Below, in pieces: positions 1 to 64,000 of a stretch of DNA of 64,000 bases. The DNA lies in assembly GCF_003002895.1 (NCBI RefSeq), contig NZ_PVTI01000016.1, positions 1 through 64,000 of the forward strand, written 5' to 3'. Every line of letters starts with the position of its first letter. Positions within the stretch are counted from its first letter, which is position 1. Both the position numbers and the translations under genes were made by a program. Source of the stretch: Knoellia remsis. GTDB lineage: Bacteria; Actinomycetota; Actinomycetes; Actinomycetales; Dermatophilaceae. The notes beneath the pieces are model-generated. The model was not told the origin of the DNA, ran no database searches, and was given only the letters and a program-made list of their open reading frames with translations.

Positions 1-25
1 GGCTCTTCGCCGATGAGTGTGGGGT
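1..25. repeat. Left terminal inverted repeat of the ISL3 element
   Basis: Starts GGCTCTTCGCCGATGAG and ends with GGGGT, whose last T is the first base of the transposase stop codon (complement strand). It pairs with 1454-1478 with one mismatch (position 9, G versus A). Confidence 0.85.
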
Positions 26-1356
26 CATAGGTTGAGGCCGCCGCCGATGAGGAGCATGCGGAGGCGGTAGTTGTCGCGGTTGCGGAAGCCGCGGGCGATG
101 CGGCGGTGGAGCTCGATGAGGCCGTTCATGGCTTCGGTGCCTCCGTTGTTGGCGCCGTCGGTGTCGAAGTAGCCGAGGAACTCGGTGCGCCATTGCCGCA
201 GGGTCTTGCCGAGGCGGGCAACCTCGGGGATCGGACACGAGGAGAAGGTGTCGAGGATCTGTTGCGCGATGACGCGCCCGGCGGCGTGGCTGGGCTGGTG
301 GTAGGCGGAGCGGACCTGTTGCGCGCAGGACCAGGCGAGTTCGACTTCGACGTGGCGTTCGTCGGCTGCCCACGCTGCCGCGAGCCGCGCTTTCTGCCGG
401 TCGGTGAGGTGTTCTTGACCGGCTCGCAGGATGTTCCGGATCCGGTACAGCGGGTCGGTCTTGCGGCCCCGGTGGCCGTGGATCTCCTGCTGGACCCGGC
501 GCCGCACGTCGTCAACGACGGCGGTGGCGAGCTTGACGACGTGGAAGGCGTCCAGGACGGCGCGGGCGTCGTCGAGCTGGTCGTCGATGGCGTTCTTGTA
601 CCCGTGGAACGGGTCCAACGTCGCGACCTCGATCCCGGCCCGGAACGCCTCGCCTCGCTGGGTGAGCCAGTCCTTGTACGCGGCGCCGGAGCGGCCGGGC
701 ACGAGGTCGAGCAGGCGAGCACGGGTGTGCCCGTTGGCATCGCGGGTCAGGTCGACCATCCCGGTCAGCTCCTTCGGGCCGCGCCCGCCGTCCTCGACCG
801 GCTTGGTCGACACGTGATGCCACACGTGCTCATCCACCCCGAGGATGGCGACCCCGTCGAAGCGGGCGGGATCGGCGTCCGCAGCTTGCAGGATCGGTTT
901 GATGGACTCCCACACCGTGCGCCACCCCGTTCCGAGCTGGCGACGGATCCCGTTGACGGAGGCGTGCTCGCGCCGGAGCTGCTCGACCGCCCACACCCGC
1001 GCCCGCGTCGTCAACACCGCGCGGGGAGAGGCGATGCGTTCGTCCTGCTCCACGAACGACCCGACCTCGCAGGCCGGCTCCGGGCAGAGCCAGCGTCGCT
1101 TGCGCCACACAACCCGGACTGGCCGGCCGAACGCGGGCGCGTCGACCAGGTGGACGTTCACCCGGCCATGCCCGTGGACGATGACCCCACACGAGCGACA
1201 CCCCATCGCCTCGGCCGCTGACTCCACCATCACGACGAGCCGGTCACGGTCGTCGCGTTCGACGGCGATGACATGCAATCCCGGCAGGCCGACGAGGAGG
1301 TCGCAACGGTCGCAGTAGTCGCCACCGGCACGGCAGCACAACGTAGGCTCGGGCAT
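25..1356 (-). CDS. tnpA: ISL3-family transposase
   Basis: Cut-and-paste DDE transposase of 443 aa, the usual length for ISL3. The N-terminus has a zinc-ribbon-like set of cysteines (C53, C56, C91, C96), followed by a helix-turn-helix region (about 115-150) and the catalytic core with candidate residues D175 (ILGVDEHVW), D248 (TLDPFHGYK) and E408 (GGTEAMNGLI). The frame is intact with no missing segment, so it could be active. The gene nearly fills the element; the ATG at 1356 is followed by PEPTLCCRAGGDYC. Family identification is firm; activity is inference. Confidence 0.93.
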   Translation of the reverse strand: MPEPTLCCRAGGDYCDRCDLLVGLPGLHVIAVERDDRDRLVVMVESAAEAMGCRSCGVIVHGHGRVNVHLVDAPAFGRPVRVVWRKRRWLCPEPACEVGSFVEQDERIASPRAVLTTRARVWAVEQLRREHASVNGIRRQLGTGWRTVWESIKPILQAADADPARFDGVAILGVDEHVWHHVSTKPVEDGGRGPKELTGMVDLTRDANGHTRARLLDLVPGRSGAAYKDWLTQRGEAFRAGIEVATLDPFHGYKNAIDDQLDDARAVLDAFHVVKLATAVVDDVRRRVQQEIHGHRGRKTDPLYRIRNILRAGQEHLTDRQKARLAAAWAADERHVEVELAWSCAQQVRSAYHQPSHAAGRVIAQQILDTFSSCPIPEVARLGKTLRQWRTEFLGYFDTDGANNGGTEAMNGLIELHRRIARGFRNRDNYRLRMLLIGGGLNL

Positions 1357-1453
1357 CGTCGAGGTCCTTGCGTTCAGGAGAGGTAGAAGTCCCCTGATCT
1401 TCGAGGGCCTCGACCCTTCCCACCCTCAACCAGCCAACCGGCGCGCCGCGCTC

Positions 1454-1478
1454 ACCCCACACTCATCGGTGAAGAGCC
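1454..1478. repeat. Right terminal inverted repeat of the ISL3 element
   Basis: Complement of the left end with one mismatch; it ends ...GGTGAAGAGCC at 1478. Only five bases (GTAAA) separate it from another copy of an IS end at 1484. Confidence 0.85.
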
Positions 1479-1483
1479 GTAAA

Positions 1484-1507
1484 GGCTCTTCATCGATGAG
1501 TGTGGGT
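1484..1507. repeat. Extra ISL3 left-end copy abutting the right repeat
   Basis: GGCTCTTCATCGATGAGTGT plus GGGT matches the left terminal repeat in the same orientation with about three differences, but the sequence after it does not continue as the element. With 1454-1478 it makes a near-perfect inverted repeat with a 5-nt centre. It may be the scar of a second copy, or an end-to-end junction like that of an IS circle. Confidence 0.7.
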
Positions 1508-1556
1508 GTGCGCGGGCTCTCCAAGCCAAGTGCGACGCAGCTACTTGCGCACCGGG

Positions 1557-2597
1557 TTAGTCACGATTTGGGTGGATGACGGACTTGATGGCGGTGGGAT
1601 CGGTGCGGGCGGCCGTGAGGGCGGCGGCCGTCTCGTCGAGCGGGAAGTGTCCGGTCACGAGCGGCTGCAGACTGACGGCGCCGGAGGCGACGAGGTCGAT
1701 AGCGGTGTGCCAGGTGTTGGCGTAGCGGAAGACGCCGGTCACCCATAGCTCACGGTTCTGCACGGCCCCGAGCGGGAGCCCGAGAGTGTCACCGCCCATA
1801 CCGATGAGCACGACCCGCGCCGCGGGAGCGGCGACGGTGATCGCCGCCTGCGTCGACCCCTCGTGCCCCGAGCACTCGAGGACGACATCGGGACCGGACC
1901 GGCCGGCATACGCATCGGTGAGCGACGTCGACGACACGTCGACGGTCTCGCTCGCCCCCAGCTCACGGGCGACCGAGAGCCGGTGCGCGTTGACGTCGGC
2001 GACGACGACCTCGCTCGCGCCGAACGCCTTCGCCACCTGTGCCGCGAGCAGCCCCACCGGCCCGGCCCCCGTGACGAGGACCCGCACGCCCGGCGCAACA
2101 CCCGCGCGCCGGCACGCCCAGATCCCCACCGACAGCGGCTCGAGCATCGCGCCCTCGTCGAACGACACCTCGTCGGGCAGCGCGTAGGCGAACGCATGGT
2201 GGTGGGCGACGAACTCGGTCAGTGTGCCGTCGACCGGGGGAGTGGCGTGGAAGACCATGTCCGGGCAGAGGTTGTAGCGACCGGCGAGGCACTGCTCGCA
2301 CTGCCGGCACGGCACACCCGGCTCGATCGCGACCCGCTCCCCGACACGCGCCGGGTCGACCTCCGCGCCGACGGCCACGATCACGCCGCTGCTCTCATGA
2401 CCGAGGACCAGCGGGCCGGTCACGACGTGGTCACCGATGCGGCCGTGGTCGAAGTAGTGCGTGTCCGATCCGCACACGCCGACCGACCGGAGCTCGATGA
2501 GCACCTCGTCCGCGGCGGGCTCCGGCACCGACCGGGACTCGACGACGATCGCCCCCGGCTCGGTGAGGACTGCGGTGCGCATGCTCCGTCGAGTCAC
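1557..2597 (-). CDS. Zinc-dependent polyol/alcohol dehydrogenase (sorbitol dehydrogenase type)
   Basis: Medium-chain NAD-dependent dehydrogenase that would oxidise a polyol (sorbitol, xylitol or similar) to a ketose in the cytoplasm. Visible: catalytic-zinc motif GVCGSDTHYF and GHESSG, the four-cysteine structural-zinc lobe CRQCEQCLAGRYNLC, and the nucleotide-binding GAGPVGLLA. Length (346 aa) fits the L-iditol/sorbitol dehydrogenase group. The GTG start at 2597 is chosen because GGAGG lies 7 nt upstream and the codon overlaps the previous stop as GTGA; an ATG at 2582 (MRTAVLTEPG) is the alternative and lacks good spacing. It is the last gene of the polyol operon. Exact substrate is not determinable from sequence. 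Confidence 0.9.
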   Translation of the reverse strand: MTRRSMRTAVLTEPGAIVVESRSVPEPAADEVLIELRSVGVCGSDTHYFDHGRIGDHVVTGPLVLGHESSGVIVAVGAEVDPARVGERVAIEPGVPCRQCEQCLAGRYNLCPDMVFHATPPVDGTLTEFVAHHHAFAYALPDEVSFDEGAMLEPLSVGIWACRRAGVAPGVRVLVTGAGPVGLLAAQVAKAFGASEVVVADVNAHRLSVARELGASETVDVSSTSLTDAYAGRSGPDVVLECSGHEGSTQAAITVAAPAARVVLIGMGGDTLGLPLGAVQNRELWVTGVFRYANTWHTAIDLVASGAVSLQPLVTGHFPLDETAAALTAARTDPTAIKSVIHPNRD

Positions 2598-4087
2598 CGG
2601 CTCGCCTCCAGGTCCTCCAGCGTGATGCGGGCGCCATTGTCGTGCAACGACTTCAGGAACGCTGCGTATGCCGTCGTGAACGCCTCGGTGTCGACGAGGT
2701 CGCCGAAGAAGTCGCGGTCCCGGAGGAAGGCGAGCTCGTCCTCGCCGTAGCGCCGCGCCGCCGCCATGACCCGGTCCTTGAAGCGGTCGACGACCTCGAT
2801 CGGCTCGCCGGCCTCGTCGACACCTTCGGCGTAGCGCGCCCACGTCGCGACGACGAGTGCCGACCGTTCGAACGCCCCGCCCGTCTCGAGGTTGCGGACG
2901 ATGACCGGCACGAGCCACTTCGGGATGCGGTCCGAGCTCTCGGCGCACAGTCGCGCCAAGGTGTCGCGGACCTCGGGGTTGGCGAACCGCTCGATGAGCT
3001 GGCGCCGATAGACACCCAGGTCCACCCCGGGGACCTCAGGCAGCGTCGGCGTGCCCTCCTCGGTCATGTAGCCGAGCAGGAACTCGGCAAACAGCGGGTC
3101 CTGTGCCACCTCGTGCGCATACCGATACCCCGACAGGTAGCCGAGGTAGCACAGCGCCTGGTGGCTCGCGTTGAGCAGCCGCAGCTTCATCAGCTCGTAG
3201 GGCACGACATCGTCGACGATCTGCACCCCGACGTCCTCGAACGGCGGCCTGCCGGAAGGGAACTCATCCTGCAGCACCCACTGCGTGAACGGCTCGCACA
3301 CCACTGGCCACGCATCCTCGACCCCGAACTGCTCGGCCAGAGCCGCGATGTCGGGATCCGAGGTCACCGGCGTGATCCGGTCGACCATGCAGTTGGGGAA
3401 CGCGACGTTCGCCTCGATCCAGTCGGCGAGCTCGGTGTCCTGCAGCCGGGCGAACGCGACGATCATCTTCTTGGCGATGTCGCCGTTGCCCGGCAGGTTG
3501 TCGCACGACATGACGGTGAACGGCTCGACCCCGGCTTCGCGACGCAGGCGCGCGGCGGTGACGACGAAGCCGAACATGCTCTGCGGCATACCGTCACCAC
3601 GCGCCACGACGTCGAGATCCGCTTGCAGGACAGGGTCGTTCGGGTCGAACTCACCTGTCACCTGGTTGACGTGGTAGCCGCCCTCGGTCACGGTGAGCGA
3701 CACGATCCGCGTCGCCGGGTCGACGAGACGGTCGAGCACCGCCTGCGGGTCGTCCGGCGCATAGAGGTAGTCGACGAGCGAGCCGACGACCCGCGGCTCG
3801 AGCCGACCGTCCGGATGCTTCACCACGAGCGTGTAGAGCCCGTCCTGGGCCTTCAACGCGTCCCGCATCCGCGCGTCGCCCGGCATCAGGCCGACACCGA
3901 CGATGCCCCAGTCCAGTGCCTCCCCACGGTTCATCAGCGCGTCGACATACATCGCCTCGTGCGCCCGATGGAAGCCGCCGACCCCGAAGTGCACGATCCC
4001 CGGCGACACAGCCGAGCGGTCATACGAAGGCCGCGCCACCTCCGCGGGCAGGTCACCGAGCGTGGCTCCGGAAAGCCGGACCGTCAC
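2594..4087 (-). CDS. mtlK: Mannitol 2-dehydrogenase family protein
   Basis: Polyol-specific long-chain dehydrogenase (497 aa) that would oxidise D-mannitol (or D-arabinitol/sorbitol) to fructose with NAD. Family hallmarks: GIVHFGVGGFHRAH near the N-terminus, TVTEGGYHVN, CDNLPGNG, and in the C-terminal domain KLRLLNASHQALCYLG. The GTG start at 4087 overlaps the upstream permease stop by GTGA. The symbol follows the Rhodobacter-type mannitol dehydrogenase; the true substrate preference among polyols is inference. Together with the zinc dehydrogenase it gives the operon two oxidation activities. Confidence 0.92.
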   Translation of the reverse strand: MTVRLSGATLGDLPAEVARPSYDRSAVSPGIVHFGVGGFHRAHEAMYVDALMNRGEALDWGIVGVGLMPGDARMRDALKAQDGLYTLVVKHPDGRLEPRVVGSLVDYLYAPDDPQAVLDRLVDPATRIVSLTVTEGGYHVNQVTGEFDPNDPVLQADLDVVARGDGMPQSMFGFVVTAARLRREAGVEPFTVMSCDNLPGNGDIAKKMIVAFARLQDTELADWIEANVAFPNCMVDRITPVTSDPDIAALAEQFGVEDAWPVVCEPFTQWVLQDEFPSGRPPFEDVGVQIVDDVVPYELMKLRLLNASHQALCYLGYLSGYRYAHEVAQDPLFAEFLLGYMTEEGTPTLPEVPGVDLGVYRRQLIERFANPEVRDTLARLCAESSDRIPKWLVPVIVRNLETGGAFERSALVVATWARYAEGVDEAGEPIEVVDRFKDRVMAAARRYGEDELAFLRDRDFFGDLVDTEAFTTAYAAFLKSLHDNGARITLEDLEASR

Positions 4088-5034
4088 CGCACCGCACCCA
4101 TCGACAGGCCCTGGACGAGCTTGTCCTGAGCCGCGAACCCGGCCGCGAGCACCGGCAGCGACACGACGAACGACGCGGCGCACACCTTCGCGAGGAAGAG
4201 GCCCTGGCTGGTCACGAACCCAGTCAAGAACACCGGCGCCGTCCCGGCAACCGTCCCCGTCAGGACGCGAGCCAACAGCAGCTCGTTCCAGCTGAAGATG
4301 AAGCAGATGAGCGCGGCCGCGGCGATGCCCGGCATGACGACCGGCGCGATGACCTTGCGCAGCGTCGTGATGAGCGAGGCGCCGTCGACCTGCGCCGCCT
4401 CGAGCATCTCGGCCGGCACCTCGGCGAGAAACGACCGCAGCATCCACACGGCGATCGGCAGGTTCATCGACGTGTAGAGGACGATGAGCAGCCAGATGTT
4501 GTCGAGCAGGTTGACCTTCTGCGCGAAGAGGTAGATCGGCAGGATGCCCGCGACGATCGGCAGCATCTTGGTCGAGAGGAAGAAGAACAGGACGTCGGTC
4601 CACTTCTTCACCGGCCGGATCGAGAGCGCGTAGGCCGCGGGGAAGGCAAGCAGCAGCACGAGGATCGTCGAGAGCACGCTCGCGGTGAGCGAGTTGAGTA
4701 GCGGCGGCCACGGCCCCGCGTCGAAGAACGCCCGGTAGCCGTCGACGCCGAGCGGCGCGAAGAGGCTCGGCGGGTTCGTCGCGGCGTCCTCCTCCTTGTG
4801 GAAGGAGGTGAGGATCATCCACGCGACGGGCAGCGCGAAGAGCAGCCCGCACATCCACGCCGCGAGGGTGAGCAGCACGTGCGAGCGCGGCTCCCTGGCG
4901 TGGTTGACCGCCTGTGGTTCGCGGCCGGCGGGAGCGATCTCCGCGCCGTCCTTCCACTGCCGGCGTATGCCGTCCGCGCGCGTCGCGCTGAGCACTCCGG
5001 TCTCGTTGACGGTCCCGTCCGATGTGGCGCTCAT
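4084..5034 (-). CDS. Carbohydrate ABC transporter permease, MalG type
   Basis: Inner-membrane permease subunit (316 aa) of the polyol importer: an N-terminal cytoplasmic tail, about six membrane segments and the EAA loop (EAAQVDGASLITTLRKVIAP) that docks the ATPase. The ATG at 5034 has a GGAGGAACG ribosome site and overlaps the stop of the first permease (ATGA). Family CUT1. No ATPase gene is present in the operon, so a shared MsiK-like ATPase elsewhere is expected. Confidence 0.92.
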   Translation of the reverse strand: MSATSDGTVNETGVLSATRADGIRRQWKDGAEIAPAGREPQAVNHAREPRSHVLLTLAAWMCGLLFALPVAWMILTSFHKEEDAATNPPSLFAPLGVDGYRAFFDAGPWPPLLNSLTASVLSTILVLLLAFPAAYALSIRPVKKWTDVLFFFLSTKMLPIVAGILPIYLFAQKVNLLDNIWLLIVLYTSMNLPIAVWMLRSFLAEVPAEMLEAAQVDGASLITTLRKVIAPVVMPGIAAAALICFIFSWNELLLARVLTGTVAGTAPVFLTGFVTSQGLFLAKVCAASFVVSLPVLAAGFAAQDKLVQGLSMGAVR

Positions 5035-6002
5035 CGTTCCTCCTCCGTGAACAGGCTGAACGCGGTCCGCAGCGCGGCGGTCGCGATGATGATCGTGCCG
5101 ATGACGACGACGACGCCTGCGGCAGAGGCGCGCCCGTAGTCCTGGGCGGTGTAGAAGGTCTGATAGATGAAGTACGGCAGGTTCGCCGTGCCGAGGCCAC
5201 CGGACGTGATCGTGAAGACGTGGTCGAAGTTCTGCACGACGTAGATCGCGCCGAGCAGGGCGGACAGCTCGATGTACTGGCGCATGTGCGGCAGCGTCAT
5301 CGACCGGAAGATCTGCCATGCGCTGGCGCCGTCGATGCGGGCGGCCTCGACGACGTCGAGCGGTCGCGACTGCAGGCCGGCCAGCAGGATGAGCATCATG
5401 AACGGCGTCCACTGCCACACGAGTGCCACGACGATCGAGATGAGCGGGTTGTTCGAGATCCAGTCGGGCTGGGGTGCGTCGTCACCGAAGACCCACGTGA
5501 GCGCGCCGTTGAGCAGGCCGTACTCGGGGTTGTAGAGCGCGTGCTTCCACAGCAGCGCGGCCGCGACGGGGACGACGAGGAACGGCGTGATCATGAGCGT
5601 GCGCACGATGCCGCGGCCGACGAACTTGCGGTCGAGGAGCAGCGCGATCGCCAGCCCCAGGACGAGCGAGATGCCGACGACGAGCACCGTGAGCAGGATC
5701 GTCACGATGACGGCGCTGCGGGTGTTGCTGTCGGTGAAGACCCGCACGAAGTTGTCGAACCCGGCGAACCCGCGCTCATCGGGGTAGTACGCGTTCCAGT
5801 TCATGAACGACACGACGAGCGTCGCGATGAACGGCAGCTGGGCGAGGACGATGACGAAGATCAGCGCGGGCAGCAGTGGTGCCCGACGCGACCAGTCACC
5901 TGCCCGGGCCAGCCGCGTGTTCCGTTCCGGGACAGGCGAACCGGCGCCGGACTGCGCCACCGGGCCACCCGGCATACCGCTGGTCGTGGCATCGGCACTC
6001 AT
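5031..6002 (-). CDS. Carbohydrate ABC transporter permease, MalF type
   Basis: Second permease subunit (323 aa) with an EAA motif (EAARIDGASAWQIFRSMTLP) and six predicted membrane segments, e.g. LLPALIFVIVLAQLPFIATL near the N-terminus. It forms the heterodimeric channel with the following permease. The start overlaps the stop of the binding-protein gene by ATGA, so the three transporter genes are translationally coupled. Confidence 0.92.
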   Translation of the reverse strand: MSADATTSGMPGGPVAQSGAGSPVPERNTRLARAGDWSRRAPLLPALIFVIVLAQLPFIATLVVSFMNWNAYYPDERGFAGFDNFVRVFTDSNTRSAVIVTILLTVLVVGISLVLGLAIALLLDRKFVGRGIVRTLMITPFLVVPVAAALLWKHALYNPEYGLLNGALTWVFGDDAPQPDWISNNPLISIVVALVWQWTPFMMLILLAGLQSRPLDVVEAARIDGASAWQIFRSMTLPHMRQYIELSALLGAIYVVQNFDHVFTITSGGLGTANLPYFIYQTFYTAQDYGRASAAGVVVVIGTIIIATAALRTAFSLFTEEER

Positions 6003-7393
6003 TGCTCACTCCGCTTCTGGTAGCGCTCGGCGACGTCCTCGGCGAGGTCCTGTCCCTTGTCGAGGGCCTCCTTGACGGTCGTCTGACCGGCGATGGCCGA
6101 GCTGACGTCCTGGCTCACCTGGGTGCCGAGGTCGGGGAACTCGGGGATGTCGACGAACTGGATGCCGATGGCCGGCCGCGGCTGCACGCCGGGGTTCGTC
6201 GGGTCGGCGGCCTCGATGGCCGAACGGGTCGGCTCCGCGAACGCCGACGCGACCTCGAGGTAGGCCGGGTTCTCGTAGGTCGAGGCCCGCTTGCCCGCGG
6301 GGACGCGGGTCCAGCCAAGCTTCTCGCCGACGAGCTGCTCGTACTCCTTGCCCGACGCCCACGAGATGAACTTCCAGGCGTTGTCCTTCTTCGTGCTCGC
6401 CTGCTGGATGCTCCACGCCCACGCGTAGAGCCAGCCGGAGGAGTCGGTCTTGACGACCGGGGCGGGCGCGTATCCGAACTTGCCCTTCGTCGGGGAGTCG
6501 TCGGCCTCGAGCGTGCCCGCGGCCGACGTCGCGTCGTACCACATGGCGACGTTGCCCTGGACGAGGTTGTTGAGGCACTCGGTGAAGCCGGCCTGGGGAG
6601 CGCCGTTCTCGCCGTGCTTGCGGACGAGGTCGACGTAGAACTGCACGGCCTGCGTGAACTCCGGCGCATTGACCTTGGGCGTCCAGTCCTCCTCGAACCA
6701 CGTGCCGCCGAAGGTGTTGACGACGGTCGTGAGCGGCGCGAACAGCTGCCCCCAGCCCGGCTGCCCGCGCAGGCAGATGCCCTTCATCCCCGGCTCGGCA
6801 CCGTCGACCTGCGCGGCGATGTCGGCGACCTGCTGCCACGTCGGCTTCTCGGGCATCGTGATGCCCTTCGCGGCGAGGACGTCCTTGCGGTACATGAGGA
6901 ACGAGCTCTCGCCGTAGAACGGCTGCCCGTAGACCTTGCCCTCGCTCGAGAGCGACTCGGTCATCGGCCCGAGGATGTCGTCCTGGTCGAACGCGGGGTC
7001 GGCGGCGATGTACTCGTCCATCGGCGCGATCCACTTCGCCTTGGCGTAGATCGGGATCTCGAAGTTCGACAGCGACGCGACGTCGTACTGACCCGACTGG
7101 CTCGAGAACTCCTGGCTGATCTTGTCGCGCACGTCGTTCTCGGGCAGCACCGTGAAGTTCACCCGGATGTTGGTCTCCTTGGTGAAGTTGTCGGCGGTGA
7201 GGCGCTGCAGGTCGACCATCTGCGGGTTGTTGACCATGAGCACGTCGATGGAGTTGGCCCCGCCGCCGCCTCCGCCCGCGCCCCAGCCGGCGCAGCCGGT
7301 GAGCGCGATGGTGAGTGTCCCGGCGGTCGCGAGGGCGGCTCGCCTCCTGCGTCGCCGGACTCGTGCCGGGGTATGCCGTGTGCTGCCGGGCAT
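5999..7393 (-). CDS. Extracellular polyol/sugar-binding lipoprotein of ABC transporter
   Basis: Family 1 solute-binding protein (464 aa), lipid-anchored outside the membrane, which captures the substrate for the two downstream permeases. The N-terminus has an arginine-rich start, hydrophobic stretch and lipobox LTGC, followed by a glycine-rich linker (WGAGGGGGGAN). The start at 7393 has the ribosome site GGAGGAGGGCAACG directly upstream, which rules out the longer open frame. It is the first gene of the operon, facing the regulator across a 157-bp gap with a palindromic operator. Confidence 0.93.
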   Translation of the reverse strand: MPGSTRHTPARVRRRRRRAALATAGTLTIALTGCAGWGAGGGGGGANSIDVLMVNNPQMVDLQRLTADNFTKETNIRVNFTVLPENDVRDKISQEFSSQSGQYDVASLSNFEIPIYAKAKWIAPMDEYIAADPAFDQDDILGPMTESLSSEGKVYGQPFYGESSFLMYRKDVLAAKGITMPEKPTWQQVADIAAQVDGAEPGMKGICLRGQPGWGQLFAPLTTVVNTFGGTWFEEDWTPKVNAPEFTQAVQFYVDLVRKHGENGAPQAGFTECLNNLVQGNVAMWYDATSAAGTLEADDSPTKGKFGYAPAPVVKTDSSGWLYAWAWSIQQASTKKDNAWKFISWASGKEYEQLVGEKLGWTRVPAGKRASTYENPAYLEVASAFAEPTRSAIEAADPTNPGVQPRPAIGIQFVDIPEFPDLGTQVSQDVSSAIAGQTTVKEALDKGQDLAEDVAERYQKRSEQ

Positions 7394-7463
7394 CGTTGCC
7401 CTCCTCCGTCGTGCCGGTCGGCTGTCGTGCGGTGTCGCGCGTGGGTGCCGCACGCTGTCGCAT

Positions 7464-7479
7464 GCGCTCATATGAGCGC
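7464..7479. promoter_or_regulatory. Perfect palindrome, likely operator of the SorC-type regulator
   Basis: GCGCTCATATGAGCGC is a 16-bp perfect palindrome in the 157-bp gap between the polyol operon (starting leftward at 7393) and the regulator gene (rightward at 7551). A related half site, ACATGAGCC, follows about 21 bp further on (7491-7499), i.e. two helical turns away. Position and symmetry suggest the shared operator; binding is inference. Confidence 0.6.
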
Positions 7480-7550
7480 GTATGCTGCACACATGAGCCT
7501 GACGGACGTGTGCCGCCCTGTCAACAGGGTCGGCACGTCGGTGCGCGAGG

Positions 7551-8504
7551 ATGAGCGCCGTGCCTGATGTCCTGGGGCCCTCGGAGGCCGTGCTCGCTGC
7601 CGCCGTCGCGCGCCGCCACCTCATCGGTGGTGAATCGAAGGTCGAGCTCGCGAGCTCGCTCGGGATCAGCCGGTTCAAGGTGGCCCGGTTGCTCGAGGCG
7701 GCGCGGGAGAGCGGCCTCGTCCGCATCGAGGTCGTCTCGCCGGTCGGCATCGATGCCGAGCTGTCCGAGCAGCTGCGCGAGGCGCTCGGCCTCGAGCACT
7801 GCGTCGTCGTGCCGGGCTCGGGCCCGCAGGCCGAACCGGGCGCAGCCGCGGCGGCCGCCGCGCTCCTCGCCGAGGTCGTCACCGACAAGGACGTCATCGG
7901 GCTTCCGTGGAGCCGCTCGGTGAGCCGGATGGTCGACGCGCTCGACCGGCTGCCGGAGGTGCCGGTCGTCCAGCTCAGCGGAGCGATGGTCACTCCCGAG
8001 GAGGACTCGAGCTCGGTCGACGTCGTCCGCCGGGCCGCACGCATCGCGGGAGGGGGCCGGCACGTCTTCTACTCGCCGCTGCTGCTCGACGACGCGGACA
8101 GCGCGGACGTCATGCGCCGCCAGCCACCGGTGCGTGACGCGCTGGCGCGGGTGGACGACGTCACCCTCGCCGTCATCGGGCTCGGTGCCTGGGCGCCGGG
8201 GATGTCGACGATCCACGCGGTCGTGACCCCGGCGGAGCGCAAGGCGGTGACGAAGGCCGGTGCCGTCGGCGAGGCCGCCGGTGTCTTCTTCGACGCTGAC
8301 GGGGCCGTCGTCGAGACCCCCCTCACCGCACGGATCGTGGGGCTCACGGGAAGCCAGCTCACCGGCATACGGCACGTCATCGCGATCGCGCACGGCCCCG
8401 GCAAGGTCGACGCCATCGAGGCCGCGGCACACGGCGGCCTCGTCGACTCCCTCGTCACCACCGCCGAGACGGCCGAGGCGCTGCTGTCCCGCGCGCCGAA
8501 CTGA
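7551..8504 (+). CDS. SorC/DeoR-type sugar-binding transcriptional regulator
   Basis: 317 aa: an N-terminal helix-turn-helix (about residues 25-55, ESKVELASSLGISRFKVARLL) followed by a SorC-type phosphosugar-binding domain. Members sense a polyol or its phosphate and control adjacent uptake operons; the divergent position opposite the polyol operon supports this. The start MSAVPDVLG is the first ATG in frame. Could act as activator or repressor; the sequence does not tell. Confidence 0.9.
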   Translation: MSAVPDVLGPSEAVLAAAVARRHLIGGESKVELASSLGISRFKVARLLEAARESGLVRIEVVSPVGIDAELSEQLREALGLEHCVVVPGSGPQAEPGAAAAAAALLAEVVTDKDVIGLPWSRSVSRMVDALDRLPEVPVVQLSGAMVTPEEDSSSVDVVRRAARIAGGGRHVFYSPLLLDDADSADVMRRQPPVRDALARVDDVTLAVIGLGAWAPGMSTIHAVVTPAERKAVTKAGAVGEAAGVFFDADGAVVETPLTARIVGLTGSQLTGIRHVIAIAHGPGKVDAIEAAAHGGLVDSLVTTAETAEALLSRAPN

Positions 8505-8543
8505 GGGTCGAGCCCTCAGGGCCGACACGTAGCATGGGCGAGC

Positions 8544-9440
8544 GTGAGCCCTGAGACCGTCCGCTGCTCCACCGCGTTCCGCGAGCGTGGCGAGCCGATG
8601 ATCGGGTCCGCACCCGTTGCCCGTCGCTGGCTGCTCATCGAGCACCCCGGGCCGTGGGCGAAGGACAACCTCCAGACCGCACCCATCGCCGGTGCCGCGG
8701 CCGCAGCCATCGAGGCCGCCACCGCTGCGCACCAAGGGCGCTCGCTCCTCATGCGCCGACCCGGACGCAACACGATCAGCGGTGCCGCGTCCTGGTATGC
8801 CGTTGACACGTCCACCGGCATGTGGGTCACCGGCACGTGGCGCACCACCGACGACCTCGTCGTCGCCGCCGAGGCGCTCGGAACCCCTCTCGCACAGTCG
8901 GAGTCGTTCGCCGAGCCGATGCTGCTCGTCTGCACCCAGGGGACGCGCGACGCCTGCTGCGCCCTGCGCGGTCGACCCGTCGCGGCGGCACTCGCGAAGG
9001 TCTGGCCGGAGGAGGTGTGGGAGTGCACGCACCTGTCGGGGCACCGGTTCGCCGGCACGTTCATCTCCATGCCCGACGGCGCCTGCTATGGCACGGTCGA
9101 CCTCGCCGATGCGGTCGGTGTCGTCCGCGCGCAGCGCGCCGGCAAGGTCGACACGAGCCATTTGCGCGGCGTGGCGCGCTACACCTCGGCGGTCCAGGCG
9201 GCCACGGGATCGGTTCTCGCCGCGCACGGACCGGCGCCCATCACGGCGGCGCGCCCCGGGACCGTCGAGGTCGTCTCGGACACGGTGACCCGCGTCGAGG
9301 TCATCGGGGACGACCCGCTGCCGGACACGACCTGGGTCGAGGTCACGGCCGAGGCGCTGCCGCCTGCGCCGCTGTCGTGCGGCAAAGGCCCCGGCGAGCA
9401 CGCGGCATACCGGACGAAGGTCATCGCCACGCCTGCGTGA
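8544..9440 (+). CDS. Sucrase/ferredoxin-like family protein
   Basis: 298 aa, thioredoxin-like ferredoxin fold of the sucrase/ferredoxin family. Seen: CTQGTRDACCALRG (cysteines that may bind a 2Fe-2S cluster) and the family block HLSGHRFAGTFISMPDG, with further cysteines at CGKGPGEH near the C-terminus. Function is not established in the family. The GTG start at 8544 is preceded 8 nt upstream by TAGCAT (8530-8535), a good -10 hexamer, so the transcript is likely leaderless. It lies 39 bp after the SorC regulator. Confidence 0.82.
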   Translation: MSPETVRCSTAFRERGEPMIGSAPVARRWLLIEHPGPWAKDNLQTAPIAGAAAAAIEAATAAHQGRSLLMRRPGRNTISGAASWYAVDTSTGMWVTGTWRTTDDLVVAAEALGTPLAQSESFAEPMLLVCTQGTRDACCALRGRPVAAALAKVWPEEVWECTHLSGHRFAGTFISMPDGACYGTVDLADAVGVVRAQRAGKVDTSHLRGVARYTSAVQAATGSVLAAHGPAPITAARPGTVEVVSDTVTRVEVIGDDPLPDTTWVEVTAEALPPAPLSCGKGPGEHAAYRTKVIATPA

Positions 9441-9465
9441 GCCGGGGCGCTCGCTGCCCAGGGGC

Positions 9466-11004
9466 TCAGCGGCGGGAGTAGGTCTTGCCGGGCTTCGGGT
9501 CGTCGAGCAGGTCGCTCACCGTGACGAGCGTGAACCCGCGCTTGCGCAGGCCGGTGACGACGTCCTCCGCGGCGGCGACGGTGGTGGGGTGGATGTCGTG
9601 CATGAGGATGATCGACCCCGGCTTGGCCTGCGACACAGCCGTTTTCGCGACCTTGGAGCTGTCCCGGTTCTTCCAGTCGAGGGTGTCGACGTCCCAGAGG
9701 ACGAGGGCGAGACCGTTCTCGGTGGCGGCGCTCTTCACCGCGCCGTTGACCGCGCCGTAGGGCGGGCGTCCGAGGGTCGGAGCGCTGCCGGTCGCCGAGG
9801 TGATGGCGCGGTTCGTCGACGTCCACTGCTTCGTCATGGTTTGCGCGGAGAGTCGCGTGAGGTCCTTGTGGTCGTATGAATGGTTACCCACCTCGTGACC
9901 TTCGCTGCGCGCGCGCTTCACGACCTCGGGGTAGGCCTCGACCTGCTGCCCGAGGACGAAGAAGGTGGCCCGGGCATCGAGACGTTTCAGGGTGTCGAGG
10001 AGCTTCGCGGTGTGCGGGCCCGGGCCGTCGTCGTAGGTGATGGCCACGCACTTCACCGTGGAGCAGTCGGTTCGACCTGTTGTGCCCGGCGTCGGGGTCG
10101 TCGGGGCGGTGGAGGGTGAGGCCGACGGTGTGGGGGTGGGCGTCGCCGAGGAAGCGGAGCCTCCGGTCTGAGTGGGCGTGAGGGAAGCTTCGCGGGCTGC
10201 CCGACCGAAGTCCGAGAGCCAGCCGTCGAGCCGGTCACCGTCGAGGGTGGCCACGAGCCGGCCGGCCGAGCCGGGCCCCACCTGGTACTCATCGAAGCCG
10301 ATGACCAGCGAGCCCGCGGGGTTGAACCCCACGAGGGGTGGGCCGTCGCCCCGGAACGCCTCGCGCACGTCGCTCTCATCGGCTCCCCGCTGGACGAGCT
10401 GGCGCACCACCTCGCTCTCGACAGCGTCCTGGGCGTCGCGGTCGATGAGGTCGAGGTTGTCGAGGACCGTGCCGGACCGTGGGTCGTACCACGTCGTCCC
10501 CAGGGCGTTGGCGCCCCCTGCGCCGCTGAAGACGTAGCTCACCATGGCGACCCCGATTGCCTGCGGAGACGCAGCCGTGACCGACCAGGTGTCGTTGAGC
10601 TCGGCGATGGCCTTGCCTCCCGGTGGTGGCGTCGCATAGGTGTCCCGGAACTCCGCCCGCCGCTTCTCGACCCCGCGCCGCAGGGCGTCGCCGAGAGGCT
10701 GCTGCTCGGGCAGGACCGGCCACACCTGGTGGATCTGCGGCCTGAAGGCGCTGAAGGTCTCGGTCCCGAAGCCGGTGACGAGGTTGGGGTCGACCTCGGT
10801 GAGCCCCGTCGTCTCGTCCGACGTGCGGGACGCCGATGACGACGGGCGCGGTGACGATGCGGAGGCCGACGCGGTGCCGGATGAGGTGTCCGACGGGCGG
10901 GATGCATCGTTCGAACACCCGGACAGGAGGAGTGAGGTCGCCACCACGGCACCCACGACCCCCATGGCACTGTGGCGAGCTCGAGTCCTGACCTGGCACC
11001 CCAT
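9466..11004 (-). CDS. Polysaccharide deacetylase lipoprotein
   Basis: 512-aa lipid-anchored carbohydrate esterase family 4 enzyme, probably deacetylating peptidoglycan or another envelope polysaccharide. Signal peptide with lipobox LLLSGC (Cys30), a Ser/Thr-rich linker, a central DUF3298/RsiV-like domain, a second Thr/Pro-rich linker, then the NodB domain (about 320-500): ITYDDGPGPH, HSYDH metal ligands, RPPYG and ILMHDIH. The ATG at 11004 is chosen for the signal peptide; TAGCGT (11012-11017 complement) lies 7 nt upstream, suggesting a leaderless mRNA. Target polymer unknown. Confidence 0.9.
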   Translation of the reverse strand: MGCQVRTRARHSAMGVVGAVVATSLLLSGCSNDASRPSDTSSGTASASASSPRPSSSASRTSDETTGLTEVDPNLVTGFGTETFSAFRPQIHQVWPVLPEQQPLGDALRRGVEKRRAEFRDTYATPPPGGKAIAELNDTWSVTAASPQAIGVAMVSYVFSGAGGANALGTTWYDPRSGTVLDNLDLIDRDAQDAVESEVVRQLVQRGADESDVREAFRGDGPPLVGFNPAGSLVIGFDEYQVGPGSAGRLVATLDGDRLDGWLSDFGRAAREASLTPTQTGGSASSATPTPTPSASPSTAPTTPTPGTTGRTDCSTVKCVAITYDDGPGPHTAKLLDTLKRLDARATFFVLGQQVEAYPEVVKRARSEGHEVGNHSYDHKDLTRLSAQTMTKQWTSTNRAITSATGSAPTLGRPPYGAVNGAVKSAATENGLALVLWDVDTLDWKNRDSSKVAKTAVSQAKPGSIILMHDIHPTTVAAAEDVVTGLRKRGFTLVTVSDLLDDPKPGKTYSRR

Positions 11005-11083
11005 GGATGCCACGCTACGAACCGAGCCTGTGTGTCCCGACACCCGGGTGGTGTGGGCGCGCCGGAGGCGGCATTGTGGGCGC

Positions 11084-12868
11084 ATGAGCGAGTCGACGAC
11101 GACATCCGCACCGGCACCGGGTGCGGCGACGGAGACCTATCGGGCGGCGCGGGACCAGATCCTCGGCTGGCGCGGCCGGCACGAACAGGCGGTGCGGGAG
11201 TTCACCTGGCCCGACCTCGGCGAGCAGTTCAACTGGGCAGTCGACTGGTTCGACGTCATCGCCCGCGGCAACGACCGCACCGCGCTCGTCGTCATCGAGG
11301 AGGACGGCTCGTCGCGCGAGGCGACCTTCGACGCGATGGCCAACCGCTCCGACCGGGTGGCCCAGTGGCTTGCGGAACGTGGTGTCGCACAAGGGGATCC
11401 GGTCATCATCATGCTCGACAACCAAGTCGAGCTCTGGGACTGCATGCTCGCGGTGATGAAGCTCGGTGCCGTCATCATGCCGACGACGTCGGCTGCGGGC
11501 GCGAGCGACATCGAGGACCGGGTCGCGCGGGGAGGTGCGCGCCACGTCATCGCCAACGCGGCGCAGACCGACAAGTTCGGCGGGGTCGCCGGGGACGTCA
11601 CCCGGATCAGCGTCGGTGCCGCCGAGGGGTGGCACGACCTGGGTGATGCGTATGCCGTCGACGCGCCTCCCACGCCGCATCCGGGCACGGCGCCCTCGGA
11701 CCCGCTCCTGCTCTACTTCACGTCGGGGACGACGTCGAAGCCGAAGCTCGTCGAGCACACCCAGGTGTCCTATCCGCTGGGGCACCTGTCGACGGTGTTC
11801 TGGTTGGGGCTGCAGCCGGGCGACGTGCACCTCAACATCTCGTCCCCGGGGTGGGCGAAGCACGCATGGTCGTGTTTTTTTGCACCGTGGATCGCCGAGG
11901 CGACGATCGTCGTCTTCAACTACGCGCGCTTCGACGCGAGCGCGCTGCTCGAGGTGCTGCGCCAGCAGGAGGTCACGACGTTCTGCGCGCCGCCGACGGT
12001 GTGGCGCATGCTCATCGGCGCCGACCTCTCCGGTGGGCCGGGGTCGCTGCGCGAGGTCATCGGAGCCGGCGAGCCGCTCAACCCCGAGGTCATCGCCCAG
12101 GTCGAGAAGGCATGGGGGCTGACCCTGCGCGACGGCTACGGTCAGACGGAGATGACGGCGGCGGTGGGCAACACGCCCGGGTCGCCGCTCAAGCCGGGGT
12201 CGATGGGTCGGCCGCTGCCGGGCTGTCCCGTGGTGCTCGTCGACCCGGCCACCGGCGAGCGCGTCGAGGGGGACGGAGCCGAGGCGGGCCCCACGGACGA
12301 CACCGCGCGCCAGCGCGGGGTCGCCGAGGGCGAGCTTTGTCTCGACCTGTCGGCGCACCCGCTGCCGCTCATGACGGGCTACCAGGGCGACGAGGAGCGC
12401 AATGCCGAGGCGATGGCGGGCGGGTACTACCACACCGGTGACGTCGCGAGCATCGACGAGGACGGCTACATCACCTATGTCGGCCGGACCGATGACGTCT
12501 TCAAGGCGAGCGACTACAAGATCAGCCCGTTCGAGCTGGAGTCGGTGCTCATCGAGCACCCGGCCGTTGCGGAGGCCGCCGTCGTCCCCGCGCCGGACGA
12601 GGTGCGGCTCGCGGTGCCCAAGGCGTATGTCGTGCTCGCCGCCGGGCACGAGCCCACCGAGGAGACGGCCCGCTCGATTCTCGCCCACGCGCGAGAGCAC
12701 CTGCAGCCGTGGCAGCGGGTGCGGCGCATCGAGTTCGGCGAGCTGCCCAAGACGATCTCGGGCAAGATCCGCCGGGTCGAGCTGCGCGGGCGTGAGGAGG
12801 AGCTCGCGCGCGGTGACGCCCAGGCGCCCGCCAACGAGTGGCGCGACGACCTCCTCAAGGGCGACTGA
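11084..12868 (+). CDS. AMP-dependent acyl-CoA synthetase
   Basis: 594-aa acyl-activating enzyme that would form an acyl-AMP and then acyl-CoA in the cytoplasm. ANL motifs are all present: LYFTSGTTSKPKLVEHT (P-loop), DGYGQTEMT, YYHTGDVASIDEDGYITYVGR and the catalytic lysine region KTISGKIRR near the C-terminus. Overall it resembles the medium-chain (ACSM) group. An acidic insertion (GDGAEAGPTDDTARQ) sits before the GELC segment. Fatty acid chain length cannot be read. Divergent from the deacetylase with an 79-bp gap. Confidence 0.9.
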   Translation: MSESTTTSAPAPGAATETYRAARDQILGWRGRHEQAVREFTWPDLGEQFNWAVDWFDVIARGNDRTALVVIEEDGSSREATFDAMANRSDRVAQWLAERGVAQGDPVIIMLDNQVELWDCMLAVMKLGAVIMPTTSAAGASDIEDRVARGGARHVIANAAQTDKFGGVAGDVTRISVGAAEGWHDLGDAYAVDAPPTPHPGTAPSDPLLLYFTSGTTSKPKLVEHTQVSYPLGHLSTVFWLGLQPGDVHLNISSPGWAKHAWSCFFAPWIAEATIVVFNYARFDASALLEVLRQQEVTTFCAPPTVWRMLIGADLSGGPGSLREVIGAGEPLNPEVIAQVEKAWGLTLRDGYGQTEMTAAVGNTPGSPLKPGSMGRPLPGCPVVLVDPATGERVEGDGAEAGPTDDTARQRGVAEGELCLDLSAHPLPLMTGYQGDEERNAEAMAGGYYHTGDVASIDEDGYITYVGRTDDVFKASDYKISPFELESVLIEHPAVAEAAVVPAPDEVRLAVPKAYVVLAAGHEPTEETARSILAHAREHLQPWQRVRRIEFGELPKTISGKIRRVELRGREEELARGDAQAPANEWRDDLLKGD

Positions 12869-12917
12869 CCGGCATACGTGACGCACCGGCATACGGCACT
12901 GACCGGCATACGCGAAG
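12866..12917. repeat. Three 17-bp tandem copies of a CCGGCATACG unit at a stop codon
   Basis: GGCATAC recurs at 12871, 12888 and 12905 (period 17), each preceded by ACC. The first unit includes the TGA stop of the acyl-CoA synthetase. Part of the window-wide GTATGCC word. Confidence 0.7.
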
Positions 12918-13031
12918 GACTATCGGCGGACGACCAGCTCGTGAGACTCCGGCCACGTCGCCGCACGAAGCTCCGCCCCGACACGTTGTGCTGGTAGTCC
13001 GTCGGTCCATCACAGACATCAGGAGCAGCTC

Positions 13032-13844
13032 ATGAGCAAGGTCGCCATCGTCACCGGCGCGTCGTCGGGTATCGGCGCCGCCACCGCCCGTCGTCTCGCG
13101 CGCGGGGGCTTCACCGTCTACGGCGCGGCGCGTCGTGCCGACCGGCTCGCCGAGCTCGAGTCCGACGGTGTGCGTGCGTTGCCGCTCGACCTCACCGACG
13201 ACGCGTCCATCGTCGCCGCGGTCGACCGCGTCCTCGCCGACGAGGGGCGGATCGACGTCCTCGTCAACAACGCCGGCTACGGCTCCTACGGCGCGGTCGA
13301 GGACGTGCCGATGGACGAAGCGCGGCGGCAGTTCGAGGTCAACGTCTTCGGGCTGGCCAGGATCGCGCAGCTCGTCATGCCGACGATGCGCGCGCAGGGT
13401 TCCGGCCGCATCGTCAACATCACCTCGATGGGCGGCCGGTTCGCGACGGCGTTCGGCGGCTGGTACCACGCGACGAAGTTCGCGGTCGAGGGGCTGAGCG
13501 ACTCGATGCGGCAGGAGCTCGCGCCCTTCGGTGTCGACGTCGTCGTCGTGGAGCCGGGCGCGATCCGGACCGAGTGGACCGGCATCGCCGCGCAGTCGGC
13601 GGTCGACCAGTCGGGGGAGGGTGCGTATGCGAAGCGGGCGAAGCGGCTGTCGCGCAGCTTCGGTGGTGGCGAGTCGCTGGGGTCGGACCCCGACGTCGTC
13701 GCCCGAACGATCGAGCGCGCGGTCACGGCGAAGAAGCCGCGGACCCGGTATGCCGTGGGGCGGGGCGCGAAGCCCGCGATCGCCGCGTCGAAGGTGCTGC
13801 CGGATCGGGCGTTCGACGCCATCCTCGGTCGCGCCCTCGGCTGA
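13032..13844 (+). CDS. Short-chain dehydrogenase/reductase
   Basis: 270-aa classical SDR oxidoreductase: cofactor motif TGASSGIG (residues 8-15), NNAG, and the catalytic pair in YHATK with a preceding serine in ITSMGG. Similar to the NAD(P)-dependent reductases with a long C-terminal helix (retinol dehydrogenase-like). A ribosome site AGGAGCAGCTC precedes ATG. No operon partner, so substrate is unknown. Confidence 0.9.
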   Translation: MSKVAIVTGASSGIGAATARRLARGGFTVYGAARRADRLAELESDGVRALPLDLTDDASIVAAVDRVLADEGRIDVLVNNAGYGSYGAVEDVPMDEARRQFEVNVFGLARIAQLVMPTMRAQGSGRIVNITSMGGRFATAFGGWYHATKFAVEGLSDSMRQELAPFGVDVVVVEPGAIRTEWTGIAAQSAVDQSGEGAYAKRAKRLSRSFGGGESLGSDPDVVARTIERAVTAKKPRTRYAVGRGAKPAIAASKVLPDRAFDAILGRALG

Positions 13845-13870
13845 GCGCGTGTCGAGTCGTCTACAGGTCG

Positions 13871-14007
13871 GGTGAGTCGCCCCGTTCTGGGTGAGTCGCA
13901 CTCTTCTGGGTGAGTCGCACTCTTCTGGGTGAGTTGCCCCTCCATGAAGGGACGACTCACCCAGAAGGGGACGGCTCGAGCTCGGGCCGCCCGCCAGCGC
14001 TCGGGTC
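13871..14007. repeat. GGTGAGTCG repeat block, copy 1
   Basis: Four tandem 19-bp units (starts 13871, 13890, 13909, 13928; GGTGAGTCGCACTCTTCTG) followed by an inverted copy (CGACTCACCCAGAA, about 13954-13967) and a tail GACGGCTCGAGCTCGGGCC. From 13909 on, about 100 bp are repeated at 14477-14588, so the two blocks flank the small HTH gene in direct orientation. Confidence 0.8.
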
Positions 14008-14030
14008 AGCCGATTGCGGCCCGCGCAGCG

Positions 14031-14300
14031 TCACGCGACGCGCTTGGCGTAGCGCTGTCGCGCGGCTTCGCCCGAGGTGCCGACCAGTGACCCAATGGTC
14101 GACCATGACAGGCCAGCCAGGCGAGCAGCCTTCACGGCCTCGAGCAGGTGGCGCTCTGCTGCGGAGCGCTCCGCAACCGCGTGACGCAGCTCAGCCACCG
14201 CGGCGGCCGGAATCTCGTCCGCCGTCGACGGCTCGTAGGCCTCGAAGCGTGCCGCCAGGTCGTCGGCATGCTCGATGATCTCGTCCACGGAACGGGGCAT
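14031..14300 (-). CDS. Small helix-turn-helix protein, possible orphan antitoxin/regulator
   Basis: 89 aa. N-terminal acidic helix (VDEIIEHADDLAARFEAY) and a C-terminal helix-turn-helix of the kind AARLAGLSWSTIGSLVGTSG, common in small actinobacterial regulators. The start MPRSVDE at 14300 is chosen because the upstream open frame is not protein-like. A 14-bp palindrome lies 65 bp upstream. It is boxed in by two direct repeats (13871-14007 and 14477-14588). No toxin partner is seen. Confidence 0.7.
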   Translation of the reverse strand: MPRSVDEIIEHADDLAARFEAYEPSTADEIPAAAVAELRHAVAERSAAERHLLEAVKAARLAGLSWSTIGSLVGTSGEAARQRYAKRVA

Positions 14301-14364
14301 CACATCAGTCCGCGAGTTCGTGCTTGCGAGCCGACGGAGCAACGATGACCACGACCCATGCCCC

Positions 14365-14378
14365 ACAAGTTAACTTGT
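14365..14378. promoter_or_regulatory. Perfect palindrome upstream of small HTH gene
   Basis: ACAAGTTAACTTGT, a 14-bp perfect palindrome and AT-rich for this genome, 65 bp before the start of the HTH gene. Candidate autoregulatory operator; not otherwise supported. Confidence 0.45.
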
Positions 14379-14476
14379 TGCTCGTTCAGTGTGCAACCAG
14401 ACTGTCCGACACCGCTGACAGTGCCGCGCTTGGGGTGAGGGGGAATGCGCCTGTCGGCGGTGACTCGTCCCCTTTC

Positions 14477-14588
14477 TCGTGAGTCGCACTCTTCTGGGTG
14501 AGTCGCCCCTCGATGGAGGGACGACTCACCCAGAAAGGGACGGCTCGAGCTCGGGCCGCCTCCCAGCGGCCCGGGTCAGTCCACCAGG
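14477..14588. repeat. GGTGAGTCG repeat block, copy 2
   Basis: About 105 bp matching 13909-14007 closely: GTGAGTCGCACTCTTCTGGG, then the inverted CGACTCACCCAGAAAGGGAC and the same GGCTCGAGCTCGGGCC tail. It holds one GTGAGTCG unit fewer than copy 1. The rest of the gap (14301-14476) shows only the palindrome at 14365. Confidence 0.8.
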
Positions 14589-14595
14589 GCTCAGG

Positions 14596-14991
14596 TCAGC
14601 CCAGGGCGGCGCGCACCTTGTCGATGACGGCCTGCTCCTCGGGGCTCACCCCGTCGGAGGCGTCGGCGACGGCCTGGGCCGCCTCGAGGATGACGCCCTT
14701 GAACGCCTCCGCCGACCCGTCGGCCTTCGCGTCGAGGATGCCGACGGCCTGGGTGAGGCCGGCGGTGACGGCCTGCTCCTGCGCCGCCTGGTCACCCTTG
14801 GGCGGGGTGGGGAGCCCGCCTCCCTTGAGGATCTCGGTGATCTCCTTGGGGCCGGACGCGAGGGCCTTGGACCCGGCGAGGCTCTCCTTGAACGACGAGA
14901 AGAAGCCCGGGTCGGCCTTGCTCACGAGGGCGATGGCGCCGAAGGCGGCGTTGCGGATGGTGTCGCGTTCTGCATCGGTGTACTCAGCCAT
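14596..14991 (-). CDS. Hypothetical protein, alpha-helical
   Basis: 131 aa, mostly predicted helix, acidic, no signal peptide or membrane segment (MAEYTDAERDTIRNAAFGAI...). Not recognised with confidence; the size and helical pattern loosely resemble TerB-like folds, but that is a guess. Start at 14991 (GGGGGAC just upstream) or 15000 (MGDMAEY). It follows the metallophosphoesterase gene by 38 bp on the same strand, so the two may be co-transcribed. Confidence 0.75.
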   Translation of the reverse strand: MAEYTDAERDTIRNAAFGAIALVSKADPGFFSSFKESLAGSKALASGPKEITEILKGGGLPTPPKGDQAAQEQAVTAGLTQAVGILDAKADGSAEAFKGVILEAAQAVADASDGVSPEEQAVIDKVRAALG

Positions 14992-15029
14992 GTCCCCCAT
15001 CTTGCGCCGGATCGCCGGCGAATGGGGGT

Positions 15030-17189
15030 TCAGTCGGCGGGGACGGTGCTCAGCGTGAGGCCCGCGAGCGGGTCCGCGGGGGTCCCGCCGGTCACCGAGG
15101 TGCAGCGGCGCGGCTCCACGTCCGGTCCCGGCGTTGCGGGAGTCTCGATGCGCGTCCCGTTGACGAGACTGACGTCGTCGTATGCCGGCCGCCCCTCGAT
15201 GACGTTGCGGAACCGGTAGCGGGTCACCGAGGTCAGCTCGCACGACTCCCCGAAGCTCAGCACGTCGAAGGCGGACGGCTGCCCGACCAGCTCCTCCCCG
15301 TCCTCGCTGCCGACGAAGTGGGTGAGCGGCCCGCCGCCGGTGAACGTGCCCGCCTGGATGCGGTTCCCCTCGAGGTCCGGCGTGTGCATGTGCCCGTTCG
15401 CGGCGACATCGGCGCGCGGCACTCCCTGGACGGCCCACGGTTCGTGCGACACGAGCAGGTCGAGTGCCGGCTGCTCCGCGTGGGCCGCGACGAACGCCTC
15501 CTTCGCGGGCTGCTGCTTGTCCCGGCTCCGCTTGCCGTCGTCACCGAACCAGCGCGGGTCGTTGAACCCGCCGATCCGTATGCCGCCCGCGTCCACCGTG
15601 GTGTAGCTCGCCGAGTCGGGTTGCAGCAGAACGACGTTGGGGATGCGCGCCATCCGGGTGAGGAGAGCCGTGTCGGTGGCGGACGTCGCGTCGTGGTTGC
15701 CCCGCACGAAGAGGTAGGGCACAGGAAGCGAGGCGATGCCGGTGAACATGCCGGACGCCTCTCCCTCGGCCACCGTCCCGAAGTTCACGAAGTCTCCGGT
15801 GTCGACGACGAGGTCGATGTCCTCCTCCTCGATGATCGTGCGCATCAGGGAGTACTGGTTGCCGGCGTGCAGGTCGGACACGAGGAGCACGCGCAGTGCG
15901 ACGGGTTGGCCGAGCTCGGTCGGGGCGTACTTGTCCTGCAGCGCCGACGACAGTGCCATGAGGTTGCGCAGGTAGGGGGTGACCTGAGCCGTGCGGGCCT
16001 CGACGTCGGAGAGCAGCGACTGGTTGCGCTGCACGGTGCCGAGAACCCCGGTCGAGACGAACTCATGCTGACGCTCCGGCCGGTAGGTCTGCCAGATGCC
16101 GAGTCCCGTTGCGCCGCAGGCGAGTGCCCACGCGACCCCTGCTCCCACCATCGACTGCCAGCGTGGCCGCCGGCGCCTCGCCAGTGCCACCACACCCACG
16201 CCCGCGGCGGCCACGACGAGCGCGCCGACCGCGAACCGCAGCCCCACGTCCCGTGCGACGTCGGCGATGGCGGCGTTGAGCTCGAGCGGTCCGGGCTGGA
16301 GGTCGCTGACCGAGACACTGGGACGGCTGAGCATCTCGGTGATCGACTCCTTGACGGCAGGCGTCGCCTCGATGCCCGGCGCGAACCCGGTGAAGCCCAC
16401 GTCGATGTCGCCGAAGAGGGTGCGCGCCGTGAGTCGGGTCGAGTCCCGTGGGTCCATCGACAGCTGCACCTGCGCGGAGTAGAGCCGCGTCTCGGCGGTG
16501 GCGGGGGCGAGCCGGGTGGCCGCGGCACCACCGGCGGCGCAGGCTGCGGCAAGACCGAGGACGGCGAGTATGCCGCGTGCGCGCCTTCCGCCGACGCGGT
16601 GCCCGAGTGCCCACCAGACGCTCACTGCCGAGACGAACGGCCACAGGACCAACGCCCCGGCGACGATGCGCTCGTGCGCGCCGAACGGCATACCGGCGCG
16701 GTTGCCCACGAGCAGCGAGGCAACGAGCGCGAGGAGGACGACGGACGCCGGACGCGCGACCCGCGGACGCAGCAGCCCACGACCCGTGGTGGCATCGGTG
16801 AGCGCGGGCCACGCCGCGAGCAGTAGGAAGGACAGCCCGGCGACGACCGTGTGCGGCAGCGAACCCTCGGCACGCGAGGGCAGCGGCACGAGGGCCACGC
16901 CGACCGTCGCGACCCCCGCGGCGGCAAGGATCGCGCGCCCCGCCCGCCGCAGACCGGGCAGGAGGAGCGCCGTCCCGACGTGCGCGAGGCCGGTGACGAC
17001 GAGGGCGACCGACATGATCCAGCGGTGCGGCGTCTCCCGGGCGGCGAGCGCGCTGATCGACTCCCGCACCGCGTCGTAGCCAGCCGGTTGCTGCATGGCC
17101 GCCCACGTCCAGCCACCGACGAGCGCGATGGCCGCGACGAGCGAGGTCAGCACCGCTGCGCGCGGGAGAGTCGGGGTCCGTCGAGCCAT
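15030..17189 (-). CDS. Membrane metallophosphoesterase with N-terminal DUF998-like domain
   Basis: 719 aa. The first ~210 residues resemble a DUF998 membrane domain (GYDAVRESISALAARETPHR, several hydrophobic segments), then two further membrane segments around 220 and 320, and an externally placed calcineurin-like phosphoesterase from about 430: VSDLHAGN, VDTGDFVNFG, RGNHDATS, SHEPW and NGHMHTPD supply the metal ligands. A membrane-anchored phosphodiesterase of unknown substrate. TAGGGT sits 6 nt before ATG, overlapping the -10 of the divergent gene: probable leaderless transcript from a shared promoter. Confidence 0.87.
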   Translation of the reverse strand: MARRTPTLPRAAVLTSLVAAIALVGGWTWAAMQQPAGYDAVRESISALAARETPHRWIMSVALVVTGLAHVGTALLLPGLRRAGRAILAAAGVATVGVALVPLPSRAEGSLPHTVVAGLSFLLLAAWPALTDATTGRGLLRPRVARPASVVLLALVASLLVGNRAGMPFGAHERIVAGALVLWPFVSAVSVWWALGHRVGGRRARGILAVLGLAAACAAGGAAATRLAPATAETRLYSAQVQLSMDPRDSTRLTARTLFGDIDVGFTGFAPGIEATPAVKESITEMLSRPSVSVSDLQPGPLELNAAIADVARDVGLRFAVGALVVAAAGVGVVALARRRRPRWQSMVGAGVAWALACGATGLGIWQTYRPERQHEFVSTGVLGTVQRNQSLLSDVEARTAQVTPYLRNLMALSSALQDKYAPTELGQPVALRVLLVSDLHAGNQYSLMRTIIEEEDIDLVVDTGDFVNFGTVAEGEASGMFTGIASLPVPYLFVRGNHDATSATDTALLTRMARIPNVVLLQPDSASYTTVDAGGIRIGGFNDPRWFGDDGKRSRDKQQPAKEAFVAAHAEQPALDLLVSHEPWAVQGVPRADVAANGHMHTPDLEGNRIQAGTFTGGGPLTHFVGSEDGEELVGQPSAFDVLSFGESCELTSVTRYRFRNVIEGRPAYDDVSLVNGTRIETPATPGPDVEPRRCTSVTGGTPADPLAGLTLSTVPAD

Positions 17190-17195
17190 GGGCCA

Positions 17196-17205
17196 ACCCT
17201 AGGCT
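17196..17205. promoter_or_regulatory. Overlapping bidirectional -10 elements
   Basis: In the 22-bp gap between two divergent ATGs, TAGGCT (17200-17205, plus strand) and TAGGGT (17201-17196, minus strand) share the same TA step. Each hexamer ends 6 nt before its ATG, so both genes look leaderless and fired from one symmetrical promoter. Confidence 0.6.
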
Positions 17206-17211
17206 GGCGCC

Positions 17212-17913
17212 ATGAGTGAGCTTCTCGCCGGACGGCTGCCCGAGCGTGCCTTCGCCGGGGTGCTCTTCGACATGGACGGCACCCTCATCGACTCCATCGC
17301 GGCGGTCGAGCGGTCGTGGCTGCTGTGGACGCAGGAGTACGGCGTCGACCCGCTGCTGCTCCGGGGCACCCACGGTCAGACGGCCCGCAACACGATCGCC
17401 ATCGTCATGGCCGATCGCACCGAGGACGAGCGCGGAGCCGCACACATCCGCATCCGTGAGATCGAGGTCGCCGACACCGAGGGCATCGTCGTCCTGCCCG
17501 GCGCTCGCGAGGCGCTGGAGAGTCTCGACGAGCTCGGGGTGCCGCACGCGATCGTCACGTCGGGGGAGCGTGCGCTCGCGGAGGCGCGCATCGCCGCGAC
17601 TGGTCTGCCTCGCCCGTCGGTCATCGTCACCGCGAGCGACGTCGCGCACGGCAAGCCGGGTCCTGAGCCGTATGAGCGCGGCGCCGAGCTCCTGGGTCTG
17701 TCACCCGCCGACTGCCTCGTCGTCGAGGACGCCGTCGCCGGGCTGGTGTCGGCGCGGACGGCCGGTGCGGGCGGGAGGCTCGCGGTCACCGGCACGACCC
17801 CGGTCGAGGAGCTCGCCCCCGAGGCCGATGGCGTCGTGGCAGGGCTGGCGGACGTCGAGTTCGTCGCCGACCCGTCGACTCCGGGGGTGCGGTTGCGGCT
17901 GTCGCGCGGTTGA
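17212..17913 (+). CDS. HAD-superfamily hydrolase (sugar phosphatase-like)
   Basis: 233-aa HAD subfamily IA phosphatase: motif I FDMDGTLIDS, motif II TSGE region, motif III lysine in HGKPGPEPYERGAELLG, motif IV VVEDAVAGLVSARTAG. Sequence pattern is that of mannitol-1-/sugar-phosphatases and phosphoglycolate phosphatases. The probable substrate is a sugar phosphate, inferred from family. Leaderless start at 17212. Confidence 0.9.
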   Translation: MSELLAGRLPERAFAGVLFDMDGTLIDSIAAVERSWLLWTQEYGVDPLLLRGTHGQTARNTIAIVMADRTEDERGAAHIRIREIEVADTEGIVVLPGAREALESLDELGVPHAIVTSGERALAEARIAATGLPRPSVIVTASDVAHGKPGPEPYERGAELLGLSPADCLVVEDAVAGLVSARTAGAGGRLAVTGTTPVEELAPEADGVVAGLADVEFVADPSTPGVRLRLSRG

Positions 17914-17959
17914 CGGTTTGACGGGGTTCACGGGGTGGACGGCCGCTAGGTTGAACCGC

Positions 17960-19612
17960 ATGGACGCTGACGCCCTTGTCGTCGGGGCCGGCCTCGCCGG
18001 TCTCGTCGCCGCCAACGAGCTCGCCGACGCCGGACGCTCCGTCGTCCTCCTCGACCAGGAGAGCGAGGCGAACCTTGGCGGCCAGGCGTGGTGGAGCTTC
18101 GGTGGCCTGTTCCTCGTCGACAGCCCCGAGCAGCGACGGATGGGCATCAAGGACTCGCTGGAGCTCGCCTGGCAGGACTGGGAAGGCACGGCCGGGTGGG
18201 ACCGCGACACGGACCACTGGGGGCGGCAGTGGGGGCGCGCCTACGTTGAGTGGGCGGCGGGTGAGAAGCGGGAATGGTTGCGGCAGTTCGGGATTCGGTT
18301 CTTCCCGGTCGTGGGCTGGGCCGAGCGCGGGGACGGCCGCGCCGGAGGTCACGGCAACTCGGTGCCGCGGTTCCACATCCCGTGGGGGACGGGGACCGGG
18401 GTCGTGTCGCCGTTCATCGAACGGGTCCGCGAGCACATCGCCAGCGGCCGTGTCAGCTATCGCCCACGGCACCGCGTCGACGAGCTCGTGACGAGCGGCG
18501 GAGCCGTCACCGGCGTGCGCGGCTCCGTGCTCGCGCCCGACGACGGGGAACGTGGCGTCGCGTCGAACCGTGACGTCGTCGGCGACTTCGAGCTCGGCGC
18601 CGAGCGGGTCATCGTCACGAGCGGTGGCATCGGCGGCAACCACGACCTCGTCCGCGCCAACTGGCCCGACCGCCTCGGGAAGGCGCCGGACCACATGATC
18701 ACGGGCGTGCCGGCATACGTCGACGGACGCATGATCGCGATCACCGAGGCCGCGGGCGGCACGGTCGTCAACCGGGACCGCATGTGGCACTACGTCGAGG
18801 GCATCAACAACTGGAACCCGGTGTGGCCGAGCCACGCCATCCGCATCCTGCCGGGGCCGTCGTCGCTGTGGTTCGACGGCAACGGTGACCGGCTGCCGCC
18901 GCCCCTCTTCCCCGGGTTCGACACGCTCGGCACGCTCGCGCACCTGCGGCAGACGGGACACGACCACTCGTGGTTCATCACCAACCACGCGCTCGTCGGC
19001 AAGGAGTTCGCACTCTCGGGCAGCGAGCAGAACCTCGACCTCACCGAACGGCTCTACCGCGACGTCCTCAAGCGGCCGATCACGCCGGTGCCCCCGGCCG
19101 TCCAGGCATTCCTCGACCACGGCGTCGACTTCGTCCAGGCACCGACGTTGCGCGAGCTCGTCGACGGGATGAACGCGCTCACGCCCGACGCTCCGGTGGA
19201 CTTCGCGCACATCGAGCGGCAGGTGCTCGAACGTGACCGGCAGGTGGCGAACCCGTTCACCAAGGACGCCCAGGTGGCGGCGATCCACGTCGCACGCAGC
19301 TACCGCGGCGACCGGCTCACCAAGCGCGCCTTCCCGCCGCACCCGATCCTCGACCCCAAGCGCGGACCGCTCGTCGCGGTGCGGCTCAACATCCTCACCC
19401 GCAAGTCTCTCGGTGGGCTGCAGACCGACCTCGACTCACGGGTCATCGGCACCGACGGCGCGCCCGTGCCGGGCCTGTATGCCGCGGGTGAGGTCGCAGG
19501 GTTCGGCGGCGGTGGCGTGCACGGATACCGTTCTCTCGAGGGCACGTTCGTGGGAGGGTGCCTGTTCTCCGGCCGCGCCGCGGGACGCGCGGCAGCCCGC
19601 GAAGCCAGCTGA
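17960..19612 (+). CDS. FAD-binding dehydrogenase (fumarate reductase/KstD-like flavoprotein)
   Basis: 550 aa flavoprotein with an N-terminal dinucleotide motif VVGAGLAGLVAANELADAG, a second FAD segment VTSGGIGG, and C-terminal LYAAGEVAGFGGGGVHGYRSLEG contacting the flavin. Closest in pattern to the actinobacterial FAD-binding dehydrogenases related to 3-ketosteroid dehydrogenase and fumarate reductase; the substrate is unknown. TAGGTT (17947-17952) lies 7 nt before ATG, a leaderless promoter pattern. The last codons and stop are part of a 26-bp tandem repeat. Confidence 0.88.
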   Translation: MDADALVVGAGLAGLVAANELADAGRSVVLLDQESEANLGGQAWWSFGGLFLVDSPEQRRMGIKDSLELAWQDWEGTAGWDRDTDHWGRQWGRAYVEWAAGEKREWLRQFGIRFFPVVGWAERGDGRAGGHGNSVPRFHIPWGTGTGVVSPFIERVREHIASGRVSYRPRHRVDELVTSGGAVTGVRGSVLAPDDGERGVASNRDVVGDFELGAERVIVTSGGIGGNHDLVRANWPDRLGKAPDHMITGVPAYVDGRMIAITEAAGGTVVNRDRMWHYVEGINNWNPVWPSHAIRILPGPSSLWFDGNGDRLPPPLFPGFDTLGTLAHLRQTGHDHSWFITNHALVGKEFALSGSEQNLDLTERLYRDVLKRPITPVPPAVQAFLDHGVDFVQAPTLRELVDGMNALTPDAPVDFAHIERQVLERDRQVANPFTKDAQVAAIHVARSYRGDRLTKRAFPPHPILDPKRGPLVAVRLNILTRKSLGGLQTDLDSRVIGTDGAPVPGLYAAGEVAGFGGGGVHGYRSLEGTFVGGCLFSGRAAGRAAAREAS

Positions 19613-19675
19613 CCGGCATACGACGCGAAGCCAGCTGACCGGCATACGGCGCGAAGCCGGTTGACCGGCGGACAT
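19598..19675. repeat. Three 26-bp tandem repeats across the end of the FAD dehydrogenase gene
   Basis: GCGAAG starts at 19599, 19625 and 19651 (period 26); the unit reads GCGAAGCCAGCTGACCGGCA plus TACG. The first copy encodes the last residues and TGA stop of the upstream gene; the third has diverged. Confidence 0.75.
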
Positions 19676-19678
19676 CGG

Positions 19679-20614
19679 TCAGAGGTTCATGCGGGCGGCG
19701 AGTGTGTTGCGCTTGTCCTCGAACCGGCCGGCCTTGGTGTCGAGATCGCCCATGAGCGCGTCGAGCTCCAGGCGCGCCTGCTCGCCCTCGGCGGTGAGGT
19801 TCTCGAGGTCCCACACCTTCCAGAACCGCAGCACCGGCGCGACGACGTCGTCACGGTGCTGGCGCAGGTCGTAGATCCCGGCGACGGCCATCTCGACGGC
19901 CTTGCGCTGGAAACCGGGGATGTCGGTGCCGGGCATCTGGAAGCCCTTGACGACGTCGCGGATCGCCATCATCGAGCTGCTCGGGTCGAGCTCGATCGCC
20001 GCCTTGAGCAGGTTGCGGTAGAAGATCATGTGCAGGTTCTCGTCGGCCGCGATCCGCGCGAGCAGCTGGTCGCACATCGGGTCGTTCGTGAACCGGCCGG
20101 TGTTGCGGTGCGACACCCGCGTCGCGAGCTCCTGGAACGACACGTAGGCGAGCGAGTGCAGCAGCTCACCACTGTGCGCCGACTCGTAGCCGGTCGACAT
20201 GTGCGTCATCCGGAAGTCTTCGAGGGCCTTCGGGTCGACCATGCGTTTGACGAGCATGTAGTCGCGCATCGCGATGCCGTGCCGCCCCTCCTCGGCGGTC
20301 CACCGGTGCACCCATTCGCCCCACGCGTCGTCGCGGCCGAAGATCAGCGCGATCTCGTGGTGGTAGCTCGGCAGGTTGTCCTCGGTGAGGAGGTTGACGA
20401 TGAGGGCGCTGCGAGCGACGTCGGAGACGTCGGCGTCGTCGGTGCTCCACGCCTCGCCGCCCATGAGCCCGTCGAAGTTGCGGCCGTCGCTCCACGGGAT
20501 GAACTCGTGGGGGTACCACTCCTTCGCGACGCCGAGGTGGCGGTTGAGCTCGCCCTCGACGACCTGGTTGAGCTCGCGCAGCAGGTCGGTCTGGCTCCAC
20601 GTCGTGGCCGTCAT
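19679..20614 (-). CDS. desA: Acyl-[acyl-carrier-protein] desaturase
   Basis: 311-aa soluble diiron desaturase that would insert a double bond into acyl-ACP. Diiron ligands: E in TEDNLPSYHHEI, EEGRH (EEGRHGIAMRDYM), the later E and EENLH-type motif in DENLHMIFYR. The start is MTATTWSQTD at 20614. TAGGTT is 7 nt upstream and lies inside a palindrome, so it appears leaderless and repressed by a TetR-type factor. Family is close to mycobacterial DesA1/DesA2. Confidence 0.92.
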   Translation of the reverse strand: MTATTWSQTDLLRELNQVVEGELNRHLGVAKEWYPHEFIPWSDGRNFDGLMGGEAWSTDDADVSDVARSALIVNLLTEDNLPSYHHEIALIFGRDDAWGEWVHRWTAEEGRHGIAMRDYMLVKRMVDPKALEDFRMTHMSTGYESAHSGELLHSLAYVSFQELATRVSHRNTGRFTNDPMCDQLLARIAADENLHMIFYRNLLKAAIELDPSSSMMAIRDVVKGFQMPGTDIPGFQRKAVEMAVAGIYDLRQHRDDVVAPVLRFWKVWDLENLTAEGEQARLELDALMGDLDTKAGRFEDKRNTLAARMNL

Positions 20615-20621
20615 GCTCCGC

Positions 20622-20641
20622 AACCTACGCTTCCGTAGGTT
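20622..20641. promoter_or_regulatory. Palindromic operator overlapping the desaturase promoter
   Basis: AACCTACG, CTTC, CGTAGGTT: perfect 8-bp arms with a 4-bp centre, 8 nt from the desaturase start. On the coding strand the second arm contains the -10 hexamer TAGGTT. This geometry is typical for TetR-type control of fatty-acid genes (compare mycobacterial desaturase regulators); the regulator itself is not in the window. Confidence 0.65.
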
Positions 20642-20674
20642 TGCCGGTCCAGTTACCCGCGAGTGTTCACACGT

Positions 20675-20740
20675 TCCACTGATTGCCCGTTGTGGTTCGT
20701 CGGAGCGCAGCGACGCGAACCACAACGGGCAATCAGTGGA
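20675..20740. repeat. Modular palindrome (CACTGATTGCC head) after BNR gene
   Basis: Perfect 25-bp arms (20675-20699 and 20716-20740) around a 16-nt loop; outer arm CCACTGATTGCC, inner arm CGTTGTGGTTCG. It directly abuts the stop codon of the BNR gene. It could terminate transcription, though there is no U-tract. Confidence 0.8.
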
Positions 20741-21844
20741 TCAGAGAGTGCCGACGCGACCCTTGCCGCCGGCCGCCCAGCAGGCACCGTCGTTCGTGCA
20801 GTCGAGGGTGTGGAAGCCGACGTCGCTGAACCGGGTCCAGCTCGCGCCGCCGTCCGTGGAGACGCTGCTGCCGCCGACCGGTCCGGCCTCGCCGACGACG
20901 ACGAGCCAACGGCGCAGGTATGCCGCGTCCTCGCCGAGGTGGGTGAGGTCGCCTCCGCTGGTCCACGTCCGTCCGCCGTCGCGGGTCACGCCGACCGCGT
21001 CGACGCCGTCGGTCGGCGCGGCGAAGTCGCCACCGACCGCCACGCCCGTGCGCGGGTTGTCGAAGGCCAGGGCGAACACGCCCGCGGCCTCGCCGGCCGG
21101 GATGGTCGAGTCGGTCGCCGTCCACGTGAGGCCGCCGTCGTCCGACCGGAAGACGCGCGACTGGGCGCCGCCGCTGCCGAACCAGGCGGTGCTGCCGCTG
21201 ATCGTCAGGCAGTCGCCGCTCGCGGAGAAGTTCGCCTCCCCGGTCGAGTCGGGCATGCCCGCGTCGGGCAGGACCTGCCACGTCTCGCCGCCGTCGTCGG
21301 TCGCGGCGATGCGGAACTTGCCGTCGACCGGGTCGCTCACGGCCAGACCGCGCCGGCCGCCAGGGTAGAAGTCCATGCAGTTGTAGAACCCCGTCGGCGC
21401 CGTGTTGCGGAACGTCTCGGTCCACGTCGCGCCGCCGTCGGTCGTCCGGTAGATCCGCGACGCCTCGCCCTCGCCGATCGCGAGGACCGACGCGGTGCGG
21501 GCATCGCGCGCCTCGACGTCACGGAAGTTCAGGCCCTCGCTCCCGGGCGGGCTGACGTCCTGCCACGTGTCGCCGCCATCGGTCGTGAGGTAGACGCGGG
21601 CTGCGCCACCGGTGACGCTCGCGCCGCTCACCCAGGCGGTGTCGCGGTCGACAGCGTCGAGTCCGCGGAAGCTCTGGTCGGCGTCGACGGTCTGCACCGA
21701 CCACTCGAGCGCGGCCGGGTCCGGGGGTGCGGCGTTCGCGACCGGTGTGGCCGCGAAGGAGGCCGACAGCGCGAGCAGCGCGGCGGCATACAGGGAAGCA
21801 GTGACGGGGCGGCGAGGTGTGCGCATCCCTGCACTGTGCCGCAT
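20741..21844 (-). CDS. Secreted BNR/sialidase-like beta-propeller protein
   Basis: 367 aa, signal peptide (RRPVTASLYAAALLALSASF) with cleavage near VANA, then repeated Asp-box units (TTDGGDTWQDV, TTDGGATWTE, DDGGETWQV, DDGGLTWTAT, RDGGRTWTSG, STDGGASWTRF), i.e. a YCF48/exo-sialidase-like propeller. No catalytic sialidase residues can be assigned, so binding or structural role is as likely. The ATG at 21844 overlaps the bpa stop (TGATG), implying translational coupling; an internal ATG at 21826 is an alternative. Confidence 0.82.
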   Translation of the reverse strand: MRHSAGMRTPRRPVTASLYAAALLALSASFAATPVANAAPPDPAALEWSVQTVDADQSFRGLDAVDRDTAWVSGASVTGGAARVYLTTDGGDTWQDVSPPGSEGLNFRDVEARDARTASVLAIGEGEASRIYRTTDGGATWTETFRNTAPTGFYNCMDFYPGGRRGLAVSDPVDGKFRIAATDDGGETWQVLPDAGMPDSTGEANFSASGDCLTISGSTAWFGSGGAQSRVFRSDDGGLTWTATDSTIPAGEAAGVFALAFDNPRTGVAVGGDFAAPTDGVDAVGVTRDGGRTWTSGGDLTHLGEDAAYLRRWLVVVGEAGPVGGSSVSTDGGASWTRFSDVGFHTLDCTNDGACWAAGGKGRVGTL

Positions 21845-22572
21845 CAGAGGTACTGACCGGTGCCTTCCGACGGGCCATTGTGGGCTGGTCCCCCGGGCAT
21901 TCCCGGTATGCCGGGTGCGCCGGTCCCGGGACCGCCGGGCCCTGCGGGCCCACCCGGCTGCTGGCCGGCCTGGGGGTGGCCGGGCGGGAGCGCGCGCATC
22001 TGCTGCAGTTGTGCCTGGGCCGCCATCTGCTGGGCGACGAGCGCGGTCTGGATTCCCTGGAAGAGACCCTCGAGCCAGCCGACGAGCTGGGCCTGGGCGA
22101 TGCGCAGCTCGGCATCGGACGGGTTCTGGTCAGACTTGAACGGAGCGACGAGCCGGTCGAGCTCCTCGTCGAGCTCGGGGGCGAGGCCGTCCTTGAGCTC
22201 GGCAAGGGCCTTGTCGTGGATCTCGGCGAGACGCGCGCGGCCGGCCTCGTCGAGGGGGGCGCTGCGGACCTCCTCGAGGAGCTGCTTGACCATCGAGCCG
22301 ATCCGCATGACCTTGGCCGGCTGCTCGACGAGCTCGGCGGGGTTCTGGTTCGGGCGGTCCGTGTCGCCGTCGTCGCTCGTGCTCGGCGGCTCGGCAACCC
22401 CCATGCCCTCGGGGGTGACGACGACGACGCGGTCGTCCCCGGAGCGGTCGGGCGCCTCGTCGCGCTGCTGCGGTTGCTGTCGCTGAGGCGGTTGCTGCTG
22501 CGCGGCGTCGGTCTCGGACTGGCTGGGCTCTGGCATGTCACGGGGCTCCGGGGTCGACTGCTGATCGCTCAT
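21844..22572 (-). CDS. bpa: Bacterial proteasome activator
   Basis: 242 aa. The core helical domain (about 70-185, AELVEQPAKVMRIGSMVKQL... WLEGLFQGIQTALVAQQ) and the exact C-terminal GQYL motif identify Bpa (PafE), the ATP-independent ring that opens the 20S proteasome gate. The N-terminal 65 residues are Gln/Pro-rich and disordered, as is the Gly/Pro-rich tail before GQYL. Start MSDQQST at 22572; MGD at 22581 is possible. It shows that this organism has a Pup-type proteasome. Partner genes are not in the window. Confidence 0.92.
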   Translation of the reverse strand: MSDQQSTPEPRDMPEPSQSETDAAQQQPPQRQQPQQRDEAPDRSGDDRVVVVTPEGMGVAEPPSTSDDGDTDRPNQNPAELVEQPAKVMRIGSMVKQLLEEVRSAPLDEAGRARLAEIHDKALAELKDGLAPELDEELDRLVAPFKSDQNPSDAELRIAQAQLVGWLEGLFQGIQTALVAQQMAAQAQLQQMRALPPGHPQAGQQPGGPAGPGGPGTGAPGIPGMPGGPAHNGPSEGTGQYL

Positions 22573-22604
22573 GTCACCCATCCTGCCCCACCCACCCCTC
22601 TCCC

Positions 22605-22664
22605 ACTTATTGCGCACAGTTCGCCTGCGAACGCCGTCGAGCATGCGAACTGTGCGCAATCAGT
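22605..22664. repeat. Modular palindrome (ACTTATTGCGCA head), first of a pair
   Basis: Arms 22605-22624 and 22645-22664 (ACTTATTGCGCACAGTTCGC and its near-perfect complement ending CAATCAGT) around a 20-nt loop; lies 33 bp upstream of bpa. Confidence 0.8.
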
Positions 22665-22666
22665 CC

Positions 22667-22717
22667 GACCTATTGCGCGGACGTCGCACGGGGAGATGCG
22701 AACTGTGCGCAATCAGT
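22667..22717. repeat. Modular palindrome, second of a pair
   Basis: Left arm GACCTATTGCGC is degenerate; the right arm (22698-22717) repeats the first element's right arm exactly 53 bp downstream and includes the TGA stop of the MDMPI-like gene. Confidence 0.7.
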
Positions 22718-23294
22718 CGTCGGTGGGGGGAGTCCACTGGGGGTCGCGGCCGATGAAGCCCATGAGCCGGTCGGTGACGTCGGCGTCCTCCGGTACGGGG
22801 ATGCGCGGGCCGTACTGGCCGGAGGCGCGCAGCGCCTCGTCGTAGGACTCCATGCCCTCGAGCAGGCGTCGCGCGAAGTCCGCGTCGAGCCGGTCCGGCT
22901 GGCCCGTCGCGCGGGCGAGGTCCCACGTGTGCATGAAGACGTCAGCCGTGTAGAACCGGTCGATCGCCTGACCCAGCGGGACGGTCCCGATGTTGGGGTT
23001 GTCGAGGCGGCGACCTTCGGTCGTGGGGTCGTCGAGCAGGGCCTGCACGGCGCGCGCGTGCTCCTGCCATGCGGCGACGGGGTCGTCGTCGACCGAGGGC
23101 ACGGACGGGAGCTCGACGCCGGCACCGGAGCGCAGCAGGGCAGGCAGCCACTCGACGAGGTGGCGCACGACGTCGCGTGCCGCCCAGTCGTCGACAGGCG
23201 AGGGAGCATCCCAATCAGACACTCCGACAACGGTTTTCGTGAAGGTGGCCGCGATGGCACGGTGGCGTTCAGCCGGCAGGGGAGAGAACGGCAT
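22713..23294 (-). CDS. TIGR03086-like DinB/MDMPI metal-binding protein
   Basis: 193 aa, a four-helix bundle of the maleylpyruvate isomerase/DinB type used with mycothiol in actinobacteria. Metal-ligand histidines: DVVRHLVEW (about residue 45) and DVFMHTWDLARATGQ (about 130). The ATG at 23294 (MPFSPLPAERH) is preferred to a TTG nine codons upstream. Reaction unknown; related enzymes transfer or use mycothiol. Confidence 0.8.
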   Translation of the reverse strand: MPFSPLPAERHRAIAATFTKTVVGVSDWDAPSPVDDWAARDVVRHLVEWLPALLRSGAGVELPSVPSVDDDPVAAWQEHARAVQALLDDPTTEGRRLDNPNIGTVPLGQAIDRFYTADVFMHTWDLARATGQPDRLDADFARRLLEGMESYDEALRASGQYGPRIPVPEDADVTDRLMGFIGRDPQWTPPTDD

Positions 23295-23336
23295 ACGCGA
23301 GATTGTCTCAGGGGAAACCAAGTGTCGTCCGGCGAA

Positions 23337-26291
23337 TCACGCAGTTCGCCGGGTGGCGTCCGGAGCCTTCCGTATGCCGGCCGCGGCCAGTCCCGCGGAG
23401 ATCGTCGCCGCGGCGAGAACGAAGCCGACGATGGTGAGCCACGGGATGACGATGACGGGGTCGCCCACCCGACCCATGCCGGTCACGGGGTCGAAGCTCT
23501 GCGCGGTGAGCGGGTAGGTCAACGCCAGACCGGGCAGGATCCCGACCGCCACCCCGAGAACTGCCCCGACGAGGGTGAGGACGAGCGCCTGCGCACCGGC
23601 CATGACCCGGCGGGTGCCGCGGCCTGAGCCGAGGGCCGCCAGGGTCGCCTGGTCCTTCTCCTGCTCGGCGAGCGTGAGCGCGGTCGAGGTGAGGGTCGTG
23701 ACGAGGAGGATGAGGAGGAAGACACCGAGGAGGGCGGCGATGATCGCGCCGAGGGGGTTGTCGAAGCCGCGCTCGAGCTCGATCCACAGGTCGTCGGCGA
23801 TGACGAAGCGCAGCCGGCTGACGAGATCCGGGCTCATCGCGCCATCGGGGGTGCGCAGCAGGAGGCGGTCGGTGATGGTCGCGATGTCGTGCTCGGCGGC
23901 GAGCTGCGTGGGGAGGAGCATGACCGAGCCGACCAGGGCGCCGGCCGTCTGCTTGGTCATCGGGACCTCGACCGCCGGGACCTCGAAGGTGCGGACGTTG
24001 GTGATGCTGGCTTGTGCGGGGTCGAAGCCGCCGCTCTGGCGGGCCACCGGGTCGATGCGTTCGGTGCCCCTCATCATCGTGGCGGTGCCGGCGGTCAGGA
24101 CGCTGGGCTGGCCGGCGGCGCGACCGATGACCGCCTTGCCGTCCCGCGCGGCGGCCGCCTGGTCACGTAGCCCGATCGCGTCGAGCCGGCGCGCGATCTC
24201 GGCGGCGGGCAGGACGCGGATCGCCGCGCTGTTGCCCGTGCCGTCGGTGCCGATCCGCAGACACGGGTCGAGGGGGGACTCCTCGTTCGTGACGAAGCCA
24301 CCCCCGCCGGTCACGGCCTCCAGCGGCCGACATCCGGGCGGGACGACGTTGACGTGGTTGGCGTCGTAGGGCTTCGTGGGTATGCCGCCCGTGCCCTCCA
24401 TCATCGGGTCGTTGCGGAAGAGGGCTGCTGCCGGTGTGACGACAAGGTCGGGCTGCACGCCGAGCAACGCCGTACGGATGCGGGCCACCTCGCCCGCAAG
24501 ATTCATTCCGGAGAGCGTCGCCTCGCCCTCGAGGTTCGTTGCGAGGTACTCACGACGGTTCTGCTCGGTGTCGCTCGACGTGGAGATGAGCACCATGGTG
24601 AGCACCGCGACCGCGGCCAGCACCGCGGAGATCGCGGGGACACTGCGGGAACGCTGACGGCCGGCATCGCGGGTCGCCATGCGCAGGGCGACGGGGAGGC
24701 GCGCCCCCAGACGGGAGACGGCGACGAGCAGCACCGGAGTGAGCATGATCGCGCCGACGACGAGGGCGATCGCACCGAGCGCCGTCCGCACCTCCATGCC
24801 GGCCGCGCCCTGGGCGCCCTTGCGCGCGCTGTCGAGCAGGAGGACTCCGCCACCCACACCCGTGATGAGTCCGACGCCGAACACCACGGGGCTGGGGCGG
24901 GGTGAGACGTTCTGGCCCTTCATGACGCCGACGATGTCGAGCCGGCCGAGGCGGCGGGCCGGCAGCAGCGCGGCGATGACGGTGCTCACCATGGCGGCCG
25001 CGGTGATGAACGCGACGGGGAGCCACGGCACGTCGAACGGTCCACCGCCGCCGAAGAAGGCGCCGATCCACGGGTTGAGGTCGGCACCGAACCGCTGACC
25101 GACCCAGACGAGTCCGACCCCGAGCGCCGCCCCGGCGAGCGCCGACGTCACTCCGAGGACCACGGCCTGGGCGAGGACGGTTCGCCGGAGCTGTGCGGTC
25201 GTCGCCCCGTTGCTCGCCGAGAGGGCGAGGGTGCGTCGCTGCCGGGCTGCGCTCACGGCAAATGCGGGACCGACGAGGAGCGTCGTCATGACGAGGAGGA
25301 TGACGCCGCCGATCCCGACGATGTTGCGCAGCTGCGTTGCCTCGTAGTCCTGAATGCCCCGGAGCTCGGCGGGCAGCTCCGACTCCGGCGGCGGGTTGCG
25401 CATCGCCTCGGCCGAGAACACCTGGAGGCCGTAGGTGTTGAGCTCACGAACCTGCGACCACGGCATCGGTGCGTCGTCGAGCAGGATCCAGCCGGACTCG
25501 CCGGCTCCGTCGGACACCGGTGTCATCGTCACGAGGTCCGCGACGCCGTTCCACGCGCCGGGCATCGTGGTCGTGCCGACGATGGTGAGCGTGACGTCCT
25601 TGTCTCCCGCGCTGACGCGCACCGTCCCGTCGCGACCGATGCCGCGCGCTCGCGCGCCGGTCGACACCATCGCCTCCGAGGCCGTGGCCGGCCAGCGTCC
25701 GTCGACGAGCTCGAGGCGTTCGCCCAGACCGGCCCGGCCGTCGAGAGCGAGGGTCTCGAGGTTGGAGCGGCGGCCGTCGACTCGGAAGGTGACGGCATTG
25801 CGTAACCAAGGGATCGCCCGCGTCCCGGTGAGCGCCCCGATCGCGTCCGCGTTGTCGAACGCCGAAGCCGCGGCATCGAACCCCGGGATCGGCTTCGCGG
25901 CGACCTCCGACTCGCCACCGCCGACGTCTGGCGCCACCCCGTGGAAGACCGCCCGTGGCGCGGGAGGATTCGTCACCATGGCCACGCCGTCGCCCATGAG
26001 GGAGGGGATGTACTCAGCCCCAGTGATCCGTTCCGTCTGGAACAGGGTCAGTCCGGCCGTGAGCAGCATCGTCGGGAGCGCGACCATGAGCACGATGAGC
26101 AGGCTGCGGCCCTTGTGCCGGCGCACGTCCCGCCGCGCCATCCGCAGCGACACCGCCCAGCTGCTCGCGAACCGCCCCCACGACGAACGGCGCGGCGCGG
26201 GCGGGACGTCCGCGGACGGCATACCGGCATCGACCGAGGCGGCGGGGGGCTGGGCCCCTGATCCCGCCCCCCGCCTGGTCTCGGTGGTCAT
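23337..26291 (-). CDS. FtsX-type ABC transporter permease
   Basis: 984-aa inner-membrane permease with two FtsX halves (about ten hydrophobic segments): an N-terminal segment SLLIVLMVALPTMLLTAGL, a large extracytoplasmic domain, a central cluster of three (about 340-470), a second large external domain and three C-terminal segments. MacB-like lipoprotein/lipid or peptide export is the usual role. Start MTTETRR at 26291, with GGGAGCGCGGCG upstream; this start region is triplicated. Works with the ATPase encoded just upstream. Confidence 0.9.
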   Translation of the reverse strand: MTTETRRGAGSGAQPPAASVDAGMPSADVPPAPRRSSWGRFASSWAVSLRMARRDVRRHKGRSLLIVLMVALPTMLLTAGLTLFQTERITGAEYIPSLMGDGVAMVTNPPAPRAVFHGVAPDVGGGESEVAAKPIPGFDAAASAFDNADAIGALTGTRAIPWLRNAVTFRVDGRRSNLETLALDGRAGLGERLELVDGRWPATASEAMVSTGARARGIGRDGTVRVSAGDKDVTLTIVGTTTMPGAWNGVADLVTMTPVSDGAGESGWILLDDAPMPWSQVRELNTYGLQVFSAEAMRNPPPESELPAELRGIQDYEATQLRNIVGIGGVILLVMTTLLVGPAFAVSAARQRRTLALSASNGATTAQLRRTVLAQAVVLGVTSALAGAALGVGLVWVGQRFGADLNPWIGAFFGGGGPFDVPWLPVAFITAAAMVSTVIAALLPARRLGRLDIVGVMKGQNVSPRPSPVVFGVGLITGVGGGVLLLDSARKGAQGAAGMEVRTALGAIALVVGAIMLTPVLLVAVSRLGARLPVALRMATRDAGRQRSRSVPAISAVLAAVAVLTMVLISTSSDTEQNRREYLATNLEGEATLSGMNLAGEVARIRTALLGVQPDLVVTPAAALFRNDPMMEGTGGIPTKPYDANHVNVVPPGCRPLEAVTGGGGFVTNEESPLDPCLRIGTDGTGNSAAIRVLPAAEIARRLDAIGLRDQAAAARDGKAVIGRAAGQPSVLTAGTATMMRGTERIDPVARQSGGFDPAQASITNVRTFEVPAVEVPMTKQTAGALVGSVMLLPTQLAAEHDIATITDRLLLRTPDGAMSPDLVSRLRFVIADDLWIELERGFDNPLGAIIAALLGVFLLILLVTTLTSTALTLAEQEKDQATLAALGSGRGTRRVMAGAQALVLTLVGAVLGVAVGILPGLALTYPLTAQSFDPVTGMGRVGDPVIVIPWLTIVGFVLAAATISAGLAAAGIRKAPDATRRTA

Positions 26292-26350
26292 CGCCGCGCT
26301 CCCGCGCTCATCGCCGCACACCCGCGCTCATCGCCGCGCTCCCGCGTTCA
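26289..26350. repeat. Triplicated 20-bp translation start region (three mini-ORFs)
   Basis: Three 20-bp units (26289-26308, 26309-26328, 26329-26348), each holding GGAG..CGATGA on the minus strand. They create ATGs at 26351, 26331 and 26311 opening seven-codon ORFs (e.g. MNAGARR, MSAGVRR, MSAGARR), each ending in a TGA that overlaps the next ATG; the last TGA overlaps the permease ATG. Confidence 0.8.
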
Positions 26351-26353
26351 TCG

Positions 26354-27079
26354 TCAGGCCGGCGCGGCGTCGAGCAGGTCCTCGGCGCTGCCCGCCGGTC
26401 CCGTCGAGTCGACGATGACGCCGTCGCGGAGGAAGACGACGCGGTCGGCCCACGCCGCGTGGCGCGCCTCGTGGGTCACGAGCAGCCCGGCGACGCCGTC
26501 GTCGCAGCGTTCGCGCAGGACCCGCAGCACCTCCTCGCCGGTGTGCGTGTCGAGGGCGCCGGTCGGCTCGTCGGCGAGGACGAGGCGGCGTGTGCCGACG
26601 AGTGCGCGGGCGATCGCGACACGTTGCTGCTGGCCGCCGGACATCTGGTCGGGGAAGCGGTCGGCGAGCTCGCGCAGGTCCATGAGGTCGAGCGTCTGCC
26701 GGGCCAGCAGGCGAGCCTTGCGTGGGCGCTCGCCGTCGAGTTCCAGTGGGAGAGAGACGTTTTCGGCCGCTGTGAGGCTCGGGATGAGGTTGTAGTCCTG
26801 GAAGACGAACCCGACCCGTTGCCGCCGCAGCTGCGCGATGCCCTTGGGTGTCATCTTCGTGAGGTCCTCGCCCTCGATGACGACTCGACCGGACGTCGCC
26901 TTGTCGAGCCCGCCGGCGAGGTTGAGCAGTGTCGACTTGCCCGAGCCGCTCGGGCCCATGACGGCGACGAGCTCGCCGGGCATGACGTCGAGGCTCACCC
27001 CCGCGAGGGCGCGCACGGCGGTCTCGCCGCTGCCGTGGACGCGGGTGACGTCGTCGAGGATGAGGCTCGGGTACCTCAT
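26354..27079 (-). CDS. ABC transporter ATP-binding protein (MacB/LolD type)
   Basis: 241 aa ATPase: Walker A GPSGSGKST, Q-loop FVFQDYNLIPSL, signature MSGGQQQR, Walker B RLVLADEPTGALD, H-loop VTHEARH. Pairs with the FtsX permease. The start ATG overlaps the padR stop by ATGA; the stop is followed 2 nt later by the mini-ORF relay leading into the permease. Confidence 0.94.
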   Translation of the reverse strand: MRYPSLILDDVTRVHGSGETAVRALAGVSLDVMPGELVAVMGPSGSGKSTLLNLAGGLDKATSGRVVIEGEDLTKMTPKGIAQLRRQRVGFVFQDYNLIPSLTAAENVSLPLELDGERPRKARLLARQTLDLMDLRELADRFPDQMSGGQQQRVAIARALVGTRRLVLADEPTGALDTHTGEEVLRVLRERCDDGVAGLLVTHEARHAAWADRVVFLRDGVIVDSTGPAGSAEDLLDAAPA

Positions 27080-27747
27080 CGCCGCGCACCTCGCGTCGTG
27101 GTCGGTTCGGGTTCGTCGTCGTATGCCGTCCGCGCGCCGCCCGCGGCCCGCTCGCCGTCCGTGGTCGGCTGCGGTCGCGGGCGCAGCGCCTCGCGGTGCA
27201 GGCGGGTCTCGACGTGGTCGAGCCAGCGCACCTCGGCCTCGGCGGAGAAGATGAGGTTCTCGAGGACGAGCAGCCAGGCGAGGTCGTGGTCGGGCGCGCC
27301 GGGGTGGGAGGGCTCGGTCTCGTCCTCGCGCTGCCTGGCGACGACCTGCTGCTTGAGCCGGGTGAGGTCGTGCAGGTGCTTGAGGGTGGCGGTCCGCTGG
27401 GTCTGCGCGACGGCCCGGACGTCGACGCCGGGCACGGTCACGGCGAGGGCGAGCTTGATCGTCAGCTCGTCGCGGGGGGTGCTGTCGCGGTCGACCGGCG
27501 TCGTCCACCACGTCGCGTTCTCCGCGGCCCCGGCCTCGGTGAGGCGGTAGGAGATCCGGCCCTCGGCGTCGGCCTCGCCGGTCGCCTCGACGAAGCCGTC
27601 GCGCTCGAGCCGCGACAGCGTCGTGTAGACCTGCCCGACGTTGAGCGGCCACGTCCCCCCGGTGCGCTCCTCGAACTCCGCGCGCAGCTGGGCGCCGTAC
27701 ATCGGCCCCTCCGCGAGGAGGGCCATGAGCCCCTGCTTCACCGACAT
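27076..27747 (-). CDS. PadR-family transcriptional regulator
   Basis: 223 aa: N-terminal winged helix (MSVKQGLMALLAEGPMYGAQL, YTTLSRLERDGFVEA) and a C-terminal Vir-like helical dimerisation domain, with a disordered acidic tail. First gene of the PadR-ATPase-FtsX operon, the common layout for drug- or peptide-responsive export; it likely represses its own operon through the sites at 27852-27895. Confidence 0.92.
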   Translation of the reverse strand: MSVKQGLMALLAEGPMYGAQLRAEFEERTGGTWPLNVGQVYTTLSRLERDGFVEATGEADAEGRISYRLTEAGAAENATWWTTPVDRDSTPRDELTIKLALAVTVPGVDVRAVAQTQRTATLKHLHDLTRLKQQVVARQREDETEPSHPGAPDHDLAWLLVLENLIFSAEAEVRWLDHVETRLHREALRPRPQPTTDGERAAGGARTAYDDEPEPTTTRGARR

Positions 27748-27851
27748 CGGGCGCCTCTCCTTCGTGACGTTCGACGCGGGAACCCCTGCGCTCCCGCGTA
27801 CGGCGCCGAGCCGGCATACGCGGCGTCCCGGTCAGCCCCTGATCTGCCGAA

Positions 27852-27895
27852 ATACCGGGTATGCCGTGCTCGACACGACCATGTATACCGAGTAT
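27852..27895. promoter_or_regulatory. Two ATACCGrGTAT palindromes upstream of padR
   Basis: ATACCGGGTAT (27852-27862) and ATACCGAGTAT (27885-27895) are dyads 33 bp apart, upstream of padR. Spaced TATAC/GTATA-type dyads are typical PadR sites, so these are the probable operators. Confidence 0.55.
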
Positions 27896-27947
27896 CCGCG
27901 CCGCTGGCAAGGGTGCGGGTGACGCTGTTTCGCAGTATGCCGTCCGC

Positions 27948-28925
27948 TCAGGTCGTGAGCAGGATCTTGCCGAGGTGGGTGCTCGCCTCCATCTCGGCGT
28001 GCGCCGCGCTCGCGTCACCGAGCGCGTGTCGGGAGTGCACGACCGGGCGGACCCGGCCGTCGGCGAGCATCGGCCAGACGTGCTCGCGGACCGCAGCGAC
28101 GATCGTCGCCTTCTCGGCGGCGGGGCGGGCGCGCAGCGTCGTCGCGATGACGGCGGCGCGCTTGCGCAGCAGGCGGGAGATGTCGAGCTCGGCCTTCGTG
28201 CCGCCCTGCATCCCGATGATGACGAGCCGACCCGAGGTGGCGAGGGTGTCGACGTTGCGGGCGAGGTACTTCGCGCCCATGTTGTCGAGGATGACGTCGG
28301 CGCCGTGGCCGTCGGTGGCCTCGCGGACGACGTCGACGAAGTCCTGCTCCTTGTAGTTGACGAGGATCTCTGCGCCGAGCTCGCGGCAGAAGTCGAGCTT
28401 CTCCTGCGAACCGGCGGTGACGGCCACTCGAGCGCCGACCTCGCGGGCGAGCTGGATCGCCATCGTGCCGATGCCGGAGGAACCACCGTGGACGAGCAGG
28501 GTCTCGCCGGGCTGGAGGTTCGCGGTGAGGAAGACGTTGGACCAGACGGTCGACACGACCTCGGGCAGGGCGGCCGCGTCGACGAGGTCGATGCCGTTCG
28601 GCACCGGCAGGACCTGGCCTGCCGGCACGACGACCTGCTCGGCGTAGCCGCCGCCGGTCAGGAGGGCGCACACCTGGTCCCCGACGACCCACTCGCTCAC
28701 GTCCTCGCCGACGGCGTCGACCGTCCCGGACACCTCGAGGCCCGGGATCTCGGTCTCGCCGGGAGGCGGGTCGTAGAACCCCTGTCGCTGCAGGGTGTCC
28801 GCGCGGTTGACGCCCGCCGCGACGACCGTGATGCGGACCTGGCCGGGGCCCGGCTCCGGGGTGTCGACGTCGGAGAGGACGAGCGCCTCGGGCCCGCCGG
28901 GCGTGGGAATCGTGATCGCCTTCAT
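27948..28925 (-). CDS. NAD(P)H quinone oxidoreductase, zinc-independent MDR family
   Basis: 325 aa, quinone oxidoreductase/PIG3 branch: N-terminal GroES-like fold (GVNRADTLQRQGFYDPPPGE), no zinc-ligand cysteines, nucleotide motif GGSSGIGTMAIQLA, NADP-preference residue region AGSQEKLDFC. It would reduce quinones by one or two electrons. TACGTT lies 6 nt before ATG (28932-28937), a leaderless promoter pattern. Confidence 0.9.
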   Translation of the reverse strand: MKAITIPTPGGPEALVLSDVDTPEPGPGQVRITVVAAGVNRADTLQRQGFYDPPPGETEIPGLEVSGTVDAVGEDVSEWVVGDQVCALLTGGGYAEQVVVPAGQVLPVPNGIDLVDAAALPEVVSTVWSNVFLTANLQPGETLLVHGGSSGIGTMAIQLAREVGARVAVTAGSQEKLDFCRELGAEILVNYKEQDFVDVVREATDGHGADVILDNMGAKYLARNVDTLATSGRLVIIGMQGGTKAELDISRLLRKRAAVIATTLRARPAAEKATIVAAVREHVWPMLADGRVRPVVHSRHALGDASAAHAEMEASTHLGKILLTT

Positions 28926-28957
28926 GCGTCCAACGTACGACGCTTCGGGACAGCGCC

Positions 28958-29356
28958 TCAGACGGGCACAACGGTGACGAGCGCCTCGAGACCGCGGAAG
29001 TCCTTGGGGTTTCGCGTGACGAGGGAGGCCCCATGGGCGTGCGCGGTCGCTGCAATGAGCAGGTCCATCGTCCGTCCTCGAGGCGTGCGGCCGGCATCGA
29101 CCACGGCCGCAGCCAGCCGTCCGTAGCTTGCCGCCACGGCGTCATCGATGGGGAGCGCGTCGAACTGGCGCTGGATCACGCTCAGTCGTCGAAGCCGCTC
29201 CGCCCGCACCTCCGGCTTCTTCGCGACGAGCACGCCGAAGTGCAGCTCGGAGAGGGTGGCCGTACTGATCGCCAGCACGCCAGGGATCGGCGTGGCGCCC
29301 GGGTCGATGACCACACTCGTGTCGAGGACGGCTCGCTCGGCCTGCACCGGGCTCAC
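28958..29356 (-). CDS. vapC: PIN-domain toxin (VapC-like ribonuclease)
   Basis: 132 aa PIN nuclease: acidic residues in AVLDTSVVID, STATLSELHFG, and TMDLLIAATAHAHGASLVTRN match the catalytic Mg-binding set. Expected to cleave RNA and be blocked by the antitoxin encoded upstream. The GTG start at 29356 overlaps the antitoxin stop by GTGA; another GTG at 29368 is possible. Confidence 0.88.
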   Translation of the reverse strand: MSPVQAERAVLDTSVVIDPGATPIPGVLAISTATLSELHFGVLVAKKPEVRAERLRRLSVIQRQFDALPIDDAVAASYGRLAAAVVDAGRTPRGRTMDLLIAATAHAHGASLVTRNPKDFRGLEALVTVVPV

Positions 29357-29604
29357 TCGCCGCCCCACGGGTCGCGCAGTTCGTCATCGATCAGGTCACG
29401 GTCCTTCGCCCAGTCGGGGTCGGCCGGTCCGTCGAACAGCTCGGTCAGGTCATCCCAGCGACGCCACTGCGCCGGCTTGGCCGGGACGAGTCGTGCACTG
29501 GGTCGCCCGGATACGGTGATGACGATCTCCTCGCCCTGTTCGACGCGCCGGACGAGATCGGAGGCGTCCTGTCGCAGCTCTCGCAGGCCAACGGAGATGT
29601 TCAT
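29353..29604 (-). CDS. vapB: Antitoxin, Phd/YefM family
   Basis: 83 aa: N-terminal DNA-binding Phd fold (MNISVGLRELRQDASDLVRRVEQGEEIVITVSGRP) and an acidic C-terminal toxin-binding tail ending ELRDPWGGE. First gene of the toxin-antitoxin pair. TAGTAT (29611-29616 complement) is 6 nt before ATG, indicating a leaderless start. Confidence 0.9.
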   Translation of the reverse strand: MNISVGLRELRQDASDLVRRVEQGEEIVITVSGRPSARLVPAKPAQWRRWDDLTELFDGPADPDWAKDRDLIDDELRDPWGGE

Positions 29605-29636
29605 GCAGCCATACTACGGCGGATGTGACACAAGTG

Positions 29637-30203
29637 CTACCCCATGCCGGTGTCGGTGAGGTCGGCGGGGGTGGTGACGTCGTGGACCGGGAAGGGTGCG
29701 CGCACCTCGACGTGGGTCAGGGTGAGCAGCTCGCGGGCCGCGGCTCCCGTGGGTACGTCCGGGAGCGCTGCGCGCAGCGCTCTGGTTCGGTATGCCGCGA
29801 GCACCGGATTCGGTTGTCCCGCAGCGTCGCTCAGCACGGCAGCATCGACGGTCGGGTCGGCGTCGAGAGCGCCGACGAGCAGGGGCAACACCTCGCCGGC
29901 ACGAGGCGTGTCCCCCGGCGCGACGCACACGACGTCACCGTCGGCGACAGCGACCCCGGCCGCAATCCCCGCCAGCGGTCCCCCGCCGGCCGGCGTCTCC
30001 CGGACGAACCGCACCCGGTCGGCCACCTCGGACGGGACCGGCCGTTCGGGTCCGACGACGACGAGAGGCCAGGCGGACGGCATACCGGCAAGGCAGTGCT
30101 CGAGCACCGATCGGCCGTCCGGCAGCAACGCCGCGAGCTTGTCCGACCCGAACCGGCGCGCGGTACCCCCGGCGAGCACGACGACGGTGACCGATGACGA
30201 CAC
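29637..30203 (-). CDS. MobA-like molybdenum cofactor guanylyltransferase
   Basis: 188 aa nucleotidyltransferase: LAGGTARRFGSDKLAALLPDG is the GTP-binding signature of MobA, followed by GPERPVPSEV and CVAPGDTPRAG (metal-binding Asp). It would attach GMP to molybdopterin, or belong to the related FdhD-associated/CTP-transferase branch; no other molybdenum genes are near. GTG start at 30203. Confidence 0.82.
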   Translation of the reverse strand: MSSSVTVVVLAGGTARRFGSDKLAALLPDGRSVLEHCLAGMPSAWPLVVVGPERPVPSEVADRVRFVRETPAGGGPLAGIAAGVAVADGDVVCVAPGDTPRAGEVLPLLVGALDADPTVDAAVLSDAAGQPNPVLAAYRTRALRAALPDVPTGAAARELLTLTHVEVRAPFPVHDVTTPADLTDTGMG

Positions 30204-30270
30204 CGGACCATTGTGGCCCGGCGCGGCACGGCATACGTTGACCTGATCCCCTGACGACAAAGGAGTCGAC

Positions 30271-31764
30271 ATGGCAACACCCCGCCACGCGCTGGAGCGC
30301 CGCACCGTCCTCAAGGGCGCGGCCGCCGCAGCCGGCACCGCCGCCCTCGCCGGACCGTTCACGGGCCTCGTCGCCGGTCCCGCCGGAGCAGCCCCGGTCG
30401 GAGCGCTCGGCAGCCCGGCCTTCCGCGGCCTCCGGCCGGTCCCGGACCTGCGCGACGGCAAGGTGCGGCTGCACCTGCCCGAGGGCTTCCAGTACCGCTC
30501 GTTCCACGACACCGAGCAGCCGGTCGTCCTCGACGACGGCACGAAGCTGCCCGGCCGGCACGACGGCATGGGCGCATTCGACGGCCCCGGCAGCACCGTC
30601 ACCCTCATCCGCAACCACGAGGTCAACAGCCCGGGTGCGGCGTTCGGGCCGGCCGGCGACCACGTCTACGACCCCATGGCCCGCGGCGGCTGCACGCACA
30701 TCGACGTCAGCGAGACCGGCGAGGTCGCGGCGTCGTGGACGGCGATCAGCGGCACGATGATGAACTGCTCCGGCGGCCAGATGCCGTGGGGCGCGTGGGT
30801 GACGTGCGAGGAGACCGTCAACGGCCCCGACGTCGGACCCGACTTCACCGGGACCTCGAACGTGCCGCTGACCAAGCCGCACGGCTACATCTTCGAGGTG
30901 CCGATCACCGGTCGCGCGGATGCCGAACCCGTCACTCGCGCAGGGCGATTCGCGCACGAGGCGGTGTCGTTCGACCCGCGTGAGGGGCGGCTCTACCTCA
31001 CCGAGGACAACTTCGCGTTCGCGAGCGGGTTCTACCGCTACACGCCGAAGACGAACCCGATGGAGACCGGCCGGCTCGACAACGAGGGCACGCTGCAGAT
31101 GCTCGCGGTCAAGGGCCGGCCCAACGCCCACCTCGAGGCGAGCCAGCCCAAGGGAGCGGTGTACTCCGTCGAGTGGGTCGACATCGACGACCCGGACCCG
31201 ACGTGGGGCTACACGCCCGGGCAGACGGCGCCGACGAGCAACGACACTGCGATCGTCTACGTCGGCGACCAGGGCCGGGCGCAGGGTGCGGCGAGCTTCA
31301 GCCGGCTCGAGGGGCAGATCTACGACAACGGAGTCGTGTACTTCACCTCGACCCAGGGCGGCGGCGACGTCTACACGTCACCGGACTCCTCCGGCGGTTG
31401 GGGCAACGGCTTCGGCCAGGTGTGGGCCTACGACACCCGCTCCGAGAAGCTGCGCCTCGTCTACGAGTCTCCGGGGAAGCAGACGTTCGACTTCCCCGAC
31501 AACATCACGGTGAGCGAGCGCGGCACCCTCGTCGTCTGCGAGGACAGCAACGAGGACAACTACGTGCGCGGCCTCAACCGGGGCGGCCAGCTGTGGGACA
31601 TCGCCCTCAACCGGGCGTACTCCGCCGCCGGTCGGCCGCGGTTCGACGACGAGTTCGCGGGGTCGACGTTCAGCCCGTCGGGGCGGACGCTGTTCGTCAA
31701 CATCCAGGCGAGTGCGGGTGTGTCGTTCGCGATCTGGGGTCGGTGGGAGCGCATCGGCGTGTAG
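30271..31764 (+). CDS. phoX: PhoX-type alkaline phosphatase (DUF839)
   Basis: 497 aa Tat substrate: RRTVLKGAAAAAGTAALAG at the N-terminus (positions 10-28) and an AGAAP-like cleavage region. Body is the PhoX/DUF839 six-bladed propeller: RNHEVNSPGAAFG, GGCTHIDVSETGEV, WVTCEETVNGP, EDNFAFASGFYRYTP, CEDSNEDNY. Calcium/iron-dependent phosphomonoesterase exported to the cell surface to release phosphate. A ribosome site AAAGGAGTCGAC precedes ATG. Followed by another phosphatase gene. Confidence 0.88.
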   Translation: MATPRHALERRTVLKGAAAAAGTAALAGPFTGLVAGPAGAAPVGALGSPAFRGLRPVPDLRDGKVRLHLPEGFQYRSFHDTEQPVVLDDGTKLPGRHDGMGAFDGPGSTVTLIRNHEVNSPGAAFGPAGDHVYDPMARGGCTHIDVSETGEVAASWTAISGTMMNCSGGQMPWGAWVTCEETVNGPDVGPDFTGTSNVPLTKPHGYIFEVPITGRADAEPVTRAGRFAHEAVSFDPREGRLYLTEDNFAFASGFYRYTPKTNPMETGRLDNEGTLQMLAVKGRPNAHLEASQPKGAVYSVEWVDIDDPDPTWGYTPGQTAPTSNDTAIVYVGDQGRAQGAASFSRLEGQIYDNGVVYFTSTQGGGDVYTSPDSSGGWGNGFGQVWAYDTRSEKLRLVYESPGKQTFDFPDNITVSERGTLVVCEDSNEDNYVRGLNRGGQLWDIALNRAYSAAGRPRFDDEFAGSTFSPSGRTLFVNIQASAGVSFAIWGRWERIGV

Positions 31765-31869
31765 CCCGGCGTCTCGATCCCCGCCCGGCTCCGCCCGGCA
31801 CGGCCCGTTCCGCAGACGTTCACGTCGGGCTTGCCGGGCGGTTGCCGGCGCCGACCTAGCGTCGTCGGC

Positions 31870-33216
31870 ATGCCTTCGACCCCGTCGTCCGTGTCCCGTC
31901 GCGCCCTGATCGGGGGCGCCGCCGCGTCGACCCTCGCCACCGCGTCGGTCGCCTCCGCCTCGTCCGCGTATGCCGGGTCGTCCCGGTCCGTGCGGTCGTC
32001 ACGGTCCTCGCGGTCCTCCCGCCCGCGGGGGAACGTCATCCTCCTCGCGCTGGACGGGTTCGACCGCGAGTACCTCGACGGCCGGGTCGCCTTGCCGCAC
32101 CTCGAGTCGCTGCTGCGGCGTGGCTCGCTGTCCCGCAGCACCGGCGTCATGACCTCGATCACGAACCCGTCGTGGACGTCGGTGGCCTGCGGCACCTACC
32201 CCGACCGAACCAAGAACGCGGCCTACTGGTTCGACACCGCGGCCGGTGTGGCACGCGGCCAGTCGCGCGACAGCGCCGTCGAGGGGATCGGGCAGTCGCT
32301 GCGCCGGCAGGGCCGGACGATCGGGTCGTCGCAGTGGTTCATCCTCCAGGGCAAGGGCGTCGACTACGGCGACCCGCAGGGGCTCTACACCCAGCCGGGA
32401 GGGCGGATCGACGCCCGCGTCGACGACGCCATCGCGATGCTCACCGGACAACCGGTCGACAGTGGCGGCACGATCATGACGCTGCCGGAGCCGCCGGACT
32501 TCCTTGCGGTCTACTCCAGCGACGTCGACGGCGACGGCCACTCGTGGGGTCCGAGCGACCCGCGTCTGCTCGACACGCTGCGTGAGACGGACGCCGCCAT
32601 CGGCAGGCTCATCACCGCGGTCAAGGACGCCGACCTCTGGGGTCGGACCACGTGGCTCGTCACCGCCGACCACGGCATGAGCAACTGGCGGATCCCGTTG
32701 GGGAGCACGGCGATCGAGCGCCTCGCGGCTGCCGGCTTCCGGGCCGAGTACGTCGGGAGTGGTGGTCGTGTGAGCAGCCCGGACACGGACGTCGTCTTCG
32801 TCGGTGGAGGAAGCATCGCGTCGGTGCACCTGCTCGGGGAGCTCGCGGGCTCCGCGTCGGCGACGGCCCGGGTGGCGGAGGTGTTCGCGGGCATCGAGGG
32901 GGTGAGCGGCGTCTTCACCAAGGACGACCAACGGGCGATGCGGATGGCGCCGCAGTACGGCGAGCTCGTCGTCGAGACCCGTGAGCCGTACGCGCTCTTC
33001 GTCACCGTCCCCGCCGAGGCGTTCGACGGGCGGCACGGGGGTCGGGCCGAACTCGACATCCCGCTCATCCTCTCGGGCCACCGGGTCCGACCCGGCGTCG
33101 CGCCACGCTCCCCGCGACACGTCGACCTCGCCGCGACGATCAGCCACCTCCTCGGCGTCGCCCCGCCGGCCGCCAGCGAGGGCCGAGTCCTGCGCGAGGC
33201 CCTCCTCCCCGACTGA
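31870..33216 (+). CDS. Secreted alkaline phosphatase-superfamily phosphodiesterase
   Basis: 448 aa, Tat-like leader (SRRALIGGAAASTLATASVA). Alkaline phosphatase/nucleotide pyrophosphatase fold: LLALDGFDREYL metal site, TNPSWTSVACGTYPDRT with the catalytic threonine region, VYSSDVDGDGHSWGP, TADHGMSNW and a C-terminal LSGHRVRP. Probably hydrolyses nucleotide or phospholipid diesters. TAGCGT (31857-31862) 7 nt before ATG suggests a leaderless transcript. Start picked for the signal peptide. Its TGA lies in a palindromic repeat. Confidence 0.88.
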   Translation: MPSTPSSVSRRALIGGAAASTLATASVASASSAYAGSSRSVRSSRSSRSSRPRGNVILLALDGFDREYLDGRVALPHLESLLRRGSLSRSTGVMTSITNPSWTSVACGTYPDRTKNAAYWFDTAAGVARGQSRDSAVEGIGQSLRRQGRTIGSSQWFILQGKGVDYGDPQGLYTQPGGRIDARVDDAIAMLTGQPVDSGGTIMTLPEPPDFLAVYSSDVDGDGHSWGPSDPRLLDTLRETDAAIGRLITAVKDADLWGRTTWLVTADHGMSNWRIPLGSTAIERLAAAGFRAEYVGSGGRVSSPDTDVVFVGGGSIASVHLLGELAGSASATARVAEVFAGIEGVSGVFTKDDQRAMRMAPQYGELVVETREPYALFVTVPAEAFDGRHGGRAELDIPLILSGHRVRPGVAPRSPRHVDLAATISHLLGVAPPAASEGRVLREALLPD

Positions 33217-33263
33217 TTGCGCACAGTTCGCACAGAGGCATGCGAACTGTGCGCAATAAGTCG
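33211..33263. repeat. Modular palindrome (ACTGATTGCGCA head) at phosphatase stop codon
   Basis: Arms 33211-33231 and 33242-33263 (GACTGATTGCGCACAGTTCG and a complement ending AATAAGTCG). The gene's TGA stop lies inside the left arm. Confidence 0.8.
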
Positions 33264-33276
33264 CCCTTCCACCCCC

Positions 33277-33380
33277 GACTTGTTGCTGGTTTCGTTCGCT
33301 GGTGGGTGAACGGATTCGGCAATCAGTGCGACTTGTTGCTGGTTCCGTTCGGGTGGGGGGAACGGAATCGGCACTCAGTG
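33277..33380. repeat. Two tandem modular palindromes, 53-bp period
   Basis: GACTTGTTGCTGG at 33277 and again at 33330, each followed by TTTCGTTC-like sequence and a complementary AACGGATTCGGCAATCAGTG-like arm. The rest of the 33217-33544 gap holds the GCGGACGGCATAC word at about 33398-33416, a hairpin at 33449-33473 and the MFS leader. Confidence 0.75.
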
Positions 33381-33448
33381 GCGGACGGCAGACGAGAGGC
33401 GGTCGGACGGCATACGAGACGATCCGGCGCCCGCAAAAAATCCTGAGG

Positions 33449-33473
33449 CGCGCGGACCCCACAGGTCCGCGCG
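33449..33473. other. GC-rich hairpin in the MFS gene leader
   Basis: Perfect 10-bp arms CGCGCGGACC and GGTCCGCGCG with loop CCACA, next to an A6 run (33435-33440). On the minus strand it is a hairpin followed, 8 nt later, by T6, so it might stop antisense transcription; on the plus strand it would sit in the 5' leader. A palindrome CGGTGCCGGCACCG follows at 33494-33507. Confidence 0.4.
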
Positions 33474-33544
33474 ACCGGCGTAACGTCCCGAGACGGTGCC
33501 GGCACCGGAGTCGGCCGTGACGAACTCGAGGAGGCCCGCACGCC

Positions 33545-35041
33545 ATGTCGACGACCGACGTCGAAGTCGAGAACAAGCCCGTCCGAAGTCTCATCCCCGC
33601 CCGCATGCACGACATGCCGTGGACGAAGTTCCACTGGATGGTGATCTTCGGGCTCGGGACGGCGTGGATCCTCGACGGTCTCGAGGTGCAGATCGTCGCC
33701 GCCGGCGGCTTCGAGAAGGCGCTCGGGATGAGCACCGCCGAGGTCGGTCTCGCGGGGTCGGTCTATCTCATCGGCGAGGTCGTCGGAGCGCTGTGGTTCG
33801 GGCGGCTCACCGACACTCTCGGTCGCAAGAAGCTCTTCACGCTGACCCTCGCGCTGTACCTGATCGCGTCCGGGCTGGCGGCGTTCAGCCCGAACATGTG
33901 GGTCTTCCTCGCGCTGCGTTTCGTCGCCGGTATGGGCATCGGTGGTGAGTACTCCGCGGTGAACTCGGCCGTCGACGAGCTCATCCCCGGCCGGTTCCGC
34001 GGCCGCGTCGACCTCGCGATCAACGGCACCTACTGGTTCGGTGCCGGTCTCGGCGCCTTCGCGAGCCTCTTCTTCCTCGACCCGGACCGGTTCGGCGACA
34101 ACGTCGGCTGGCGGCTCGCCTTCCTCCTCGGGCCGGTTCTCGGCCTGGCGATCATCTACCTGCGCCGGCACATCCCGGAGAGCCCGCGCTGGATGGTGAC
34201 GCACGGGCGGGGCGAGGAGGCCGAGCGCATCGTCGCCGGCATCGAGGACGAGGTCCGCGCCGCCGGCAAGGCGCTGCCGAAGCTCGACGAGAAGCGCGAC
34301 GGCATGTGGATCAAGCCGCGCGAGGGTCTCACGCCCCGCCAGCTCGCGTACGTCTTCTTCCAGATGTACCCGACGCGGACGGTTCTCGGCGCGACCCTGA
34401 TGATCACGCAGAGCTTCCTCTACAACGCGATCTTCTTCACGTACTCCCTTGTCCTGCAGAACTTCTACGGAGAGACGCCGGCCAGCGCGGCTGTGTACTT
34501 CTTCCCGTTCGCGGTCGGCAACCTCCTCGGCCCGCTGCTGCTCGGGCCGTTCTTCGACACCATCGGCCGGCGCAAGATGATCGGCGGCTGCTACGCGTTC
34601 GCGGCCATCGTCCTCGCCGTGTCGGCGTTCCTCTTCAACGCCGGGTCGCTGTCCGCGGCGACGCACACCGCGTTCTGGTGCGTGGCCTTCTTCTTCGCCT
34701 CGGCCGGTGCGTCCGCCGGCTACCTCACCGTCTCGGAGATCTTCCCGCTCGAGGCGCGTGGTCAGGCCATCTCGTACTTCTTCGCCACCGCGCAGGTCTT
34801 CGGGGCCATCGGCCCGGTCTTCTACGGCTGGCTCATCGGTGACGGCCAGACCCGCGGGCCGATGTTCTGGGGCTACCTCATCGCCGCGGGGATCATGCTC
34901 ATCGGCGCGCTGTCGCGGCGGTCTGGGGCGTCGATGCCGAGAACAAGTCGCTCGAGGAGATCGCGCCCCCGCTGTCGAGCTACGACGAGGACGGCAACGA
35001 GACCGTCAAGCTCCCGGTGTGAAGGAGGGCGTGATGAGTGA
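33545..35041 (+). pseudogene. MFS transporter with C-terminal frameshift
   Basis: Twelve-helix major facilitator permease (sugar/metabolite:H+ symporter type): WILDGLEVQIVAA in helix 1, loop motif GRLTDTLGRKK, R/GRR motif FDTIGRRKM. The reading frame leaves homologous sequence near 34905-34925 in the last helix: downstream, another frame reads AAVWGVDAENKSLEEIAPPL... and stops at 35020-35022, just before the next gene's ribosome site. As sequenced the product ends in an unrelated basic tail at 35041 and overlaps the next start. One missing base (real mutation or sequencing error) explains it. The lost part is about the last 35 residues, so function might survive. Confidence 0.82.
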
Positions 35042-35642
35042 CCAGACCCAGCAGAGCGACCGGACCGAGCAGGTCCAGCAGGCCGAGGCCGCAGACCATG
35101 ACCCGCGTCCCTACACGGTCGTCGTCGGGGTGAGCGCGACGTCGAAGTCCCCGACGGCCCTCGTCTGGGGTGCGGCCCAGGCCGCCCAGAACAACGGGCG
35201 GCTCGTCGCGGTCCGGTCCTGGCGCCCGTCGACGCCGCCCGCGACGACCTCCGGCGGGGTCGGGACGAGAGTCACCGACAAGCCCAGCACGGAGCGGTCC
35301 GAGCAGGCCGCACTCGAGGCCGACGTCGCCGCCGTCCTCGGTGACGACCACGGCGCCGAGATCCGCGCGGTGCGCGGTGGCAAGCGCAAGGTGCTCCTCG
35401 CCGCCGCGGAGGACGCCGACCTGCTCGTCGTCGACGCACCTCGAACCTTCACGGGGACACCGCTGTTCGCGCAGCGCATCGTGTATGCCGCGTCGTGCCC
35501 TGTCGTCGTCATGCCGCCTCGCGTCTCGCAGGAACCGCCGACCGTGATCGAGCGGGCGGGGCGCGCGGTCGGTCGCGCGGCGGTGCGTTCAGCGGGGCTG
35601 GCCGGGCGTCCCGGCTACCGCCCCCCGATGGCCCGGGACTGA
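35034..35642 (+). CDS. Universal stress protein, UspA family
   Basis: 202 aa with one Usp domain (VVVGVSATSKSPTALVWGAAQA; C-terminal RIVYAASCPVVVMP) between an acidic N-terminal extension and a basic C-terminal tail. The canonical ATP-binding G-x2-G-x9-G is not well preserved (FTGTPLFAQRIVYAA). Ribosome site GGAGGGCGTG. Follows the MFS gene closely and is probably co-transcribed. Confidence 0.85.
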   Translation: MSDQTQQSDRTEQVQQAEAADHDPRPYTVVVGVSATSKSPTALVWGAAQAAQNNGRLVAVRSWRPSTPPATTSGGVGTRVTDKPSTERSEQAALEADVAAVLGDDHGAEIRAVRGGKRKVLLAAAEDADLLVVDAPRTFTGTPLFAQRIVYAASCPVVVMPPRVSQEPPTVIERAGRAVGRAAVRSAGLAGRPGYRPPMARD

Positions 35643-35681
35643 GGTCGGTCGAGGGCCGGGCTGCGTAGGCGAGCGGCCAGG

Positions 35682-36470
35682 TCAGCGACCGCCGGTCGGA
35701 CGTGAGCGCCCGATCTGACCGCGCAGCCGCGTGGACAGGTCCCGAGCCGCGCGTTCAACCGCGGCGACGAGCCGGGCCTCCTCGGCGTCGTCGACCTGTT
35801 CGACGCGGAACGTCACCGCGACGGACGCGACCGGATGCTCGCTGTGGTCGAGGACGGCCACGGCCACGGACCGAAGTCCGCTGGTCACGAGACCGTCCTC
35901 CACGGCATACCCACGACCGCGCACGGACTGGAGGAGGCTGCGCAGCTGCGTCGTCGTCGACGGACCGAGCCCGTCGCGCTGCACGAGAGCGTCCGCGTGC
36001 GGGAAGAGCGCGCGCACCTGCCCGGCGGGCAGCGCCGCGAGCATCGCCTGGCCCGTCGCGGTGAGGGTCGCGGGCAGCCGGACGCCGACGTCGGAGACGA
36101 GGACCGGGCCCTGGGGTGCGCGTTGCTCGATGACGTAGAGGACGTCGCGGCCGTGCAGCACGGCGAGATGCGCGTTGTGCCCGGTCGTGTCGACGAGGCG
36201 GTCGAGGGTGCTGCGGGCGATGCGCTGCAGCGGCGCCTGACGCTGGTAGGCCGATCCCAGCTCGTATGCCGCGACGCCCAGTCCGTAGCGGCGCTCACCC
36301 TCGAGGTGGGTGACGTAGCCGCGGTCGCGGAGGACGGCGAGCAGGTGGTACGTGCTCGAGCGGGGGAGGCCGAGTTCGCGGGCGATGCTCGCAGCGGGCA
36401 GGGGCTCGCCGTGGCGGGCGAGCAGCTCGAGCACGTCGAGGGCGTGAGCGGCGGCGGGGACGGAGGACAT
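35682..36470 (-). CDS. IclR-family transcriptional regulator
   Basis: 262 aa: N-terminal winged helix (ALDVLELLARHGEPLPAASIARELGLPRSSTYHLL) and C-terminal GAF-like effector domain. IclR members regulate catabolic genes; in Corynebacterium an IclR protein (HutR) controls histidine use, and a hut cluster lies about 12 kb away here, but no link is visible. Follows the marR gene by 13 bp on the same strand. Confidence 0.92.
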   Translation of the reverse strand: MSSVPAAAHALDVLELLARHGEPLPAASIARELGLPRSSTYHLLAVLRDRGYVTHLEGERRYGLGVAAYELGSAYQRQAPLQRIARSTLDRLVDTTGHNAHLAVLHGRDVLYVIEQRAPQGPVLVSDVGVRLPATLTATGQAMLAALPAGQVRALFPHADALVQRDGLGPSTTTQLRSLLQSVRGRGYAVEDGLVTSGLRSVAVAVLDHSEHPVASVAVTFRVEQVDDAEEARLVAAVERAARDLSTRLRGQIGRSRPTGGR

Positions 36471-36483
36471 GACGGTCGGCCCC

Positions 36484-36867
36484 TCAGTCCTCGGCGACGA
36501 GGCGCCGGAGGATGCGGGTCAGCGCGGCCCGATCGCGGTCGCTGAGCCCGGCGAAGTAGGCCTCCTGGTCGGCCCGGCGCTCGCGGTCGAGGTCGGTGAG
36601 GAGGGAGCGGCCCTGCGCGGTGAGCCGGACGCGAGTGGCGCGGCGGTCCTCGGGGTCGGGCTCGCGCGTCACGAGCTCGCGCGACTCGAGGGAGTCGACG
36701 ACGTCGGTCACCGAGCGCGGCGCGATGCGCAGGTGCTGGGCGACGACACCGAGGCGGGTCGGCTCGTGGGTGCCGATGACGCGCAGGGCCCGGGACTCGT
36801 GCGGGGTGATTCCCCACGGCTCGAGCATCGCGGCGGAACGACGCCGCAGGGTTCGTGCGACCTCCAT
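36484..36867 (-). CDS. MarR-family transcriptional regulator
   Basis: 127 aa winged helix: EPTRLGVVAQHLRIAPRSVTDVVDSLESRELVTREPDPEDRRATRVRLT is the recognition and wing region. The start at 36867 follows GGGGGAGCTCGTC, a strong ribosome site. Slightly short at the N-terminus for MarR. Divergent from the ABC exporter at 37183, so drug-export control is a reasonable guess. Confidence 0.9.
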   Translation of the reverse strand: MEVARTLRRRSAAMLEPWGITPHESRALRVIGTHEPTRLGVVAQHLRIAPRSVTDVVDSLESRELVTREPDPEDRRATRVRLTAQGRSLLTDLDRERRADQEAYFAGLSDRDRAALTRILRRLVAED

Positions 36868-36924
36868 GACGAGCTCCCCCGGCGCAGCCTCGGGTCCGGC
36901 CGTGCCCCGACCGTCCGGACCCAG

Positions 36925-36988
36925 CGACTTATTGCGCACAGTTCGCCTGCTCGCTGGCGCTCGCACGCGAACTGTGCGCAATAAGTCG
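36925..36988. repeat. Modular palindrome (CGACTTATTGCGCA head) between marR and ABC exporter
   Basis: Perfect 22-bp arms (36925-36946 and 36967-36988) with a 20-nt loop, inner arm CAGTTCGC. Remainder of the 36868-37182 gap: two 22-bp direct repeats GGxAGGTGGGCACxYGGGAA at about 37051 and 37081, an operator-like dyad at 37132 and the exporter ribosome site. Confidence 0.85.
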
Positions 36989-37131
36989 CACGACGGGGGC
37001 GCGGTGAGGTGGGGCTGGACGGTGCGCGGACGGCATACGGCGCATCGGCGGGCAGGTGGGCACACGGGAACTCGTCGGCGGGGAGGTGGGCACCTGGGAA
37101 TGCTAGCGCGAAGTGGTGCGTTGGGCTCATT

Positions 37132-37146
37132 GTGAGGCAACCTCAC
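37132..37146. promoter_or_regulatory. Dyad upstream of the ABC exporter
   Basis: GTGAGGCAACCTCAC: 6-bp arms with a 3-bp centre, 36 bp before the exporter start. Candidate site for the divergently encoded MarR regulator; unproven. Confidence 0.45.
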
Positions 37147-37182
37147 CAATGGCCCGCACATGCACTACAGAAGGGAGAGCCC

Positions 37183-39114
37183 ATGACTGCGACAGTACCT
37201 GACGCTCCCCGGGACCCCCAGTCCCGCCTGCCCGGTGGTCGAGGCATCGGTGCCGGTCGCGGCGGCGGGGGTCCGATGCAGATCGACCCGGCCGACCGCG
37301 CCCAGCTCGACATCGCGCCCGTGCCCCTGCGGCGGGTGACGGCGCTCTTCCGCGGCTTCGGCCGCCAGATCGGCGTCGTCACCGCGATCATCGCTGCGAC
37401 GTCCGTCATCTCCATGGCCCAGCCGTTCCTCGTGCGCGAGGTCGTCGACGTCGCCATCCCGCAGCAGGACGTGCGCCTGCTCCTCCTTGCCGGCGGCGCG
37501 ATGGTCGCCGTCGCCGCCGCGACCCAGGTGCTCGGCGTGATCCAGACCTGGATGTCGACCGGGGTCGGCCAGCGGGTCATGCACCGGCTGCGCACCGACC
37601 TTTTCACGCACCTGCAGCGCCAGTCGCTCGGCTTCTTCACCCGCACCCGCGCGGGCGAGGTCCAGTCGCGACTGACGAACGACATCAACGCGATGCAGGG
37701 CGTCGTCACGACGACCGCGACGTCGATCGCGTCGAACCTCACGACCGCCGTCGCCACCGCCGTCGCGATGGTCGCCCTGTCGTGGCGGCTCTCGCTGCTC
37801 TCGCTCCTCGTCATCCCGCCGGCCGTGTGGCTGACCCGACGCGTCGCGCTCATCCGCCGCGAGGTCACCGCCCGTCAGCAGTCCCGCCGCGCCGACCTCA
37901 ACGTCCAGATCGAGGAGGGCCTGTCCGTCTCCGGCGTGCGCCTCTCCAAGACCCTCGGCGCCGGTCGCCGGCACGCCGAACGGTTCGCCGCCACGTCGAG
38001 CGACCTCGTCGACCTCGAGCTGCGCTCACAGCTCGCCGGTCGCTGGCGGATGGCCACGATGCAGGTCGTCTTCGCGGCCATCCCCGCGCTCATCTACCTC
38101 ATCGCCGGGCTGCCGGCGACGTCCGGCGGAATGACGATCGGGACGCTCATCGCCTTCACCGGGCTGCAGGCGTCGATCTTCCGCCCGCTCATGGGGCTGC
38201 TCAACGTCGGTGCCCAGTGGGTGTCCTCGATGGCCCTGTTCTCAAGGGTTTTCGAGTACCTCGACCTCATCCCCGACGTCGCCGCACCGGCCGCGCCGGT
38301 CGCCCTCGACCCCGCGCGGGTGCGCGGCGAGGTGCGCTTCGAGGACGTGACGTTCGCGTATGCCGGTGAGTCGGCTCCCGCTGTCGCCGCCGTGTCCGCG
38401 GTGGTCCCGGCCGGTGGCTCGCTCGCGCTCGTCGGGCACACCGGGTCGGGCAAGTCGACGCTCGCCTCACTCGTCGCGCGCCTCCACGACCCCACGTCGG
38501 GGCGGGTGCTCATCGACGGTGTCGACGTGCGTGACCTCGACCCCGAGGCGCTCGCGCAGGTCGTCGGGGTCGTGTCGCAGGAGACCTACCTCGTGCACGC
38601 GTCGATCCGCGAGAACCTCCTCCTCGCCGCGCCAGACGCCGCGGAGGTCGACCTGTGGCGAGCCCTCGCGGCGGCGCAGGTCGCCGACCTCGTGGCCTCC
38701 CTCCCCGACGGGCTCGACACCGTCGTGGGGGCGCGCGGTCACCGGTTCTCCGGCGGTGAGCAGCAGCGTCTCGCGATCGCCCGGACGATCCTGCGCGACC
38801 CGCGGGTGCTCGTGCTCGACGAGGCCACGAGCGCTCTCGACAACGACACCGAGCGGGCCGTGCAGCACGCCCTCGACGAGCTCGTGAAGGGTCGCACGAC
38901 GATCACCATCGCGCACCGGCTCTCGACCGTGCGGGACGCCGACGAGATCGCCGTCCTCGACCACGGCCGGATCGTCGAGCGGGGTACGCACGACGAGCTC
39001 GTCGGCCTGGGTGGCACCTACGCCGCCCTCGCCGGAGCCGGCCCGGCACGCGAGCCCGAAGGCGAGCGCGGGTCCCACGGTCCGCGTGGGCCGGCATACG
39101 ACGCCGTCGCCTGA
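37183..39114 (+). CDS. ABC multidrug exporter, half-transporter (membrane + ATPase fused)
   Basis: 643 aa: six-helix type I exporter domain (about 45-330) then the ATPase: Walker A GHTGSGKST, Q-loop VVSQETYLVHAS, signature FSGGEQQRLAIA, Walker B VLVLDEATSALD, H-loop IAHRLSTVRDADE. Acts as homodimer or with a partner. Start at 37183 after AAGGGAGAGCCC. Drug, lipid or peptide substrate unknown. Next to a marR gene and a separate MMPL exporter, making an efflux-rich stretch. Confidence 0.93.
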   Translation: MTATVPDAPRDPQSRLPGGRGIGAGRGGGGPMQIDPADRAQLDIAPVPLRRVTALFRGFGRQIGVVTAIIAATSVISMAQPFLVREVVDVAIPQQDVRLLLLAGGAMVAVAAATQVLGVIQTWMSTGVGQRVMHRLRTDLFTHLQRQSLGFFTRTRAGEVQSRLTNDINAMQGVVTTTATSIASNLTTAVATAVAMVALSWRLSLLSLLVIPPAVWLTRRVALIRREVTARQQSRRADLNVQIEEGLSVSGVRLSKTLGAGRRHAERFAATSSDLVDLELRSQLAGRWRMATMQVVFAAIPALIYLIAGLPATSGGMTIGTLIAFTGLQASIFRPLMGLLNVGAQWVSSMALFSRVFEYLDLIPDVAAPAAPVALDPARVRGEVRFEDVTFAYAGESAPAVAAVSAVVPAGGSLALVGHTGSGKSTLASLVARLHDPTSGRVLIDGVDVRDLDPEALAQVVGVVSQETYLVHASIRENLLLAAPDAAEVDLWRALAAAQVADLVASLPDGLDTVVGARGHRFSGGEQQRLAIARTILRDPRVLVLDEATSALDNDTERAVQHALDELVKGRTTITIAHRLSTVRDADEIAVLDHGRIVERGTHDELVGLGGTYAALAGAGPAREPEGERGSHGPRGPAYDAVA

Positions 39115-39131
39115 CGCCCCGCGTCCCGAAG

Positions 39132-39230
39132 TCACCCAATTGGACGCTTGGGGACGCGCTGGCTGTCCCGACGTCACCCAATTGGACGCTCGGGGACGCG
39201 CTGGCTGTCCCGAAGTCACCCAATTGGACG
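39132..39230. repeat. TCACCCAATTGGACG array, three copies at 42-bp period
   Basis: TCACCCAATTGGACG at 39132, 39174 and 39216, exactly 42 bp apart, intervening sequence GCTTGGGGACGCGCTGGCTG-like. Located between convergent exporter genes (stops at 39114 and 39246). Core CCAATTGG is itself palindromic. Confidence 0.9.
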
Positions 39231-39245
39231 CGTCGGGACGCGCGG

Positions 39246-41873
39246 TCAGTGGGCGGGGGAGAGCTCGCGGTCGTCGTCCGGGGTCGTCGCCGGCTCACCA
39301 TCGTCGGGCTCAGTCTCGTCGTCGGTGTCGTATGCCGTGTCCTCCTCGCGCGGCGACGTCTCGTCGCGCTCCAGGCGGGCACGCAGCTTCGTGCCCTCGA
39401 CGTCGAGGTCCGGCAGGATGCGGTCGAGCCAGCGCGGGATCCACCACGCGCGGTCGCCGAGCAGGTGCAGCACGGCCGGCGTCAACGTCATCCGGACGAG
39501 GAACGCGTCGACGGCGACACCGACCGCGAGGCCGAGACCCATCGGCCGGATCATCGACAGGTGGGCGAAGACGAAGCCCGCGAAGACCGCGATCATGATG
39601 AGCGCCGCGGCGACGACGACCCGGTAGCCCTGCCGGAAGCCGGTGCGGATCGCGTCGCGGCTGGACTGGCCGTGGGCGCGCGCCTCGTGCATGCCGGAGA
39701 CGAGGAACATCTGGTAGTCCATCGCCAGCCCGAAGAGGACGCCGATGAGCAGCGTCGGCATGAACGGCATGATCGGCCCGGGACGACTCACCTGGAGCAG
39801 GTCGCCGAGGAAGCCCCATTGGTAGACCGCGACGACCGATCCGAAGCCCGCGGCGACCGAGAGCAGGAAACCGGCGGTCGCGACGAGCGGCACGAGGACC
39901 GAGCGGAACACCGCCATGAGCAGGAGCAGGGAGAGTCCGACGACGAGCGCGACATAGAGCGGCAGGGCGTCGGCGAGGCGCTGCGAGATCTCGATGTTCG
40001 CAACGGTTTGGCCGGTGATGCCGAGCTCGACGCCCTCGGGCATCCGGTCGGCGAGGGCGTTCATCGTCGAGACGAGCTCGACCGTCGACTCGCTCGTCGG
40101 ACCCTCGCTCGGAACGACCTGGAAGGCAAGGGTGTCGCGGTCCTCGCTCACCCCGAACGGGACGACGCGCTCGACGCCGACGAGGTTGTAGAGGTCGCGG
40201 CCGACCTCGGCCTGCTTCTGCGGGACCTCGGCCGCGGTGAGCGGCTCGTCGAAGGAGGCGACGGCGACGATGGGACCGTTGGCGCCGGGGCCGAAGTCCT
40301 TCTCGATCGTGACGTATGAATGGAACGCGCTCGAGTCCTTCGGCTCGCTGCTGCCGTCGGGCAGGCCGAGGCGGAGCGAGAAGGCGGGGATCGCGAGCAG
40401 CGCGATGGCGACGACGGTCGCGGCGATGGCGCGCCACGGGTGGTTCGTCACGAGGACGGCCCAGCGTCCCGAGCCACGGCGCGAGCCGGTCGGGGTGGGG
40501 TCGTCGTCAGTGGTCGCGGTGGCCTGCGCGGCCTCGTGCTTGCGCCAGGTGCGCTTCGAGATGACCCGCCGGCCCATGAGGCGCAGGACGGCCGGCGCCA
40601 CGGTGAGCGCGACGAGAACCGTCATGGCGACGGTCCCTGCGGCGACGAGACCCATCTGCGCGAGGATCGGCAGGCCCGAGACGGTGAGCGCGGACAGAGC
40701 GATGATGACCGTCGTACCGGCGACGACGACCGCGTTGCCGGCCGTGCCGGTGGCGAGCCCGATCGAGTGGTGCAGCTCCATCCCGTCGAGCAGCTGCTGG
40801 CGGTGCCGGTTCACGATGAACAGTGCGTAGTCGATGCCGACCGCGAGGCCGAGCATGAGCGCGAGGGCCGGCGTCATCGAGTTCATGTCGAAGAACGCCG
40901 TGGCGGTCATGGCCGCGAGGAGGCCGGCGCCGACGCCGACGAGCGCGACGAGGAGCGGCAGGCCCGCGGCGATGAGGCTGCCGAGCATGACGAGCAGGAC
41001 CACGGCGGCGATGCCGAGGCCGATGACCTCGCCGATGCCGACGATGCTGCGGGTCTGGAGGATGTCGGCGTTGTAGTCGACGCGCAGGCCGGAGTCCTCG
41101 AGCTGGGTGCCGATCGCGGGCACCTCGGCGCGCACCTCGGGGGAGAGCTGGGCGATCGCGTCGTCGTACTGGATCTGCAGCATGACGGTGCTGCCGTCCT
41201 CGCTGACGAACCGCAGGCCCTCGCTCATCCCGAGGAGGCTCTGACCCTGGCTGACCTGCTTGCGCGCGTCGGCGATCTTCGCGTCGCCGTCGTCGAGCTG
41301 GGCCTTGATCTCGGCGTTGCCCTTCTCGCGGGCGGGGATCTCGACGCGCAGCTCGCGGGCGCGCTGGCTGTCACCGTCGCCGGCCTTCTCGAGGGCGGCG
41401 AGCTCCTTGCGGGCGGCGGCGAGGTCCTTCTGGCCCTGGTCGTAGAGCCAATGGCCTTGCTGCAGCTTGTAGCTCTGCTCCTCGAGCTGCTTGCGCCCGT
41501 CGGCGAGCTTGCCCCGTGAGTCGTCGAGCTCGGCCTGCGTCTCGAAGGGGTTCATCACCGAGGTGACCCGCGGCGCCTTCTCCCAGTCGGCGAGGGTGCG
41601 CTCGATGGCGGCGCGCTGGGCGGGGGTGATGGGGCCGTTCTCGTTCTCGATGGTGATCGTGCCGATGCCGCCGGCGGAGGCGGGGATCTCCTCGCCGAGG
41701 TCGTCGATGACCTTCTGGAACTGGGCGCCCGGGATGCTGATCGCCGAGCTGGGCGGTGAGGAGAAGGCGGCCATCGCGCCCCCGAGACCGACGAGGACGA
41801 CGAGCCAGGTGACGAGGGTGAGCCAAGCGTGCTTGGCGGTGAACCGGCCGAGCCGGTAGAGGAACGTGGCCAT
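39246..41873 (-). CDS. MMPL/RND-superfamily exporter
   Basis: 875 aa, twelve membrane segments in two halves with two large external loops; the first loop holds a long coiled coil (TQAELDDSRGKLADGRKQLE... QVSQGQSLLG). Signature: GLAVGIDYALFIVNRHR in the first half and GLAMDYQMFLVSGMHEARA in the second (the proton-relay Asp-Tyr pair). Exports lipids or drugs driven by proton motive force. Two nt downstream of its TetR regulator, so co-transcribed. C-terminal tail acidic (TDDETEPDDGEP). Confidence 0.93.
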   Translation of the reverse strand: MATFLYRLGRFTAKHAWLTLVTWLVVLVGLGGAMAAFSSPPSSAISIPGAQFQKVIDDLGEEIPASAGGIGTITIENENGPITPAQRAAIERTLADWEKAPRVTSVMNPFETQAELDDSRGKLADGRKQLEEQSYKLQQGHWLYDQGQKDLAAARKELAALEKAGDGDSQRARELRVEIPAREKGNAEIKAQLDDGDAKIADARKQVSQGQSLLGMSEGLRFVSEDGSTVMLQIQYDDAIAQLSPEVRAEVPAIGTQLEDSGLRVDYNADILQTRSIVGIGEVIGLGIAAVVLLVMLGSLIAAGLPLLVALVGVGAGLLAAMTATAFFDMNSMTPALALMLGLAVGIDYALFIVNRHRQQLLDGMELHHSIGLATGTAGNAVVVAGTTVIIALSALTVSGLPILAQMGLVAAGTVAMTVLVALTVAPAVLRLMGRRVISKRTWRKHEAAQATATTDDDPTPTGSRRGSGRWAVLVTNHPWRAIAATVVAIALLAIPAFSLRLGLPDGSSEPKDSSAFHSYVTIEKDFGPGANGPIVAVASFDEPLTAAEVPQKQAEVGRDLYNLVGVERVVPFGVSEDRDTLAFQVVPSEGPTSESTVELVSTMNALADRMPEGVELGITGQTVANIEISQRLADALPLYVALVVGLSLLLLMAVFRSVLVPLVATAGFLLSVAAGFGSVVAVYQWGFLGDLLQVSRPGPIMPFMPTLLIGVLFGLAMDYQMFLVSGMHEARAHGQSSRDAIRTGFRQGYRVVVAAALIMIAVFAGFVFAHLSMIRPMGLGLAVGVAVDAFLVRMTLTPAVLHLLGDRAWWIPRWLDRILPDLDVEGTKLRARLERDETSPREEDTAYDTDDETEPDDGEPATTPDDDRELSPAH

Positions 41874-41875
41874 GG

Positions 41876-42580
41876 TCAGGACTCCCGGGTGGTGTCAGCG
41901 TGCGAGGGGGTGACGTCCTGGGCGACGCTGCCCGGGTCGGTGTCGCCGGGCGCGATGAACGCCGTGGCGAGGTGCATGAAGGCCTGCCGAAGCAGGTCGA
42001 GGTGGAGCTGGCGGGTGCGGTCGTCGACGACGCCCCCCGACTGCTCGACCCACGCCATCGTGGCGACGTGGCCGACCGTGAGGACGGTCTGCGCGACGAC
42101 CTGGGCGGCGAGCGGGTCGGCGTCGGGGCCGAGCCGGTCCTCGAGGGCGCGGATGACCTGCTCCGCCTCGCAGGACTGCGCCTCCATGACGAACTGGCGC
42201 GCGGCCGGTGAGGTGTTCGACTGTCCGAAGACGACGACGGCCTTCTCGAGGACCGCGGCGTCGAACGGCTCGGTGAGCACGGCGAGCAGGGACTCCTGCA
42301 GGCTCTCGTCGGCGGGGCGCTCGAGGAATCGGTCGACGAGGCCGGCGATGGTCTCGCGCATCCGCTCCTGGAGGACGAGCTCGACGCGCGGGAAGTAGTT
42401 GTAGAACGTGCGCCGCGACACCCCGGCCCGGTCTGCGACGGCATCGGCGGTCACCGACTCGAACCCCTGCTCCGCGACGAGGTCCCACGCCGCCTGCTCC
42501 AGCAGCTTCGTCGTGCGCTCGCGGTTGCGGGCGCGCAGGCCGTCGCTCGGGGCCTCGGCGGGGGGCGCTGTCTCGCTCAT
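41876..42580 (-). CDS. TetR-family transcriptional regulator of the MMPL exporter
   Basis: 234 aa: N-terminal HTH (TADAVADRAGVSRRTFYNYFPRVELVL) with a divergent ligand domain. First gene of a two-gene operon with the exporter; two palindromes overlap its promoter, pointing to autorepression. -10 hexamer TACAGT ends 7 nt before ATG: leaderless mRNA. Confidence 0.93.
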   Translation of the reverse strand: MSETAPPAEAPSDGLRARNRERTTKLLEQAAWDLVAEQGFESVTADAVADRAGVSRRTFYNYFPRVELVLQERMRETIAGLVDRFLERPADESLQESLLAVLTEPFDAAVLEKAVVVFGQSNTSPAARQFVMEAQSCEAEQVIRALEDRLGPDADPLAAQVVAQTVLTVGHVATMAWVEQSGGVVDDRTRQLHLDLLRQAFMHLATAFIAPGDTDPGSVAQDVTPSHADTTRES

Positions 42581-42581
42581 G

Positions 42582-42618
42582 TCTACAACTGTAGAACTAC
42601 TTTGCACAGTTGTGCAAA
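42582..42618 (-). promoter_or_regulatory. Promoter and double palindromic operator of tetR-mmpL operon
   Basis: TCTACAACTGTAGA (42582-42595, perfect 6-bp arms) and TTTGCACAGTTGTGCAAA (42601-42618, perfect 8-bp arms). Read leftward: -35 TTGCAC, 18-bp spacer, -10 TACAGT, 7 nt, ATG. Both promoter boxes lie inside the palindromes, as expected for TetR blocking. Confidence 0.7.
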
Positions 42619-42640
42619 CTTGCCCCTCCGTGCAGAGATT

Positions 42641-42697
42641 CCCCACTGATGGCCGAATCCCGGCGGGTCAGGTGAACGGAACCGGCAATCAGTGGGG
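42641..42697. repeat. Modular palindrome (CACTGATTGCC head), decayed
   Basis: Right arm GGAACCGGCAATCAGTGGGG (42678-42697) and a degraded left arm CCCCACTGATGGCCGAATCC (42641-42660). Sits 3 bp after the response-regulator stop, between it and the tetR promoter. Confidence 0.65.
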
Positions 42698-42699
42698 GG

Positions 42700-43380
42700 T
42701 CAGGTGAGGCGGTAGCGGCGCTCGGGGCGGCCGGTGCTGCCGTAGCGCAGCGACACCTCCGCGGTTCCGGTCTTCGTGAAGTACTCGAGATAGCGCCGCG
42801 CACTCACCCGCGACACCCCGACCGCCTCGGCCGCCTCGGTCGCGGACAGGTCGCCGTCCGCCTCCCGCAGCGCCGCCTCGACGAGCCGCGCCGTCTCCGG
42901 GCTGAGCCCCTTCGGCATCGCGCCCTCGCCGGTGCCCGGACGGCGCCCGCCGGCGCGGGCGAACAGCCGGTCCACGGTGGCCTGGTCCTCGGGGCTGGAT
43001 GACTCGAGCAGGGTCCGGTGTGCGGCATACCCTTCGAGCCGGTCGCGCAGGTCCTCGCGCGAGAACGGCTTGAGGAGGTAGTCGGTGACGCCCTGTCGCA
43101 CTGCGCCGCGCACCGCGTCGGCCTCCTTGGCGGCGGAGATGACGATGATGTCGGAGCGGGAGCCGCGTCGGCGCAGCTCGGTGACGAGGTCGAGCCCGAA
43201 CGCGTCCGGGAGGTAGAGGTCGAGCAGGGTCAGGTCGGGGTCGAGTTCGTCGGCCAGCGCGAGAGCGTCCGCGCCGGAGTGGGCGACGCCCACGACCTCG
43301 AAGCCCTCGACCTGCTCGACGAACGCCCGGTGCACCCGTGCCACCATGAAGTCGTCGTCGACGATGAGCACCCGGATCAC
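42700..43380 (-). CDS. Response regulator, CitB/DcuR type
   Basis: 226 aa: receiver domain (VLIVDDDFMVARVH; phosphoacceptor Asp in LTLLDLYLPD; LLKPFSRED lysine) and a C-terminal DNA-binding region with HTH (SATEAAEAVGVSRVSARRYLEYF). GTG start at 43380 overlaps the kinase stop by GTGA. Paired with the kinase upstream and facing TctCBA, so it likely activates tricarboxylate uptake. Confidence 0.93.
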   Translation of the reverse strand: MIRVLIVDDDFMVARVHRAFVEQVEGFEVVGVAHSGADALALADELDPDLTLLDLYLPDAFGLDLVTELRRRGSRSDIIVISAAKEADAVRGAVRQGVTDYLLKPFSREDLRDRLEGYAAHRTLLESSSPEDQATVDRLFARAGGRRPGTGEGAMPKGLSPETARLVEAALREADGDLSATEAAEAVGVSRVSARRYLEYFTKTGTAEVSLRYGSTGRPERRYRLT

Positions 43381-45089
43381 GTCGGAACCTCCTCTGCCGC
43401 AAGGGCGCTCACGCCGAGACGCGCAGTGAAGACCGCCCCGCGCGGGCTCGACGTCACCGTGACCTCGCCGCCGTGCTGCTCGCAGAGCAACCGGGTGAGG
43501 GCGAGCCCGATGCCGCGTTCGCCGTCGTGCGTCGGCTTCGTCGAGAAGCCGCGGTCGAAGACCGTCGCGACGATCGCGTCGGGGACGCCGGGTCCGGAGT
43601 CGGCGACCGTGACCTCGACGCTCGACCGGTCCTGGGTGAGCGTCACCTCGACCCACGGGTCGCCGTCCGTATGCCGTCCGCCGTCCGTATGCCGTCCGCC
43701 GGCGGTTCCGTCGGCCACGGCACCTTCCGGCCACTCACCGACCGTGCCACCGGCGGCCGCGTCGATCGCGTTGTCGACGAGGTTGCCGAGGACGGTGGCC
43801 ACGTCCGCGGAGTCCTCGGGACGCAGCCGTCGCAGCGTCGTCGTGTCGCTGATCCGCAGGTCGACGCGACGCTCGGCCGCGAGGCTCGCCTTGGCCATGA
43901 GCAGCGCCGCGACGGCGGGGTCCTCGACGCGGCTGTTGACGCTGAGGTCCAGCGACGTGCGCCGTTCGCTCACGGCGTCGACGTAGCGGACAACCTCGTC
44001 GAACTCACCGATCTCGATGAGGCCGCTGATCGTGTGCAGCTGGTTGGCGAACTCGTGTCCCTGCGCCCGGAGCAGCTGGGTCGTCGAGCGGAAGGTGCCG
44101 AGCTCGCGTTCGAGGTCGGCCAGTGCGGTCCGGTCCCGCAGGGTCGTCACGGTGCCGAGGAGGCGGCCGTCGCGCTCGATGCGCATCCGGTTCATGACGA
44201 GCACCCGCCCGCGGCGCACGACGACCTCGTCACGCGAGCCGTCGTCACCCGACCCGGCGAGCACCTCGAGGAGGCGGCCGCGGACGCGCAGGTCCGCGAG
44301 CGTCATACCGACCGCGTGCTCGGGCAGGTCGAGCAGGTCGCGCGCGACGTCGTTGACGAGGGTGACCCGGCCCTGCGGGTCGAGGGCGACGACGCCCTCG
44401 GCAATGCCGTGCAGCAGGGCCTCGCGATGCTCGGCGAGCCCGGCGATCTCCGCTGGCTCCAGCCCGAGGGTCTGGCGCTTGATCCGCCGGGAGAGCAGCC
44501 ACGACCCGAGCAGGCCGATGGCGAGGGCGGCGCCGAGGTAGGTGAGGAGGAACGACGAGGCGCCGCGCAACCGCTCAAGGACCGAGGGCATCTCCTCGCT
44601 GATCATCACCGTGCCGAGGTGCCGGCCGACGTCGCCGCGCTCGGCGTCGCTGCTCAGGACGGGGACCTGGCTGACGAGGTGCTGCGACCCGCTGAACGAG
44701 AGGGTCCCTGACCAGCTGGCGCCGTCGGCGACGGCCTGTCGCGGCAACGGGATTCGCGTCCGCTCCAGGGACGGGTCGGTGGAGACGCGGATCTGCTCGT
44801 CCGCGTCCGCGAAGGTCACCGACGACACGTTGGACTGCACGCTCACGGACTGGGCGAGGGTCGCGAGGGCGGTGCGCTCCTCGGGCACGTCGAGGTTCGC
44901 GCGCACGAGCGGGTTGCCGGCCAGCTGCTCGGCCAGCGCGTCGACCCGGCGCCCCTCGACCCGGCTGAACGTCGCCGCCGACTGGGCCACCGACAGCGCC
45001 CCGACGAGGACGAGCACGACGAGGATGATGGCCACCTGCAGCACGAGCAGCTGACCCGCGAGGGTCGCGCGGCGCGCTCTGGTGACCAT
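43377..45089 (-). CDS. Sensor histidine kinase, CitA/DcuS type
   Basis: 570 aa: membrane segment (LLVLQVAIILVVLVLVGAL), external PAS-like sensor (~45-185), second membrane segment (SFLLTYLGAALAIGLLGSWL), cytoplasmic PAS, H-box GHEFANQLHTISGLIEIG, then the ATPase domain: NLVDNAIDAA, DSGPGVP, GERGIGLALTRLLCEQHGG. An odd Gly-Arg-His-Thr-Asp repeat (GGRHTDGGRHTDG) follows the N box, encoded by an 18-bp tandem repeat at 43663-43698. Start 45089 is the ATG just before VTRARRATL; a GTG six codons upstream is possible. Senses citrate-like C4/C6 acids by family. Confidence 0.9.
   Translation of the reverse strand: MVTRARRATLAGQLLVLQVAIILVVLVLVGALSVAQSAATFSRVEGRRVDALAEQLAGNPLVRANLDVPEERTALATLAQSVSVQSNVSSVTFADADEQIRVSTDPSLERTRIPLPRQAVADGASWSGTLSFSGSQHLVSQVPVLSSDAERGDVGRHLGTVMISEEMPSVLERLRGASSFLLTYLGAALAIGLLGSWLLSRRIKRQTLGLEPAEIAGLAEHREALLHGIAEGVVALDPQGRVTLVNDVARDLLDLPEHAVGMTLADLRVRGRLLEVLAGSGDDGSRDEVVVRRGRVLVMNRMRIERDGRLLGTVTTLRDRTALADLERELGTFRSTTQLLRAQGHEFANQLHTISGLIEIGEFDEVVRYVDAVSERRTSLDLSVNSRVEDPAVAALLMAKASLAAERRVDLRISDTTTLRRLRPEDSADVATVLGNLVDNAIDAAAGGTVGEWPEGAVADGTAGGRHTDGGRHTDGDPWVEVTLTQDRSSVEVTVADSGPGVPDAIVATVFDRGFSTKPTHDGERGIGLALTRLLCEQHGGEVTVTSSPRGAVFTARLGVSALAAEEVPT
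43663..43698. repeat. 18-bp tandem GTATGCCGTCCG repeat inside the kinase gene
   Basis: CCGTCCGTATGCCGTCCG twice (43663-43680, 43681-43698), in frame, adding two six-residue units between the N box and the following strand of the kinase ATPase domain. Confidence 0.85.
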
Positions 45090-45166
45090 AAAGAACTCAA
45101 CCTTCACTGCGGCCAGAAGGGGGACAGGGCGAGGGGAGCGGGCAACCATCGTCTCGAACCACTCGC

Positions 45167-45179
45167 GGGACAGTGTCCC
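45167..45179. promoter_or_regulatory. Dyad between kinase and tctC genes
   Basis: GGGACAGTGTCCC, perfect 6-bp arms, in the 110-bp divergent gap 20 bp before tctC. Possible response-regulator site; symmetry is the only support. Confidence 0.35.
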
Positions 45180-45199
45180 CTCTCGCTCGAAAGGTCTCA

Positions 45200-46225
45200 A
45201 TGATGCGATCACGTCCGACCCGCCTGTTCGGCGCCGCCCTCGCCGCCGCCGCACTCGCCCTCAGCGCCTGCGGCGCCACCTCGGACCAGGGCTCCGGCTC
45301 GGGCTCGGGCGGCGACAGCAGCGCCTCCGCCAAGCCGGCCACCGGCCTGCAGCTCATGGTGCCCAACGCCCCCGGCAGCGGCTACGACACGACCGCCCGC
45401 ACGGCAGCCAAGGTCCTCGAGGACGAGAAGATCACCAGCCAGATCCAGGTCTTCAACCTCGCCGGCGCCGGCGGCACCGTCGGCCTCCAGCGGGTCGTCA
45501 ACGAGAAGGGCAACGGCAAGCTCGCGATGCAGATGGGGCTGGGAGTCTCGGGTGCGGCATACACCCAGAAGTCCAAGGCCAAGCTCAGCGAGACCACCCC
45601 CATCGCCAAGCTCATCGAGGAGGCGGGCGCGATCGTCGTGCCCAAGGACTCGCCCTACAAGGACATCAACGCCCTCGTCACGGCGTGGAAGGCCGACCCG
45701 AAGAAGTTCGCCGTCGGTGGCGGCTCCTCGCCCGGCGGCCCCGACCACCTGCTCCCGATGCAGCTGGCCAAGACGGTCGGCATCGACCCCAAGCAGGTCA
45801 ACTACGTGACCTACGACGGCGGTGGAGAGCTGCTGCCGGCCCTCCTCGGCAACAAGATCGCCTTCGGTGCCAGCGGCTTCGGCGAGTTCCTCGACCAGGT
45901 CGAGGCCGGTGAGGTTCGCGTCCTCGCCGTCACGAGCGAGGAGCCGATCGACGCCCTCAAGGAGGTCCCGACCCTGAAGTCGCAGAACATCGACCTCGTC
46001 TTCACGAACTGGCGCGGCATCGTCGCCCCTCCCGGCATCTCCGACGAGGACAAGCAGGTCTGGATCGACGCGCTCACCAAGATGAACGAGTCGCAGGCGT
46101 GGAAGGACGAGCTGGCCAAGCGCGGCTGGACCGATGCCTTCCAGGCCGGTGACGAGTTCGGTGCCTTCCTCAAGGAGCAGGACCAGGCGGTCGCCGACAT
46201 CCTCACCCAGCTCGGGCTGGCCTGA
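45200..46225 (+). CDS. tctC: Tripartite tricarboxylate transporter substrate-binding lipoprotein
   Basis: 341 aa Bug/TctC receptor: lipoprotein signal with lipobox LSAC (ALAAAALALSACG), Ser/Gly linker, then MVPNAPGSGYDTTARTAAKVL, NLAGAGGTVGLQRV, GGSSPGGPDHLLPMQ and the ligand region YVTYDGGGELLPALLGNKI. Captures citrate or another carboxylate. Start at the first of two adjacent ATGs (45200), after AAAGG. First gene of tctCBA. Confidence 0.93.
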   Translation: MMRSRPTRLFGAALAAAALALSACGATSDQGSGSGSGGDSSASAKPATGLQLMVPNAPGSGYDTTARTAAKVLEDEKITSQIQVFNLAGAGGTVGLQRVVNEKGNGKLAMQMGLGVSGAAYTQKSKAKLSETTPIAKLIEEAGAIVVPKDSPYKDINALVTAWKADPKKFAVGGGSSPGGPDHLLPMQLAKTVGIDPKQVNYVTYDGGGELLPALLGNKIAFGASGFGEFLDQVEAGEVRVLAVTSEEPIDALKEVPTLKSQNIDLVFTNWRGIVAPPGISDEDKQVWIDALTKMNESQAWKDELAKRGWTDAFQAGDEFGAFLKEQDQAVADILTQLGLA

Positions 46226-46230
46226 GGCTC

Positions 46231-46746
46231 ATGAGCGACGCGACCACCCGGTCGCCGCAGCGGGTCAGGGACCGCGCACAGCTCGGACTGTGCGCGGCCC
46301 TGGCCGGCCTCGGCGTCCTGATCCTCGTCGACGCCAGCCGGATCGGGCAGGCGACGTCGAGCAACGACCCCCTGGGGCCACGCGCCGTCCCCCTCTTCCT
46401 CGGCGTGGCCCTGCTCCTCGTGTCGGGGCTCTACCTCCTCGACGTCCTCCGTGGCGGTCGCGGCGAGGAGGAGGAAGGTGAGGACGTCGACCTCGACTCC
46501 CGCGCCGACTGGCGCACGCTCGGGCTGCTCGCGTTCTTCTTCCTCCTCAACGCGGTGACGATCGACCGGCTCGGCTGGGTCATCAGCGGCTCGATCCTGT
46601 TCTGGGGCAGCGCTTTCGCGCTCGGGAACCGTCACCACATCCGCGGCCTCGTCATCGGCGTCGCGCTCGCCCTCGTCACCTTCTACGGGTTCGCCATCGG
46701 GCTCGGGGTCAACCTGCCCGCGGGCATCCTCCAGGGGATCCTCTGA
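46231..46746 (+). CDS. tctB: Tripartite tricarboxylate transporter small membrane protein
   Basis: 171 aa with four hydrophobic segments ([67 protein letters not shown]) and an acidic cytoplasmic loop ([11 protein letters not shown]). Auxiliary subunit to TctA. Stop and tctA start overlap as TGATG. Confidence 0.9.
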
Positions 46747-48365
46747 TGGACAACCTCAACGCACTCATCGGCGGGTTCGGCGACGTCCTCACGCCGCTCA
46801 ACCTGCTGCTCGCGCTCCTCGGTGTCATCATCGGCACCGCGGTCGGCGTCCTGCCCGGCATCGGTCCGGCCATGACGGTCGCGCTGCTCCTGCCCATCAC
46901 CTACGGGCTCGAGCCGACGCAGGGCCTCATCCTCTTCGCCGGCATCTTCTACGGCGGCATGTACGGCGGGTCGACGACGTCGATCCTGCTCAACACCCCG
47001 GGTGAGTCGGCGTCGGTCATCACCGCCCTTGAGGGCAACAAGATGGCCAAGGCCGGCCGAGCGGCCCAGGCGCTCGCGACCGCGGCCATCGGCTCGTTCG
47101 TCGCCGGCTCGATCGGCACCGTGCTGCTCGTCTTCCTCATGCCGCAGGTCGTCGAGTATGCCGTCCGGCTCGGTTCTCCGGAGTACCTCGCGATCATCGC
47201 GGTCGCCTTCGTCGGCGTGACCGCGGTCTTGGGGTCCTCCCGGATCCGGGGCGTCGCGGCCCTGCTCATCGGTCTGACCTTCGGCCTCGTCGGCCTCGAC
47301 AAGACCACCGGCCAGCAGCGCATGACCTTCAACATCCCGGAGCTCAACGACGGCATCGACGTCGTCGTCGTCGCGGTCGGCATCTTCGCGCTCGGCGAGG
47401 CGCTCTGGGTCGCCGCCCACCTGCGTCGCAAGGCCGCCGAGGTCATCCCCGTCGGCCAGCCGTGGATGAGCCGGCAGGACTGGAAGCGGTCGTGGAAGCC
47501 GTGGCTGCGCGGCACCGCCTTCGGCTTCCCCTTCGGGGCGATCCCTGCCGGCGGCGCCGAGATCCCGACGGTGCTCTCCTACACCGCCGAGCGCAAGCTC
47601 TCGAAGCACCCGGAGGAGTTCGGCAAGGGCGCGATCGAGGGCGTCGCCGGACCCGAGGCCGCGAACAACGCGTCGGCCGCCGGCACCCTCGTGCCGATGC
47701 TCGCGCTCGGCCTCCCGACGAACGCGACGGCCGCGATCATGCTCGCCGCCATCGAGGGCTGGGGCATCCAGCCCGGGCCGACGCTGCTGTCGCGCGAACC
47801 CGCGATGGTGTGGGCGCTCATCGCCAGCCTCTTCATCGGCAACACCCTGCTGCTCGTCCTCAACCTGCCGCTCGCGCCGACCTGGGCGAAGCTGCTGCGG
47901 ATCCCGCGGCCGTACCTGTATGCCGGCATCCTCTTCTTCGCGTCGATGGGTGCGTATGCCGCCAACGGCCAGCCGTTCGACCTCTACCTGCTGCTGTTGC
48001 TGGGCATCATCGGCTTCGCCATGAGGCGGTTCGGCCTGCCGGTGCTGCCGATGATCATCGGTGTCATCCTCGGCCCGCTCGCCGAACTGCACCTGCGCCG
48101 TTCGCTCCAGGTCAGCGGCGGGGAGTGGTCGGGTCTGCTCAGCAGCCCCTTCACGTGGATCTGCTACGCCATCGTCGTGGTCGTCCTGCTGTGGCCGCTC
48201 ATCGCCTCGGTCATCCGTCGTGCCCGCGGTGGTGACGACGGCGACGCCGGTCGTGGTGGTGCCGGCCCGGATGGCTCTGACGATGACGCCCGCGACCCGC
48301 TCGTCAGTGCGACCACCCACTTCGGCCGTGGCGGCAACCCGCCCGACTCAACTGGCGGATTCTGA
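46746..48365 (+). CDS. tctA: Tripartite tricarboxylate transporter large permease
   Basis: 539 aa, about eleven membrane segments; conserved [21 protein letters not shown] near residue 35, the [19 protein letters not shown] loop, and [16 protein letters not shown] in the second half. Sodium- or proton-driven permease. C-terminus is hydrophilic ([19 protein letters not shown]). Confidence 0.94.
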
Positions 48366-48378
48366 TGGGAGAGAACGC

Positions 48379-48771
48379 ATGACGGTCCTCGTGGGCTACG
48401 TCCCGAACCCGTTCGGCGAGGCGGCCGTGACTGCCGGCGTCGAGGAGGCGCGCCGCCGTGGTGAGCCGGTGCTCGTCGTCAACATGTCGCGCGACGACGT
48501 CCTCGCCGATGCCCGTCGCGCCGACGACGAACAGCTGTCCAGACTGACCCGCGACCTGGCGGAGCTCGGCCTCTCGGCCGAGGTCCGGCGGGTCGAGGAG
48601 GGCAACGATGCGGCCGAGGCGTTGCTCGCCATCGCCGCCGAGGTGGACGCGTCGGTCGTCGTCATCGGCCTGCGGCACCGCACACCCGTCGGCAAGCTCA
48701 TCATGGGCTCGGTCGCGCAACGGATCCTCCTCGACGCGCGCTGCCCCGTCCTCGCCGTCAAACCCACCTGA
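48379..48771 (+). CDS. Universal stress protein, UspA family
   Basis: 130 aa Usp domain with the ATP-binding pattern GLRHRTPVGKLIMGSVAQRILLDARCPVLAV. Thirteen nt after tctA with ribosome site GGGAGAGAACGC; last gene of the tct operon. Usp proteins are often linked with transporters of this class. Confidence 0.92.
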   Translation: MTVLVGYVPNPFGEAAVTAGVEEARRRGEPVLVVNMSRDDVLADARRADDEQLSRLTRDLAELGLSAEVRRVEEGNDAAEALLAIAAEVDASVVVIGLRHRTPVGKLIMGSVAQRILLDARCPVLAVKPT

Positions 48772-48813
48772 CCCACCTCCCCACCCCTGCCGGGAACGTC
48801 TCGCATCCGAGAC

Positions 48814-48850
48814 GGTATGCCGTCCGCGCGACTCCCGCGGACGGCATACC
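48814..48850. repeat. Perfect hairpin made of inverted GTATGCCGTCCGCG words, before hutH
   Basis: GGTATGCCGTCCGCG (48814-48828), loop CGACTCC, CGCGGACGGCATACC (48836-48850): 15-bp perfect arms, 17 bp before the hutH start. It may terminate the tct operon, or act as an operator for hutH. Confidence 0.75.
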
Positions 48851-48867
48851 TGCGCTGTGCTTGAGTC

Positions 48868-50442
48868 ATGACCGACCAGGCACCACCGCAGACCCCGGTG
48901 CGACCCGTCGTCGTCGGCGGCGAACACCTCCGCATCGACGACGTCGTGCGCGTCGCCCGTCACGGCGCGGCCGTCGAGCTCAGCCCGACCGCACTCTCCG
49001 CCGTCCGCTCGACCCGAGCGACGATCGAAGGACTCGCGACCGACGCGATCCCGCACTACGGCGTCTCGACCGGGTTCGGCGCGCTCGCGACCCGGCACAT
49101 CCCGGTCGAGCTGCGGGCCCAGCTGCAGCGCTCGCTCATCCGCTCCCACGCCGCCGGCGCCGGGCCCGAGGTCGAGCGCGAGGTCGTGCGCGCACTCATG
49201 CTGCTGCGCATCGCCACCCTCGCGACCGGCCGCACCGGGGTGCGCGCCGAGACGCTCGAGGCCTACGTCGCGATGCTCAACGCCGGCATCACCCCGGTCG
49301 TGCACGAGTACGGCTCGCTGGGCTGCTCCGGCGATCTCGCCCCGCTGTCGCACTGTGCGCTCGCGCTCATGGGTGAAGGGCTCGTGCGCGACTCCGACGG
49401 TGAGGTGCTCGAGGCTGGCGAGGCACTGGCCGCCGCCGGCATCGAGCCGGTCGAGCTGCACGAGAAGGAGGGGCTCGCCCTCATCAACGGCACCGACGGC
49501 ATGCTCGGCATGCTCTGCCTCGCGATCGCCGACCTGCGCACCCTCGTCACCACCGCGGACGTCGCCGCGGCCATGAGCGTCGAAGGGCTGCTCGGCACCG
49601 ACGACGTCTTCGCGGCCGACCTGCACGCGCTGCGGCCCCAGCCCGGTCAGGCGCGGTCGGCCGAGAACATGCGGAAGGTGCTGTCCGACAGCCCGATTCG
49701 CGAGTCACACCGCGACCCGGCGGCGTGCACGCGCGTCCAGGACGCCTACTCGCTGAGGTGCGCACCTCAGGTCGCCGGCGGCGTCCGCGACACCATCGAC
49801 CACGCGGCCCGGGTCGCGGAGTGGGAACTCGCGTCGGCCATCGACAACCCCGTCGTCACCCTCGACGGCCGGGTCGAGTCCAACGGCAACTTCCACGGCG
49901 CACCGGTCGCCTACGTCCTCGACTTCCTCGCGATCGTCGCCGCCGACCTCGCGTCGATGAGCGAGCGGCGCAGCGACCGGTTCCTCGACCGGGCCCGCAG
50001 CAACGGCCTGCCGCCGTTCCTTGCCGACGACCCGGGCGTCGACTCCGGCCTGATGATCGCGCAGTACACCCAGGCAGCCATGGTTTCGGAGATGAAGCGC
50101 CTCGCCTCCCCGGCCAGTGTCGACTCCATCCCGAGCAGCGCGATGCAGGAAGACCACGTCTCGATGGGCTGGTCCGCCGCCCGCAAGCTGCGCCGCTCGG
50201 TCGACGCCCTCGCGCGCGTCGTCGCCATCGAGCTCGTCACCGCGGCGCGCGGCATCCAGCTGCGCGCGCCGCTGCAGCCCGGTCCGGCGGCCGTCGCGGT
50301 CATCGAGGCGCTCGGTGCCTCGGGTGAGGTCGCGCCGGGACCCGACCGGTTCCTCGCCCCCGACCTCGAGGCGGCCTACGAGGTCGTCGTCGACGGCACC
50401 GTCGTCGACGCCGCCGAGTCCGTCACCGGCCCGCTGCACTGA
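48868..50442 (+). CDS. hutH: Histidine ammonia-lyase
   Basis: 524 aa; eliminates ammonia from histidine to give urocanate, first step of histidine use. [11 protein letters not shown] and the MIO-forming block read [24 protein letters not shown] in overlapping order: the residue before Ser is Cys (C-S-G) not the common Ala. [12 protein letters not shown] and [13 protein letters not shown] further confirm the family. The start [10 protein letters not shown] follows the GTATGCC hairpin. Two genes of the hut pathway lie directly downstream. Confidence 0.95.
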
Positions 50443-50533
50443 ACCATCCGGCCGGTCCGGCCGCCCCCCGCCCGGGACCACACGGCATACCGACACCACA
50501 CGGCATACCCGAAAAGCCTTGAAGGAGAACGTC

Positions 50534-52201
50534 ATGGAAGGCGCCCGCCCCGTCCGCGCACCGCGCGGCACCACCCTGAGCCACGCCACCCACTGGGGTG
50601 CCGAAGCGCCGCTGCGGATGCTCATGAACAACCTCGACCCCGAGGTCGCCGAGCGCCCCGACGACCTCGTCGTCTATGGCGGCACCGGCCGGGCCGCGCG
50701 TGACTGGCGCAGCTTCGACGCGATGGTCCGTACGCTCTCGACGCTCAAGCAGGACGAGACGATGCTCGTGCAGTCCGGGCGCCCCGTCGGCGTCATGCAG
50801 ACGCATGAGTGGGCGCCGCGCGTCCTCATCGCGAACTCCAACCTCGTGCCGGACTGGGCGAACTGGCCGGAGTTCCGCCGGCTGGAGCAGCTCGGGCTGA
50901 CGATGTACGGGCAGATGACCGCGGGGTCGTGGATCTACATCGGCACGCAGGGCATCGTGCAGGGGACGTACGAGACGTTCGCGGCCATCGCGGAGAAGCG
51001 GTTCGGCGGCATCCTCGCCGGGACGCTGACGTTGACCGGCGGGTGTGGCGGCATGGGCGGCGCGCAGCCGCTTGCGGTGACCCTCAACGGCGGCGCGTGC
51101 CTCATCGTCGACGTCGACCGCAGCCGGCTCGAGCGCCGGGTCGAGCACCGCTACCTCGACGAGGTGGCAGACAACCTCGACGACGCGGTCGAGAAGGCGG
51201 TGCGTGCCAAGGAGGAGCGGCGCGGCTGGTCGGTCGGTGTCGTCGGCAACGCGGCCGAGGTCTTCCCGGAGCTGCTGCGGCGCGGGGTGCCGATCGACAT
51301 CGTCACCGACCAGACGTCGGCGCACGACCCGCTCTCCTATCTGCCAGAAGGCATTTCGGTCGAGGAGTGGCACGAGTACGCCGACAAGAAGCCCGAGGAG
51401 TTCACCGACCGGGCGCGCGCGTCGATGGCCAAGCACGTCCAGGCCATGGTCGAGTTCCAGGACGCCGGAGCCGAGGTCTTCGACTACGGCAACTCGATCC
51501 GCGACGAGGCCCGGCAGGGCGGGTATGACCGCGCGTTCGAGTTCCCGGGGTTCGTGCCGGCCTACATCCGGCCGCTGTTCTGCGAGGGCAAGGGCCCGTT
51601 CCGGTGGGCGGCCCTCTCGGGCGACCCCAAGGACATCGCCGCCACCGACCGCGCCGTGCTCGACCTCTTCCCCGACAACGAGCGGCTGCACACGTGGATT
51701 CGCGGGGCGCAGGAGCGAATTGCCTTCCAGGGCCTGCCTGCTCGCATCTGCTGGCTCGGGCAGGGGGAGCGCGACAAGGCCGGTCTGGCGTTCAACGAGC
51801 TCGTCCGTCGCGGTGACGTCAGCGCACCCATCGTCATCGGCCGTGACCACCTCGACACCGGCTCGGTGGCCTCGCCCTACCGCGAGACCGAGGCCATGGC
51901 CGACGGCTCCGACGCCATCGCCGACTGGCCGCTGCTCAACGCGCTCGTCAACACCTCGTCGGGTGCGTCATGGGTGTCGATCCACCACGGCGGCGGCGTC
52001 GGCATGGGCCGTTCACTGCATGCCGGACAGGTGTCGCTGGCCGACGGGACGCCGCTCGCGGCGGAGAAGCTCGCGCGGGTCCTGACGAACGACCCGGCGA
52101 TGGGCGTCATCCGGCACGTCGACGCTGGCTACGACATCGCCGAGCAGACCGCCGAGGCCCAGGGCGTCCGCATCCCCATGCGCGAGGGCACCGACGCCTG
52201 A
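50534..52201 (+). CDS. hutU: Urocanate hydratase
   Basis: 555 aa NAD-dependent enzyme converting urocanate to imidazolonepropionate. Highly conserved: [88 protein letters not shown]. Ribosome site GAAGGAGAACGTC. 91 bp after hutH with two GGCATACC words between. Confidence 0.97.
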
Positions 52202-52213
52202 CCCGCGTCACCC

Positions 52214-52269
52214 CCGACTTATTGCGCAGAAATCGCATGCCCGCATGCGATTTCTGCGCAATAAGTCGG
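52214..52269. repeat. Modular palindrome (CCGACTTATTGCGCA head) after hutU
   Basis: Perfect 27-bp arms (52214-52240, 52243-52269) with a 2-nt centre; same outer arm as at 36925 but different inner arm (GAAATCGCATGC). 12 bp after the hutU stop: plausible terminator. Confidence 0.85.
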
Positions 52270-52361
52270 AGTCAGACGGTCAGGTCACGGTGGGGTACTG
52301 GATTGGTTGCGTTCCGGTCACGACGATCCGGACGGCCCGATCGAGGTGGTGGCATGTCGTC

Positions 52362-53303
52362 GTGGAACGGATCGAGCTGTCGCCCGGGGCGATGGCTCGT
52401 GTGCGGTGGGGGGTGTCACCGCTCGGCACGCTCTCGGCCTTCCTGAGACTGGCCGCTTCGGGTGAGCGGCACCCCGTCTGGGGGCGGGCGCGCGACGTGG
52501 TTGGTGGCGCGCTGGACCGTACGCCGCTCGTGGCGGAGCTGGTGCCGCGCGGAGGCCGCGGCTACATGCCGCTCGTGGCGCCGCCCCTGCCTGCGGCCCG
52601 CCCGAGCGCGGATGACGAGCTGGACGTCATCCGCGCCCTCGCGGACAGCGCAGTGGACGACCAGCTGAGCCAGACCGGGCGGCCCATGCCCCGGGCCCGC
52701 CGTCTGCTCGAGGCCGGGCAGATCACCACCGTCCTCGTCGCCGAGCTCTCCCTGCTGTGGCGCCACGGTCTGGCACGGGTCTGGCCGGATCTCGAGCACG
52801 CACTGGACGAGGAGTGCCAGATGCGATCGCATCTCCTCGGGACCGAGGGGCTGGCGGGCACTCTCGACACCTTGCATCCCCGGGTCCGCTGGGCAGGCGA
52901 CGGGGCGCTGCTCGTCGATCGCGGACGTCGGCGCACGACCAACGTGGGCGCTGCCGGGTTGGTCGTCGTGCCGAGTCTCGTCGACAGCGTGCCCAGGCTG
53001 GCGCTGGAGACCGCGCCCGCCTGCATCTCCTACCCGGTGGGTCTGGAGATCGTTGAGGGTTCCCGGCATCGGGAACGTCGGGTGCGCGCGGCCGCCCGGA
53101 TGATCGGGGACACCCGATGGAGGGTGCTCCAGGCGCTGGACGAGGGTCGGTCCACGACGGAGCTGGCGGAGAGGCTGCGGTTGCCCCTGTCGACAGTCGC
53201 AACGCACGTCTCCGTCCTGTACCGGGCCGGCCTGCTGACGCGGCGTCGCGTGGGTCGGTCGGTGGTCTACGAGCGCGACCGAGCCCGGCCGTGGTTCAGC
53301 TGA
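52362..53303 (+). CDS. ArsR-type winged-helix regulator (DUF5937-like)
   Basis: 313 aa: large N-terminal domain (ERIELSPGAMARVRWGVSPLGTLSAFLRLAA) and a C-terminal winged helix (MIGDTRWRVLQALDEGRSTTELAERLRLPLSTVATHVSVLYRAGLLTRRRVGRSVVYE). Layout of actinobacterial ArsR/DUF5937 regulators. GTG start at 52362 fits homologue-like N-termini; GTG at 52290 is an alternative. It lies inside the hut region but its target is unknown. Its stop overlaps the next, convergent gene by 8 bp. Confidence 0.85.
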   Translation: MERIELSPGAMARVRWGVSPLGTLSAFLRLAASGERHPVWGRARDVVGGALDRTPLVAELVPRGGRGYMPLVAPPLPAARPSADDELDVIRALADSAVDDQLSQTGRPMPRARRLLEAGQITTVLVAELSLLWRHGLARVWPDLEHALDEECQMRSHLLGTEGLAGTLDTLHPRVRWAGDGALLVDRGRRRTTNVGAAGLVVVPSLVDSVPRLALETAPACISYPVGLEIVEGSRHRERRVRAAARMIGDTRWRVLQALDEGRSTTELAERLRLPLSTVATHVSVLYRAGLLTRRRVGRSVVYERDRARPWFS

Positions 53304-53784
53304 TCTTCGTGTTCTGGTCCGCGAGAACGAGCCACGTGCCTCCCTCACGCGTCCATGTGAGGGTGAACAGTGCGTGCGAACGACCCAGCTCCGTGCCATC
53401 CGGCGCGTAGGCGATGTAGGTGTACTCGACCCTGGTCCATGCCGTTCGGCAGCCGCTCACGGTGCTGTCGACGTCCAGGAAGTCCTGCCGCCACGAGTCG
53501 CCGTCGGTGAACAGCTGGTCGTGGAGGGCGACGACAGCGTCCTTGCCCTCCACCGAGCTGCCGTCCGGGAAGATCAGCACGACGTCCTCGTGCAGCGTCG
53601 AAGCGTATGCCGTGAGGTCGCGTTCAGTGATCGCGTTCAGGTGGTCGTCGACGCGAGCCTCGAGCTGACGGGCGCACCCCGTGGCCTGCTGCTCCGCGGG
53701 GGCGGCGGTGACGGGCGGAGCCGTGGTGAGGAGTGCGGCCGCTGCGAGGACTGCCGCGGCGAGGGAGTGGCGCGTGGTGAGCAT
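53296..53784 (-). CDS. Secreted SnoaL/NTF2-like protein
   Basis: 162 aa: signal peptide (SLAAAVLAAAALLTTAPPVTAA) then an NTF2-like/DUF4440 fold (VDDHLNAITERDLTAYASTLHEDVVLIFPDGSSVEGKDAVV). Two cysteines may pair outside the cell. Start 53784 after GGAGGATCCG. No function established. Confidence 0.83.
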   Translation of the reverse strand: MLTTRHSLAAAVLAAAALLTTAPPVTAAPAEQQATGCARQLEARVDDHLNAITERDLTAYASTLHEDVVLIFPDGSSVEGKDAVVALHDQLFTDGDSWRQDFLDVDSTVSGCRTAWTRVEYTYIAYAPDGTELGRSHALFTLTWTREGGTWLVLADQNTKIS

Positions 53785-53881
53785 CGGATCCTCCGGGACG
53801 TGGTGATGGGGGAGACAGCACAGCACCACCACGGCGCACGAGGAACTCCTTCGACGTGGGTCGAAGGGTCAGCGGTGTGTG

Positions 53882-53933
53882 CGCACGGAATCGGCAATCA
53901 GTCGGGGGAGGGTGAACGGAATCGGCAATCAGT
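53882..53933. repeat. Two direct copies of GGAATCGGCAATCAGT, 31 bp apart
   Basis: CGGAATCGGCAATCAGT at 53886 and 53917; the second copy contains the TGA stop of the deacylase gene (53929-53931 complement). Right-arm half of the ACTGATTGCC palindrome family without left arms. Confidence 0.7.
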
Positions 53934-54414
53934 GGGGGTCGGTGACGTCGGCGACGTCGGCGCCGAGCACGCGCAGCACGTCATCGGCGTCCGCCGTCAC
54001 CCCGACGCCGTGTGCGCCGGCACCCATCGAGATGACCCGCCCCGCGACCGTCGTGTCGGCGATGACCGGCCATGCCGTCGTCGACCCGAACGGCGTGATC
54101 GTCCCGCGCTCGTAGCCCGTCGCGTCCTTCGCCTCGGCCGCCGGCGGCATCGACAGCCGGTTGACGCCGAGGTGGGCGCGCAGCTTCGGCCATGAGATCT
54201 CGCGGTCCCCGGGCACGAGCACGAAGACGTAGTCCTGCTCGCCGCGCCGCACGACGAGCGACTTGATGATGTCGCGCGGCTCGACCCCGCGCAGTGCCGC
54301 CGACTCCGCGAGCGAGTTCGCCCGGCCATAGGTCGAGATCGTGTGCTCGATGCCGCTCTCGCCGAGAGCCTTCGCCGCGCGCTGGGCGCCTTCGGTCGCC
54401 TGGGGGTCGGTCAT
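53929..54414 (-). CDS. YbaK/EbsC-family aminoacyl-tRNA deacylase
   Basis: 161 aa editing domain (SLVVRRGEQDYVFVLVPGDREISWPKLRAHLG, ATGYERGTITPFG, VISMGAGAHGVGV) that hydrolyses mischarged tRNA such as Cys-tRNA(Pro). TAGAGT (54421-54426 complement) 6 nt before ATG: leaderless. Stop lies in a palindromic repeat. Confidence 0.92.
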   Translation of the reverse strand: MTDPQATEGAQRAAKALGESGIEHTISTYGRANSLAESAALRGVEPRDIIKSLVVRRGEQDYVFVLVPGDREISWPKLRAHLGVNRLSMPPAAEAKDATGYERGTITPFGSTTAWPVIADTTVAGRVISMGAGAHGVGVTADADDVLRVLGADVADVTDPH

Positions 54415-54598
54415 GGCACGACTCTAGGTGGGTCCCGTCTGGCATTTCGGACAGGTATGCCGTCGGCGCGCCTCGCGCGGCCGCCTCACGGTGTGGAATG
54501 GGCGAGGACAAGCGCGACCCGACCGCCCAGATCCGAATCGAACCGACCTGAACCCACCAGACCGACCAGTCCGACCCCGACGAACGAGAAGAGGCGAC

Positions 54599-55816
54599 GT
54601 GACCTTCAGCGCCATGTGGCGGGACCTCGAGCCCATCGGCCGAGACGGAGGCTCCGGCGGCTACCGACGCTTCGCCTGGACGCGTGAGGACGCGACCCTG
54701 CGCGAGTGGTTCGTCGCCGAGGCGGAGCGTCGCGGGCTCGACGTCACGACGGACCGGGTCGGGAACCAGTGGGTGTGGTGGGGCGACCCCGACGCCGCCC
54801 TCGCCGCCGGTCGCCCGGGTGTCGTCACGGGGTCGCACCTCGACTCGGTGCCTGACGGTGGGGCATTCGACGGCCCGCTGGGCGTCGTGTCGGCCTTCGC
54901 TGCCCTGGATACGTTGCGGGACAAGGGGTTCGAGCCGGATCGGCCCATCGGCATCGTGAACTTCGTCGACGAGGAGGGGGCCCGCTTCGGGGTGGCCTGC
55001 GCCGGGTCGCGCGTCCTCACCGGCGCCATGACGGCGGACCGGGCCCGCTCCCTCACGGACGCCGACGGTGTCTCGATGGCCGAGGCGCTCGGGGCGGCGG
55101 GCCGCGACCCCGCCGAGCTCGGCCCCGACGCCGAGACGGTGCGTCGCGTCGGCACCTTCGTCGAGCTGCACGTCGAGCAGGGTCGCCACCTCTCGACCCT
55201 CGACGAGGACGTGCCCGTCGCGGTCGGCAGCGACATCTGGCCGCACGGCCGCTGGCGGCTGCGCACCCTCGGCGAGGCCAACCACGCCGGCACGACCCGG
55301 CTCGAGGACCGCGAGGACGCGATGCTCGGCTTCGCTGCCGCTGTCATCGCCGCCCGCCGCGCCGCCGAGACCCACGGCTGCGTCGCGACCGTCGGCAAAG
55401 TTGCCGTCACCCCCGGTGGCGTCAACGCCATCCCGAGCGAGGTCACCGGCTGGCTCGACGCCCGCGGCGCCGACGAGGCGGCCGTGCGTCGGGTCGTCGC
55501 GGACGTCACCGAGGTCGTCGAGGAGTTCGGCGGCCTCGTCGTCGAGGACTCTTGGACCGGGTCGACACCCTTCGACCCGGGACTGGCGCGGCGCCTCGCG
55601 ACGCGACTGGGCGGCATACCGGTCATCGGGACCGGAGCCGGCCACGACGCCGGCATCCTCGCGAACGCCGGGGTGCCCACGGCGATGCTCTTCGTCCGCA
55701 ACCCCACGGGCATCTCGCACTCGCCGGAGGAGTTCGCGACCTCGGAGGACTGCCTCGCCGGCGTCGACGCCCTCGCGACCGTGCTGGCAGACCTCGCCGG
55801 AGGTGACGCGACATGA
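54599..55816 (+). CDS. M20 amidohydrolase (allantoate amidohydrolase-like), candidate N-formylglutamate deformylase
   Basis: 405 aa zinc peptidase M20/carbamoylase: GSHLDSVPDGGAFDGPLG (metal ligands His, Asp), FVDEEGARFG, FVELHVEQGRHLS, NHAGTTR, GAGHDAGILA with SHSPEE. Annotated homologues are allantoate amidohydrolases, but here it is coupled by ATGA overlap to hutF, so the likely job is to release formate (or formamide) from N-formylglutamate. GTG start at 54599 after GAGGCGAC. Confidence 0.88.
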   Translation: MTFSAMWRDLEPIGRDGGSGGYRRFAWTREDATLREWFVAEAERRGLDVTTDRVGNQWVWWGDPDAALAAGRPGVVTGSHLDSVPDGGAFDGPLGVVSAFAALDTLRDKGFEPDRPIGIVNFVDEEGARFGVACAGSRVLTGAMTADRARSLTDADGVSMAEALGAAGRDPAELGPDAETVRRVGTFVELHVEQGRHLSTLDEDVPVAVGSDIWPHGRWRLRTLGEANHAGTTRLEDREDAMLGFAAAVIAARRAAETHGCVATVGKVAVTPGGVNAIPSEVTGWLDARGADEAAVRRVVADVTEVVEEFGGLVVEDSWTGSTPFDPGLARRLATRLGGIPVIGTGAGHDAGILANAGVPTAMLFVRNPTGISHSPEEFATSEDCLAGVDALATVLADLAGGDAT

Positions 55817-57147
55817 CGACGACCTACTGGTGCGAACACGCCCAGCTCCCCGACAAGGTCCACGCCGGCGTGCGAATCACGACGGACGGTGGCCGGATCA
55901 CCGAGGTGATGCCGCGAACAACCGCTCGGGAGAACGACATCCGCCTGCGCGGCGTCACCCTCCCGGGTCTGGCGAACGCGCACAGCCACGCGTTCCATCG
56001 GATGCTGCGTGGGCGCACCCACGGTGACGGTGGCAACTTCTGGACGTGGCGGGACCAGATGTATGCCGTGACCGAGCAGCTCAACCCGGACACCTACTTC
56101 GCCCTCGCGAGAGGGGTTTTCGCGGAGATGCTCGCCGCGGGATACACCGTTGTCGGTGAGTTCCACTACCTCCATCACGATGTCGGCGGGCGCCCGTACT
56201 CCGACCCCAACGCCATGGGCGCCGCACTCATCGCCGCGGCCGAGGAGGTTGGGATCCGGCTCACGCTGCTCGACACGTGCTACCTCGCGGGCGGCCTGTC
56301 CTCGGACGGGCACCTACCGCTGGACGAGGTGCAGCAGCGGTTCTCCGACGGGTCTGTCGAGGCCTGGGCCGCCCGGGTCCGTGAGCTGCGAGACAGCGAC
56401 CTCGTGCGCATCGGCGCAGCCGCGCATTCGGTGCGCGCGCTCACGGGCGCCCAGCTCGCGGAGTTCGCGTCGGCGGTGAGCGCGCTCGGGGAGCGTCCGG
56501 TGCACGCGCACGTCAGCGAGCAGGTCGCGGAGAACATCACGACGGAGATGGTCTACGGCGCAAGCCCGGTCGAGCACCTGGCTGATGCGGGGCTGCTGCG
56601 TGAGGGCTTCACCGCCGTCCATGCCACGCACTTGTCGGACATCGACCTCGAGCTCATGGGGTGCTCCGGTGCGGCGGCGTGCTTCTGTCCGACGACCGAG
56701 CGCGACCTCGCCGACGGCATCGGCCCGGCGTGCGAGCTGGCCGGACAAGGGGTGTCGATCAGTCTCGGGTCGGACCAGCACGCCGTCATCGACCCGTTCG
56801 AGGAGCTGCGCGGTATCGAGATGCACGAGCGGCTCAAGAGTCACGAGCGAGGCAGGTTCGGCGTCGCGGACCTGCTCGAGATGGCGACGAGCGCCGGCTA
56901 CCGCAGTCTCGGCTGGGACGGCGGCGAGCTGCGTGTGGGTCAGCTCGCGGACTTCGTGTCGGTGCGCACCGACAGCCGCCGCACGGGTGGGGTGGCCCCG
57001 GGCCAGGTGGTGTTCGCCGCGACCGGTGCCGATGTCAGGGAGGTCGTCGTCGGGGGAGAGCGGGTGGTGTCGGCCGGCGTGCACCGTCTCGGACCCGTCG
57101 ACGACGTCGTGGCAGAAGCCATTGCGGCAGTGAGGAGCACATCATGA
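55813..57147 (+). CDS. hutF: Formimidoylglutamate deiminase
   Basis: 444 aa metal-dependent amidohydrolase that turns N-formimidoylglutamate into N-formylglutamate plus ammonia. Metal motif [60 protein letters not shown] overlaps the upstream hydrolase stop; its own stop overlaps the first of two hutI-type start codons. Confidence 0.95.
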
Positions 57148-57189
57148 CCAGCACCGTCCACGCCCAATGACCAGCACCGTCCACGCCCA
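57144..57189 (+). repeat. Duplicated hutI start region with eight-codon mini-ORF
   Basis: A 23-bp unit starting ATGACCAGCACCGTCC is repeated (57144-57166, 57167-57189). The first ATG opens MTSTVHAQ, stopping at a TGA (57168-57170) that overlaps the hutI ATG at 57167; the first ATG overlaps the hutF stop. Confidence 0.85.
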
Positions 57190-58390
57190 TGGCGCGCCCG
57201 AACCCACGGGCAGCACCGCCTACGTCGGCATCGGCGAGCTCGTCACCTGCGACGGCACCGGCGAGGTCGGGCTCGGCATGCGCCGCGATGCCGCCGTCGT
57301 CGTCGAGGACGGCCTGGTCGCGTGGGTCGGTGAGAGCGCCGACGCGCCCGCCGCGGATCGTCGGGTCGACCTCGAGGGTCGGGCGGTGCTGCCCGGGTTC
57401 GTCGACAGCCACAGCCACCTCGTCTTCGACGGGGACCGGGCGGCGGAGTTCGCGGCTCGGATGACGGGGGAGCGCTACGACGGCGGCGGCATCGGTGTCT
57501 CCGTCGCCGCGACCCGCGCCGCCTCTGACGAGCGACTGCGCGAGCTCGTCGCCGCCCGCGTCGCCGAGATGCGCGCCCAGGGGACGACGACGGTCGAGAT
57601 CAAGAGCGGCTACGGCCTCACCGTCGAGGACGAGGCCCGCGCGTTGCGCATCGCCCGCGAGCTCACCCCGGAGACGACCTTCCTCGGCGCCCACGTCGTG
57701 CCGGAGGAAGCGCGCGGCGACCGGACGGCATACGTCGACCTCGTCACCGGGCCCATGCTGGAAGCCTGTGCTCCGTACGCCCGGTGGGCGGACGTCTTCT
57801 GCGAGCCGAACTCCCCGCACGCCTTCACCGAGGACGAGTCGCGCGCCATCCTGCTCGCCGCTCGCGACGCCGGCCTGGAGCTGCGGGTCCACGGCAACCA
57901 GCTCGGTCCGGGTCCCGGCGTGCAGCTCGCCGTCGAGCTCGGCGCGGCGAGTGTCGACCACTGCACCTACCTCTCCGACGCCGATGTCGATGCCCTGGTG
58001 CAGGCCGCCGACACGACGTGCGCGACCCTGCTGCCCGGGGTCGAGTTCTCGACGCGCTCGCCCTACCCCGACGCCCGCGCCCTCCTCGACGCCGGGGTGA
58101 GCGTGGCGTTGGCGACCGACTGCAACCCGGGGACGTGCTACTCGGACTCGATGCCGTTCGTCATCGCCCTAGCGGTTCGCGAGATGGGGATGACGCCGAG
58201 CGAGGCCGTGTATGCCGCGACGGCCGGGTCCGCGAAGGCGTTGCGCCGGGGTGACGTCGGGCGCGTCGCCGTCGGGGGACCGGCTGACCTCGCCGTGCTC
58301 GAGGCGCCGAGTCACCTGCACCTTGCCTATCGCGCGGGCGTCCCCATCGCCCGGACGCTGGCTACGGCTGCGGATCGGACGGGGGAATGA
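57167..58390 (+). CDS. hutI: Imidazolonepropionase
   Basis: 407 aa; hydrolyses imidazolonepropionate to formimidoylglutamate, bridging HutU and HutF. Metal motif [74 protein letters not shown]. Start chosen as the second of two duplicated ATGs because the first frame stops. Overlaps the end of the convergent regulator gene by 29 bp. Confidence 0.96.
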
Positions 58391-58892
58391 GCGGCACGCC
58401 GTCGCTGGCGTCGTAGCCGTAGTCCAGCATTTCCTCGCGGGGCAGCACCCGGACCGGAGCCCCGAGCATCAGGCTGATGTGGCCCGACGCGACCATCAGC
58501 CCGATGCGGTCGCGTCCTGCTGGTGGGGTCACCGCGATGTAGACCGTGCATCCCACTGGCTCGCTCCCATCGGCGACGCCACCGTAGATCGTCGGGTCGC
58601 TCACCCCGGCCTCGGAGAGCACCTGGAGAATCCGCTCTCGCTGGGCCGTGAGTCGACGTCCGAGCGGCCCGGGAAACCTCAGGTCCGGGCCCGGTCCGCT
58701 CCGCTTCGTCAGCGTCCAGCCGAGCTCGAGCCCGCAGGCCGCCACCAGCCGCTCGAGGGCCGCGACGCTGGGCTGCTGCTGCCGCGACTCATAGCGAGCG
58801 ATGACGTTCTGGCTGATGCCGGACCGTTCGGCGAGCTCACGCTGGGTCAGACGTTGTTCCCGGCGGGCTCGGCGCAACACGGTGCGCGCCAT
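58362..58892 (-). CDS. XRE-family regulator with degenerate nucleotidyltransferase domain
   Basis: 176 aa: N-terminal HTH ([36 protein letters not shown]), then a region resembling the MNT nucleotidyltransferases that follow such HTHs ([37 protein letters not shown]). The usual Gly-Ser and Asp-x-Asp are replaced (GG; CTVYIAV), so catalysis is unlikely. Start 58892 (MARTVLRR) is family-like; MPRPTQQ at 58925 possible. Possible antitoxin-type regulator without a partner. Confidence 0.75.
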
Positions 58893-58999
58893 GTCGGAGG
58901 GCCACTGCTGGGTGGGTCGGGGCATTTCCCCACGATGACAAATCCGCTCGGACCACCAGGGGCGTTGTCCACAGGGTCGGCGGCACCCTTCGCTCGCAG

Positions 59000-59045
59000 C
59001 GTTGATGACGGATAAGTGTTCGTACACACTTATCCGTCATCAACG
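59000..59045. repeat. Perfect 20-bp inverted repeat between regulator and DUF4235 genes
   Basis: Arms CGTTGATGACGGATAAGTGT (59000-59019) and complement (59026-59045), loop TCGTAC; extending 5 bp further with one mismatch. Shares the ACTTAT core with the other palindromes. 53 bp after the DUF4235 stop. Confidence 0.75.
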
Positions 59046-59097
59046 TTGCGACACCTAGGTGGTCGTGTGGCGGTCGCGGACCCCCTGGGAAGCGGAC

Positions 59098-59367
59098 TCA
59101 GAGGTCGCGGTCGCGGATCTCGGCGGGCTTGTGACCCGCCGAGCGAGCGTAGAACTGGGCGGCCTTGCGCGTCGCCATCGTCCGGGCGATACCGGCCGCG
59201 AGACCCGTCAGAGCCGCATAGGCGAGTGCCGCCATGACGGGGGAGTCGGGGTCCTTGGGGTCGATCGACACGTCCTGCCCGGCCTTCTGCCAGACCTGGT
59301 CCGCGATCTTGGTCGCCGCAAGGCCAGCAGCGATCGCCGAGCCGGTTCCGAGGATCTTCCACACCAT
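59098..59367 (-). CDS. DUF4235 membrane protein
   Basis: 89 aa, DUF4235: starts MVWKILGTGSAIAAGLAATKIADQVWQKAG, with two hydrophobic stretches (residues 5-20; about 45-65 ALAYAALTGLAAGIARTMA). Function unknown, frequent in actinobacteria. Start at 59367 after GGGAAGC. Confidence 0.85.
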   Translation of the reverse strand: MVWKILGTGSAIAAGLAATKIADQVWQKAGQDVSIDPKDPDSPVMAALAYAALTGLAAGIARTMATRKAAQFYARSAGHKPAEIRDRDL

Positions 59368-59420
59368 GCTTCCCACGGGATCCACTCTGCCACAGCGGCA
59401 GGAGTAAGGTGGATCTGTCA

Positions 59421-59507
59421 CACGACAGGGGAGCGCTTCGGCGCTGAGAGTGCGGGCAACCGCAGACCCTCACACCTGATCCGGTTCGCACCGGCGTAGG
59501 GAGTCGA
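59421..59507 (+). ncRNA. TPP riboswitch (THI element)
   Basis: Contains the conserved aptamer segments in order: ACGACAGGGGAGC, GCGCTGAGAGTGCGGGC, CCGCAGACCCT, CACCTGATCCGG and GTAGGGAGTCGAG, ending near 59507. The CTGAGA core binds the pyrimidine and the second helix the pyrophosphate. About 90 nt before ykoE. A palindrome CCGGGCGCGCGCCCGG (59564-59579) just before the ribosome site GGGAGAAG may form the expression platform. -10 candidate TAAGGT at 59405-59410. Confidence 0.93.
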
Positions 59508-59598
59508 GTTCTCAGGTGACGTGGGCTGCATCCGTATGCCGTCCGCCCACCTCCCCGTATCCACCGGGCGCGCGCCCGGAGACCACGGGAGAAGAAAC

Positions 59599-60255
59599 AT
59601 GGCAGCACCGACCACGACGTCGACCCCGGCCCACACCGGCCGCGGCGGCAGCATCCTCGCGACCCGCCCCCTCATGGGCTGGCGGACCGTCGACATCCTC
59701 ACGATCGCCTTCCTCGGCGCGGCCCTCGGCATCGCCTTCTGGGGCTGGGGCGTCTTCTACAACGGGCCGCTGTCGGCGATCTCGTTCGCGTTCCCACCCA
59801 TGCAGGGGCTCCTCACCGGCCCGTGGTTCATCGCCGGAGTCGTCGGCGGGCTCGTCGTGCGCCGCCCCGGCGCCGCCTTGTTCTGCGAGGTCGTCGCAGC
59901 CCTCGTCTCGATGATCCCGGGCACCGAATGGGGCGCGACCGTCCTCGTCTCCGGCATCGTGCAGGGCCTCGGCACCGAGCTCGTCTTCGCACTCCTCGGC
60001 TACCGCGCCTTCGGCATCGCCGCCGCGGTGCTCGCCGGCGCGATGGCCGGACCGTTCGCCGCCTTCTACGAGTCGTTCACTTGGATCGCCGACTGGTCCT
60101 TCGGGTGGAAGCTCGCGTATGCCGCGTTCCTCGCCATCTCGGGTGCCGTCATCGCCGGCGCGGGTGGGTGGCTGCTCACCCGGGCGCTCGCGGCGGCCGG
60201 AGCGCTCAACGCGTTCCCGCCCGGGCAGGAGCAGCGGGAGTCCCGAGCTGTCTGA
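59599..60255 (+). CDS. ykoE: ECF transporter S component, YkoE family (thiamine/HMP)
   Basis: 218 aa, six membrane segments, substrate-binding protein of a thiamine-precursor ECF importer: DILTIAFLGAALGIAFWGWGVFYNGPL, AFPPMQGLLTGPWFIAGVVGG, GTEWGATVLVSGIVQGLGTELVFALLGYR. Downstream of a TPP riboswitch, which supports thiamine or hydroxymethylpyrimidine as substrate. Start 59599 after GGGAGAAGAAAC. Confidence 0.92.
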   Translation: MAAPTTTSTPAHTGRGGSILATRPLMGWRTVDILTIAFLGAALGIAFWGWGVFYNGPLSAISFAFPPMQGLLTGPWFIAGVVGGLVVRRPGAALFCEVVAALVSMIPGTEWGATVLVSGIVQGLGTELVFALLGYRAFGIAAAVLAGAMAGPFAAFYESFTWIADWSFGWKLAYAAFLAISGAVIAGAGGWLLTRALAAAGALNAFPPGQEQRESRAV

Positions 60256-60262
60256 GCGGTCG

Positions 60263-62620
60263 GTGACGTCCAGCCAGACCTCCACGCCCGAGCCGCCGGC
60301 GTCCAGCACGCACGCTGGCGGTTCGGGCGGGCCCCGCAGGGCCGACGAGGCCGAACGTGCCGGCGGCCGGGTCGTCCTCGACGGAGTGACCTGGCGCCCG
60401 TACGGTCGGCGCGAACCGGTCCTGCGCGACGTCACGCTCACCCTCGAACCGGGAGAGCGCGTGCTGCTTGCCGGACCCAGCGGGGCCGGCAAGTCCACGC
60501 TGCTCCGTGCAATGGCGGGTCTGCTCGAGACCGCCGACGCGGGCGAGCTCAGCGGCTCGGTCACCCTCGACGGGCACGCGCCGGGAACGCGCGCCGGCGA
60601 GGTCGGTCTCGTCCTCCAAGAGCCGGGCGCCGGGATCGTCGCCTCGACGGTCGGGCGCGACGTCGCCTTCGGTCTCGAGAACGTCGCGCTGCCGCGGGCC
60701 GACATGGAACCGGCGATCCGCGCCGCGCTCGCGGCCGTCGGCCTCGACAAGCCGCTCGACACCCCGACCAGTGCACTCTCCGGCGGCGAGACCCAGCGCC
60801 TCGCCCTCGCGGGCGCGCTCGCACTCACCCCGTCGGTCCTCCTCCTCGACGAGCCCACGGCGATGCTCGACCCCGGCCACGCGGCTCAGGTGCGCGCGAG
60901 CGTGGAAGGCGCGCTCGCGGCATACCCGGTCACGACCGTGGTCGTCGAGCACCTCATCGGGCCGTGGGTGGGTCTCGTCGACCGGATGCTCGTCCTCGAC
61001 GACGACGGGCGGCTCGTCGCGGACGGGCCGGTGCGTGAGGTGCTCGCGGCCGAGCGACAGCGACTCCTCGACATGGGCATCTGGGTGCCCGGCGAGCCGA
61101 ACCCCACCCCGCTCACCACCGTGAAAAACTCACCCAATTGGACGGATGCCGCCACAGGAAGCGGGAAAAACTCACCCAATTGGACGGTCGAGGGCGAGCA
61201 GTCCGTCGCCGCCTCTGCCCTGACGATCGAGCGCACGACGCGGCTCGTCGACGGCTCGACCCGCACCCAGCCGGCGGCGGTCCTGGGAGAGCCGCTGTCA
61301 CCGGCGGCGGCCACCTCGACCGCGCTCGTCGGACCCAGTGGCTCCGGCAAGTCCACCGTCCTGCTCGCCTTCGCGGGCGCCCTCACCCCGGCGCAGGGGG
61401 AGGTCCGAGCGGGTGACCGACCCGTCGCCGACCTCACCTCCCGCGAGCTCGCGGCAGCCCTCGGGTGGGTCCCCCAGTGGTCGAGCTCGACGATCGTCGC
61501 CTCGACGGTCCTCGACGAGGTGCTCGTCGCGTCGCGGGCCCTCGGCGAGGACGGGGACGAACGGGTCGCGGAGGCACGGGCACTGCTCGCTGTCCTCGGG
61601 CTGGACGAGCTCGAGGGGGCTGATCCGCGGGAGCTCTCCGGCGGCGAGCAGCGCCGGCTCGCGATCGCCGCCGCGATCCTGCACCGGCCGCCGCTGCTCC
61701 TGCTCGACGAGCCCACGGTCGGGCAGGACCGGCACACCTGGGCTGCGGTCGTCGGGCTGCTGCGGGACTACCGCGAGGCCGGCGGGGCGATCGTCGTCTC
61801 CACGCACGACGCCGCACTCATCGAGCGTGCACAGACCGTCGTCGAGCTCGCGCCGCCACCCCGGCCGCCGGAGCCGCCGGCCACCCAGCGGCTGCTCGCG
61901 GCCCGCGCCGGCCCGCTCGCGCTCCTCGCCGGGGCGGTGCTCGCGATCCCGGCGGGCATCATTCCGGACCACTGGAGCGTGTCCCTGACCGTCCTCGCAG
62001 TCCAGTTCGTGCTCGCCGTCGTGGCGCTCACGGCGGTGGGTCGGGGGAAGCGGCCGAGCGGGCGGGTACGACGCGTGCTGTTCCGCATGTGTCCCGGAGC
62101 CCTCGGTGCCCTCTCGGTCGGCTGGTCGACCTGGCTGCTCGGCGGGAACGACCTCACCACCGCGATCACGGCCGCGTTGCGCGTGCTCATCATCGTCTTC
62201 CCCTCCGCGGTGCTGCTGCCGCTCGTCGACCCCGACCGGCTGGGCGACCACCTCGCCCAGCGGCTGCGTCTGCCCGCCCGGCCCGTCGTGGCGGTCGCCG
62301 CGGCGCTGCAACGGGTGCACACGTTCGGTCAGGTATGGACCGAGATCGGGCTCGCCCGGCGGGTGCGGGGCGTCGACGGATGGCGGCCCGTGCCGCTCGT
62401 CCGGCACCTCGCCGTCGTGACGTTCGGGCTGCTCGTGCGGACGTTGCGGCTCGCGGCCGACCTCGCCGTCGCGATGGACGCCCGCGGGTTCGCGACGGCG
62501 GCGCGGCGGACGTGGTTCGCGGTGGCGCCGTGGCGCTGGCCGGACACGCTCGTCGTGCTCGCCTCCCTGCTGCCCATCGCCGTTGCCGTCGTGGCCCCGG
62601 CCCTGCTCACTCGTCCCTAA
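60263..62620 (+). CDS. Fused ECF ATPase-ATPase-EcfT energising protein
   Basis: 785 aa, YkoD and YkoC in one chain. First ATPase (~35-270): LLAGPSGAGKST, LSGGETQRLAL, LLLDEPTAMLD. Second (~320-530): ALVGPSGSGKST, LSGGEQRRLAIA, LLLDEPTVGQD. From ~545, EcfT membrane domain with coupling segments (RRVRGVDGWR, DLAVAMDARGF). Linker between ATPases contains KNSPNWT twice, encoded by copies of a 42-bp repeat seen elsewhere between genes. GTG start at 60263, 8 bp after the ykoE stop; same riboswitch-led operon. Confidence 0.93.
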   Translation: MTSSQTSTPEPPASSTHAGGSGGPRRADEAERAGGRVVLDGVTWRPYGRREPVLRDVTLTLEPGERVLLAGPSGAGKSTLLRAMAGLLETADAGELSGSVTLDGHAPGTRAGEVGLVLQEPGAGIVASTVGRDVAFGLENVALPRADMEPAIRAALAAVGLDKPLDTPTSALSGGETQRLALAGALALTPSVLLLDEPTAMLDPGHAAQVRASVEGALAAYPVTTVVVEHLIGPWVGLVDRMLVLDDDGRLVADGPVREVLAAERQRLLDMGIWVPGEPNPTPLTTVKNSPNWTDAATGSGKNSPNWTVEGEQSVAASALTIERTTRLVDGSTRTQPAAVLGEPLSPAAATSTALVGPSGSGKSTVLLAFAGALTPAQGEVRAGDRPVADLTSRELAAALGWVPQWSSSTIVASTVLDEVLVASRALGEDGDERVAEARALLAVLGLDELEGADPRELSGGEQRRLAIAAAILHRPPLLLLDEPTVGQDRHTWAAVVGLLRDYREAGGAIVVSTHDAALIERAQTVVELAPPPRPPEPPATQRLLAARAGPLALLAGAVLAIPAGIIPDHWSVSLTVLAVQFVLAVVALTAVGRGKRPSGRVRRVLFRMCPGALGALSVGWSTWLLGGNDLTTAITAALRVLIIVFPSAVLLPLVDPDRLGDHLAQRLRLPARPVVAVAAALQRVHTFGQVWTEIGLARRVRGVDGWRPVPLVRHLAVVTFGLLVRTLRLAADLAVAMDARGFATAARRTWFAVAPWRWPDTLVVLASLLPIAVAVVAPALLTRP
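61129..61186. repeat. CTCACCCAATTGGACG pair inside the ECF gene, 42-bp period
   Basis: Copies at 61129 and 61171, 42 bp apart, same spacing as the intergenic array at 39132-39230. In frame, encoding KNSPNWT in the inter-ATPase linker. Confidence 0.9.
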
Positions 62621-62622
62621 CT

Positions 62623-62690
62623 GTCCAATTGGGTGAGCTCGGGACGGGTTGCTGGCAGGGCCGGTGTCCCCAACTGTCCAATTGGGTGAG
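62623..62690. repeat. GTCCAATTGGGTGAG pair after the ECF gene, 53-bp period
   Basis: Inverse-orientation copies at 62623 and 62676 immediately after the TAA stop (62618-62620), each followed by CTCGGGACGGG. Confidence 0.9.
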
Positions 62691-62739
62691 CTCGGGACGG
62701 GCGGGAATGCCCGGAGCGGGCGGCATACTTGCACCCGAC

Positions 62740-62766
62740 ATGAGCCGCCTCGCCTGCCACGCATGA
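62740..62766 (+). other. Eight-codon upstream ORF overlapping the MFS start
   Basis: ATG at 62740 reads MSRLACHA and stops at TGA 62764-62766, overlapping the MFS ATG (62763) as ATGA. CATACT at 62724-62729 may be its -10, making it a leaderless uORF with one Cys codon. Confidence 0.5.
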
Positions 62767-64000
62767 GCACACCCGCCCTGACGCACCCCGAGCGCGTCCG
62801 CATCCCCCGCGAGATCTGGGTCCTCGTCGCGTCGGCCTTCGTCATCGCTCTCGGGTTCGGGCTCATCACGCCGGTGCTGCCGCAGTTCGCGCAGAGCTTC
62901 GGCGTCGGCGCGACCGCGAGCGCGATCGTCGTCAGTGTCTTCGCGTTCTTCCGGCTCGTCTTCGCACCGGCCGGTGGCAGTCTCATCGGCCGGGTCGGTG
63001 AGCGACCGATCTACCTCGCCGGCCTGCTCATCGTCGCGGCCTCGACGGCAGCCACGGCGTTCGCGCAGAGCTACTGGCAGCTCCTCGTCTTCCGTGGCCT
63101 CGGCGGCATCGGCTCGGTGATGTTCACCGTCTCCGCGACCGCCCTCATCGTGCGCCTCGCGCCGCCGTCGATCCGGGGGCGCGTCTCGTCGGCCTACGGC
63201 TCGGCGTTCCTTATCGGCGGCATCGGTGGTCCCGCCGTTGGTGGCGCCCTCGGTGGCCTCGGACTGCGCGTGCCCTTCCTTGCGTATGCCGGTGCGCTGG
63301 TTCTCGCTGCGGCTCTCGTCGCGATCTTCATCAGCGGGGCGTCGCTGCGGCCCGCGCCGGACGCGCCGGTGCTGCCGGTGTTCACCGCACGGGAAGCGTT
63401 GCAGGACAACGCCTATCGGGCTGGCCTCGTGTCGGGGTTCGCGAACGGTTGGGCGAACTTTGGGGTCCGCAACGCGATCATCCCGCTTTTCGTCGCAGCC
63501 AACATCGGCAAGGAGCCGTGGCTCGCCGGCGCTGTCCTCGCGATCTATGCCGGCGGCAACGCCGTCGGGATGAACGTCGCCGGGCGGCTCAGCGACCGGA
63601 TGGGGCGTCGCCCGTTCATCATCGGCGGGCTTGCCGTCGCCGGGGTGGCGACAATCGCCACGGGGCTTGCGTCGTCGTTCCCCGTGCTCGTCGTGCTGTC
63701 GATCATCGCCGGGCTCGGGTCGGGTGCGCTCAATCCGTCCCAGCAGGCCGCGATGGCCGACATCGTGGGCCAGGGCCGCAACGGCGGGCCGGCACTGGCG
63801 AGCTTCCAGATGTCGGCCGACGCCGGCGCGATCATCGGCCCGATCCTCGCTGGGGCCCTGGTGGACTCGGGCAGCTTCGCCCTGGCCTTCGCGGCGACCG
63901 GGGTGCTCAGCCTGCTCGCGACGATCCCGTGGGCGCGCGCCCGCGAGACGCTGCCCCGCACGGACGCCGAGGCCCGGTCCGGCACCGAGGCCGTCGAGAA
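62763..64000 (+). CDS. MFS transporter (partial, runs off the window)
   Basis: Open from ATG 62763 to the window end (412 codons seen, no stop). Twelve-helix MFS drug/metabolite exporter pattern: IALGFGLITPVLPQFAQSFG in helix 1, GSLIGRVGERPIYLAG loop, GRLSDRMGRRPFIIGG in the second half. Start overlaps a short upstream ORF. Substrate unknown. Only the C-terminal tail appears missing. Confidence 0.92.
   Translation, partial: MSTPALTHPERVRIPREIWVLVASAFVIALGFGLITPVLPQFAQSFGVGATASAIVVSVFAFFRLVFAPAGGSLIGRVGERPIYLAGLLIVAASTAATAFAQSYWQLLVFRGLGGIGSVMFTVSATALIVRLAPPSIRGRVSSAYGSAFLIGGIGGPAVGGALGGLGLRVPFLAYAGALVLAAALVAIFISGASLRPAPDAPVLPVFTAREALQDNAYRAGLVSGFANGWANFGVRNAIIPLFVAANIGKEPWLAGAVLAIYAGGNAVGMNVAGRLSDRMGRRPFIIGGLAVAGVATIATGLASSFPVLVVLSIIAGLGSGALNPSQQAAMADIVGQGRNGGPALASFQMSADAGAIIGPILAGALVDSGSFALAFAATGVLSLLATIPWARARETLPRTDAEARSGTEAVE

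Follow-up and report, generated by a model that had tools for sequence, protein, structure and literature searches.

A palindromic repeat family of Knoellia with in-frame copies in the linker of an ATPase fusion protein

The fusion gene and its linker repeats

The window analysed here, a stretch of 64,000 nucleotides from the 3.57 Mb draft genome of Knoellia remsis, carries near its end a fusion gene (60263-62620, +) whose product combines two ABC ATPase domains (PF00005 twice) with an EcfT/CbiQ membrane domain (PF02361), an arrangement of the YkoD-YkoC type. Upstream in the same ECF operon lies a gene for a YkoE-like substrate component (PF09819; 59599-60255, +), and Rfam places a TPP riboswitch (RF00059; 59417-59519, +) 5' of both genes. 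On account of the two ATPase and CbiQ/EcfT domains, the YkoE-like gene and the riboswitch, the protein is most likely a thiamine-type ECF transporter component in which YkoD and YkoC are fused. Where two genes of the window join, a perfect 23-bp duplication (ATGACCAGCACCGTCCACGCCCA) is present at 57144-57189.

The linker joining both ATPase domains contains two exact copies of CTCACCCAATTGGACG (61129-61144 and 61171-61186, +) with a period of 42 bp, and frame 60263-62620 translates the pair as KNSPNWT twice (...TTVKNSPNWTDAATGSGKNSPNWTVEG...), just as an earlier sequence-only reading of this locus had described. Aligning the copies showed that the repeated unit is 33 bp long, not 42 bp. The first linker unit (61121-61153, +) consists of a variant left arm, GTGAAAAAC, and the core TCACCCAATTGGAC, without a matching right arm, and encodes VKNSPNWTDAA; the second (61163-61195, +), made of GGGAAAAAC and the core, starts 42 bp past the first and encodes GKNSPNWTVEG. 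Both variant arms recur elsewhere in K. remsis, mostly in the copy that opens an array.

Two reverse copies of CTCACCCAATTGGACG (62622-62637 and 62675-62690, period 53) are found past the stop of the gene, as had been noted; the first reverse unit, GTCCCGAGCTCACCCAATTGGACAGTTAGGGAC (62613-62645, -), encloses the stop codon TAA of the fusion gene (62618-62620), and the second (62666-62698, -) follows 3' of it. A further array of three units (39123-39155, 39165-39197 and 39207-39239, all +) occupies the gap between the convergent genes 37276-39114 (+) and 39246-41873 (-), with three one-mismatch copies of CTCACCCAATTGGACG at 39131-39230 (+). Its period is also 42 bp, an agreement that had been taken to connect it with the linker pair; the figure holds for both arrays, but the match is due to chance, as spacing within arrays ranges genome-wide from 27 to >100 bp and the spacers of the two arrays are unrelated. 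In all, the window gave 8 matches to CTCACCCAATTGGACG, against 0.34 expected from dinucleotide shuffles; the match at 15311, with 3 mismatches, is a chance one and not a copy of the family.

The linker measures 54 residues in the fusion protein; the nine relatives for which it was measured have 37-45 residues, with a median of 40. Its net growth relative to this median is thus 14 residues, half of the insert of about 28 residues that had been proposed and exactly one 42-bp period, which makes a local duplication probable for one step of the growth; part of the former linker may have given way to the first copy. KNSPNWT is missing from each of the 16 orthologues aligned, which come from eight congeners and from other members of the family, and by this comparison the pair is specific to K. 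remsis among the species compared. The linker diverges among relatives to the point that the empty site of the fusion cannot be aligned base by base. In the AlphaFold model of the fusion (mean pLDDT 77.9), residues 267-292 score below 50; our own mapping places them at window positions 61121-61195. The repeat-encoded segment is therefore predicted to be disordered, part of the drop reflecting a segment covered by no relative.

Structure, spread and position of the repeat unit

Alignment of 114 copies from K. remsis and 142 from K. sinensis defines the unit as a 33-bp palindrome, GTCCCGAAC-TCACCCAATTGGACG-GTTnGGGAC, which in K. sinensis often reads GTACCGAAC. Its 9-bp inverted arms, GTCCCGAAC and GTTnGGGAC, are 15 nt apart and flank a conserved 14-nt word, the core TCACCCAATTGGAC, whose positions are conserved at 91-100% in K. 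remsis and 88-100% in K. sinensis, the arms being looser. Folding energies are -17.5 kcal/mol for one unit alone (z -3.7) and -61 kcal/mol for an inverted pair taken from K. sinensis (z -9.5). Units occur as singles, as head-to-tail arrays and as inverted pairs forming long hairpins; direct arrays prevail in K. remsis, and K. sinensis and other congeners have many inverted pairs, spaced at about 45 bp. Spacers are homogeneous within arrays, and the unit is open in five of the six reading frames.

The family is dispersed throughout two genomes. The exact 14-mer TCACCCAATTGGAC is present 116 times in K. sinensis (KCTC 19936) and 101 times in K. remsis, where some arrays recur at two contig ends and distinct copies number about 85. 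It occurs five times in K. subterranea, three times in strain HTCC2649 and never in the other five Knoellia genomes, and a reversed-pattern control found no match in any of the nine, which are mostly drafts. Searching these genomes for a 25-mer with up to 3 mismatches returned 139 copies in K. remsis, 158 in K. sinensis, then 9, 7 and 1, and none in the remaining four. Among 84,980 species, the left part of the unit was matched exactly in Knoellia and HTCC2649, plus three single chance-like matches. The two species rich in TCACCCAATTGGAC, K. remsis and K. sinensis, are not sisters.

The 47 arrays of K. remsis, placed relative to genes called with our own codon-usage caller, comprise 14 in convergent gaps, 11 in tandem gaps, 3 in divergent gaps, 6 within genes and 13 at contig edges. 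The corresponding numbers in K. sinensis are 18, 19, 2, 6 and 3, one of the six intragenic sites (position 1902 of its locus) being rejected as a chance near-match. Convergent gaps are enriched in arrays compared with the window (p 0.0008), coding sequence is strongly avoided, and sense arrays with an upstream gene mostly begin 3-35 nt past its stop codon. No T-run follows the repeat hairpins. No Rfam family was found at the repeat sites, the only matches in the window being the TPP riboswitch and ASdes (RF01781; 20223-20290), listed in Rfam as a tuberculosis sRNA.

Apart from the fusion, five proteins of K. remsis host in-frame copies: an ABC exporter, with four copies at a period of 54, as well as a second ABC exporter, a GGT-like enzyme, a TIM-barrel protein and an AMP-binding protein. 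In K. sinensis the hosts are FAH and CoxG, together with the GGT-like enzyme, the second ABC exporter and the TIM-barrel protein already named for K. remsis. The readings SPNW, TQLD, THPIG, VQLGE and SNWVS represent all five open frames, and the sixth (PIG-stop) is met only at C-termini. Antisense copies inside genes also exist. All seven periods inside genes (42, 54, 54, 54, 66, 75 and 75) are divisible by three, versus 51 of the 143 outside (Fisher p 0.001); the coding periods come from five arrays, and counting each array once gives p ~0.006. Since every coding period is a multiple of three and all five frames are used, selection seems to keep the frame and not a particular peptide.

Other repeats are found in the window. 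A second palindromic family, CGACTTATTGCGCACAGTTCGC...GCGAACTGTGCGCAATAAGTCG, lies at 22605-22712, 33210-33263, 36925-36988 and 52215-52268; all nine Knoellia genomes contain it, in 21-131 copies each, many of them in inverted pairs with a distance of about 62 bp, and in places a copy extends over the predicted start or end of a gene. A third type is a 19-bp tandem repeat, CGACTCACCCAGAAGAGTG, located between genes at 13870-13962 and 14490-14535. Moreover, GTATGCCGTCCG is over-represented, with 14 places in the window (e.g. 4965, 27121, 43669 and 59534), and is also part of the spacer in many repeat arrays of 64-68 bp.

Shared sites and turnover between species

Of the 47 K. remsis arrays, seven coincide with an array of K. 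sinensis and eight lie at places where that species has none; the remaining arrays matched none of the K. sinensis array loci compared. Sharing is wider at particular sites. The linker of the ABC exporter carries a repeat-like in-frame insert in all nine Knoellia species, drawn from different families, and this site is a natural record of repeat turnover. The GGT-like enzyme has an insert in four species. The letters inserted at these two sites are AACTCGCCAATTCC in genomes G001-G003, CTCACCAATTCCC in G004 and CGACTKATTGC in K. subterranea and G008. These two in-frame sites are old ones that species share, so that invasion is both recent and ancient. Copy numbers also vary with the repeat type: ACTCRCCAATTCCC has 44 copies in G001 and 10 in G002, and CGACTKATTGCS has 21-131 in each of the nine Knoellia genomes.

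Directly 3' of the fusion gene, a repeat or palindrome is present in seven of the nine species, its core being typical of the species. Seven palindromes, from six fusion-gene sites and one other K. subterranea junction, show compensatory change in 15 of 27 pairs. This is not proof of an RNA function, as it is expected when both arms copy one local repeat type. Inheritance combined with concerted change would likewise account for some sites being shared between species.

Origin of the repeats and relation to known systems

The absence of KNSPNWT from every orthologue aligned refutes the view that the segment has long belonged to the linker or serves a function there. A simple tandem duplication that had nothing to do with the intergenic copies would explain a net gain of exactly one period, but the core is identical at about 100 other places versus none for the reversed-pattern controls, leaving this account of the pair, in either form, with hardly any credit. 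A stronger competitor holds that the repeats are functional 3'-end elements, either terminators or mRNA-protecting hairpins, maintained by selection and homogenised by gene conversion, the in-frame copies being rare strays. The position of most sense arrays just past a stop, the enrichment in convergent gaps, the palindromes behind the fusion gene in most species and the compensatory pairs all agree with it. However, the hairpins lack a T-run, the core is conserved more than the stem within a genome, some 85% of sites are not the same in two congeners, terminators would not be expected to form long tandem arrays or to lie antisense within genes, and the compensatory pairs would arise anyway from arms copying one family. 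We consider this explanation rather unlikely.

Neisseria dRS3 repeats are integrase targets of phages, and the core of the Knoellia unit could likewise be an integrase target or the site of a DNA-binding protein, with arrays as site clusters that spread passively. A core conserved throughout while the arms drift, and which includes the palindrome CCAATTGG, is what such a site would look like. Yet the congeners differ in core letters, and no unit was found on phage or viral contigs, plasmid records giving only 21-base chance-like matches (Ensifer), so that carriage by plasmid or phage was also set aside. This makes a binding or integrase site highly improbable.

We favour, as the probable explanation, a REP/REPIN-like non-autonomous family of Knoellia, without RAYT, that invades tolerated coding linkers, the fusion pair being a species-specific case. 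An enzyme recognising the core or the hairpin would copy units in trans to new sites, where they would then multiply locally via slippage or recombination, which the homogeneous spacers within arrays recall. Most surviving copies would be those that do little harm, placed immediately after a stop codon or in a convergent gap; a smaller share would settle in flexible protein linkers, any of the five open frames being tolerated if the period is a multiple of three. Active transposition and neutrality of the inserts are implied by this scheme. The proposal of the sequence-only reading, a spreading element entering tolerant linkers, is thus partly borne out by the genome-wide dispersal, the orthologues without insert, the predicted disorder and the in-frame copies in two species, its movement being deduced from presence and absence. 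The target-site duplications that it had suggested looking for were not visible at the three better-aligned insertions (GGT-like, ABC exporter and AMP-binding sites), where the inserts hold extra non-repeat bases.

As to the mobilising enzyme, RAYT was rejected: Y1_Tnp (PF01797) had no match in any of the nine Knoellia genomes, with positive controls. A mobiliser gene bracketed by arrays was also discarded, as seven array-rich stretches, read by eye, contained ordinary metabolism, regulation and transport genes and one DUF559-like nuclease. A bolder version, which we put forward as a tentative possibility, is a REP system with a non-RAYT mobiliser and a core that shifts between species (TCACCCAATTGGAC, CTCRCCAATTCCC, CGTCCAATAGGAC, CGACTKATTGCS), in which orthologous sites, including the linker occupied in all nine species, would have been repeatedly rewritten to the local type.

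With its 33 bp, about 100 copies and intergenic location near gene ends, the unit corresponds to the general description of REPs (palindromes of 20-40 bp, high copy number, intergenic near gene ends). It shares with the GTAG REPs and REPINs of Pseudomonas and E. coli, which have a RAYT, the short palindromes, inverted pairs and tandem clusters, the many types per genus and the siting behind genes, but it ends in GTCCC..GGGAC, lacks GTAG, and RAYT is absent from all nine genomes. CGTC-tagged REPs, which include RPE-4/6 and Neisseria dRS3 but list no actinobacterial family, have 8-9 bp stems starting with AT pairs, 4-5 bp loops and CCA tails (Di Nocera 2013). The resemblance lies in the CGTC (or TGTC) start, seen as CGTCCCGA/TGTCCCGA in most K. 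remsis copies (K. sinensis has mostly CGTACCGA), in the lack of a dedicated transposase among what was found, and in the position close behind genes, between convergent genes and sometimes within genes; in contrast, the Knoellia arms start with GTCCC, 15 nt separate them and there is no CCA tail. MITEs, defined by terminal inverted repeats of 15-30 bp and a target-site duplication, differ in that no duplication was seen at the aligned insertions.

Rickettsia palindromic elements (RPE-1, RPE-4, RPE-6) occur in frame in many unrelated genes whose homologues are without them (PMC3733652; PMC10969869), and the Knoellia unit behaves in the same way. The likeness is one of description: the RPE-1 type is about 150 bp long versus 33 bp for the Knoellia unit, which is mostly found in intergenic arrays of a high-GC actinobacterium.

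With the Knoellia repeat, an already known kind of genome parasite gains a new example from the actinobacteria. In-frame palindromes are best known from Rickettsia, whose reduced genome offered a possible excuse; Knoellia is a free-living, gene-dense, high-GC actinobacterium of the soil with in-frame repeats open in five of six frames. The absence of RAYT raises the question of what copies the repeats, and the repeat type that differs by species at shared sites makes concerted rewriting versus re-insertion testable.
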